Positions 1 to 37,052 of a stretch of DNA of 37,052 nucleotides are shown piece by piece. The DNA comes from an uncultured Lachnospiraceae bacterium (GTDB lineage Bacteria; Bacillota; Clostridia; Lachnospirales; Lachnospiraceae). The position numbers and the translations under genes are program-made. The notes under the pieces are model-generated. The model saw only the letters and a program-made list of their open reading frames with translations. It did not search any database and was not told the DNA's origin. Each line of letters opens with the position of its first letter. Position 1 is the stretch's first letter. The stretch covers positions 1-37,052 of the forward strand of contig CACZLA010000025.1 in the NCBI GenBank assembly GCA_902781895.1. Reading direction: 5' to 3'.

Positions 1-32
1 CCTTTTACACCTATGACATAATAACAAAGTTA

Positions 33-2024
33 TCACAGAACTATCTTCCCATCAAATTCTCTGCCATATACAAGGGAAATATCCTGTGCAAGCCTCAGCA
101 TATCGCTGTAATTATATATATCAGCTATCTTAAAATCCATATCTCCGCTCTGCCTGATTCCAAAAAAATCTCCGGGACCTCTGAGTCTCAGATCCTCCGA
201 TGCTATATAAAAGCCGTCATTGGAATCTTCAAGAACCTTCAGACGTTCCATAGAATCCTTTGATTTCTTTACATTAATAAAAATACAGTAGCTCTGGGCC
301 TGACCTCTTCCCACACGTCCTCTCAACTGATGGAGCTGAGCCAGACCGAAACGTTCTGCATTTTCTATCATCATTATAGTGGCGTTCGGATTATTGATAC
401 CCACCTCTATAACCGTCGTCGAAACAAGTACATCTATCTCTTTATTAACAAAGCTGTGAAGTATATCCTTCTTCTCAGCTTCCTTCATCTTTCCATGGAG
501 ATAAGCTACTTTTATTGAAGGCCCGAGTTCCCTTTGAAGATCATCACTGTAGTTAATAACATTTTCCGCCTCTGTTATCTCATTTTCCTCAACCATAGGA
601 CATATAACATAGGCCTGATGACCTTCAGCTATCTGCTGTTGAATAAATTTATAAGCCGAAGGCCTGTAGGAAGTATCAACTACACAGTTTTTTATCCTCT
701 TTCGTTCAGCAGGCATATCCTTGATAACGGAAATGTCCATATCGGCATAAAGGATTATAGCCAGTGTTCTTGGTATAGGAGTCGCACTCATTATAAGTAT
801 ATGAGGTATCCTTCCTTTTTCAGACAGCTTTTCTCTCTGTTTTACACCAAACCTGTGCTGTTCATCAGTAACCACAAGACCAAGGTCCTTAAACTCCGTA
901 CTGTCCTGTATTATGGCATGTGTACCGATAACTATATCACAGGCACCACTCTTCAGATCACTGTAGACCTGTCTTTTTTCCTTTGCAGTCATGGATCCCG
1001 TAAGAAGGCTGACCTTAAGCTTATAGGGCCTAAGCATCCTGCAGACATCCTCAAAGTGCTGCATAGCCAGAACCTCAGTAGGGACCATAAGGGCACCCTG
1101 ATGACCGGAAACACTATTCATAAGAAGAGCCATAACGGCAACCACGGTTTTTCCGGAACCCACATCTCCCTGGATAAGCCTGTTCATAACATGTTCAGAC
1201 TTCATATCCGACTCTATATCGGCTATGGCCGCTTTCTGTCCCTCAGTCAGTTCAAAGGGAAGCCCGGCAATAAAACCGTCTTTTTTACTTATGGATTCAT
1301 CTGTAATGACATGATAATTCGACTCGGTAACCGTTGACTCCCTGAGACTCCTTATCCTTATCAGAAACTCCAGAAACTCATCAAAGGCTATACGCTTTAA
1401 AGCTTCTCTAAGAGTTGCTTCATCCTTCGGAAAATGGATCTGCAACAGAGCATCGCATCTTGGCATAAGTCCTCTCTCATTTATCTCCTTTTCGGGAAGA
1501 TACTCCGGAATTGAAAGCACAACATCTTTAACCGCCTCTATAGCTCTGGTTATGGAATTATTCGTTACTCCTGATTTGAGAGGATATATGGGCTGCATGG
1601 TGCTGAGTGCCTTCTGATATTTTATCTGGGTAAAATACTCAGGCATTTCCATAACACGCATATTCCCCTTTATCTTGATAATCCCGTAAAAGATATAGGA
1701 ATCACCCTTTTTGAATAGATTTCTCAGAAAGGGCATATTGAACCATACCATTCTTATACTTCCGGTATCGTCCGCTGCCGTAAGACTTGTAATGTTATAC
1801 CTTCGTCCCTTATGAGACTCAACATAGGTTACAACTCTGCAAAAAACAGCAACCCTGTCCCCCTCAGTTACCGAACTGACCGGGACAGGCTCGCTATATG
1901 TCTTATAACTTCTGGGATAATAAAACACTAGATCCTTTATATTATAGATACCCAGCTTATTAAAATTCTGAGCTGTTTTATCCCCTATTCCCTTTACTGT
2001 TTTTATATCATCTTCTAATCTCAT
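33..2024 (-). CDS. recG: ATP-dependent DNA helicase RecG
   Basis: RecG unwinds branched DNA (stalled forks, Holliday junctions) in recombination and fork restart in the cytoplasm. The 663-residue product is about full length for the family. An N-terminal helix-hairpin-helix-like and OB 'wedge' region (about 1-240) precedes two helicase lobes. Visible motifs are Walker A GDVGSGKT near residue 285, DEQH near 385, SATPIPRTL (motif III) and LRGRVGRG (motif VI) near 565. The ATG lies 2 nt after the fakA-like stop codon, so its RBS (GAGTAGG) is inside the upstream gene and translation is probably coupled. The order Asp23-like, FakA-like, RecG is common in Firmicutes. The gene is intact, and identification is firm. 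Confidence 0.97.
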   Translation of the reverse strand: MRLEDDIKTVKGIGDKTAQNFNKLGIYNIKDLVFYYPRSYKTYSEPVPVSSVTEGDRVAVFCRVVTYVESHKGRRYNITSLTAADDTGSIRMVWFNMPFLRNLFKKGDSYIFYGIIKIKGNMRVMEMPEYFTQIKYQKALSTMQPIYPLKSGVTNNSITRAIEAVKDVVLSIPEYLPEKEINERGLMPRCDALLQIHFPKDEATLREALKRIAFDEFLEFLIRIRSLRESTVTESNYHVITDESISKKDGFIAGLPFELTEGQKAAIADIESDMKSEHVMNRLIQGDVGSGKTVVAVMALLMNSVSGHQGALMVPTEVLAMQHFEDVCRMLRPYKLKVSLLTGSMTAKEKRQVYSDLKSGACDIVIGTHAIIQDSTEFKDLGLVVTDEQHRFGVKQREKLSEKGRIPHILIMSATPIPRTLAIILYADMDISVIKDMPAERKRIKNCVVDTSYRPSAYKFIQQQIAEGHQAYVICPMVEENEITEAENVINYSDDLQRELGPSIKVAYLHGKMKEAEKKDILHSFVNKEIDVLVSTTVIEVGINNPNATIMMIENAERFGLAQLHQLRGRVGRGQAQSYCIFINVKKSKDSMERLKVLEDSNDGFYIASEDLRLRGPGDFFGIRQSGDMDFKIADIYNYSDMLRLAQDISLVYGREFDGKIVL

Positions 2025-2026
2025 AC

Positions 2027-3775
2027 CTACTCAACGGAAAGTATATAATAGTAAATAGGCTGACCACCTGCTCTTACATCTATCTCCAGATCTTCGTACT
2101 TCTCTGCAAGAGTATCACCAAGCTTTGCTGCTTCTTCCTCAGATACGTCTTCACCATAGAACACGCTTACCATACCGGAATCCTCATCTACCATTTTTTC
2201 AACCAGGGAAGCAGCAACATCATTTATCTCCTCGTCGACAGCTTCCATACCCTTATCGGTAATACCGATAATATTATTCTTATGGATCTTCATTCCGTCA
2301 ACAGAAGTATCTCTTATGGCAAATGTAACCTCACCGGTTTTCACATCAGCCATAGCGTCCGTCATCTCATGGAAGTTCGTCTCAGGATCCGCATCCTCAT
2401 TAAACATCAGCATGGCACTGATTCCCTGAGGTATAGACTTTGATTCTATAACATATACGTTCTTATCCTTACATATTGATCTTGCCTGATTTGCAGCAAG
2501 GATAATATTTTTATTGTTAGGAAGGATAAATACATTCTCAGCATTCATACCTTCTGCGGCGGAAAGAATGTCATCAGTACTCGGGTTCATGGTCTGACCA
2601 CCATGGATCACATAGTCTACCCCTGTATCCTTAAATATCTCAACAAGCCCGTCACCTGAAGCAACTGCAATAAAACCATATTTCTTAGGTGGTTCATTTG
2701 CAGCCGGCCCTTTTGAATTCTTCCTTTCAAGCTGCATCTGCCTGAAAGCCTCATCCTGCTCCTTTGAACGTTGTTTTTCATTTTCCATAAGAACACGTTC
2801 ATTATGCTCTTCACGCATATTATCAACCTTACATCTGGTCAGCTGGCCAAACTCAAGACCTTTTTCAAAAGCTCTTCCGGGATGATTTGTATGAACATGA
2901 ATCTTTACAAGCTCTTCATCGGCAACGCAAACCAGTGAATCACCGATAGAAAGCATATATTCCTTTATCCCCTCAACCTCACTGTCAGTGAGTTCCCTGT
3001 CAAGAAGAACGATAAACTCGGTACAATATCCAAACTTGATATCCGCAGTTGAAATATCATCCTTTCCACTGCCTGACGGACGAGACGTGGGAATCTCTTC
3101 CAGAAGCCCCGCACCTCTTGCCGGCTGAGAAGAAACACCACCTACCAGACCAACAGCCTGACCTTTAAGTCCGAGAAGCAGTCCCTTCATAACCTCAATA
3201 AGTCCCTGTCCACCGGAATCAACCACTCCGGCCTCCTTAAGAACAGGAAGCATATCAGGTGTACTTGCCAGAACCTCCTCACCATACTCAATTATGCCTT
3301 CGATATACTCAACAATATCATCCTCGGTACTGAGAAGCTCACTGGCCTTTTCAGCCATACCTCTGGCAACAGTAAGTATGGTACCTTCCTTCGGTTTCAT
3401 AACTGCCTTATAAGCAGTCTCAGATGCCCTTGCAAATGCATTTGCAAGAACCTCAAGATTAATCGCCTTCTTCTTCTGTATCTCTTTACAGAAGCCTCTG
3501 AATATCTGAGAAAGAATAACACCCGAGTTACCTCTGGCACCTCTGAGTGAACCTCCGGATATAGCCTTTGCAAGGTTTTCTATAGTAACATCCTTCACCA
3601 GTTCCACTTCAGCAGCAGCTGTCATAATCGTGAGAGTCATATTTGTTCCAGTATCACCATCCGGAACCGGGAATACATTTAATTCATTTATATATTCTTT
3701 ATTATTATTAAGATTATTTGCGCCGGAAATAAAAGCTATTTTTAAAAGCTCGGCATTAATACTTGTAAGCGACAT
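2027..3775 (-). CDS. fakA: DAK domain fatty acid kinase FakA-like (YloV family)
   Basis: The family phosphorylates fatty acids held by a FakB/DegV-type carrier protein, feeding exogenous fatty acids into phospholipid synthesis. The 582-residue protein has an N-terminal DhaL-type kinase domain (about 1-200) with the Mg-ATP motif DGDTGTNM near residue 40 and GARGNSGVILSQ near 80. A middle domain, a charged linker (about 325-350) and a C-terminal DegV-like domain follow. The RBS AGGAGG stands 11 nt before the ATG, just after the stop of the broken asp23-like gene. It sits between that gene and recG, the usual Firmicute order. No FakB partner is in the window. The kinase role is inferred from the family; older annotations call these YloV or DAK2 proteins. 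Confidence 0.9.
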   Translation of the reverse strand: MSLTSINAELLKIAFISGANNLNNNKEYINELNVFPVPDGDTGTNMTLTIMTAAAEVELVKDVTIENLAKAISGGSLRGARGNSGVILSQIFRGFCKEIQKKKAINLEVLANAFARASETAYKAVMKPKEGTILTVARGMAEKASELLSTEDDIVEYIEGIIEYGEEVLASTPDMLPVLKEAGVVDSGGQGLIEVMKGLLLGLKGQAVGLVGGVSSQPARGAGLLEEIPTSRPSGSGKDDISTADIKFGYCTEFIVLLDRELTDSEVEGIKEYMLSIGDSLVCVADEELVKIHVHTNHPGRAFEKGLEFGQLTRCKVDNMREEHNERVLMENEKQRSKEQDEAFRQMQLERKNSKGPAANEPPKKYGFIAVASGDGLVEIFKDTGVDYVIHGGQTMNPSTDDILSAAEGMNAENVFILPNNKNIILAANQARSICKDKNVYVIESKSIPQGISAMLMFNEDADPETNFHEMTDAMADVKTGEVTFAIRDTSVDGMKIHKNNIIGITDKGMEAVDEEINDVAASLVEKMVDEDSGMVSVFYGEDVSEEEAAKLGDTLAEKYEDLEIDVRAGGQPIYYYILSVE

Positions 3776-3793
3776 TTCTAAAGGTTCCTCCTA

Positions 3794-4085
3794 TCAATCT
3801 ATTACGCGCACGCCTTCAACAAAAACGTTGATTTTCTGAACGTTCATCGATGTATAGTCTTCCACCTGATACTTAACGGTACTCACAAGATTCTTAACAA
3901 CTGTCTTAATATTAACACCATAAGAAACAATAATACCTGAGAAGCTTAACTATTCCGTCCTTTACGCTTAAGCTCGCCATACCGACTATTCCGAAACAGT
4001 CGAGAGCTGCGTGACCTGCAAACTTGGCAACAACATCGGAATCAATAACAATATTTCCATGTTCGTTTTCCATCTGACCTGTCAT
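3794..4085 (-). pseudogene. Asp23/YloU-like gene disrupted by internal deletion and frameshift
   Basis: The N-terminal part, from the ATG at 4085 (RBS AGGAGG, 6 nt spacing), reads as an Asp23/Gls24 protein with NEHGNIVIDSDVV and FGIVGMASLSVKDGIVKLL. It then runs out of frame and stops at 3912. The next frame, from about 3948 to the TGA at 3794-3796, encodes the expected C-terminal part, including IVSYGVNIKTVV and ending FVEGVRVID. From memory of the family, roughly 20-25 residues that normally lie between 'VKLL' and 'IVSYGV' are absent, so the lesion is a deletion that also shifts frame, not a single-base error. Intact members are about 115-120 residues and are small envelope-associated proteins of poorly defined role. 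The remnant still precedes the fakA-like gene. Confidence 0.8.
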
Positions 4086-4200
4086 GAGATACCTCCTGTT
4101 AATATTTATCAATATATGTTTTTATAAGCATAAAACAATTATAAATCCTTTCGCTTCACCGCTTTTGCAATCAATATCTATCATACCAAAAACAACCGAT

Positions 4201-4236
4201 AAAAACAAGAAAAGAGAGACTTATTTAAGTCTCTCC
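4201..4236 (-). terminator. Rho-independent terminator of rpmB
   Basis: On the minus strand a 10-bp stem (GAGAGACTTA / TAAGTCTCTC, 2-nt loop) is followed by TTTTCTTGTTTTT. It begins about 40 nt after the rpmB stop codon and separates rpmB from the asp23-fakA-recG unit. Confidence 0.85.
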
Positions 4237-4274
4237 AAATCTTCTGAATAATCAATATAGCAGGTCAGATAAAA

Positions 4275-4460
4275 CTATGCACGCTCTACCTTACCTGATC
4301 TAAGACACTTTGTACATACATAGATAGTCTTAGGAGAACCATCTACCTTAGCCTTAACTCTCTTGATATTCGATTTCATTATTCTATTGGATCTTCTATG
4401 TGAGTGACTCACATTGTTTCCAAAATGAACTGACTTGTCACAGTAAAAGCACTTAGCCAT
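4275..4460 (-). CDS. rpmB: 50S ribosomal protein L28
   Basis: L28 is a small structural protein of the large ribosomal subunit. The 61-residue product starts MAKCFYCDKSVHFGN and ends in CTKCLRSGKVERA. Two CxxC pairs (CFYC, CTKC) make it a zinc-ribbon (C+) form. The ATG at 4460 is chosen over an in-frame GTG 9 nt upstream because AAAGGAGGTG sits at correct spacing before it and the family begins MAK/MAR. It is monocistronic, with its own promoter (4519-4547) and terminator (4201-4236). Confidence 0.96.
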   Translation of the reverse strand: MAKCFYCDKSVHFGNNVSHSHRRSNRIMKSNIKRVKAKVDGSPKTIYVCTKCLRSGKVERA

Positions 4461-4518
4461 CCTTGGCACCTCCTTTAACTACTATACTCGAACCCTTCAT
4501 TAGTTCGCAACATTTGAC

Positions 4519-4547
4519 ATACTATCATAAATGAAAATGTATTGCAA
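4519..4547 (-). promoter_or_regulatory. Sigma-A-type promoter of rpmB
   Basis: The minus strand carries -35 TTGCAA, a 17-bp spacer and -10 TAGTAT. It ends about 58 nt before the rpmB ATG, and no other gene lies between. Confidence 0.75.
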
Positions 4548-4562
4548 GCATTTTTTATCATT

Positions 4563-4656
4563 TTATGATTTATCAGGTCTCTTCTTATAAGCAGACGGTG
4601 TCGGGTCAACCGGTTTATCCGGATTTTCCTTTTCAAACTCTACATATAGCTCATAA
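4563..4656 (-). other. Out-of-frame C-terminal extension of the sortase gene
   Basis: Immediately past the sortase stop codon, the +1 frame stays open for about 33 residues with protein-like composition (YELYVEFEKENPDKPVDP), ending at a TAA at 4563. The two frames meet at a run of six A (minus strand; 4666-4671). Loss of one A, or +1 slippage, would join them as GRYVVVAKKNFSDYELYVEF. This suggests an ancestral longer C-terminus, recently frameshifted or still expressed at low level by slippage. A sequencing error in the homopolymer cannot be excluded. Confidence 0.55.
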
Positions 4657-5931
4657 TCACTGAAGTTTTTTCTTTGCCACAACAACATATCTTCCTTCTT
4701 TAGCATGATATGCACAAGTGGAAAGGGTAACAAGCTTATCACCATACACCGCTTTAGTATCTATGGTATAAGGTGTAAGTGATTTTGCTTTTTCAACATA
4801 TTCATAGAATTCACTCTCGCTTGATGCGTTATAAAACTCATAATATTTAAACTCTTTAGAGTCACCCTCGTTGATCTTAGTCCTGAATGCAGCGATAACC
4901 TCATAGGTTCCATTATCCTGAATAGTATCAAATTCAAATGTACTGTGTTCTTTATAATAATCCTCATCCTCATATTTCAGAAGATCATGGAACATAGTAC
5001 CCGCCTTCATATTATGCCCGTAGATTATGACATTATCCGAAGGGGCCAGCGGATCAGAATGTGAAGCCACAAAAAGCGTACCTGAGGAACTCTTCTCTTT
5101 ATTAAAATCCTTTTTAAGATAAAACTCTTCATCCGATGGTGTATACATTACCGGATAGTCAATATTTGTACCCGGTACAGTCAGCCATCCTATAAAATCT
5201 TTGTTGGCTGTATAGAGATCAACAAATTTCTCCTGAACCTCAACACCGTCTACTTCTACATATCTTATTGCCTTGTACAGATCATCAGATGAAGGGTCGC
5301 CCTCTCCATCCGGAGCTTTTGATTCCTTCCTGATCATCCCCTTCAGAGTATCAAACTCTGTCTCAGCCTTATGAATATTGTAATAATAGTATCCCAGATA
5401 GCCAGCAGAACCGAGGAAAACGGCAATAAAGAAGAAAAGAAGTATATTCATGATAGTATTCTTCCTCTTCTTCTTTGCATCTACTGGTTTTTTCTTTTTT
5501 GGAGCCTTTTTCTTCTGTATCTCCTCATTTATCACTGAATCTATCTGAACAGATTCCTTTTCGGATAGTGCATCCTGTTCCTTCTGTTTCCTGATAAGTT
5601 CGGATCTGGACATACGAACGGGTGTATTCGCAGGTTTACCGGGTGAGGTAAGCCCTATACTCTTCGTTTTTTCAGGAGACTCAGCCGGCTTCTCCGGGGC
5701 AGTTGGTTTTATCGGTTCGTTTGGTTTCACAGGTTCAACTGTTTTCACAGGTTCAGCCGGTTTTTCTGATTCAAAAGCTTTCACCGGCTCAGATGGTTTC
5801 ACCGGCTCAGCTTCAGCTTTTGAAACCTCAACTTCAGCAGAATCCTGAACAGATGGTTTACCATCGCTGATATCAGATGTATATCGTTTTAAGATTTCTT
5901 CTATTTCATCAGGATTAAAATTAATATCCAT
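4657..5931 (-). CDS. Class B-type sortase with long Pro/Glu/Lys-rich N-terminus
   Basis: Sortases are membrane-anchored cysteine transpeptidases that join surface proteins to peptidoglycan or to pilin subunits. The first ~150 of 424 residues are predicted cytoplasmic, with a repetitive stretch (EPVKPSEPVK, KPAEPVKTVEPVKPNEPIKP) around residues 40-90 and a lysine-rich segment. One membrane helix follows (about 158-183, ILLFFFIAVFLGSAGYLGYYYY), then the sortase domain (about 220-420). Catalytic candidates are His in YGHN (~304), Cys in TLSTCAY (~407) and Arg in GRYVVVA (~416). Class B is favoured by the insertions in the domain and by TLSTC. It lies 11 nt after the Nudix gene, with RBS GGAGAGG. 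No sorting-signal substrate is encoded in the window. The 3' end seems frameshifted. Confidence 0.9.
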   Translation of the reverse strand: MDINFNPDEIEEILKRYTSDISDGKPSVQDSAEVEVSKAEAEPVKPSEPVKAFESEKPAEPVKTVEPVKPNEPIKPTAPEKPAESPEKTKSIGLTSPGKPANTPVRMSRSELIRKQKEQDALSEKESVQIDSVINEEIQKKKAPKKKKPVDAKKKRKNTIMNILLFFFIAVFLGSAGYLGYYYYNIHKAETEFDTLKGMIRKESKAPDGEGDPSSDDLYKAIRYVEVDGVEVQEKFVDLYTANKDFIGWLTVPGTNIDYPVMYTPSDEEFYLKKDFNKEKSSSGTLFVASHSDPLAPSDNVIIYGHNMKAGTMFHDLLKYEDEDYYKEHSTFEFDTIQDNGTYEVIAAFRTKINEGDSKEFKYYEFYNASSESEFYEYVEKAKSLTPYTIDTKAVYGDKLVTLSTCAYHAKEGRYVVVAKKKLQ

Positions 5932-5942
5932 CCGATCCTCTC

Positions 5943-6395
5943 CTAGTAGTATTTTTTACTTCCCCAAAGATTCGCTTTCTTGAGTGCAAGATATTCACTG
6001 TATGCATCCTCAAGTATCTGTTTTTCATTCGGGAATTTAAGCAGATGATATGCCTCATGAAACTTATAATAACCGGAATCACAGAAATATTCCTCTCTCT
6101 GAGGCTTACTGTAAAAGCTGTTAGCCATCATAAGAAACCAATGAACATTCTTACTTACAACATCATTATATGTGCTGAAGGTATAACTGCTCTTACCTAT
6201 ATATTTTACTATCGTAGCATCGGCTCCGGACTCTTCCTTGACTTCTCTGAGAGCAGTATCTGCATGCTCTTCGCCCGCTTCAACAGTACCTTTTGGAAGT
6301 ACCCATCCTTCATACCTGTTGCGATAATTCTTATAAAGAACTAAAACCTTTCCTCTAAAAATCACCACACCGCCACAACTAATTGCTTCAACCAT
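5943..6395 (-). CDS. Nudix hydrolase
   Basis: Nudix enzymes hydrolyse nucleoside diphosphates linked to another moiety. The 150-residue protein holds a complete Nudix box near residues 38-60: GTVEAGEEHADTALREVKEE then SG, matching GX5EX7REUXEEXGU, so the metal-binding glutamates are present. The ATG at 6395 (MVEAISCGG) is preferred over an upstream TTG because AAAGGAGGG is 7 nt before it. The C-terminal region (about 100-150) has aromatic residues but no motif that sets substrate. It is first of a pair with the sortase, but the link in function is unclear. Substrate cannot be told from sequence. Confidence 0.9.
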   Translation of the reverse strand: MVEAISCGGVVIFRGKVLVLYKNYRNRYEGWVLPKGTVEAGEEHADTALREVKEESGADATIVKYIGKSSYTFSTYNDVVSKNVHWFLMMANSFYSKPQREEYFCDSGYYKFHEAYHLLKFPNEKQILEDAYSEYLALKKANLWGSKKYY

Positions 6396-6493
6396 TTGCA
6401 ATCCCTCCTTTACTGGTGTGAAAGATCACCGGCAATTAACGGATGCCGGCGAATTATTCATTTTAGCAGTTTATTCAATTTGATATGACCATT

Positions 6494-8011
6494 TTAATGA
6501 TCATTATAATACTGATCCATCAGACGTGATGCAACATATGTACCCGAAAGCTGGTTTGATGTATAGTCTTCAACTACTACACTTACAACTATATCAGGTT
6601 TATCAGAAGTTGAAAATCCCACAAACCAGGAATTACAGTTTCCGTTATTATCATACTCTGCCGTACCTGTTTTCCCTGCAACAGTATAAGGCTTTCCGGC
6701 CATATACGAAGAAGCGGTACCGGATGTACATACCGCCTCCAGCATCGGAATTATTTCTTTTGTAACCTGGGGCTCGATGACCTGTCCATAAGACTTTGGC
6801 TTATATGTTTTAACAACACCGCCGTCCGCATTTTCAAGCCTTGATACCAGCATCGGCTCCATCATATAACCACCATTTGCTATAGCCTGCATAATAAGTG
6901 CATTATGAAGGGGAGTCGTAAGTGTATTACCCTGACCTATAACAGTCTGTGGTATTTCTGAAATATCACTCTTACCGTTAAGCGTAAAAACAGGTTTGGA
7001 TGTATTACCTTTAAATGGAATATCTTTATTATATAATAAATCTTCAGAAAAATCAGCCAAAGAATCCATATCCAGATAATTTGTTCCTATATCAGCAAAA
7101 CTGGTATTACAGGAATGTGCCAGAGAACTTGTGAGATCCACCTGACCATGAGCAGTACTGTTACTGCATCTGATAGAAACACTGTTAAATATATCAGTTC
7201 CGTTACACAAATGAGTATAATTCTCATAATCCGGATGCTCTCTGATATATTCCATGGCAGTTATAACCTTAAATGTCGATCCGGGAGCATAAAGTCCCTG
7301 GGTTGCTCTGTTAAGGAGAACTGTACTCTGACTTCCTTCCTCAGAATGAACAGACTCCCAGACATTATCAATATCATTCGGGTCAAATGTAGGACTCGAA
7401 TACATGCAAAGCACCTTGGAGGTAGATGCGTCAAGCACAACAACCGCGCCTCTGACATTTCCGAGAGTCTCTGCAGCAGTATTCTGGAGATTATAATCTA
7501 AAGTCATGATAACATTATCTCCGGGGTTCTTAACATCAGCCAGATCGTTATAAACCATCTGACCTATATTAATATGAGACCTCATGAGATCAAAATTGTA
7601 TGCAAGTTCTATTCCGGAACGTCCATAGGAATTATAACCCACTGTATGTGCAAACATTCCTCCATATGGATAAACTCTCTTCTCATTTCCGGCATCATCA
7701 ACCTCTGTGGTTGCCACTACTGTTCCGTCATCGGTGATTATATCGCCCCTCTTCACAAATTTGGCGAAGCTGTCCTGTCTTTTGTTGGAAGCATTTGCAA
7801 CCACATCCTCCGACCTGACTTCCATAAAATATATGATATAACCGAACATGCAAAGAAATACTATGACCATCATATAGGTCATCAGTACTATAGGTCTGTT
7901 TTTTATCTTATTCTTTTTTGCTTTGTCCTTTTCTCTATCTAACAGGGCCTGCATTTCCGGCGGCATAGGCCGCTTCGGCTCGTTGATAGATCCTGTCTTT
8001 TTCTTTTTCAA
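6494..8011 (-). CDS. Class B penicillin-binding protein (D,D-transpeptidase)
   Basis: It cross-links peptidoglycan at the outer face of the membrane, working with the SEDS polymerase encoded just upstream. The 505-residue protein has a charged cytoplasmic N-terminus, one membrane helix (about 42-64), a short dimerisation domain, and a transpeptidase domain with all three motifs: SxxK in APGSTFKV (~243), SCN in SCNTS (~300) and KTG in AGKTGTAEY (~445). At about 500 residues it is shorter than FtsI/PBP2 of most species. The frame opens at a TTG at 8011 with AAAGAGG 9-10 nt before it, giving a 77-nt overlap with the ftsW/rodA gene. In-frame ATGs about 16-20 codons further in are possible, but have poorer ribosome sites. 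Start is uncertain; function is firm. Confidence 0.92.
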   Translation of the reverse strand: MKKKKTGSINEPKRPMPPEMQALLDREKDKAKKNKIKNRPIVLMTYMMVIVFLCMFGYIIYFMEVRSEDVVANASNKRQDSFAKFVKRGDIITDDGTVVATTEVDDAGNEKRVYPYGGMFAHTVGYNSYGRSGIELAYNFDLMRSHINIGQMVYNDLADVKNPGDNVIMTLDYNLQNTAAETLGNVRGAVVVLDASTSKVLCMYSSPTFDPNDIDNVWESVHSEEGSQSTVLLNRATQGLYAPGSTFKVITAMEYIREHPDYENYTHLCNGTDIFNSVSIRCSNSTAHGQVDLTSSLAHSCNTSFADIGTNYLDMDSLADFSEDLLYNKDIPFKGNTSKPVFTLNGKSDISEIPQTVIGQGNTLTTPLHNALIMQAIANGGYMMEPMLVSRLENADGGVVKTYKPKSYGQVIEPQVTKEIIPMLEAVCTSGTASSYMAGKPYTVAGKTGTAEYDNNGNCNSWFVGFSTSDKPDIVVSVVVEDYTSNQLSGTYVASRLMDQYYNDH

Positions 8012-9341
8012 GATCAGTTGCCTCTTTACTAACTATAATATAAGTGTTCTGAATGATTGAGAACATTATCAGTGTACTGAATACACTGCTTATTCCGTAG
8101 CTTATCAAAGGAAGCGTAACTCCCGTTGACGGAATAAATTTCGTAGCGCCTCCGATATTCAGCATTACCTGGAATATGTAACTTGTCGCTATACCGAAGG
8201 TTACGTATTTGTAAAACGGCTGTTTACATTTCATAGCGATATTCTGCATAGCTATAAAACTGCTGAGATATATAAGTATCAGAGCAAGGCCGAATATAAC
8301 TCCAAGCTCCTCGCATATTGCAGAGAAAACAAAATCACTTTCTGCCACTGGGATCAGATATGGCATACCATTTCCAAGTCCGGTTCCGGCAAAGCCTCCG
8401 GTTCCGATGGCAAACAGAGATTCGCAGACCTGATAGCCCTGCGTCTGCTGGTATTTGAACGGATCCTTCCACGCATTAACCCTGACCATAACATGTGAGA
8501 AAAGGGAATCCTTGAATAAAACATAACCCAGGATACATGCGGCAATAAGAAAGCCAAATCCCAGGAACATGAATATAGGCCTGGAGGTTGCAAGATAAAC
8601 CATCATGAAATACACGATATAGAACAGAACAACTGCTCCGAAGTCCTTCTCAACAACAAGTATCAGCATAAATGCAGCAGCTATGCAGGCATTTACTATC
8701 AGATCCTTCATGGTGGAAACCTTTACGAGAGAACATGCCGTAAAGAATATAAACAGTATCTTGACGAACTCCATAGGCTGAAGCGACAGTCCACCTATGG
8801 ATATCCAGTTTCGGGAACCATTTACAACCCGTCCCAGTCCCGGTATAAATACGGAAGCCAGCAGAATGATTCCCACTATCCCGTAAAGATTACCCCAGTT
8901 CTTCAGGTTCTTCATCTTTGTCATTATCTTCGGGATAAACAGCGAGATGAAAAGACCTATGGTTGCAAGGATAAACTGTCTTACAGCCAGCTTCGGGCTG
9001 AGCCTGAGAAGTATCGTATATCCGATAAGCATCAGGAAGGCTACATTGTTGGTAAGCAGCTTTGAGGAATGCTGATACATCAGTCTGAAGCTCACTATAT
9101 ACATGATGGCAATAAATATTTCAATCAGATAATATATAATGACCTTCGGGTCTTTCATATTTATGATCAACATTACATGACACAGAAAATGTATCATGAA
9201 TATATAAAATATCTGTCTGTTAAGATTACGATTTCTCTTCTCTCTGTCCTTCGCAATAAAATAGGTATAACAGATAATGGTATAGAGAGCTATAAATATC
9301 AGCACCAGATATTTAGATATAATGCAAATAAGATTCAGCAT
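7935..9341 (-). CDS. SEDS-family peptidoglycan glycosyltransferase (FtsW/RodA/SpoVE)
   Basis: SEDS proteins polymerise lipid II into glycan strands and pair with a class B PBP. The 468 residues are mostly hydrophobic, with 10 or more membrane segments. Family landmarks include GSRNWISIGGLSLQPMEFVKI (given here in two parts: GSRNWISIGG and LSLQPMEFVKI), EKDFGAVVLF with the Asp of the catalytic loop region, QTQGYQVCESLFAIGTGG, and the C-terminal PSTGVTLPLISYGISS. An extra N-terminal membrane stretch (about 1-110) precedes the core. It starts 2 nt after the U32 stop, and its 3' end overlaps the PBP gene, so the two are co-translated. Whether it is the division (FtsW), elongation (RodA) or an accessory copy cannot be decided here; ZapA in the same operon hints at division. 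Confidence 0.93.
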   Translation of the reverse strand: MLNLICIISKYLVLIFIALYTIICYTYFIAKDREKRNRNLNRQIFYIFMIHFLCHVMLIINMKDPKVIIYYLIEIFIAIMYIVSFRLMYQHSSKLLTNNVAFLMLIGYTILLRLSPKLAVRQFILATIGLFISLFIPKIMTKMKNLKNWGNLYGIVGIILLASVFIPGLGRVVNGSRNWISIGGLSLQPMEFVKILFIFFTACSLVKVSTMKDLIVNACIAAAFMLILVVEKDFGAVVLFYIVYFMMVYLATSRPIFMFLGFGFLIAACILGYVLFKDSLFSHVMVRVNAWKDPFKYQQTQGYQVCESLFAIGTGGFAGTGLGNGMPYLIPVAESDFVFSAICEELGVIFGLALILIYLSSFIAMQNIAMKCKQPFYKYVTFGIATSYIFQVMLNIGGATKFIPSTGVTLPLISYGISSVFSTLIMFSIIQNTYIIVSKEATDLEKEKDRIYQRAEAAYAAGNAGPVR

Positions 9342-9343
9342 CT

Positions 9344-11722
9344 TTATATACCTTTCTCAAAATGTCCTTTCGTATATTTCCGTGTTTTTATATAGGCAGG
9401 GTCATCACTGAGAACATCCCTGACCTCATCAGGACTTTCTATGGTAAATGCATAAAGCCGCCTTTTTATCTCTGATTTATAATTATGCAGACTCAGCGGC
9501 ACATCACCAAGGATTACATTATAGCATAAATCCCCCGAACTTTTTACATAAAATGAATGGTTCATCTCATCCTTCAAAATACCGGCTGTATCTCTTAGAG
9601 CAGCTGTAACCATAAGGGGAATACGACCATAATAAGGCATGACAGTCTCAGCCGTCTTTTCCGTTGAACTGTACCCAATCCCCTCTATATCCTTATATGT
9701 AAGCTCAAAAGGTGTCTCAAATATCAGCCTGCAGTCAATATCCGAAAAAAGCTCTTCTATAAACCTTACAGCCATATCATTGTAAGCATATATGGAATTC
9801 GCAAGTATTACAGACTTTCCCACGAGATTTTCATTCATAAGAATAAGTCTTGACACGTCGTCAATACATCTGACATATATACCGTCAAATCCATCCATAA
9901 GCTTTTCAAATCCCGGAGATGAGATATCATACTCTCCCCTGCAGATAAATGGAAGCGCCAGTATCAGCTTTATCCCGCCCCCATCCTTCAGTTGCCGGAC
10001 TCTGCTGACCATATTTTCCACATCATCTCCGAAAGACATATCAATATATAAATAATCTATCTTAGTACCGGAGGATAAAACAGCCTCCAGCTGTTCTTTA
10101 CTTGAAACGGATATATGAACCGACTGATTATCCGGGATATTTACCGAACCACTGGTCTTTTGCCTGTTCAGTGAGTTAACTGCTCCATTTGATGCAAAGT
10201 AAAAAGGATCATATTCCCGAGGCTCCCCTCTATAAGAGGAAGCACAAGATACCTCTTTTATCTTTTGAATACCATTTCTCCTTAATTCCTTAAGGGTTCT
10301 GATAGGAACAAAGCTTTCATTATCATTATCAATGATCAGCTCCTTAAGAACAAAATCGGTCCCCCCCATTTGTGACAGCTTATCCTTTATCGTAGCATCA
10401 TCCGTAGGCTTTAAGTCGGCTTTATCCGGGGCAGACGCCTCCACTGTTACACCTTCGGAACAGATATTCGTCCCCGAAAGCTTAAGGCTCATTGGCTCTC
10501 CGTTTTTAATATGCACCTCACCCATTAAAGGTATTTTTTCCGGAGAATTAATAAGCTCATCCAGTTCTGTCTGAAGAGTTTTATTTCTCGTTCTGTATAT
10601 GGCAGTGCCCTTCTTTAGTCTTCCGGTCTCGGGACACTTAAGTGCAGCATTTTCCCCTGAACTTATATCCTTACCTACCGTAAGAGAAACAGATTTCTTA
10701 TCATCAACAAGAAGCTCATCACCTGAATTAATATCATAAAGAGCCTTAAAATGAACCTTTCCGTCCTTTACAGCATCTATAACACCAACCTTAACCCCTC
10801 TACGACCGGGCATGGTGTCATCTATAAGTGCACTGTCCCACACCTTATCGTTTCTAGAACGTTTAAGATAACCGGTAGTAAAACCACCTCTGTTAAATGT
10901 ATCCAGCAGTCTGAACTCATATTTTTCAGCAAGCTCCTTAGTAAAATCTCCTGAAAGATATGCATTCGTCAGTTCCTTATATGCATCAACAGTAACTGCC
11001 ACATAGTATTCATTTTTCATCCTGCCTTCTATCTTAAAGGAATCTATACCTGCTTCAACAAGCTCGGGGATATAACGTAATGTGCACATATCCCTCATGG
11101 AAAGCTTATAGCTTCCGTTATATATCCTTCTGCAGGGCTGGGCACACCTGCCCCTGTTTCCGCTTCGTCCTCCCGCCATAGAGCTCATAAGGCATCTTCC
11201 GCTGTAACAGAGACACATAGCACCATGAACAAATGCCTCCACCTCAATATCTGCCTCTTTTCTAATGGCAGCCAGTTCCTCTATGGTCATTTCCCTGGCA
11301 GCAACAACTCTCGTGGCACCAAGACGTTTAAACAGCTTCGCCCCGGAAACACCGGTTATATTCATCTGAGTACTTGTATGAATATCCAAATCCGGGAAAC
11401 ACTCCCGAAGCATCTTAAAAATACCGAAATCCTGTACTATAGCTGCATCCAGACCATTCCTATACAGGGGAATCAGCATGTCATATACGTATTTCAGTTC
11501 TTCATTTTTGACAAGTGTATTTACTGTCAGATATATCTTTGTACTATGAAGATGGGCAAAGTCGATAGCCTCCAACAGCTCACTGTCACTGAAGTTTGCC
11601 GCATATGCCCTTGCTCCAAAAGAATTCCCCGCTAAGTAACATGCATCTGCTCCGGCTGCAACCGCAGCCCTAAGCGCATCCATATTACCGCACGGGGCAA
11701 GTATTTCAGGTCTTTTTTTCAT
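9344..11722 (-). CDS. U32 family protein with long C-terminal extension (RlhA/TrhP-like)
   Basis: Members called 'U32 peptidases' include RNA hydroxylation factors: RlhA (23S rRNA C2501) and TrhP (tRNA U34). The N-terminal half of this 792-residue protein has LAPCGNMDALRAAVAAGAD, a TIM-barrel-like region, and a cysteine cluster around residues 165-195 (CLCYSGRCLMSS, GRCAQPCR) that in RlhA/TrhP is thought to bind an Fe-S cluster. The longer C-terminal part resembles the DUF3656-type extension and a second barrel-like segment. The length is nearer RlhA (about 650) than short U32 proteins. It lies in the operon 2 nt after zapA and 2 nt before ftsW/rodA. RNA modification is inferred from the family; protease activity is doubtful. 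Confidence 0.85.
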   Translation of the reverse strand: MKKRPEILAPCGNMDALRAAVAAGADACYLAGNSFGARAYAANFSDSELLEAIDFAHLHSTKIYLTVNTLVKNEELKYVYDMLIPLYRNGLDAAIVQDFGIFKMLRECFPDLDIHTSTQMNITGVSGAKLFKRLGATRVVAAREMTIEELAAIRKEADIEVEAFVHGAMCLCYSGRCLMSSMAGGRSGNRGRCAQPCRRIYNGSYKLSMRDMCTLRYIPELVEAGIDSFKIEGRMKNEYYVAVTVDAYKELTNAYLSGDFTKELAEKYEFRLLDTFNRGGFTTGYLKRSRNDKVWDSALIDDTMPGRRGVKVGVIDAVKDGKVHFKALYDINSGDELLVDDKKSVSLTVGKDISSGENAALKCPETGRLKKGTAIYRTRNKTLQTELDELINSPEKIPLMGEVHIKNGEPMSLKLSGTNICSEGVTVEASAPDKADLKPTDDATIKDKLSQMGGTDFVLKELIIDNDNESFVPIRTLKELRRNGIQKIKEVSCASSYRGEPREYDPFYFASNGAVNSLNRQKTSGSVNIPDNQSVHISVSSKEQLEAVLSSGTKIDYLYIDMSFGDDVENMVSRVRQLKDGGGIKLILALPFICRGEYDISSPGFEKLMDGFDGIYVRCIDDVSRLILMNENLVGKSVILANSIYAYNDMAVRFIEELFSDIDCRLIFETPFELTYKDIEGIGYSSTEKTAETVMPYYGRIPLMVTAALRDTAGILKDEMNHSFYVKSSGDLCYNVILGDVPLSLHNYKSEIKRRLYAFTIESPDEVRDVLSDDPAYIKTRKYTKGHFEKGI

Positions 11723-11724
11723 TA

Positions 11725-12126
11725 TTATTTTTCCTTCTCAGCCTCCAGCTGAACCAGCCTCTTCTGAAGTATATTTACCTGTTCCTTATACTCTTCAACC
11801 AGCTTCAGCGCAGCTTCATGCTTTATCTGAGACTCGATAACCTCATGCCTGAGTTCATAAAGCTGCTGTTCCTTATCGCTGTTATCATTTGCACTTTCAT
11901 CAGCCTTGGATTTAGCCTTGAAATAGTCATCAGCAATATTCAGAGCCAGCAGAACGCCCTGATATTCAACATTCATCCTTCTGTACTCTTCAGAAGTCTT
12001 GCACTCAGCTATCTTTCCGTTTATATAAGTAGCTATATTCTGTAAATATTCTTCACCCTCAAAACCACTGAGAGTATAAACCTTATTATTGATAACAACC
12101 GGAATATCTGTTTTTACCTGTCCCAT
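11725..12126 (-). CDS. zapA: Cell division protein ZapA
   Basis: ZapA cross-links FtsZ protofilaments at the division ring. The 133-residue protein starts with the ZapA fold (VKTDIPVVINNKVYTLSGFE, then EYLQNIATYINGKI, and VLLALNIADDYFKAK). It ends in a long charged coiled coil (about 80-130, ELRHEVIESQIKHEAALKLV) that in the family gives dimers and tetramers. The RBS GAGGTG precedes the ATG, 14 nt after the ruvB stop. Sitting between ruvB and U32/ftsW ties it to the same transcript as the SEDS/PBP pair. It is a little longer than Bacillus ZapA, because of the coiled coil. Confidence 0.9.
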   Translation of the reverse strand: MGQVKTDIPVVINNKVYTLSGFEGEEYLQNIATYINGKIAECKTSEEYRRMNVEYQGVLLALNIADDYFKAKSKADESANDNSDKEQQLYELRHEVIESQIKHEAALKLVEEYKEQVNILQKRLVQLEAEKEK

Positions 12127-12140
12127 TTCTTTTCACCTCA

Positions 12141-13145
12141 CTATTCCCCGAGCATATATTCCAAATCAAAATGCTTATATGCTTTCTCGGTTACAACTCT
12201 TCCTCTCGGAGTTCTGTTGATAAGACCGTTCTTTATAAGATATGGCTCATAAACATCCTCTATAGTACCCGAATCCTCACCTATTGCAGCAGCAAGAACT
12301 TCAAGACCGACAGGACCTCCTCCGTAATTATTGATAATAGTCAGAAGGATATCTCTGTCCGTATCATCAAGTCCGTAGCTGTCAACATCAAGTTTATCAA
12401 GTGCGCTCCTTGCAACATTATAATCAATTTTGCCTTCATGTTCAACCTCGGCAAAATCTCTCACTCTTTTAAGAAGCCGGTTCGCAAGTCTCGGTGTTCC
12501 TCGTGAACGCTTTGCAACCTCAAGAGCGCCCTCGTCATCTATAGTAACACCCAGAACACCTGAGGATCTGATGATTATCTGCATCAGCTCACCCACATTG
12601 TAAAACTCAAGTCTGTTAACCACTCCAAATCTGTCTCTAAGAGGTGCGGAAAGCATTCCGGCTCTGGTTGTAGCTCCGATAAGAGTGAACTTCGGAAGGT
12701 CTAGTCTTATGGACTTTGACTGTTCTCCCTTCCCTATAACTATATCTATAGCATAGTCCTCCATAGCAGGATAAAGAACTTCCTCAACCTGTTTGCTGAG
12801 TCTGTGAATTTCATCTATAAACAGAACGTCATTCTCAGAAAGCTGACTTAAAATGGCAGCGAGCTCACCCGGCTTTTCTATAGCAGGGCCAGCCGTAATC
12901 TTAATATTTACACCCATTTCCTCTGCCACTATACCCGCCAGCGTGGTCTTTCCAAGTCCCGGAGGTCCGTAAAGAAGAACATGATCCAGAGGTTCTTTCC
13001 TTCTTTTTGCGGCCTCAATAAAAACCTGAAGGTTCTGTTTAACCTTGTTTTGTCCTATATATTCAGCTAGACTGGTAGGTCTGAGATTTTTTTCTATTAT
13101 CTCATCTTCTATTGTATTTTCCGTAGTAATAATACTTTTTTTCAT
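12141..13145 (-). CDS. ruvB: Holliday junction branch migration ATPase RuvB
   Basis: RuvB forms hexameric motors that drive branch migration on Holliday junctions with RuvA. The 334-residue length is typical. Motifs: [15 protein letters not shown] at the N-terminus, Walker [10 protein letters not shown] (~62), Walker B DEIHR (~112), GATTRAG (sensor region, ~155), arginine finger context LRDRFG, and the C-terminal winged helix with [11 protein letters not shown] and RTPRGR. The ATG follows AAGGTATCT and lies 58 nt after ruvA. No RuvC is present; Firmicutes generally use RecU or an alternative resolvase. Confidence 0.97.
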
Positions 13146-13203
13146 AGATACCTTATTTCAAAATAGATTCATTGCATTGCTGTATCTGATACTTATTATA
13201 TAA

Positions 13204-13800
13204 CTATAAGTATTTCAACGCTTCCTTTATCAGCTGCTGTGCTGTCTTTCCGTCAACATCCTTTATCTTTCTTATAGCCTTCAGAGCATCTGTGTTGGAA
13301 TATCCAAGTGCACAAAGTGCCTGAGCAGCGTCGCTTACAACACCGGCATCATCTGACTCGGAACTGTAATCTGCCTCCTGATCAAAGATAGACCCCTCAA
13401 GACTAACAGAGTCCTTAAGCTCGATAACAACCTTTTGAGCAGTCTTGGCACCGATACCATTTGCCTTTGATATAGCTTTTGAATCATTTGCGATTATCGC
13501 AGCAAGCAGATTATCGGGTCCCAGTTCATTAAGGATGGAAAGAGCTCCTTTCGGTCCCACACCGCTGACAGAAATCAGCTTTATAAAAAGCTCCTTTTCC
13601 CTGTTTGACAGAAACCCATAAAGCTTCATAGAATCTTCTTTTACATCCAGATATGTAAATATCTTTATATCAGAGTGAAGTGCGGGAAGCTTTCTTATTA
13701 CATAGTCATATGTGAGTATCTCATATCCGATACCTCCGGATTCAACAATAATACTCTTTGAAGTAACCTCATCAAGCGTCCCTTTTATATATGCTATCAT
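13204..13800 (-). CDS. ruvA: Holliday junction DNA-binding protein RuvA
   Basis: RuvA binds four-way junctions and loads RuvB. The 198-residue protein has the N-terminal OB domain (MIAYIKGTLDEV, GIGYEILT), tandem helix-hairpin-helix motifs (ISVSGVGPKGALSIL and KANGIGAKTAQKVVIELKD), an acidic linker, and the C-terminal three-helix domain that contacts RuvB (ALCALGYSNTDALKAIRKI). The ATG at 13800 is chosen because GGAGAA lies just before it and MIAYIKG is the family N-terminus; an in-frame start further upstream would cross the terminator of the DivIVA-like gene. It is the first gene of the run ruvA to PBP. Confidence 0.97.
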   Translation of the reverse strand: MIAYIKGTLDEVTSKSIIVESGGIGYEILTYDYVIRKLPALHSDIKIFTYLDVKEDSMKLYGFLSNREKELFIKLISVSGVGPKGALSILNELGPDNLLAAIIANDSKAISKANGIGAKTAQKVVIELKDSVSLEGSIFDQEADYSSESDDAGVVSDAAQALCALGYSNTDALKAIRKIKDVDGKTAQQLIKEALKYL

Positions 13801-13810
13801 TTTATTCTCC

Positions 13811-13848
13811 AAAAAACAAAGAGTGCTACAAATAATTTGCAGCACTCT
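13811..13848 (-). terminator. Terminator of the DivIVA-like gene, abutting ruvA
   Basis: On the minus strand AGAGTGCTGCAAAT pairs with ATTTGTAGCACTCT (one wobble, tiny loop), then TTGTTTTTT. It lies 25 nt after the DivIVA-like stop. The T tract ends only about 4 nt before the ruvA RBS (GGAGAA), leaving no room for a ruvA promoter after the terminator. ruvA must therefore rely on read-through or on a promoter inside the upstream gene. Confidence 0.85.
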
Positions 13849-13872
13849 CCCATTTGTAATACATTAATCGAT

Positions 13873-14436
13873 TTACAGGAACTCGAAATCGTCTGCTCCC
13901 TCTTCTTCACCATCGCCAATCATTACCTTGTTTGGCTTTCTGTTATCCTCTATCTCTCCAACGAATACGTCATCTCCGTCACCAAATACTGTCTCTTCAC
14001 TTGACTGCTGGAAGAACTTGGATGTGGCAGAATCCTTTGAATCATCCTTAGAAGCCATCTTTATCTTAGAGTCTTCCTTCTTTGTGTCATCACCACCGAT
14101 AACCATATCATCGAAAGGATTCTCAGCTGCCTTTGTTTCTGTGAATGGATTGGTATCAGCCTTAGCTTCTTCCTTCTTAGCAGGCTCTTCCTTTTTCTCC
14201 TCTTCCTTCTTTGGCTCTTCGCCGTTTACCTGTTTCTCAAGCTCATAAATTCTGAGACGATTCTCTTCGATAGTCTTATTAAGTCGGTCCTTCTCATCAC
14301 GAAGATTCTTGTTTTCGGTAAACAACTCATCATATGCTCTGTAAACTGTATCAACATACTGATCAACATCTGACTTCTTGTAACCGAAAAGTCCTGTTCC
14401 AAAGCTATGAGATTTAATATCAATTGGTTGCATCAT
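13873..14436 (-). CDS. DivIVA-domain protein with acidic disordered tail
   Basis: DivIVA proteins mark curved membrane at poles and septa and recruit division or cell-wall factors. The N-terminal ~70 residues fit the family (FGTGLFGYKKSDVDQYVDTV, then coiled coil through ELFTENKNLRDEKDRLNKTI). The remaining ~115 residues are low-complexity and rich in Lys/Glu/Asp (EEPKKEEEKKEEPAKKEE), with two NPF-type motifs, and end in DDFEFL. The ATG at 14436 follows GGAGGG with 10 nt spacing; an earlier in-frame Met (14490) has no RBS. It has its own promoter (14502-14529) and terminator. Total 187 residues. The partner of the acidic tail is unknown. Confidence 0.82.
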   Translation of the reverse strand: MMQPIDIKSHSFGTGLFGYKKSDVDQYVDTVYRAYDELFTENKNLRDEKDRLNKTIEENRLRIYELEKQVNGEEPKKEEEKKEEPAKKEEAKADTNPFTETKAAENPFDDMVIGGDDTKKEDSKIKMASKDDSKDSATSKFFQQSSEETVFGDGDDVFVGEIEDNRKPNKVMIGDGEEEGADDFEFL

Positions 14437-14501
14437 AGTAAAGTCACCCTCCAAACGAATAAATATACGCCAGCTCCCACGCCGACACACAGTCTAGTTA
14501 A

Positions 14502-14529
14502 ATTATAACATAATTTTTTCTTGTTTCAA
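14502..14529 (-). promoter_or_regulatory. Promoter of the DivIVA-like gene
   Basis: The minus strand has -35 TTGAAA, a 16-bp spacer and -10 TATAAT with a TG one base before the -10. A leader of about 60 nt with GGAGGG follows. Confidence 0.7.
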
Positions 14530-14576
14530 CTATAAAATAAAAATAATTATGTCAATTCACTTCACAATTTTAATAC

Positions 14577-15581
14577 CTACCGCTTATCTTTATCAATTCT
14601 TTCAAGGAATATTACCGAAGCAAGGGCAAATATCAAACTGAAAAATCCTAAAACTATCCATCTGCTCTGAACATTTTTATATGTGGAATCAAAATCCGGT
14701 TTTTGATTTGACTCAGCCATCTTTTTATTTAAAATCTTATCCTGGCCTGTGGCTTCCATTTCCTTTATATATTTCTTTATTTCCGGATCAGCGTTTTCTC
14801 CATCGGCAACCTTCTTGATCATCTTCCATCCGGTTACACTGGGCAGATCATTATATCTTGCCTCTGCACATATTGAGGCCATACCGTGACTTGATATCAT
14901 AAAGCCCTTAATACTATCAACTCCCTTCGGAAGTGCAAAAATACCTCCGGAGAATATCAGCTGGATCATAAGTATAAGAGGCATAATCGTCATCGCTGCC
15001 GTAGTAGAATGTACTATACTTGAAATAAGAAGCGATAACATGTCTGCTGCATATGTTATCAGAAACAGTGTAATAAAGAAATCAAAAAGAAATTTATTCG
15101 TAATGATTCCGGACTCCGGCATTTTAAGATTTCTGGTCAAAAGAACAACCATAATAGTTATGGTCTGCAAAATACAAAGAACCATCTGATATATCATATG
15201 AGCTATAATATATGAAGATATGTGCATTCCGGATCTATGTTCTCTCTTTATAATATTCCTCTCTCTGCAGACAACCTGTATGGAATTAAAGAATCCATTC
15301 CATAAGCATACACAGGTAAGAGCCAGTCCTCCCTTCAGAGTACCTTCCATATTCACATAGAAATTCTTTTTAATTACCAGTACAACTAAAAGGGAAATAA
15401 CTGCCGCCATGGGAATAACCTTCCAGTCATTCTGATATATAAACATTCGAAAATTTTTCCCAAGATAGATGGGAATCTGTCTTATTCTTCCGCGATACCT
15501 GAGACTTCTGCTTGCAACAGCTATGCCTTCAGATGCAGATATGTTTTCTAACGCTTCCTGATTTGTATTCATCTCAGCCAT
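14577..15581 (-). CDS. ABC-2-type permease of an ABCG-like transporter
   Basis: This is the membrane partner of the ATPase encoded just upstream. The 334-residue protein has a ~50-residue cytoplasmic N-terminus and about six membrane helices (two near 60-105, a group from ~145 to 240, and the last near 310-330). A large loop of ~60 residues between helices five and six (IKGFMISSHGMASICAEARY onward) is typical of ABCG/ABC2_membrane half-transporters. The ATG at 15581 overlaps the ATPase stop by 8 nt, with GGAGG before it, so the two are translationally coupled. Substrate cannot be inferred. Confidence 0.85.
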   Translation of the reverse strand: MAEMNTNQEALENISASEGIAVASRSLRYRGRIRQIPIYLGKNFRMFIYQNDWKVIPMAAVISLLVVLVIKKNFYVNMEGTLKGGLALTCVCLWNGFFNSIQVVCRERNIIKREHRSGMHISSYIIAHMIYQMVLCILQTITIMVVLLTRNLKMPESGIITNKFLFDFFITLFLITYAADMLSLLISSIVHSTTAAMTIMPLILMIQLIFSGGIFALPKGVDSIKGFMISSHGMASICAEARYNDLPSVTGWKMIKKVADGENADPEIKKYIKEMEATGQDKILNKKMAESNQKPDFDSTYKNVQSRWIVLGFFSLIFALASVIFLERIDKDKR

Positions 15582-16911
15582 TGCACACCTCCGCATATTT
15601 TTCTATAAATTCATCGGCACGACCATCGCCACCCTCTTCTTTACGATTTATCCTAAGAACTATTCGTTCCATAAGCTCACAGTCAAAGAAGGATTTTGCC
15701 TCTTCAACAGGTCCGAAATATGTAAGACGTCCGGTAAGCTTTGAATCCTTCGCAAGTACGATAACATCATCAAACAGATCGATAACTCTGTCAGGAGAAT
15801 GTGTAATAACCATAACTATCTTGCCCTGATCGGCTATACTTCTGAGTCCCTCCATAAGTTCTCTCGCCATAACGCCGTCAAGTCCCGAGTCCGGTTCATC
15901 AAGAATGAACAGATCCGGATTGGAAATATATTCCATAGCGATGGAAAGACGTTTTCTCTGACCTCCCGAAAGCTTATCACAGAGACGATCCTTAACAGGT
16001 TCAAGACCAAAGAACTGAAGAACACTCCATATCCTCTTATTCCTCTCATCCTTGGAAACCGATACGGGAATCCTCAGCTTTGCAGCATCATAAAGTGTTC
16101 TTTCTACCGTATCATTGCCTCGAACAAGATCCATCTGAGGAACAAAGCCGACTTTGTACTTCATCTTCTTATACTCTTTATAAAGATCCGAACCATTTAG
16201 TATGATTTCGGCATTTGCCATTTCATAACCATTTACAGCATTAACAAATGTTGTTTTACCTGCACCGGAGCCTCCCAGGAGAAGAACCATATGTCCCGGC
16301 TGTATATTCATATGAATATCCCGGAGAAGAGTTCTCTTTTTAAAGAAATCTGTTATGGTCCTGTCTTCGATATTTACAGTAAGGCCACTGTCCATAGCCT
16401 TAGCTTTGATTCCGGAAAGTGCAGCACCCTTATTATTAGTCTCATCAACATATATTACCCTTGGTTGTTTTTTCGATAATCCCAGGTAAAGAGCAATAGG
16501 TGTAGATCCTATAAAAACAGCAAACAGAACCCATTTTCTATTCAGTCCGAACAAAGTAATGAGTCCTGAAATAATACGAACCGAATATACAAAATGAGCA
16601 ATAACAACAACCAACTCAAAAAGGATAAACATTACTAAAAGAAATGGCATATTATCACTATTATACAGTTCTATATCAATAAACATGTTGATAACCGTAC
16701 AGATGTATGTCATGATCGAAACAACCAAATATACTCTTCCATCCGTTTCTCTATCTGCACATTTTGCCAACTGATATTCTCTGAATCCTGGAATGATCGA
16801 CCACCATCCCTTTTTCTGGCATTTTATAAAGATTTTCCAGGTTCCTAAAATATATAATGCTATTATAATTATCTCAATTATCAGATAAGACTCTATTAAG
16901 CTTTCTAACAT
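15574..16911 (-). CDS. ABCG-like ABC transporter ATPase with N-terminal membrane domain
   Basis: The 445-residue protein is a fusion. Residues 1-~155 hold about four membrane helices and a KKGWWSIIPGFREYQLAKCA motif resembling DUF5684-type domains. Residues ~180-445 are an ABC ATPase with Walker A GGSGAGKTT, Q-loop region GFVPQMD, signature LSGGQRKRLSIAMEY, Walker B LFILDEPDSGLD and the H-loop in VITHSPDR. The signature and the D-S-G-L-D after Walker B are ABCG (White/eye-pigment) style. The ATG at 16911 follows GGGGG. It lies 20 nt after the YprB-like gene and overlaps the permease gene. The pair would form a homo- or heterodimeric exporter; cargo is unknown. Confidence 0.85.
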   Translation of the reverse strand: MLESLIESYLIIEIIIIALYILGTWKIFIKCQKKGWWSIIPGFREYQLAKCADRETDGRVYLVVSIMTYICTVINMFIDIELYNSDNMPFLLVMFILFELVVVIAHFVYSVRIISGLITLFGLNRKWVLFAVFIGSTPIALYLGLSKKQPRVIYVDETNNKGAALSGIKAKAMDSGLTVNIEDRTITDFFKKRTLLRDIHMNIQPGHMVLLLGGSGAGKTTFVNAVNGYEMANAEIILNGSDLYKEYKKMKYKVGFVPQMDLVRGNDTVERTLYDAAKLRIPVSVSKDERNKRIWSVLQFFGLEPVKDRLCDKLSGGQRKRLSIAMEYISNPDLFILDEPDSGLDGVMARELMEGLRSIADQGKIVMVITHSPDRVIDLFDDVIVLAKDSKLTGRLTYFGPVEEAKSFFDCELMERIVLRINRKEEGGDGRADEFIEKYAEVCNG

Positions 16912-16931
16912 AACAACCCCCAAAATAATAA

Positions 16932-17966
16932 TTACTTGATACGATAGTTGAGTACAGAATTGATAACATTTCCGGCATATTGTCTGACAAACTCTCTATT
17001 ACCGAGAAATGTATCATTTAACATGATATAGGTTTCCTTACTTTTAGGCTCCGCCTTATATTCGGCAAGTATATCCGGCGTTTTATTGAACGAAGGAACA
17101 AAGTACCCCTCATAACTCTCACAGCCCTCAGCCTTTGTTTTTTCCGGATAATAATTCATAACACCGGTATAAATGGGAATCCTGAGCTGAGCCAGGCTGT
17201 CCGATGCAGAAAGCCGAACCCCTTCCATACTTGTAAATATTTTATTCTTAAGTCCGCTTCTCAGTTCAAGCTCCAGCATGAGCATCAAAGTATCATTATC
17301 CAGTTCGGTATCTATATTTCCCACATCAAACTGACCTTCGGCCATCATCTGCGTGGCTAGTATATTTGAAAGGAATATCATTCCTTCCATATCATCTCTG
17401 TTATGACGAAGAACAAGCTTTCTGCTCTTTTCATCTCTTCCGGCAAGATAACCTAGATAAACATCTATCAGCTGACCTCCGTTATACATATCCAGACGAT
17501 TGATACCTAGATATTTTTCGATGGTCTTCTGCTTTATATTCGGAAGTCCCAGTGCAAACTTGTAAGGACTGATCATCTTCATAAGATCAAAGGACTCTAT
17601 CTTTCTGAAGTTATCAGTAAGTGAAATACCGAACTTCTGTCTGATATAGCCCATCCTTTTCTGAATATAAGGGATATCAAATCTATCTCCGTTAAACTCC
17701 ACCAAAACGTCGTAACCATCTATCATAGACTGAAATGTTCTTATGAGCTCCGGCTCGGACTGCCCGTCATCATTAAACAGCTGGATGATCTTCCACTCTC
17801 CATCTTCAATGATATTAACCCCTATCAGATATGTAAATGATTTAAAAGGCGACAGGCCTGTGGTTTCAATATCGAACATGCATACTTTTTTGTTTCCGAA
17901 ATAAGTAGAAACAGCATCATATTCAGATACCTTCCGAGCAGGCACCGTCTCAACTATCTTTTCCAT
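16932..17966 (-). CDS. RNase H-fold 3'-5' exonuclease, YprB family
   Basis: The family has a DEDD-type exonuclease fold acting on nucleic acid, with an unsettled role. The 344-residue protein shows CMFDIETTGLSP (ExoI, D and E), VEFNGDRFDIPYI (ExoII, D) and RHNRDDMEGM (ExoIII, D) within residues ~28-210. A C-terminal ~130-residue region has no motif I recognise. The ATG at 17966 (MEKIVETVPARK) is chosen for its GAGGTTCAA RBS; an upstream in-frame Met would give a hydrophobic leader of ~20 residues overlapping the promoter. It has its own promoter (18001-18029) and is probably first gene of an operon with the ABC pair. All four acidic residues appear present. Confidence 0.85.
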   Translation of the reverse strand: MEKIVETVPARKVSEYDAVSTYFGNKKVCMFDIETTGLSPFKSFTYLIGVNIIEDGEWKIIQLFNDDGQSEPELIRTFQSMIDGYDVLVEFNGDRFDIPYIQKRMGYIRQKFGISLTDNFRKIESFDLMKMISPYKFALGLPNIKQKTIEKYLGINRLDMYNGGQLIDVYLGYLAGRDEKSRKLVLRHNRDDMEGMIFLSNILATQMMAEGQFDVGNIDTELDNDTLMLMLELELRSGLKNKIFTSMEGVRLSASDSLAQLRIPIYTGVMNYYPEKTKAEGCESYEGYFVPSFNKTPDILAEYKAEPKSKETYIMLNDTFLGNREFVRQYAGNVINSVLNYRIK

Positions 17967-18000
17967 TTGAACCTCATTACAATCAAAAAATAACAATATA

Positions 18001-18029
18001 ATTATAGCATCATAAGGTTCCATATGCAA
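18001..18029 (-). promoter_or_regulatory. Promoter of the YprB-like / ABC transporter operon
   Basis: The minus strand has -35 TTGCAT, a 17-bp spacer and -10 TATAAT, with a TG one base before the -10 (GCTATAAT context). The predicted start lies about 30 nt before the ATG at 17966. Confidence 0.75.
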
Positions 18030-18091
18030 TTTTCTTGACTTGTTTTACCATCATAAAGTTGACATGTATAATCCAAAAAGTATCATATGCT

Positions 18092-21013
18092 TTATCCGGC
18101 CCAGTATCCATGCGTATCAAAGTAATACCAGCTTCCGTTGATTTTCTGCCACTGTCCGCAGGCATACCAACCGCTCGTATCACCAAACCACCAGCCTCCG
18201 GAACTGAGTCTCCAGGTACCTATTCCTTCATATGTCCAGGCACCGTTTGAATCAAGCCAGTAACCATCACGCCATTCATCAGCACACATATAACCGCTGG
18301 AATCAAAGAAGTACCATTTTCCGTCTATCTTCTGCCACTGATCATATGGATACCAGCCATTGGTATCTTCATACCACCAGCCTGTGGAATTACATTTCCA
18401 GGAGCCAACTCCGTCATAGGTACATTTTCCGTCAGCATCCAGCCAGTAACCACCTCTCCATTCATTTTTCGCATACTGTCCGGACTCATCTATATAGAAC
18501 CAGAATCCGTCTTTCTTGATCCATGTATTACGGGAACCGCTCGGAACCATTCCATCACCGCTGTCAGAATCTCCGTATTTTCCCGTTTCCGGATTAACTC
18601 CCACTGTAAATGTTTTACTCGCAGTAAGATCACCTTCATTTACAGTTGCCCTGATATCGGTATTTCCCTCTGCTACTGCAGTGATCATTCCGGATGTATT
18701 TACTGTTGCAACATTCTTTTTCGAACTATCCCAGGATAAGCAGTCCGGATCCGGGAGACAGTAAGTATATTCCCAGCCGGGATTTATAAAACCAAATGTT
18801 GCCTTTATTTTTGAACCCTCATGTACGTAATTGTTATCAAAGCCCAATTCACCCTTATACTTGTAGGTTTTATTATCACCGAATGAGAACACTACCCCCT
18901 CACCCGAAGCAGAAGCTTCGCCGAATTCGTCCATTGCAAGATATATCTTAACTGTCTTTTTTACATTTTGAGGTTTTGTTATATTGTCTCCGGTTTCAAG
19001 TCCGAAATCCTGAACCCAGTAATACTGATCATTATAGTAAAAGCATCCTATTCCGATATTTGTATAATTCGGGTCCAGAATATTTTCTTTATGACCTGTA
19101 GAATTCATCCACTGATCCATTACAGCTGCAGCAGTTGAACTGCCTACTGCTATATTTTCACCATAGGCCTTTCTGTAATGCGCATTGAAATACGAACCAT
19201 CAGGTCTGGTATGTGAGAAAAGGGCTGTAAGCTCCGCTGCACGTTCCATAGATAGGTTAAGAAGATCACTATCCATAACCAGAGCCGGAACACCTGCCGC
19301 TGCTCTCTTCTGATTTACAAGTGCCAGCACCTGATATGCAAGATCGTATTTGTTTTCTCCGGTAACATTTACTGCACTTTGTATCCTGAAGCCATTGAAA
19401 CCATATGGTTTTATCTTCGGATTGAGACAAGTTACCTTCGCATTATCATTAAATGCATATTCCGAAACAAATTCAACTGTAGCAGGAAGTGTGAAATCAT
19501 TACATCCCAGTCCCTGATTACAAACGATGGACTGACGGAATATTCTCTTTACATTATTAATACTAAGATTTTTAAGAGCATAACAATTCAGGAAACACTG
19601 AAATGGAATTTCCTCAACAGATGATGAAGTGAATGATTCCAGATTTGAACAGCATCCGAAACAGCCGACTCCTATCGTCTTTATATTACTCGGCAACATA
19701 ACCGTTTTAAGTGAAGTACAATATGCAAATGTATGTGCATCAAGCTCAGTAAGTGCACTTCCGAAATTAACAGTTTCAAGAGCAGAACAATCTCTGAACA
19801 TCTGATAGCTTGTTTTTGTAAATCCATTTCCGAAGGTTACACTTTTAAGATTCGGACATTTATAAAATGTAAAATACTCAACCTCTGTAACCGAGTCGGG
19901 AATTACAACACTTGTAATATTAGCCTCCTGGAATGCAGAAGATTCAAGAGTCTTTACTCCATTTAAATTAACAGTTTCAACCGGGGTATTTCTAAAAGCA
20001 CACTGGGCTATAGATGTCACGCCACTGCAGTTATAAGTTGTGCCCGCCTTATTCTGAGGATATCTGATAAGCTTCGTTCCGTCCTTTGAAAACAGAATTC
20101 CATCAACTGATTTATATGAAGGATTATCAGAAGCAACGTTAAAAGCCAACAACTCAGGATTATCAAAAAAAGCAAGTGTACTTATCTCTGTCAGGCTTTT
20201 AGGAACATTAAACTCTTTTAATGAAGTATTGGAAAATGCATAATCACCAACTGTTGTAACATTTCCCATGGTAACTTTCCCTAAACTGGAACAATAGCAA
20301 AGCATAGCCTGAGGTATAACAGTAACACCACTGGGAATATCAAGTTTTTCAAGACTCTTCATCTCATAAAAAGCTGCATCTCCAATAGTTTTAAGATTCG
20401 AAGAAAGATCAATGAAGGAGCAGTTTTCAAGTCCGACAAAGGCATATGATCCTATACCGGTTATCTCATCACTCATCACAACATCGGTTACCTCTAAACG
20501 AATATCCTTCCAGGGAGTATCAGCATAATAATTATAATATTCGTCCTTTGTATATTCATAATCCGGAATATCCCCTGATCCTTCAAATGCAAGGATTCCA
20601 TCCTTGAAGTTTGCCGTTATCGTATCAGTAACTTTATATGAATATTCATTGGACGGTGAGTCGGATATCAGAGGCTTTTCTTCTTCTATAAATAACTCTG
20701 ATGCGTCACCATCTGTGGCGTAATCTGAATCATCAGATGAACTTTCGTTTAACTCTACAGACGACATCCCTAATAATTCCAGATTGAATTCTCCGCAGGG
20801 TAAGCCCTCTTCATCATTCAATTCATAATAATCCGGTTCCTGATCACTATCATAGGAAATGTTTGATTCTCCTACAGATTTTGCAGTACAACAGTCGGAT
20901 GTATCGGTCTTTTTCGCAGTACCCGCACCTGATGCATCAACCCCGGTGGCACTAATGCCACATAGTAAAAGTGTACTAAGGGACATTGCTATAGTCCTTC
21001 TGAATTTCATCAT
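18092..21013 (-). CDS. Secreted BspA-type LRR protein with CAP, Ig-like and cell-wall-binding repeats
   Basis: The 973-residue protein is built for display on the cell surface. Order: signal peptide (about 1-27, MSLSTLLLCGISATGVDASG); an acidic, Ser/Asp-rich region to ~125; BspA-type leucine-rich repeats (~185-545, with repeated 'IGSYAF', 'IGDAAF', 'VGDYAF' cores); a CAP/SCP domain (~555-670, with VNQKRAAAGVPAL, HTRPDGSYF, YGENIAVG, WMNSTGHKENIL); a Big_2-like Ig domain (~735-805, VATVNTSGMITAVAEGNTDI); and tryptophan-rich choline-binding-type repeats (~825-973, GWWYEDTNGWYPYDQWQ). The repeats would hold it to the wall non-covalently; there is no sortase signal. RBS GAGGGGG, 14 nt after the reductase gene. 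Ligand or adhesion role is inferred from families. Confidence 0.92.
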   Translation of the reverse strand: MMKFRRTIAMSLSTLLLCGISATGVDASGAGTAKKTDTSDCCTAKSVGESNISYDSDQEPDYYELNDEEGLPCGEFNLELLGMSSVELNESSSDDSDYATDGDASELFIEEEKPLISDSPSNEYSYKVTDTITANFKDGILAFEGSGDIPDYEYTKDEYYNYYADTPWKDIRLEVTDVVMSDEITGIGSYAFVGLENCSFIDLSSNLKTIGDAAFYEMKSLEKLDIPSGVTVIPQAMLCYCSSLGKVTMGNVTTVGDYAFSNTSLKEFNVPKSLTEISTLAFFDNPELLAFNVASDNPSYKSVDGILFSKDGTKLIRYPQNKAGTTYNCSGVTSIAQCAFRNTPVETVNLNGVKTLESSAFQEANITSVVIPDSVTEVEYFTFYKCPNLKSVTFGNGFTKTSYQMFRDCSALETVNFGSALTELDAHTFAYCTSLKTVMLPSNIKTIGVGCFGCCSNLESFTSSSVEEIPFQCFLNCYALKNLSINNVKRIFRQSIVCNQGLGCNDFTLPATVEFVSEYAFNDNAKVTCLNPKIKPYGFNGFRIQSAVNVTGENKYDLAYQVLALVNQKRAAAGVPALVMDSDLLNLSMERAAELTALFSHTRPDGSYFNAHYRKAYGENIAVGSSTAAAVMDQWMNSTGHKENILDPNYTNIGIGCFYYNDQYYWVQDFGLETGDNITKPQNVKKTVKIYLAMDEFGEASASGEGVVFSFGDNKTYKYKGELGFDNNYVHEGSKIKATFGFINPGWEYTYCLPDPDCLSWDSSKKNVATVNTSGMITAVAEGNTDIRATVNEGDLTASKTFTVGVNPETGKYGDSDSGDGMVPSGSRNTWIKKDGFWFYIDESGQYAKNEWRGGYWLDADGKCTYDGVGSWKCNSTGWWYEDTNGWYPYDQWQKIDGKWYFFDSSGYMCADEWRDGYWLDSNGAWTYEGIGTWRLSSGGWWFGDTSGWYACGQWQKINGSWYYFDTHGYWAG

Positions 21014-21027
21014 AATACCCCCTCGTT

Positions 21028-22227
21028 TTATCCCCTCTTCTTCTTTGGTTTTCTGAACATAAATTTTCTCACTACATTTATTCCGACTTTATATGGGATT
21101 GGTCTCAAAGCCTTATCTGCCTCTTTCAGCATTACCCTGATAGGTATGCTCTGAGGACAGTGCCTTTCACATTTTCCGCATCCAACGCATTGAGTGGCAA
21201 ATGCAGGTTCCTTTGTAAGTCCGACTGTCTGCGCATACTGAAAACGTCCGTCCTTTTTCGACTCCGTATACATTGTATTATAAGCTCTGAATGTTCCGGG
21301 TATATCCACTCCTTTAGGACAAGGCATACAGTATCTGCATCCTGTACAACCCACCTTTTCATTCTCAGATATTGCCTTCTTTACTCTTTCTATCAGGGCA
21401 AAGTCTTTAGCTGTAAAATCTCCTACTTTTGCGCTCGAAGCAATCTTTACGTTTTCTTTAACCATTTGTACGGAGTTCATACCTGAAAGAACCACCGTAA
21501 CCTCGGGCTGATTCCAAAGCCATCTGAATGCCCACTCGGGAGCTGTCCAGCCTCTGTCACTTGAGGCCATTATCCTTTTAGCTTTCTCCGGAAGCATATT
21601 TACCAGCTTTCCCCCGCGAAGAGGCTCCATAATAATAACGGGGATTCCACGCTCAGCAGCAGCTTTTAGGCCTTCCACTCCTGCCTGCGTTACTTCATCC
21701 AGATAGTTATATTGTATCTGACAGAAATCCCAGTCATAGTCATCAAGAATCTTTTTGAAATTATCTGAGTTACCGTGATATGAGAAACCAATATTTTTTA
21801 TCTGGCCTGAGGCCTTCTTCTCTTTGATCCATTTCTCTATTCCTATTGCCTTCAGCTTATCCCACATTGCTTTGTCAGTAAGATGATGCATCAGATAATA
21901 ATCTATATAGTCTGTACGAAGGCGGCCCAACTCCTCGTTGAAGTACTTATCAATGGCCTTTCGACTTGTGATCATGTACTGCGGCAGCTTCGTTGCTATC
22001 TTGATCTTATCCCTTATCTTATTTTTCGCTACTATAGCACCAAGGGCAGCCTCACTTCCGGGATAGATATAAGCCGTATCAAAATAATTTACACCGGCTT
22101 TATAAGCAGTCATTATTTCCCTCTGGGCCTTGTTCAGGTCTATGGATGATCCTTTCTTTGTAAAACGCATACATCCATATCCGAGTATCGACAGGTCGGT
22201 TCCGTTTTTATCTTTTCTAAATTCCAT
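21028..22227 (-). CDS. Aldo/keto reductase with C-terminal ferredoxin domain
   Basis: The first ~280 of 399 residues are an aldo/keto reductase barrel (LGYGCMRF, VNYFDTAYIYPGSE, ATKLP, YYLMHHL), with Asp, Tyr, Lys and His of the usual catalytic set in place. The C-terminal ~110 residues hold two cysteine clusters: CTGCRYCMPCPKGVDIP (~295) and CVGCGKCERHCPQSIPIR (~350). These are set to bind 4Fe-4S centres. Such fused enzymes are frequent in anaerobes, and their physiological substrates are generally unknown. The RBS GCGAGG precedes the ATG, 29 nt after the flavin reductase gene; a redox pair is suggested. Confidence 0.92.
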   Translation of the reverse strand: MEFRKDKNGTDLSILGYGCMRFTKKGSSIDLNKAQREIMTAYKAGVNYFDTAYIYPGSEAALGAIVAKNKIRDKIKIATKLPQYMITSRKAIDKYFNEELGRLRTDYIDYYLMHHLTDKAMWDKLKAIGIEKWIKEKKASGQIKNIGFSYHGNSDNFKKILDDYDWDFCQIQYNYLDEVTQAGVEGLKAAAERGIPVIIMEPLRGGKLVNMLPEKAKRIMASSDRGWTAPEWAFRWLWNQPEVTVVLSGMNSVQMVKENVKIASSAKVGDFTAKDFALIERVKKAISENEKVGCTGCRYCMPCPKGVDIPGTFRAYNTMYTESKKDGRFQYAQTVGLTKEPAFATQCVGCGKCERHCPQSIPIRVMLKEADKALRPIPYKVGINVVRKFMFRKPKKKRG

Positions 22228-22256
22228 GTAATACCTCGCTCATTTATTTAGATAAG

Positions 22257-22868
22257 TTAATGTTTTTTCTTTTTGCTATCCTTTATATTTTTCTTATTTT
22301 TGTTTATTGGTTTTTTCTTTACCGAAAATCCAAAACCGCCTATATTTCTTCCGAGTGTATAGTACTGTCCGTGGGAATAAGCTATTAGATCAGCCTTATC
22401 GAGATGAAGCCTGCCTTTATCGTCCATCAGATCATTTTCAACCGTGACTCCTACAACCTCGGCAATAAACATGTCATGAGATCCCAGTTCAAGAATATCC
22501 TTTACCCTGCAATAAATATTAACAGGACTCTCAGATATAGCAGGTGTATCCATAAATTCGGATACGAACTCGGTAAGATGCATTTCTTTATACTTATCAC
22601 AATCTCTGCCCGAACGAACTCCACACCAGTCGCATGCTCTGGCAAGCTTCGAAGTAACAAGATTTATGACAAATTCTCCCGACTCAGTGATAATGTCATG
22701 GGAATATCTGCTCTTTCGTACAGATATTGAAACCATAGCGGGATCCGAACATACGGTGCCGGCCCATGCAAGGGTTATTATATTCGGTTTTTCATCTTTC
22801 CTGCTACAGCTTACCATCACGGCCGGAACCGGATAAAGCATGTTGCCGGGCTTCCACGATTCTTTCAT
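22257..22868 (-). CDS. Flavin reductase domain (FMN-binding split barrel) protein
   Basis: The family binds FMN and reduces flavins or acts as an electron carrier. The 203-residue protein has NMLYPVPAVMVSCSRKDEKP at the N-terminus, NIITLAWAGTVCSDPAMVSI, then RKSRYSHDIITESGEFVINL, typical of DIM6/NTAB-type flavin reductases. A strongly basic C-terminal tail (about 180-203, KKKPINKNKKNIKDSKKKKH) is unusual. The RBS is weak (AAAGT close to the ATG). It lies between the diguanylate cyclase (54 nt away) and the aldo/keto reductase (29 nt), and may work with the latter. Confidence 0.88.
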   Translation of the reverse strand: MKESWKPGNMLYPVPAVMVSCSRKDEKPNIITLAWAGTVCSDPAMVSISVRKSRYSHDIITESGEFVINLVTSKLARACDWCGVRSGRDCDKYKEMHLTEFVSEFMDTPAISESPVNIYCRVKDILELGSHDMFIAEVVGVTVENDLMDDKGRLHLDKADLIAYSHGQYYTLGRNIGGFGFSVKKKPINKNKKNIKDSKKKKH

Positions 22869-22922
22869 ACTTTATTACTATTTCATACCTTATTATTCAT
22901 CAGATAAAGCTTCTAAATCATT

Positions 22923-24257
22923 CTACTGAGGGATCATTATTCCCCCGAAATATTCAGGCACACCCTCACTATCATTTAATATAAATCCTCTTGGTTTAAG
23001 GATAATATAAGTACCATCCGCCTTTCTTGCACGATAGGATATGGAATAAAGGACCGGAGTTCCATGCAGAACAGAGTCAACCGCCTCAACATATCTGTCA
23101 ACATCATCAGGATGTATGCATTCCTTCCAGATATCCTCGACATCATACATATAAACAGACGGAAGGTTAAAATCATTCACAACCGAAAGAGACCATCTGG
23201 AGAAATTGTATTTTAAATCAGTCAAAAATACATAGCCTTCTCCTGCCACGGTATATAAAGCCCCAAACATGCTGTCAATCTGCCTGGCTCTATCATCGGG
23301 AATAATTTGATTACTCTCCTTACGCTTTTTTATTTTTCCTTTAAGATTTACTAATTTGATTTCCTTTTTATTCGCGTACATACGTCCATCTGCACGTGAA
23401 TATACCTCATTAAAACATCTGTCAACCCCGGAATTATAATGAGCCATACCACATGCTACAGTAGGTCCGGATCTCATACGTTCATTATTTTCCGATTCCT
23501 TTTTAAGCTGTTCGAATAACTGTTCCCGATCAGCATAATCTTCACCCGCCACTATGACTACAAATTCATCTCCGCCAACCCTGTATACCGAACTGTTTGG
23601 ATATAAATCACAAATCATACGACAAGCATTTTGAATTGCTTCATCACCAAAGCTGTGACCTCTTGTATCATTTATCAGCTTAAGATCATTAATATCGCAC
23701 ATGACTACGGCAAATACAGGATCCTCATCATCAGAATTGATCATTTCATCAATTTCTTTAATATGCTCCGAATAAGCATTTTTATTCATGATTCCGGTAA
23801 GCTCATCAAGTCTGGCAAGACGCTCAGCTGACTTTAATATCTGTTCCTGTTTTTCCCTATCCTTAAATTCATACTCGATATTTCTGATACAGCCAAGAAT
23901 ATGCTTCTTGTCATCACAAAGTACACTCATATGACAGATATGAATGATCTTTCCGTTCAGAATAAATCTACATATTATCAAGCTGGAATTATTTTCATGT
24001 AATTTTTTCAGTAGTGCTTCCTTATCTATAAGCTTTAATACATAATCAAGATCATCAGGATGAACTACTCTTTTCGCCTGTTCAGAAAGAAAAGCAAAGA
24101 AATCCACTCCCTGCTCCGGAAGAAACAAATCCTTCAGCATCTCTGAATGAAAGAATTCAATGAAATTATCAGATTCGATATCGACGTAATACATACTGTC
24201 AAATTGCTTTGCAAGTGTAGATGCAACCTGGCTGAATGCCATTTGATCTATATTCAT
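22923..24257 (-). CDS. Diguanylate cyclase, PAS-GGDEF-PAS arrangement
   Basis: It makes cyclic di-GMP from two GTP. Of 444 residues, ~15-130 are PAS-like (IESDNFIEFF, VHPDDLDYVLKLID). The GGDEF domain (~140-300) includes LARLDELTGIMNKNAY, DINDLKLINDTRGHSFGDEA and the intact active-site loop YRVGGDEFVVIV. A second PAS-like domain (PAS_3 type) fills ~325-444 (WSLSVVNDFNLP, IHPDDVDRYVEA, YRARKADGTYIIL). The inhibitory site RxxD five residues before GGDEF is replaced by YPNS, so product feedback is probably lost. No membrane segment: a soluble sensor. RBS GGGGG. A C-terminal PAS after GGDEF is an uncommon order. Confidence 0.92.
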   Translation of the reverse strand: MNIDQMAFSQVASTLAKQFDSMYYVDIESDNFIEFFHSEMLKDLFLPEQGVDFFAFLSEQAKRVVHPDDLDYVLKLIDKEALLKKLHENNSSLIICRFILNGKIIHICHMSVLCDDKKHILGCIRNIEYEFKDREKQEQILKSAERLARLDELTGIMNKNAYSEHIKEIDEMINSDDEDPVFAVVMCDINDLKLINDTRGHSFGDEAIQNACRMICDLYPNSSVYRVGGDEFVVIVAGEDYADREQLFEQLKKESENNERMRSGPTVACGMAHYNSGVDRCFNEVYSRADGRMYANKKEIKLVNLKGKIKKRKESNQIIPDDRARQIDSMFGALYTVAGEGYVFLTDLKYNFSRWSLSVVNDFNLPSVYMYDVEDIWKECIHPDDVDRYVEAVDSVLHGTPVLYSISYRARKADGTYIILKPRGFILNDSEGVPEYFGGIMIPQ

Positions 24258-24358
24258 AGACTTAACCCCCTTTTATATCATTATATATAATATAACCCAA
24301 TAATAATATACCACAAAATGACATAACATTAAAGGAAAGCATCTATTCTTCATAAAAT

Positions 24359-24386
24359 AAAAAAAAAGACAGCAAAGCTGTCTTTT
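24359..24386 (-). terminator. Rho-independent terminator of ssrA
   Basis: Starting 3 nt after the tmRNA 3' base, AAAAGACAGC pairs with GCTGTCTTTT around a 3-nt loop, and further T residues follow on the minus strand. Confidence 0.9.
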
Positions 24387-24389
24387 CGT

Positions 24390-24731
24390 TGGAGTAGGTG
24401 GGAATTGAACCCACGTCCGAAAGCTCTTCCATTACAGTATCTCCCATCACAGTAAATGTTTTGACATTCCCTACGTCACACGCCCATTTACAGGCTTATG
24501 ATTTCAGTAGCTTGTAATTCTTCCCATGCCTACAAGCTTTGGCAAGGAAGTGCTCCGCCTCTTTGATGCCAGTACCTCACGCAGCGGATGACGCGAGACT
24601 GACAGCCGCCCTTAGGCAGCGAATGCTAACTTATTCTTATCAGCGTTTATTTTTATGAATGTTTTTACGAGGTCACTCACCTCGGATGGCTGCCATAATT
24701 TCTAAACCCCCGTCGAAACCAGTACTACCCC
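24390..24731 (-). ncRNA. ssrA: Transfer-messenger RNA (tmRNA)
   Basis: tmRNA rescues ribosomes stalled without a stop codon, working with SmpB. The 342-nt gene starts GGGGTAG...GGTTTCGACGGGGG and ends in a T-arm (GTGGG TTCAATT CCCAC) and CTACTCC, which pairs with the 5' end as a 7-bp acceptor stem with one G-U. The discriminator A at 24390 is followed by ACG, so CCA is not encoded and must be added. The tag reading frame (24612-24644) is GCT GAT AAG AAT AAG TTA GCA TTC GCT GCC TAA, giving ADKNKLAFAA; the exact resume codon is inferred. The 5' end is only 4 nt from the stop of the upstream ORF. Confidence 0.96.
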
Positions 24732-24735
24732 GATA

Positions 24736-25083
24736 TTACTCGACTACCTGATCTCCGGCATCATCGGCATCAGTACCTGATGCAGTATTCATCTGATTGA
24801 GAAGATCCTGAGCATCCGTCGGACTGGCATTTTTATAACCATATTTTTCATTCCAATGGTTTTCAAACCAGGCATCATATTCAGAAGCAACTATTGTCTT
24901 ATTTGCTTCAGCCTTTTCTTTCTGTACCTTGTAAATATATTTTCCAAGAGGAATTCCTATCAGAGCTCCTACTCCGAGAGAACAGATAAATACAGCTATC
25001 GCCTTCTTCACCTTCTGCATTCTCATGACTTTCGCTCTGTTCTTTTTCTCTTTCTTATGTCTGTCAACCTTTTCCTGACTCAT
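24736..25083 (-). CDS. Small single-pass membrane protein of unknown function
   Basis: I do not recognise this 115-residue protein. It has a very basic N-terminus (about 1-27, VDRHKKEKKNRAKVMRMQ), one membrane helix (about 28-50, AIAVFICSLGVGALIGIPLG), and an acidic C-terminal part (EYDAWFENHWNEKYGY, ending DADDAGDQVVE) expected outside the cell. The start has AGAGG 11 nt before it. A promoter (25139-25167) lies upstream, and the gene ends 4 nt before the tmRNA 5' end. It is placed between smpB and ssrA; a link to ribosome rescue is only positional. Confidence 0.75.
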   Translation of the reverse strand: MSQEKVDRHKKEKKNRAKVMRMQKVKKAIAVFICSLGVGALIGIPLGKYIYKVQKEKAEANKTIVASEYDAWFENHWNEKYGYKNASPTDAQDLLNQMNTASGTDADDAGDQVVE

Positions 25084-25138
25084 TTATCATGTACCTCTGA
25101 TCTAAATTTCAGGCAAATGTATCATTACCCGAATAACT

Positions 25139-25167
25139 ATAATATATCTAAACCGTGCTAAAATCAA
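25139..25167 (-). promoter_or_regulatory. Promoter for the small membrane protein and probably ssrA
   Basis: The minus strand has -35 TTGATT, a 17-bp spacer and -10 TATTAT, about 50 nt before the ATG of the 115-residue ORF. I see no -35/-10 pair at the right distance from the tmRNA 5' end, so this may be the ssrA promoter too. Confidence 0.6.
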
Positions 25168-25202
25168 GCTTTTTTAGACTTATTATCCATAGACTCCGGC
25201 CT

Positions 25203-25670
25203 CTATCTGAGTTTAACCTTAAAGTCTCTCTCAGCCTCACGCTTCTGATCATGCTTTGCGAGAGCCTCTCTCTTGTCATAGAGCTTCTTACCTCTTGCCA
25301 GTCCTATCTCAACCTTTACGAGACTGCCACTGAAATAAACCTTCAGCGGAACTATAGTATAGCCCTTTTCCTTGGTTTTACCGATCAGCTTGTTTATTTC
25401 AGATCTGTGAAGCAGCAGTTTTCTTTTTCTGAGTGGATCCTTGTTGAATATATTTCCCTTTTCATAAGGATTTATATGCATCTTATTTACATACACCTGA
25501 CCATTATCAACTGATATGTATGCTTCCTTTATACTGCAGTTCCCGGCTCTGAGGGACTTAACCTCAGTACCGGCCAGCTCGATACCTGCCTCATATGTTT
25601 CATCTATAAAATAATCATGATAGACTTTTTTATTGTTTGCAATAAGTCTTGTGCCCTTTTCCTTGGCCAT
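25203..25670 (-). CDS. smpB: SsrA-binding protein SmpB
   Basis: SmpB binds tmRNA and mimics the anticodon stem in the decoding centre during trans-translation. The 155-residue product has the family core: [55 protein letters not shown], and a basic tail ([20 protein letters not shown]) that enters the mRNA channel. The RBS AAGGAGAG precedes the ATG, 22 nt after the rnr stop, so it is co-transcribed with rnr. Confidence 0.97.
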
Positions 25671-25692
25671 TATATCTCTCCTTTATCCGAAG

Positions 25693-27900
25693 CTACACAA
25701 ACTCAAAATCGATCACCCTGTCTATCTTATCACATCTGACAACCTTTATCCTGCAGGGATCACCCAGTTTTATAACCTTCCCCGTCGACCTGCCGACCAT
25801 TTCAAATCTGTCTTCATAATAAGTATAATAATCATCTGTCAGATCAGCAACTCTTACTGCTCCTTCAACGGTATTGGGAAGCTCAACAAATATATTCTGA
25901 TTTGTAAAACCGGAAATAATACCGTCAAAAGCTTCACCTATATGTTCGGACATATACTCTATCTGCTTCAGCTTCACAACATCTCTTTCGGCATCAACAG
26001 CTCTTCTTTCCTTAGCCGAATTATCCTCGGCAACTCTGTGAAGCAGACTACTGTAATGCTTTATCCGGTTCTGAGTCATCTCACCATGAATGGTCTCCTT
26101 GATAATCCTGTGTATCTGGAGATCCGGATATCTTCTTATGGGAGATGTAAAATGGCAGTAGTATTTACAAGCCAGTCCGAAATGTCCTATACACTCCGTA
26201 GCATATCTGGCCTGTTGCATAGAACGAAGAGTCATCTTTGTTAGAAGTGCCTCGTATGGCTCATCCTTTATGCTGTTTAGCAGCTTCTGATACTCCTTTG
26301 GATGTATCTTATCCCTGCTTACCTTGAAATACTTTCCGAAGCTTTTCATGGCGTCTCTGAGTATATCAACCTTTTCCTGTGTAGGGGTTTCATGAACTCT
26401 GTATTCAAATGGAATATCAGCCCAGAAATACTCCTCAGCCACTGTTTCATTTGCTATCAGCATGAAGTCCTCAATGATCTTTGTGGCGCAGTTTCTGTCA
26501 TAAGGATGAATATCTACAGGGACACCATCCTCATTAACGATAATTTTTGTTTCAGCCACATCAAAATCTATGGAACCTCTTTTTTCTCTGGCCTCTCTGA
26601 TGATCAAAGACAGTTCAAGCATCCTTCTGAACATCGGAATCAATGGCTTATACCTCTCCATAAGGCTTTCATAGCTTCTGGAAGGATTCTCCTCGGCTAT
26701 CTCAGGATGAATCTCTTCACCCTCGAGAATAGTGGCCACATCGGTATAGTTCATCCTTTCATTTACATTTATCAGTCCCTCGACTATCTCATGATTGATA
26801 ACCTTACCGCTTCCATCTATATCCATCACACATGAAAGAGTGAGCCTGTCAACATCGTGGTTCAGTGAACATATACCATTGGAAAGCTTATGAGGAAGCA
26901 TTGGAATAACACTGTCCACAAGATAATTGCTTGTTCCTCTATTTAAAGCCTCCTTATCCAGCGGTGAACCCTCTCTCACATAATGTGAAACATCAGCTAT
27001 ATGAACTCCCAGATGATATATGCCATCACTATAATCAAGGGATATGGCATCATCCAGATCCTTTGCATCCTCACCATCTATGGTAATGGTATCCAGGTCA
27101 CGGAAATCTCTTCTATCCGTCTTCTCCTCTTCAGAAACCTCGTCCGGAATACTATCAAGCTGATGCTCTACGTCATCAGGAAATTCAACCGGGATTCCAT
27201 AGGTTTTTATAACCTGAAGTATATCAGTTCCGGGATCATCTATATGGCCTATAACTTCTATAACCTTTCCCTCGGGATTTCTTTTTTCAGTACCGAAATC
27301 AGTAAGTTCTATAATAACAAGACTGCCTGTGACCGCATTTCCCGTAGCAAATCCGGGAATATAAATATCATCAGCAATCTTCTTATTATTGGGAATTACA
27401 AAGCCATAACCCTCACACTGATTAAATACACCAATCAGCTGAGAAGTATTTCTCGAAAGAATCCTTATTATCCTTGCTTCCTTCCTGGGGCCTCTGGCAT
27501 GCTTCAAAGTACTTATAAGCACCTTATCCCCATGAAAAGCATTCAGAGTTTCCTTACCGGGTATAAAGAAATCCTCATCAAACCCCTCAACGGTTACAAA
27601 ACCGAAGCCTCTGCTTGTGCCGGAGTATATCCCCACCAGCATATCCTTCGGAGGAAGCATATACCGGTTATTCTTCGTCTTTATAAGCTTCACGTCATCA
27701 CATAAACGGTTAATGTAATCAAGAAAATCATCCTTCACATCTTCCATATCATAAAGAGAACAAAGTTCCTTAAATTTCAGCGGACGATAATCACTTGCTG
27801 ACATACGTTCTTTAAATGACTCATATATTTCAAGCTCACTATCCGTATACTCTATTTTATTGTTGTTATTGTAATTATTCTCGTTCATTCTGTTTTCCAT
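25693..27900 (-). CDS. rnr: Ribonuclease R
   Basis: RNase R is a processive 3'-5' exoribonuclease that degrades structured RNA, including the defective mRNA released by tmRNA. The 735 residues contain a winged-helix N-terminus (~20-70), two cold-shock OB domains (GTSRGFGFVTVEGFDEDFFI; GYGFVIPNNKKIADDIYIPG), the RNB catalytic domain with DGEDAKDLDDAISL (metal-binding Asp cluster), RGSIDFD, YCHFTSPIRRYPDLQIHR, and a C-terminal S1 domain (GIISGFTNQNIFVEL). It lacks the long lysine-rich tail of E. coli RNase R. The first ATG (27900) is 2-3 nt from AGG, too close; the ATG at 27888 (MNENN) may be used. Own promoter; followed by smpB. Confidence 0.96.
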   Translation of the reverse strand: MENRMNENNYNNNNKIEYTDSELEIYESFKERMSASDYRPLKFKELCSLYDMEDVKDDFLDYINRLCDDVKLIKTKNNRYMLPPKDMLVGIYSGTSRGFGFVTVEGFDEDFFIPGKETLNAFHGDKVLISTLKHARGPRKEARIIRILSRNTSQLIGVFNQCEGYGFVIPNNKKIADDIYIPGFATGNAVTGSLVIIELTDFGTEKRNPEGKVIEVIGHIDDPGTDILQVIKTYGIPVEFPDDVEHQLDSIPDEVSEEEKTDRRDFRDLDTITIDGEDAKDLDDAISLDYSDGIYHLGVHIADVSHYVREGSPLDKEALNRGTSNYLVDSVIPMLPHKLSNGICSLNHDVDRLTLSCVMDIDGSGKVINHEIVEGLINVNERMNYTDVATILEGEEIHPEIAEENPSRSYESLMERYKPLIPMFRRMLELSLIIREAREKRGSIDFDVAETKIIVNEDGVPVDIHPYDRNCATKIIEDFMLIANETVAEEYFWADIPFEYRVHETPTQEKVDILRDAMKSFGKYFKVSRDKIHPKEYQKLLNSIKDEPYEALLTKMTLRSMQQARYATECIGHFGLACKYYCHFTSPIRRYPDLQIHRIIKETIHGEMTQNRIKHYSSLLHRVAEDNSAKERRAVDAERDVVKLKQIEYMSEHIGEAFDGIISGFTNQNIFVELPNTVEGAVRVADLTDDYYTYYEDRFEMVGRSTGKVIKLGDPCRIKVVRCDKIDRVIDFEFV

Positions 27901-27928
27901 TTCCTAATTAATATACGGACATGCAATT

Positions 27929-27957
27929 ATTATAAAGATAAAAACAGGCACTTACAA
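27929..27957 (-). promoter_or_regulatory. Promoter of rnr-smpB, overlapping the secG terminator
   Basis: The minus strand has -35 TTGTAA, a 17-bp spacer and -10 TATAAT. The -35 box lies in the loop and 3' arm of the secG terminator hairpin. The predicted leader is only about 20-35 nt. Confidence 0.65.
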
Positions 27958-27972
27958 ATAGTAAGTACCTGT
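27938..27972 (-). terminator. Rho-independent terminator of secG
   Basis: Minus strand ACAGGTACTTAC pairs with GTAAGTGCCTGT (one G-T wobble) around a 5-nt loop, then TTTTATC. It begins 24 nt after the secG stop codon. Confidence 0.88.
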
Positions 27973-27996
27973 CAAAAGTGCATATCAAATACCAAA

Positions 27997-28236
27997 CTAC
28001 TTATTCAGCCATTTTGAACTAAGCAGTGCAGCAACTATGATGAACAATGCTCCAAAAAAAGCGGTAGCTTTCTGCATCTTAGCTTCCTTTGAATGCTTCT
28101 TGTTCTTTCCCCAATAGGTATCTACAGAACCTGTAAACGAACCAGTAAAGCCTTGTTCCTTACCTTCCTGACAGAGTACCAATATGGCAAGTACTATTGC
28201 TATTATTAAAAATGCTACTGTAAGCGCGGTTTTCAT
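27997..28236 (-). CDS. secG: Preprotein translocase subunit SecG
   Basis: SecG is the small accessory subunit of the SecYEG channel. The 79-residue protein has two membrane helices (about 4-22 and 58-76) flanking a polar loop containing GFTGSFTGSVDTYWGKNKKH, as in Firmicute SecG. The RBS AGGAGG precedes the ATG. It has its own promoter with a palindrome over the -10 box, and a terminator. The order secG-rnr-smpB-ssrA is common in Firmicutes and supports the call. Confidence 0.94.
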   Translation of the reverse strand: MKTALTVAFLIIAIVLAILVLCQEGKEQGFTGSFTGSVDTYWGKNKKHSKEAKMQKATAFFGALFIIVAALLSSKWLNK

Positions 28237-28261
28237 TGCATTTCCTCCTAAAAATCATACC

Positions 28262-28295
28262 TTGTGATAATATCACAATAAAAAACATAATGCAA
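28262..28295 (-). promoter_or_regulatory. secG promoter with a 17-bp palindrome over the -10 box
   Basis: The minus strand has -35 TTGCAT (28290-28295), a 17-bp spacer and -10 TATTAT (28267-28272). The -10 lies within the perfect palindrome TTGTGATA-T-TATCACAA (28262-28278). An 8-1-8 inverted repeat in this place is a likely repressor operator. The protein is unknown; the 7-1-7 layout recalls Fur-family sites, while TTGTGA ends recall Rex boxes. Confidence 0.65.
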
Positions 28296-28331
28296 TACCT
28301 TTTTTTATTTAAATATTTAATCAGCACGGGG

Positions 28332-29696
28332 TCACTTCAGATATATATATTTAACTAAGAACATTACCACCAGCAGATACATTATCGGCTTTATCTCTTT
28401 TCTCTTTCCGCAAAGCAGCTTGATAACAACATAGGATATAATACCAACCGATATTCCTTCTGATATACTGTAGAAAAGCGGCATAGCTACTATACAGAGG
28501 AATGCCGGTATGGCATCTGTATAATGCTCCTCATCCAGCACAAGGTCTTTTATATTGCAGAACATCATAAATCCAACAAGTATAAGTGCCGGCGATGTAG
28601 CAAATGATGGTATCGCCGTAAAGAACGGAGCAAAAAGTGTAGACAACAGAAACAATATTGCTGTTGTCATAGCTGTAAGTCCGGTTCTTCCTCCGGCTCC
28701 TACTCCCGTTGATGATTCTATATAGGTTGAAACTGTTGATGTACCCATAAATGCACCTACAGTTGTACCGATAGCATCCGCTAAAAGTGCCGGTTTTATT
28801 CCGGGAAGCTTTCCTTCCTCATCAAGAATTCCGGCCTTCTGGCTTACTCCGATGAGGGTTCCGATGGTATCGAAAAGATCCACAAACAGAAAAGAAAAAA
28901 CAACTACCGCAAAATTGACTATACCAACAGATTTCATATCCACATCAAAGCATGCGCCATATGTTTCTTTTATTTTGAAGAAATCAGTAAATGCAAAATC
29001 AGGTATCAGGCTGTAAAATCCCGTATCAGGATCCGGAACATAAACACCGATAAGTTCAAGTGCTATTCCTATCAACCAGGTTCCGATAATACCGATAAGT
29101 ATGGAACCGGGAACCTTTCTAAGATAAAGAACTGTCATGAAAAACAGTCCGAATACAGCAAGCAGGGATGTTATACCGGCTGTATGAAAATCCGCTCCGA
29201 AGTCCCGGATAGCTACAAGTGTTGAATCATTATGAACAACAAGATTCGCATTCTTAAGTCCTATAAAGCAAATATAAATACCTATTCCCACAACAACTGC
29301 TCTTTTCAGAGATAAAGGAATAGAATTAAATATAGCCTCTCTTACATTTGTGAGGGAAAGTAAGATAAAGATAAGTCCTTCCACAAATACAGCCATAAGG
29401 CCAACCTGCCATGGATACCCCATAGAACCGCATACCGTATACGCAAAAAATGCATTTAGTCCCATTCCCGCTGAAAGCGCAAACGGAAGATTTGCAAAGA
29501 AGGCCATACACATAGTTGCAACAAATGAAGAAAAACATGTTGCAAGCAGAACCGCTGTGGGATCCATTCCCGCAGAAGATAAAATAGATGGATTAACAGC
29601 AAGTATATAGGCCATGGTCATAAAAGTGGTTAAGCCTGCCAATACCTCTGTTCTTACATTTGTTCCGTGTTCCTTTAATTTAAATATCTTTTCCAT
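28332..29696 (-). CDS. NCS2-family purine permease (AzgA/PbuG-like)
   Basis: It is a proton-coupled uptake system for adenine, guanine or hypoxanthine across the cytoplasmic membrane. The 454-residue protein starts MEKIFKLKEHGTNVRTEVLAGLTTF (split here as MEKIFKLKEHGTNVRTE and VLAGLTTF), with about 12-14 membrane segments. AzgA motifs include AYILAVNP, ALSAGMGLNAFFAYTV, FLFVDLFDTIGTLIGV and TSTVSTYIESSTGVGAGGRT. It lies 72 nt after hpt, forming a purine uptake and salvage pair. The RBS is weak (AGAGAAG). I see no purine riboswitch in the gap. Exact substrate is not decidable. Confidence 0.93.
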   Translation of the reverse strand: MEKIFKLKEHGTNVRTEVLAGLTTFMTMAYILAVNPSILSSAGMDPTAVLLATCFSSFVATMCMAFFANLPFALSAGMGLNAFFAYTVCGSMGYPWQVGLMAVFVEGLIFILLSLTNVREAIFNSIPLSLKRAVVVGIGIYICFIGLKNANLVVHNDSTLVAIRDFGADFHTAGITSLLAVFGLFFMTVLYLRKVPGSILIGIIGTWLIGIALELIGVYVPDPDTGFYSLIPDFAFTDFFKIKETYGACFDVDMKSVGIVNFAVVVFSFLFVDLFDTIGTLIGVSQKAGILDEEGKLPGIKPALLADAIGTTVGAFMGTSTVSTYIESSTGVGAGGRTGLTAMTTAILFLLSTLFAPFFTAIPSFATSPALILVGFMMFCNIKDLVLDEEHYTDAIPAFLCIVAMPLFYSISEGISVGIISYVVIKLLCGKRKEIKPIMYLLVVMFLVKYIYLK

Positions 29697-29768
29697 TGAT
29701 TCTTCTCTTTATAATAATGATGTGGATGTCAAATATATTTTAAATCTATAAATCTTTATTAAAATCAA

Positions 29769-30320
29769 CTATTCCGGGTCATATTCAGCGATATACGGAA
29801 GATTTCTGTAATACTCACCAAAGTCAAGTCCATATCCTATTATATAATAATCAGGAATAGTAAAAAGGGAATAATCAGCTGAAAGATCTACTACTCTTCG
29901 TTCAGGTTTATCAAGAAGCGTAAGTATCTTCAGTGACAGCGGATTTCTCGCTTTCAGCATATCTGCAATAGTAAGCAGAGTTCTTCCCGTATCAATAATA
30001 TCTTCTACTACCACAACATGATAATTACTGATATCCTGAGCCAGATCATAAACTATCTGAACATCTCCTGATGAACACGTGCTGTCAAAATAGCTTTTTG
30101 CAGCCATAAATCCCACCTCACAGGGAATCTTGATCTCTCTGGTCAGATCAGACAAAAAAACAAACGCTCCCTTTAGAATACTTACAAGAAGAAGCGGTTT
30201 CCCTTCATATTCATTGCTGAGCTTACTGCCATACTCAGCAATCTTTTTATGTATCTCATCCTCGGATATTATGACTCTTTTGATCTTTCTATCAAATAAA
30301 CTCTTATCTGTCAGCTGCAC
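29769..30320 (-). CDS. hpt: Hypoxanthine phosphoribosyltransferase
   Basis: It converts hypoxanthine or guanine plus PRPP to IMP or GMP. The protein has the PRPP loop VVVVEDIIDTGRTLLTIADM (near residue 100), LLVSILKGAFVFLSDL, and LKILTLLDKPERR. I choose the GTG at 30320 (183 residues) because AAGGAGG stands 8 nt before it; in-frame ATGs 10-14 codons upstream have no good RBS and would encode an extension containing that RBS. A possible promoter (30377-30405) has its -35 inside an operator repeat shared with the divergent regulator gene. It is paired with the purine permease downstream. Confidence 0.93.
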   Translation of the reverse strand: MQLTDKSLFDRKIKRVIISEDEIHKKIAEYGSKLSNEYEGKPLLLVSILKGAFVFLSDLTREIKIPCEVGFMAAKSYFDSTCSSGDVQIVYDLAQDISNYHVVVVEDIIDTGRTLLTIADMLKARNPLSLKILTLLDKPERRVVDLSADYSLFTIPDYYIIGYGLDFGEYYRNLPYIAEYDPE

Positions 30321-30376
30321 GGTCTTACCCTCCTTCATAACTATCAGTTTAAGCATCATCACCCTATCTAGTCAAG

Positions 30377-30405
30377 GATATATTGATAAATATTAATAAT
30401 GTCAA
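30377..30405 (-). promoter_or_regulatory. Possible hpt promoter with -35 inside an operator half-site
   Basis: The minus strand has -35 TTGACA (complement of 30400-30405), a 17-bp spacer and -10 TATATC. The -35 is part of the half-site AATGTCAACC, so the regulator that binds it could also affect hpt. Confidence 0.5.
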
Positions 30406-30450
30406 CCGGCAAAGTTAATAATAATATTGTCAACCGGCAATGTTGACATT
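30398..30450. promoter_or_regulatory. Tandem operator repeat upstream of the BirA-like regulator
   Basis: Two 25-nt direct repeats, at 30398 and 30426 (28 nt apart, about five mismatches), share GTCAACCGGCAA. The second is a full inverted repeat, GTCAAC-N7-GTTGAC; in the first, the right arm is degenerate (GTTAAT). The same TGTCAACC word recurs upstream of the symporter. The right arm at 30441-30450 supplies the -35 TTGACA of the regulator promoter, and the left arm supplies the hpt -35, so the array is placed to control both directions. Confidence 0.75.
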
Positions 30451-30471
30451 ATGGAGTTTTCAAATTATTAT
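30443..30471 (+). promoter_or_regulatory. Promoter of the BirA-like regulator
   Basis: The plus strand has -35 TTGACA (within operator arm TGTTGACATT), a 17-bp spacer and -10 TATTAT, about 60 nt before the ATG at 30535. The overlap with the operator suggests autorepression. Confidence 0.7.
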
Positions 30472-30534
30472 AAATCAATATAGCATCAAAAGTCACTTTT
30501 GACACATTCATCATAAACAAGGAGCTTGAGATTA

Positions 30535-31257
30535 ATGAAAAAGATGACCACCAGGGATCATGTTCTGTCTGTCCTTGAACATAATAAAGGAAAATATGTT
30601 ACAGGCACTGCTCTCGCCGATGAACTGAAAGTATCACGAAATGCTATCTGGAAGGCTATTAACAGTCTTAAGGAAGACGGATACAGCATTGAATCTGTTA
30701 ATAACAAAGGCTACTGTCTGGATACATCAAATGACAGAGTATCTGTTGTCGCCATAAAAGAAGCTCTGACAGATATATGTGATAAAAACGATGTGGAACG
30801 TATAATCGACAGTATCATTGTTTTCGATAGTCTGGAGTCAACCAATCTTACTGCTAAGCTTGAACTGATAACAGGGTCAATGAATAAAAAGATAATCATA
30901 GCAAGAAAACAGACAGCAGGGGTCGGTCATGGCAGTAAAGTATTTGACTCACCTGAAGGTGGCATATATATGAGTATTATCATCGATGATCTCCAGGCAG
31001 GAAAGACGCTTTCCTCTTCGTTTATCGGAAACACCGTAAAAAACATCATCGAAAAAATGTCCCGACAGACAGCCGTTCTTGACAAAAAATATAACAGAAT
31101 ATCCATAGGAAACAAAAAAGTCTGTGGCATTCTTACGGAATACTTCGCAGACCTTGAAACAAATACAATTAACGGATATATCATCGGAATCGGAATAAGA
31201 AATATCGATATACCGAAAAATGAATTAATAGCAAGAATTGTCAATCAATTGAAATAG
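30535..31257 (+). CDS. BirA-like transcriptional regulator with degenerate biotin ligase domain
   Basis: Residues 1-~65 form a BirA-type winged helix (LSVLEHNKGKYVTGTALADE, VSRNAIWKAINSLKEDGYSI, NNKGYCLD). Residues ~85-240 resemble the biotin protein ligase core (SLESTNLTAK, KQTAGVGHGS, GGIYMSII, GNKKVCGILTE, GIGIRN). However, the biotin/AMP loop GRGRxGR is GVGHGSK, the KWPND motif is lost (KKYNRIS), and the C-terminal SH3-like domain is absent (240 residues against about 320). Ligase activity is therefore doubtful, while DNA binding looks intact. The ATG at 30535 follows AAGGAG with 10 nt spacing. It stands between two sets of matching operator repeats and next to a symporter. Ligand (biotin, biotinyl-AMP or other) is unknown. 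Confidence 0.82.
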   Translation: MKKMTTRDHVLSVLEHNKGKYVTGTALADELKVSRNAIWKAINSLKEDGYSIESVNNKGYCLDTSNDRVSVVAIKEALTDICDKNDVERIIDSIIVFDSLESTNLTAKLELITGSMNKKIIIARKQTAGVGHGSKVFDSPEGGIYMSIIIDDLQAGKTLSSSFIGNTVKNIIEKMSRQTAVLDKKYNRISIGNKKVCGILTEYFADLETNTINGYIIGIGIRNIDIPKNELIARIVNQLK

Positions 31258-31265
31258 TTTATGAA

Positions 31266-31326
31266 AATGTCAACCATATATAACCGTTATAGAATGTCAA
31301 CCACGCAAAATTGTTTGGTTGACATT
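31266..31326. promoter_or_regulatory. BirA-box-like operator array upstream of the symporter
   Basis: Three half-sites are identical to one another over 10 bp: AATGTCAACC at 31266 and 31293, and its exact complement GGTTGACATT at 31317. The last two form a perfect inverted repeat with 14-bp spacing, the layout known for BirA boxes in bacteria (arms separated by 14-16 bp). The right arm contains the symporter's -35 TTGACA. The array begins 8 nt after the regulator's stop codon. Confidence 0.8.
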
Positions 31327-31347
31327 TTCTTTTTTTCGTGATAAATA
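31319..31347 (+). promoter_or_regulatory. Promoter of the SSS symporter
   Basis: The plus strand has -35 TTGACA in the operator's right arm and, 17 bp on, a weak -10 (TAAATA) 37 nt before the ATG. The -10 is poor, but the overlap of a consensus -35 with the operator is clear. Confidence 0.5.
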
Positions 31348-31383
31348 ATTATAGGGTTAAAATTCACTTGAAAGGACTTTACA

Positions 31384-32775
31384 ATGAACAGCATATTTCT
31401 GATTGCACTTATTCTTTATCTTCTCATCTTTATCACGATCAGTATCATCGACACAAAATCCGTAAAGAACTTTACAGACTACGCAGTGGCAGGCCGTAAC
31501 CGCGGCCTAATCACCGTAACCATGACTCTTCTGGCTACTGTGATTGGAGCTTCCACTACTATCGGATTGACAGATACTGTTTACAGTATAGGCTTCCCCG
31601 GAATCTGGTGGCTTGCTTTTGGAGCTATAGGTCTTATATTCCAGTCAATTTTCATTTCAAAAAAAGTCAGAGCAACAGGTGCCGATACCCTGGGTGACCT
31701 GGCAAGGATCACTATAGGTCCATCAGCTGAAATGATCATATCCCTGATAATAGTCATATCGTGGATAGGCGTTATCGCCGGCCAGCTTGTAGCCATGAAC
31801 TCTCTCGTTGCATTTGCAACAGGCAGAAACGATAAGTGGCTTTTTGTCATCATATCTTCTGTAGTTATCTTTTATACCCTTCTCGGCGGTCAGTCATCTG
31901 TAGTAAAAACGGATAAGCTGCAGCTGATAATCATTGTTGCCGGAGTTCTTATCGGCTGTATCTATCTTTACTTAGTAAAAGGAGGCGATACAGCAAGTGT
32001 AGCAGATAATATAGAGCTTCTGAATGAAAACTACAGACCAATGAATCTACTGAATCAATTCTTCGTTATCGGCGGAGTCTACTTTCTCGGTCCTGATATA
32101 ATCTCAAGAAATTTTATATCTAAAAATGAATCAACCGCCAAAAAATCTGCATTTATAGCAGGGCTTTGCCTCTTTATATTCTCTATCATGATAACTCTTA
32201 TCGGAATGTGGGCAAGGTACAATATATCTCCCGAAGAGCTGGGAGAATCAAAGACACTTATGTATGTTATAAACATCATGCCGAAGCTGGTAAGTATACC
32301 TCTTATCTTCGGACTACTGTCGGCTATCCTTTCATCAACTGACACATGTCTGATAAATGCATCCTCCATCTTTGCCAAGGATATAATAAAAAAGGACAGC
32401 ATTGCTGCTGTCCGTATTACCGTTGCAGTGATCGGAACACTCGCTCTCACTCTTGCAGTTCTGGGAAGAGGCGACATCATGACACTTCTCACCGGAGCAT
32501 ACTCAGTATATACACCCGGAATCATCTTCCCTCTTCTGATTGCCATACTGTGCTATAAGAAATATAGCATACGTAAAGGACTTTGGCTTTCAGCTGTTAT
32601 CCTAGGCGGTATGTTCGGAGTTGTCGGAACATATTTCGGAGAATGGCTGAGTGAACTGAAGCTTCCAGCCATGGTAACGGAAAACCTGTCACTTATCGGA
32701 ATGGGGATATCCCTTATTATTTCCTTTGTATCTATAAAGTTTAGCGAGAAAGATTCTTCGTTTCGCTCAGAATGA
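31384..32775 (+). CDS. Sodium:solute symporter (SSS family), possible vitamin transporter
   Basis: SSS proteins couple Na+ entry to solute uptake through the cytoplasmic membrane. The 463-residue protein has about 13 membrane segments. Family features are NFTDYAVAGRNRGLITVTM, TVIGASTTIGLTDTVYSIGF, GGQSSVVKTDKLQ and LSAILSSTDTCLINASSIF, the last covering the usual Na+ site serines. RBS AAAGGA. Its promoter overlaps the BirA-box-like operator, and the regulator gene is adjacent, so uptake of biotin or another vitamin is a reasonable guess; mammalian SMVT, an SSS protein, carries biotin and pantothenate. The last few residues (KDSSFRSE) and the stop codon come from a dispersed repeat. Confidence 0.88.
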   Translation: MNSIFLIALILYLLIFITISIIDTKSVKNFTDYAVAGRNRGLITVTMTLLATVIGASTTIGLTDTVYSIGFPGIWWLAFGAIGLIFQSIFISKKVRATGADTLGDLARITIGPSAEMIISLIIVISWIGVIAGQLVAMNSLVAFATGRNDKWLFVIISSVVIFYTLLGGQSSVVKTDKLQLIIIVAGVLIGCIYLYLVKGGDTASVADNIELLNENYRPMNLLNQFFVIGGVYFLGPDIISRNFISKNESTAKKSAFIAGLCLFIFSIMITLIGMWARYNISPEELGESKTLMYVINIMPKLVSIPLIFGLLSAILSSTDTCLINASSIFAKDIIKKDSIAAVRITVAVIGTLALTLAVLGRGDIMTLLTGAYSVYTPGIIFPLLIAILCYKKYSIRKGLWLSAVILGGMFGVVGTYFGEWLSELKLPAMVTENLSLIGMGISLIISFVSIKFSEKDSSFRSE

Positions 32776-32820
32776 CAAATCCGAAATAACATATTCTGCT
32801 TGAAACATTCAGAATGACAT
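32751..32820. repeat. Dispersed 'SERNEES'-type repeat between convergent genes
   Basis: The stretch includes AAGATTCTTCGTTTCGCTCA and two copies of TCAGAATGACA (32767 and 32809, 42 nt apart). On the minus strand it can be read as CHSERNEESF, a sequence I recognise from intergenic repeats scattered in many bacterial genomes. It lies between the 3' ends of the symporter and the GTPase-NYN gene and overlaps both, giving each its stop codon: GAA TGA on plus, TTC TGA on minus. Only this copy cluster is seen in the window. Confidence 0.7.
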
Positions 32821-35610
32821 ACCAAGGGCTGACTTTCTGCACTGTGTAACGTCCCGCTCCAGATCACCTGCTGTCATCAGACGGGTATTCTCTCCTCTTA
32901 TGATCAGCTGTATCATCCCATCTGAGGTTGCAACCGTTATATCCAGATTCTTCGCGTTCTTCAGCGTGAATCTGGCAATATACTGGTCTGCTGTCTCAGC
33001 TTCTTTAGTGTAAACCACATGTACTCCCATATAGTCCATCTTTTCAGTAAAATGGCCTCTAACGTTATACGCATCGAATACAACTATTATCTCCGTATCC
33101 TTCAGCACTCTATACTCGGACATTATATCCAGAAGCTTAAATCTCGCCGATTCCAGATCTATGGACTGTTTATCGCCTGAGGTAACATTTCCTGTTTCCT
33201 CATCAGTAAGAAGTCCCTTCAGACTCTTCCATGCATGTATTATGTTATAACCATCAACAAGGAGATACTTCTCCTTATCAGCTTTATTTTTTGTTTTTAC
33301 TCCTGATGCCTTATCTCCGGTGGTTTGTGAGCTACCACTTGAACCGGAGCTTTTTCTCATATCTGCCACAACACGGTTTCTTGTCAGATAAACTCTTTTC
33401 GTTTTCTTATCACTTCCGGCATTTGCGTGAGTTGTGCTTCTCAGAATATCATCTATCTCATCCGTTCCGATAGCTTCAAATCTTTCTTCAAAGGAACCAC
33501 CGGACTCATTCTTTTTCTTCTCTGCTGCAGCCTTTACAAGTTCAGCCTCAGCAAGAAGCCTCTCCTCGTCACTCAATTCATCAGTTTCAAAGAAGTCTGC
33601 CTCTCTTTTGGGAAGATGCATCAGCTCTTCGCTTTCAAACCATGGAACATAGTAGCCGGCACCATGTTCTATAAACACACTACCCGACAGGTTATTCTTA
33701 TCATTATCAGGATCATAACCCGATGCAGCTATCATCTCATCTGCAGTATCCTCAGGACACTCTCTGTATCCGGAAAGTCTCATATCTACACTTCCTCTTC
33801 CGGAGGTATACTGAGTAAGCTTTGTCTGATAATCCGACACCAGCCGTGCAGGTGCATCACCCACAAGTGTAGCCATCTGTATTCCATTTATCTCTCTCTG
33901 ATTTTCAGTAGTCAGATTTCCGCCCATCTGGGTTATATCATTCATCGCCCTTCCAACCATTTCAGCCGGGAGCTGGATCACAAGGCTCATTACAGGTTCA
34001 AGCAGAACATTTTCAGCCTTCATAAGTCCCTGACGAACAGCCCTTCTTACTGACTCCCTGAAATCCTGACTGTCAGTATGCTTCAGATGTGATTTCCCGT
34101 TTATAAGGGTAAATCTGATATCCGCAAGTGCAGAACCGGTAAGCACTCCCACAGGAAGGTCATTTGACAAGGTGGAAAGTATGGTTTTCTGCCAGTTGAT
34201 ACTCAGTTCATTTACGCTGAGCGCACTTGCAATCTCTATACCTGTTCCCCGGGGAATAGGCTCCATAAGTATCTGAACCTCAGCATAGTGTCTCAGGGGT
34301 TCAAAATGTCCGTAACCTATAACCGGGGAAGATATGGTTTCTTTCATTATGATACCTGCAGGGGCAAAACTAACCTTGACTCCGCATCTGTCCAGTATCA
34401 TAGACTTTAATATTTCAAGCTGAAACTCTCCCATAACTGATATGGTTATCTGTTCCTTCTCGGAAATTTCCATATATAGTAATGGATTCTCAGCTACCAG
34501 TTCTCTGAATTTCGGGATGAATACTCTCGGTGCAGTATCTATGGGAAGGATAATATCATATCTGAGAACAGGCTGGCACATAGCTCTTCTGTCGTCTATC
34601 TCAACGCCAATACCCATTCCGGTATAAGCTGAGTCAAGTCCCACAAGTGCCACAACATCTCCGGCCTCAGCCTTCTGTATACTTTCAAACTTACCACCAC
34701 TGTAAAGCCTTATCTGGCTTATCTTTTCTTCATCATCCTCCGTAACCTTTACACTTTCACGAACAACTATCTCTCCGCCTGTTATCTTTGTAAATGCTAT
34801 CTTATGCCCATCCTCGTAGCTGAGTCTGTATACCTTTGCAGCAAAGCTGTCTCTATAAGATATTTCCGGAATAAGTTCTGTAAAAATGCGGACAAATGTA
34901 TCCACACCGCTGTTTTTAAGTGCAGAGCCAAATAGTACCGGCCTTAGCTTTCTTCCATATACGAGTGCTTTTATATCATCTACGGAAATCTCACCCGTTT
35001 CCAGGAATCTCTCTATGGTATCCTCAGAAAGGGAAGCTATCTCTTCTTTTGTCCCATCATCAAACATTTCTGATATAGTTATTTCAGATATAGCTCCATC
35101 CGAACCGGAAGCAGCAGAAAAATCCACAAATCCTTCCCCCAGTTCATTCAGTTCCCCCATCAGTTCATCTAACTGTCTTTCGCACATATCCATTTTATTG
35201 ACAAACACAAAGAAGGGAACCTTATATGCCTCAAGCATTGAGTAAAGCCTTCTCGTAGATGCGGTAACTCCATCCGGGCCGCTTACCAGAAGAACCGCCA
35301 CATCCAGAATGGAAAGAGCTCTCTCTGTCTCGCCGATAAAATCAGTATGTCCCGGTGTGTCTATGATGGTAATCCTTACATCGTCCCCCGAAGAATTAAG
35401 TTCACTGTCGGAAGACATATCAATAACAGCCTGCTTGGAAAGAATCGTTACACCACGTTTCTTCTCCAGTTCCTCAGTGTCGAGAAATGCATTTCCGTCA
35501 TCCACACGACCTGCAGACCTTATCATTCCCGTATTAAATAATATACTTTCAGTCAGGGTTGTCTTTCCTGCATCAACGTGAGCAAGAATACCCATGGTTA
35601 TCTTTTTCAA
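32809..35610 (-). CDS. EF-G/TetM-like translational GTPase fused to a YacP/Rae1-type NYN nuclease
   Basis: Residues ~1-640 of 933 are a ribosomal-protection/EF-G-like factor: G1 AHVDAGKTTLTES, G3 DTPGHTDF (~83), G4 NKMD (~137), then domains II-V with MGEFQLEIL and LLEPVMSLVIQLP. The domain IV tip reads NGKSHLKHTDSQ, closer to EF-G (YHDVDS) than to the YSPVS loop of TetM. A charged linker (~660-775) leads to a NYN domain (~780-925): LLVDGYNII, IIVVFDAYNVRG, YTKEAETADQYIA and VATSDG retain the acidic residues expected for Rae1, which cuts mRNA in the ribosomal A site. The TTG start is backed by GAGGTG. The last residues and stop lie in the repeat. Ribosome-directed mRNA cleavage is inferred; drug resistance is unproven. 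Confidence 0.92.
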   Translation of the reverse strand: MKKITMGILAHVDAGKTTLTESILFNTGMIRSAGRVDDGNAFLDTEELEKKRGVTILSKQAVIDMSSDSELNSSGDDVRITIIDTPGHTDFIGETERALSILDVAVLLVSGPDGVTASTRRLYSMLEAYKVPFFVFVNKMDMCERQLDELMGELNELGEGFVDFSAASGSDGAISEITISEMFDDGTKEEIASLSEDTIERFLETGEISVDDIKALVYGRKLRPVLFGSALKNSGVDTFVRIFTELIPEISYRDSFAAKVYRLSYEDGHKIAFTKITGGEIVVRESVKVTEDDEEKISQIRLYSGGKFESIQKAEAGDVVALVGLDSAYTGMGIGVEIDDRRAMCQPVLRYDIILPIDTAPRVFIPKFRELVAENPLLYMEISEKEQITISVMGEFQLEILKSMILDRCGVKVSFAPAGIIMKETISSPVIGYGHFEPLRHYAEVQILMEPIPRGTGIEIASALSVNELSINWQKTILSTLSNDLPVGVLTGSALADIRFTLINGKSHLKHTDSQDFRESVRRAVRQGLMKAENVLLEPVMSLVIQLPAEMVGRAMNDITQMGGNLTTENQREINGIQMATLVGDAPARLVSDYQTKLTQYTSGRGSVDMRLSGYRECPEDTADEMIAASGYDPDNDKNNLSGSVFIEHGAGYYVPWFESEELMHLPKREADFFETDELSDEERLLAEAELVKAAAEKKKNESGGSFEERFEAIGTDEIDDILRSTTHANAGSDKKTKRVYLTRNRVVADMRKSSGSSGSSQTTGDKASGVKTKNKADKEKYLLVDGYNIIHAWKSLKGLLTDEETGNVTSGDKQSIDLESARFKLLDIMSEYRVLKDTEIIVVFDAYNVRGHFTEKMDYMGVHVVYTKEAETADQYIARFTLKNAKNLDITVATSDGMIQLIIRGENTRLMTAGDLERDVTQCRKSALGMSF

Positions 35611-35675
35611 ACAAACACCTCATCTGTTATCTCGAGTTTCTTCTCCTAAAAGAGAAAGCTATAATTTATTGACAT

Positions 35676-35710
35676 AATTTAAAGACGGCTCTGCATACAC
35701 AGAACCGTCT
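35676..35710 (-). terminator. Terminator of mscL
   Basis: Minus strand AGACGGTTCTG pairs with CAGAGCCGTCT (one wobble, 6-nt loop), followed by TTTAAATTAT. It lies 20 nt after the mscL stop. The T tract is weak. Confidence 0.65.
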
Positions 35711-35730
35711 GAATAACATTTGATTTAACT

Positions 35731-36141
35731 TTACTCTCTGATATCTCCTGTACAGCAAGGACATTTTATAGCCTTAATATCAATCTCTGAACAGCAAAGA
35801 GGACACTTCTTTGTAAGAGGCTCTGTCTCTTCTTCTTTCTTCTTACGTGCATTCAGAAGCTTGTTCATAGCTTTCAACATCAGGAACAAAACAAATGCCA
35901 AAATGATGAAGTTAATAATAGCCATGATGAATGCGCCGATACCGAGCTCTGCCTTCCAGATAGTGATGGTCCAGCCTTCAAGTCCGCCGGTTGCGAAACA
36001 TCCGATGATAGGATTGATGATATAATCAGTAAGTGCGCTTATGATAGAAGCAAATGCACCACCGATGATAACACCGATAGCCATATCCATGACATTTCCC
36101 TTTAGAGCGAATTCTTTAAATTCAGCAATAAATTTCTTCAA
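35731..36141 (-). CDS. mscL: Large-conductance mechanosensitive channel MscL with zinc-ribbon tail
   Basis: MscL is a pentameric pore that opens under membrane tension to release solutes on osmotic downshock. The 136-residue protein starts KKFIAEFKEFALKGNVMDMA and has the pore helix GVIIGGAFASIISALTDYI, a periplasmic loop, and helix TM2 (IMAIINFIILAFVLFLMLKA). The C-terminal helix (KLLNARKKKEE) is followed by CPLCCSEIDIKAIKCPCCTG, two Cys pairs that look like a zinc ribbon; this is an added module beyond the basic channel. The frame opens at a TTG at 36141; no SD is seen in the ~20-nt leader after the predicted promoter, so the start is less certain than the identity. Confidence 0.93.
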   Translation of the reverse strand: MKKFIAEFKEFALKGNVMDMAIGVIIGGAFASIISALTDYIINPIIGCFATGGLEGWTITIWKAELGIGAFIMAIINFIILAFVLFLMLKAMNKLLNARKKKEEETEPLTKKCPLCCSEIDIKAIKCPCCTGDIRE

Positions 36142-36165
36142 TTTTCAATAATAAAACCAATATTT

Positions 36166-36194
36166 AGTATATCAATTTAGTAGGTGAAATGCAA
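36166..36194 (-). promoter_or_regulatory. Promoter of mscL
   Basis: The minus strand has -35 TTGCAT, a 17-bp spacer and -10 TATACT. The predicted start is about 20 nt before the mscL TTG codon. Confidence 0.7.
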
Positions 36195-36271
36195 TGTTTT
36201 ATTACAGTCTACACACTATAAGTAAAAATCTTATCAACTGGAATTATTCATACCTATATGTTACAATGCAT

Positions 36272-36314
36272 CCTGTCAGAAATGTATTTAAACAGTTCTG
36301 ACAGGTTTTTCTTT
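36272..36314 (+). terminator. Plus-strand terminator with no gene upstream
   Basis: CCTGTCAGAA pairs with TTCTGACAGG (14-nt loop), then TTTTTCTTT on the plus strand. On the minus strand no T tract follows the hairpin, so it faces plus-strand transcripts, though no plus-strand gene lies before it. The remaining 36142-36271 intergenic stretch holds the mscL promoter and no ORF I can support. Confidence 0.6.
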
Positions 36315-37005
36315 AATCATCTATCTCAGACTCAGCTTTGAGAATCTCTCCGGTATCAACGGCAATATCATAATCATATTCCATGTTACCAACTTTGAAA
36401 TTCACTTCATAAAATTCTTTGTTGTAATCATCATCAAAATCCTTCTTTACGCTTTTTTCTCCAACATCATTTGCTGCAACGTTCGCATGTTTGAGTGCTA
36501 TCTCAAATGCCTTGTTTTCATCCATAGCACCAGTTGTTTCTGTATTGGCAGTACTATTGGCTCCGTTCTTGATTGCTTCCATCTCAGCTCGGTCCTCAGC
36601 GTCCATAGTTTCTTTGGACACGGAAGTGATTGAACCGTTAGCTGCATCGATATCATAGTCGTATTTCATATCATTGTAGTAAAAATCAATCTCATATTCC
36701 TGTTTTCCATCGTCATAACTCTGTTCTGATTTCTTAAGTACGATATCTGCTTCTGTCACACCTGCATTATCAAAAGCAATCTTTTTAGCATCTTCAAGTG
36801 AAATAGTATTAGCAGCTGTACCTGCATTGGTCTGAGCTGTTGAAACCGAACCATTTTCAGTTGCCGGTGTATTATTTGTGTTTGAAGCTTCTACCGAAGA
36901 TGTAGTAGCTGCCGATGATGTATTTTTATTCTCTGAGCATCCGGTAAGTGCAAAAGATAATAGAAACATTACTGCTACGCTGCTTATTAATCTTGTTTTT
37001 TTCAT
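36313..37005 (-). CDS. Lipoprotein with two PepSY domains
   Basis: The 230-residue protein starts with a lipoprotein signal (MKKTRLISSVAVMFLLSFALTG and the lipid-accepting Cys of LTGCS near residue 23). A Ser/Thr/Asn-rich spacer (~25-65) follows, then two PepSY repeats: ~66-130 (ISLEDAKKIAFDNAGV, YEIDFYYNDMKYDYDIDAAN) and ~157-228 (ENKAFEIALKHANV, YEVNFKVGNMEYDYDIAVD). PepSY domains are thought to inhibit or modulate proteases or sit in the envelope without enzymatic activity. RBS AGGAGGAG. A possible -10 (TATACT, 37029-37034) is near the window edge; its -35 falls at or beyond the edge. Confidence 0.9.
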   Translation of the reverse strand: MKKTRLISSVAVMFLLSFALTGCSENKNTSSAATTSSVEASNTNNTPATENGSVSTAQTNAGTAANTISLEDAKKIAFDNAGVTEADIVLKKSEQSYDDGKQEYEIDFYYNDMKYDYDIDAANGSITSVSKETMDAEDRAEMEAIKNGANSTANTETTGAMDENKAFEIALKHANVAANDVGEKSVKKDFDDDYNKEFYEVNFKVGNMEYDYDIAVDTGEILKAESEIDD

Positions 37006-37052
37006 ATATAACTCCTCCTGAATTCAATAGTATATATTCTTTATTCATGCAC

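Follow-up and report, generated by a model that had tools for sequence, protein, structure and literature searches.

A Rae1-type nuclease fused to a translational GTPase appears to stand in for free Rae1

The window (the whole stretch of DNA analysed here, 37,052 nucleotides) carries one long frame in which a translational GTPase (trGTPase) is followed by a nuclease domain of the NYN_YacP type. The locus raises the questions of whether this join is genuine, how widely it occurs, and what a nuclease permanently attached to such a GTPase would do. The trGTPase-NYN architecture is already published: the available text of Atkinson 2015 (PMC4342817) describes a YacP-like NYN domain on "Tet" proteins of ten Clostridiales species and suggests a role in resistance. 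New here are a GTPase clade that, in sequence comparison, stands apart from Tet and EF-G, a conserved linker motif missing from unfused relatives, and the apparent replacement of free Rae1 by the fusion.

Domain architecture and distribution of the fusion

The preliminary description had proposed a single 933-residue frame carrying both domains; this frame is real and lies on the minus strand, with the following features.

32809..35610, minus strand: whole gene, trGTPase-linker-NYN fusion, 933 aa, TTG start (ORF list, Pfam, homologues)
35616..35621, minus strand: Shine-Dalgarno-like GAGGTG, 5 nt upstream of the TTG start (spotted by eye)
34867..35601, minus strand: GTPase (G) domain, residues 4-248 (Pfam PF00009 GTP_EFTU, E 3e-49; alignment)
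34012..34353, minus strand: EF-G-like domain IV, residues 420-533, with the signature GHFEPLRHYAEV and loop III (Pfam PF03764 EFG_IV; conservation)
34075..34089, minus strand: domain IV loop III tip, residues 508-512, H-L-K-H-T (alignment with Tet and EF-G rows)
33736..34008, minus strand: EF-G-like domain V, residues 535-625 (Pfam PF00679 EFG_C)
33607..33693, minus strand: C-terminal extension, residues 640-668, GSVFxxHGAGxxVPWxExxxxMH (alignment)
33274..33606, minus strand: variable linker, residues 669-779 (conservation, structure prediction)
33430..33459, minus strand: conserved linker motif, residues 718-727, EIDDILRSTT (family pattern)
32830..33264, minus strand: NYN_YacP (Rae1-type) nuclease domain, residues 783-927, with Asp 786, 846, 875 and 897 (Pfam, solved relatives, alignment)

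The GTPase motifs, previously read as intact, are all there in the sequence and its alignment (AHVDAGKT, RGVTI, DTPGH, NKMD, GSAL), within an EF-G domain layout for which Pfam reported no domain III in the window protein. The acidic set of YacP/Rae1 was likewise borne out, as all four NYN Asp are present here and across 44/44 fused rows, window protein included. Because the GTPase motifs are also retained in the rows displayed in the alignment, both activities look selected.

The NYN half scores 122.7 bits against the NYN_YacP profile (E 2e-35), above the curated cut-off of 24.6, and its best solved relatives are the Bacillus subtilis Rae1/YacP structures 5mq8 and 5mq9 (E 7e-14), which have the same domain and the same four Asp. 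The B. subtilis protein is a free chain of 181 residues, whereas the window protein is fused to a GTPase and its gene relocated. Its NYN is the only YacP-type domain detected in its genome (91.7% complete). In a structure search with the full-length model, all the matches listed were to the GTPase half, and a tree of the short NYN domain did not recover the fused NYNs as one clade.

An assembly join or frameshift was considered and ruled out by a 65% identical, 985-aa copy in the isolate Lachnospiraceae AC2029 and by 79 of 100 sampled family genomes (the window's own genome counted), in which NYN lies inside a frame of at least 848 aa. From the 79, 14 with flagged stops or odd frames were read, and both halves lay in one frame in 14/14; one of these frames, that of G008, runs off a contig edge. 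The join is thus genuine, and the search for homologues with the same fusion found it to be the usual form in the family sample; together with its publication in 2015 (Atkinson, PMC4342817), this removes the impression of an oddity. The fusion is widespread in Clostridia, judged by these 79 of 100 genomes of one family.

Within the family sample (n = 100), both domains were found in 87 genomes, NYN alone in 2, GTPase alone in 0 and neither in 11 (absences are soft, the tet_protect and A1 scans having taken up to 11 or 12 candidates per genome for the family and 4 for the class and phylum); the gene is dispensable, since 11 family genomes are without both domains. Each half exists without the other: by hand tally over the matches listed for 293 Clostridia genomes, 6 had the GTPase without any NYN match and 76 had NYN without the GTPase, and the GTPase occurs as its own frame on contigs labelled Bifidobacterium, Collinsella, Intestinibacter and Neobacillus. 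Matches counted as non-orthologous were that of the genome G054, at 451 bits, and the sole matches of five class genomes, at 460-519 bits (G229 highest). Strict co-dependence of GTPase and NYN was rejected, the association being strong in the family sample and weak class-wide; as separate genes, the two co-occur weakly (13/19 versus 76/171, p 0.055, relatedness ignored). A phylum scan with the GTPase profile only gave matches in 22/299 genomes, 18 of them in frames of at least 857 aa. For G006, the matches listed from the tet_protect scan did not include the fusion, which other scans recovered.

Affinities of the GTPase half

The GTPase half had been described as EF-G/TetM-like, which holds by homology; judged by profile cut-offs, tree and domain IV loop, however, it is neither a true EF-G nor a Tet protein. 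Its best solved relative is TetM (3j9y, E 2e-66) and its best NCBIfam profile is that of a Tet protein, but its 379.4 bits fall below the tet_protect cut-off of 775, and its 240.6 bits against the EF-G equivalog profile fall below the cut-off of 659.4. In trees built without L091 (internal stop) and L131 (duplicate of G005), the fused GTPases group together as a single clade (SH-aLRT 93), next to the separate GTPases. Fused and separate members jointly make up a 65-row clade, whose separation from the Tet, Tet-like and EF-G rows has an SH-aLRT of 100.

The window protein has the GTPase and EF-G-like domains in common with TetM/TetO, and the domain layout, fold and a loop III tip His in common with EF-G; TetM/TetO, however, are without a nuclease and have another loop III tip. 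This tip reads H-L-K-H-T here, Y-S-P-V-S in Tet rows and H-E-V-D-S in EF-G rows. According to the available text of PMC7456112, bound tetracycline is overlapped by Pro509, which sits at the tip of TetM domain IV; the corresponding position is Lys in 43/44 fused and 19/19 separate rows, and Pro in the 3 Tet rows. A His stands where EF-G rows have His in 42/44 fused and 19/19 separate rows. The C-terminal extension (residues 640-668) is common to fused and separate clade members, and the Tet, Tet-like and EF-G rows compared are without it.

Following Atkinson 2015, these proteins could confer protection from a tetracycline-like drug, with the GTPase dislodging the drug and the added nuclease acting on RNA in resistance. 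Such a role would agree with Tet proteins as the best profile and PDB matches, with the placement of fusions under Tet in the available text of that study (PMC4342817), and with an Agathobacter public record that names a fused protein a TetM-family resistance protein. We nevertheless regard it as quite improbable, given the score below cut-off, the Lys at the Pro509 position, the separate clade, and the status of the fusion as a common single gene in one long frame in 79/100 family genomes; moreover, a tet gene scoring above the cut-off was found in 12 genomes, every one of which has the fusion as well, so tet and fusion are not mutually exclusive. The architecture is identical to that of the clostridial fusions in the available text of Atkinson 2015, a Tet-like trGTPase with a C-terminal YacP-like NYN; in contrast to their filing as Tet, the fusions here group in a clade separate from Tet, do not have the Tet residue at the loop III tip and occur in place of free rae1. 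Labelling of the fusion as a tetracycline resistance protein, seen for at least one member, could inflate resistome counts.

Absence of free rae1 after rlmB in the fusion genomes checked

The ancestral operon reads cysS-mrnC-rlmB-rae1-sigH, in which mrnC encodes an RNase III domain and rlmB a 23S methyltransferase; B. subtilis rae1 is reported to be co-transcribed with the rlmB homologue yacO (available text of PMC6613710). Among 25 hand-selected fusion genomes, each with a single NYN match genome-wide, the sequence retrieved around rlmB shows no NYN gene after it in 25/25. In 13 of them rlmB abuts sigH (-56 to 86 nt); sigH was not seen beside rlmB in 10/25, which show no more than that rae1 is absent. 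Of 23 free-NYN loci, 16 have rlmB, NYN and sigH together on the piece, with an rlmB-sigH spacing of 526-738 nt in 15 and 2287 nt in one. Directly downstream of rlmB in the genome that the window comes from, the contig breaks off 19 residues into an open frame, and this start aligns with SigH starts better than 2000/2000 shuffles.

The uniform absence of rae1 after rlmB and the 13 rlmB-sigH junctions suggest that the fusion has replaced free Rae1, and the same absence independently strengthens the Rae1 identity of the NYN half. The window gene is not itself a free member of the Rae1 operon, being fused and located elsewhere. A second NYN is retained by some fusion genomes: G381 has a free rae1 after rlmB, and G219, G273 and G306 have two NYN matches each.

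The operon partners mrnC and rlmB could also point to rRNA or tRNA maturation, with a GTPase of ribosome assembly or recycling carrying a nuclease whose target would not be mRNA, and the available text of Atkinson (PMC4342817) cites an earlier proposal of this kind for YacP-like NYN domains. We consider this unlikely: Rae1 of B. subtilis is reported to act as an endonuclease on mRNA in the A site (available text of PMC6613710 and PMC12320835), and the fused gene is gone from that operon; across the 44 fusion loci compared, each neighbour family occurs at 7 or fewer.

A conserved motif in a variable linker

Among 59 fusions the linker is long, spanning 65-255 aa (median 79), and its sequence varies; in the window protein the predicted pLDDT is under 50 across residues 723-776, and the commonest residue averages 18% of rows over 721-780. 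Against this poor conservation stands a motif with the family pattern E-L/I-x-x-I-F-x-R-T-Y/F, often followed by G-P-I/V-K/R. It was matched in 56 of 60 fusions (drawn from sampled genomes and named contigs, sets that may overlap), was found by eye in three more (L090, L193, L070), and is degenerate in L048. Only 4 of 2800 shuffled linkers match, and the sole matches in 68 unfused rows are the two halves of a contig-split fusion, G078. The motif hints at a partner, and it probably provides an additional place to dock, either on the ribosome or on that partner.

A long variable linker is also what would be expected if the halves were independent and the fusion did no more than co-express the nuclease with the GTPase, a translation factor (anti-stalling or backup translocation); the existence of GTPase-only members and the EF-G-like His at the domain IV tip agree with this. 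The near-universal motif within the linker and the missing free rae1 in the fusion genomes checked, however, argue that linkage is kept, and we find independent halves improbable.

Proposed function

We favour, with some confidence, the reading that the window protein is the Rae1 of this organism, carried on a translational GTPase as a permanent fusion, and that it cuts mRNA on ribosomes, to which the fusion probably delivers the nuclease. By analogy with TetM and EF-G, the GTPase half would bind the ribosomal factor site with domain IV reaching the A site. As domain IV and the nuclease would hardly fit the A site at once, they would act in turn: GTP hydrolysis and withdrawal of domain IV would leave an open A-site codon, the tethered NYN domain would then enter and cut the mRNA, and the complex on the truncated message could be passed to tmRNA-SmpB for rescue. 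The sensing of stalls, cutting in the A site by the window protein and the hand-off to tmRNA, put forward in the preliminary description, are steps that we infer. The likely gain over free Rae1 would be a GTP-gated, high local concentration on ribosomes with the A site empty. The built-in ribosome-binding GTPase makes the way in which Rae1 picks ribosomes testable with one protein.

More tentatively, and with considerable doubt, the fusion may be a GTP-gated mRNA-cutting quality-control enzyme of Clostridia, in which the His-x-Lys-His-Thr tip would probe an unoccupied A site, the tethered Rae1 would take over, and the linker motif would dock on the ribosome or a rescue factor. If so, it would be, to our knowledge, the first trGTPase to deliver a nuclease and not a tRNA, a release factor or a drug-displacing loop. 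RelE-type toxins are small, have antitoxins and are not known to be fused to a GTPase. Like Rae1, which attacks mRNA in the A site (PMC12320835, PMC6613710), they are described as cutting mRNA there (PMC12320835; available text of both). Within the literature searched, a scope that left out the main Rae1 papers (Leroy 2017; Condon 2018), no ribosome binding, GTPase or cleavage data were found for any fusion.

Genomic context

A tmRNA/SmpB/RNase R block had been reported about 8 kb from the fusion gene; the block is real, but that distance does not apply to all of it (RNase R 4.9 kb, tmRNA 8.1 kb, nearest edges). Linkage of tmRNA/RNase R to the fusion is not conserved, as RNase R lies more than 50 kb away in all 12 other genomes with both placed. 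RNase R had no match at threshold in 1/14 genomes (G234).

Other roles were considered and set aside. Screening with PADLOC for a defence system gave no match to the window protein, to one separate GTPase or to one free NYN. For a regulatory RNA, Rfam gave 4 matches over the window and 10 fusion loci, none at the window gene, and a promoter/terminator scan of 35560-35800 was no better than chance. A mobile resistance gene was rejected on the few NYN matches in a plasmid collection (23 records, 20 listed), in which the C. difficile record read has the usual rae1 operon and resembles a fragment of chromosome; in records of Agathobacter and Monoglobus, by contrast, replicons labelled plasmid do bear fusions. 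NYN domain matches also occur in 12 phage records, all without annotation.

Gene structure and predicted domains

The fusion reads as one frame, with the following Pfam domains numbered along its product:

35610 to 32809, minus strand: fusion ORF, 933 aa, TTG start
Residues 4–248: GTP_EFTU
Residues 420–533: EFG_IV
Residues 535–625: EFG_C
Residues 783–927: NYN_YacP

The closest solved protein to residues 1–616 is TetM (3j9y), and those closest to the C-terminal end are B. subtilis YacP (5mq8, 5mq9). The predicted whole-chain model had a mean pLDDT of 79, with low certainty at residues 723–776; by structure comparison, the GTPase portion of the model resembles solved EF-G, TetM, and archaeal EF2. 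Judged by sequence, the motifs of both enzymes are intact, and the acidic NYN residues proposed in the preliminary description held up on alignment, with all four Asp (786, 846, 875, 897) present in 44/44 fused rows.

Atkinson 2015 (PMC4342817) describes Tet proteins of ten Clostridiales species that gained a YacP-like NYN RNase domain, and suggests a possible role in resistance for these fusions. Three further papers (PMC6613710, PMC10100781, PMC12320835) describe Rae1 as a nuclease that cuts mRNA in the A site. No functional study of the fusion was found in the literature searched, which took in only a minority of subscription papers.

Distribution of the fusion

Profile searches for each domain across 100 Lachnospiraceae genomes, including the window's own, identified NYN_YacP in 89; by hand tally, it lies in a frame of at least 848 aa in 79. 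Three genomes carry broken fusions (a frameshift in G033, contig ends in G078 and G081), and seven a free NYN gene (G005, G017, G022, G043, G048, G054, G082). GTPase orthologues, detected with a profile (A1) built from 23 fused GTPases, occur in 87/100; both domains are present in 87 genomes, NYN alone in two (G005, G054), GTPase alone in none, and neither in 11 (Fisher p = 5.5e-13, relatedness ignored). Fourteen of the 79 long-frame genomes were listed with stops or odd frames; in all 14 fetched sequences, GTPase and NYN share a single frame, which in G008 runs off the contig end. Lachnospiraceae isolate AC2029 carries a 985-aa copy 65% identical to the window protein. The homologues that the preliminary description proposed to search for across Lachnospiraceae exist, and the artefact it had asked about, an assembly join or frameshift, is ruled out by the 79 long frames and the AC2029 copy.

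Among the matches listed for 293 Clostridia genomes (a hand tally, with four GTPase candidates scored per genome), those for NYN fall in 192 genomes and those for the GTPase orthologue in 122 genomes. The latter comprise 97 fused-size frames (classed by length, at least 789 aa; part of the 97 were read, and that of G170 runs off its contig), six broken fusions (four recognized in the lists, G333, G271, G143, and G255, and two in the sequence, G161 and G288), and 19 separate GTPases, 13 alongside a free NYN and six without an NYN match. The same listed matches place NYN without the GTPase in 76 genomes, and fusions in about 24 family codes. Because both GTPase-only and NYN-only genomes occur, neither half depends on the other for its presence. 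Across a phylum sample, the GTPase profile, used singly, matched 22/299 genomes, 18 in frames of at least 857 aa.

GTPase frames without an in-frame NYN also appear on contigs labelled Bifidobacterium, Collinsella, Intestinibacter bartlettii, and Neobacillus cucumis. Three of the Bifidobacterium/Collinsella frames (L199, L205, L206; 695–741 aa) belong to the clade of fused and separate GTPases and bear the signature GHFEPLRHYAE; transfer without the nuclease is possible. In G161, one of the genomes with a broken fusion, a further fragment of the GTPase orthologue lies where a contig ends (C32), reflecting a second copy or contamination. Two unannotated human fecal phage contigs carry NYN domains that share 47% (MT835514.1) and 45% (MT835563.1) identity with that of the window.

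Identity of the GTPase

The window GTPase scores 379 bits against tet_protect (cut-off 775) and 241 bits against EF-G (cut-off 659). In a 75-row tree (quick search, SH-aLRT support only), 65 fused and separate rows split from Tet, Tet-like, and EF-G sequences at 100; support is 93 for the grouping of fused GTPases (44 plus two broken) but only 50 for the separate ones as a group, and the window's own row sits on a long branch. The domain IV tip of the clade is H-x-K-H-T, in contrast to Y-S-P-V-S in three Tet rows and H-E-V-D-S in three EF-G rows. In the alignment, His 508 is present in 42/44 fused rows, Lys 510 in 43/44, and His 511 and Thr 512 in 44/44, and all four in 19/19 separate rows. 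Lys 510 aligns with TetM Pro509, which overlaps bound tetracycline according to PMC7456112. Fused and separate members also share a C-terminal extension, GSVFCxHGAG...W...MH, not found in the Tet, Tet-like, or EF-G rows of the alignment shown. A tet gene above cut-off occurs in 12/100 family genomes, and 12/12 also carry the fusion. Tetracycline resistance is therefore unlikely to be the main job of the fusion.

The public record of an Agathobacter rectalis fusion (L270, NZ_CP143948.1, 1628–4429) calls it a tetracycline resistance protein of the TetM family, which is likely a misannotation. G054, which has a free rae1 and in which no orthologue of the fusion-type GTPase was found, encodes a Tet-like GTPase of 641 aa that lacks the signature (L060, 3831–5756); it groups with a row from G310 on long branches.

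A conserved linker motif

The linker spans 65–255 aa (median 79; 59 fusions) and is unconserved apart from one motif, E-L/I-x-x-I-F-x-R-T-Y/F, often followed by G-P-I/V-K/R. The pattern matches 56/60 fusions; L090, L193, and L070 were recognized by eye, and L048 is degenerate. It recurs in 4/2800 shuffled linkers and in 2/68 unfused rows, both halves of the contig-split fusion of G078. No Pfam family spans the motif in the window protein, and the accessible portions of the literature on these proteins contained no mention of it. Its sequence conservation indicates that the motif is selected.

Apparent replacement of free rae1

Among 23 fetched free-NYN loci, rlmB lies directly upstream in 19, within the order cysS-mrnC-(thyX)-rlmB-NYN-sigH where the piece reaches (names from Pfam and an annotated C. 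difficile record; sigH from sigma-70 domains and position). Six of the seven free genes in the family sample occupy this position. Where rlmB, NYN, and sigH share a piece (16/23), the rlmB-sigH distance is 526–738 nt in 15 and 2287 nt in one. No conserved neighbourhood was found for the fused gene within 2–4 kb flanks, the commonest neighbour family occurring at 7/44 loci.

The free gene is absent in the fusion genomes checked: NYN was missing from the stretch 3' of rlmB in 25/25 hand-picked genomes, all of which have a single NYN match genome-wide. In 13, sigH follows rlmB immediately (gap −56 to 86 nt). In G289, the 591 nt after rlmB hold no convincing remnant of NYN (best tblastn E 7e-4, spanning 29 residues). 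The window's own genome has, after rlmB, a 19-residue open start truncated by the contig end; its alignment score against SigH starts was reached by 0/2000 shuffles. In the remaining 10/25, sigH was not seen adjoining rlmB. The fusion thus appears to have taken the place of free Rae1. Among four of the 11 genomes with neither gene, G040 and G051 have rlmB adjoining sigH, as would be expected if the fusion had been present and was later lost.

G381 retains both fused and free forms, G219, G273, and G306 have two NYN matches each, and fused NYNs do not form one clade in the NYN tree (200 columns, bootstrap not settled); for these reasons, the fusion may have formed or split repeatedly.

In G064, where neither GTPase nor NYN was found, a uracil-DNA-glycosylase-like gene (L148, 831–1337) lies between rlmB and sigH, rae1's usual place. 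A C. difficile record labelled plasmid (L272, NZ_CP033217.1) contains a cysS-mrnC-thyX-rlmB-NYN-secE-nusG region and is probably a mislabelled chromosomal piece.

Proposed mechanism

We consider it reasonably probable that the fusion acts on ribosomes as a Rae1 delivered by its GTPase half. The GTPase half would bind the ribosome as TetM and EF-G do; domain IV and then the NYN domain would use the A site in turn, the latter targeting mRNA, and tmRNA would rescue afterwards. The fuller reading, GTP-gated A-site surveillance, is more doubtful. The tmRNA, SmpB, and RNase R genes that the preliminary description placed near the fusion are indeed present in the window, but their proximity looks like chance, because RNase R lies more than 50 kb from the fusion in 12/12 other genomes where both were placed. 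Elsewhere in the window, 18092–21013 encodes a protein of 973 aa that combines BspA-type leucine-rich repeats with a CAP domain and choline-binding repeats.
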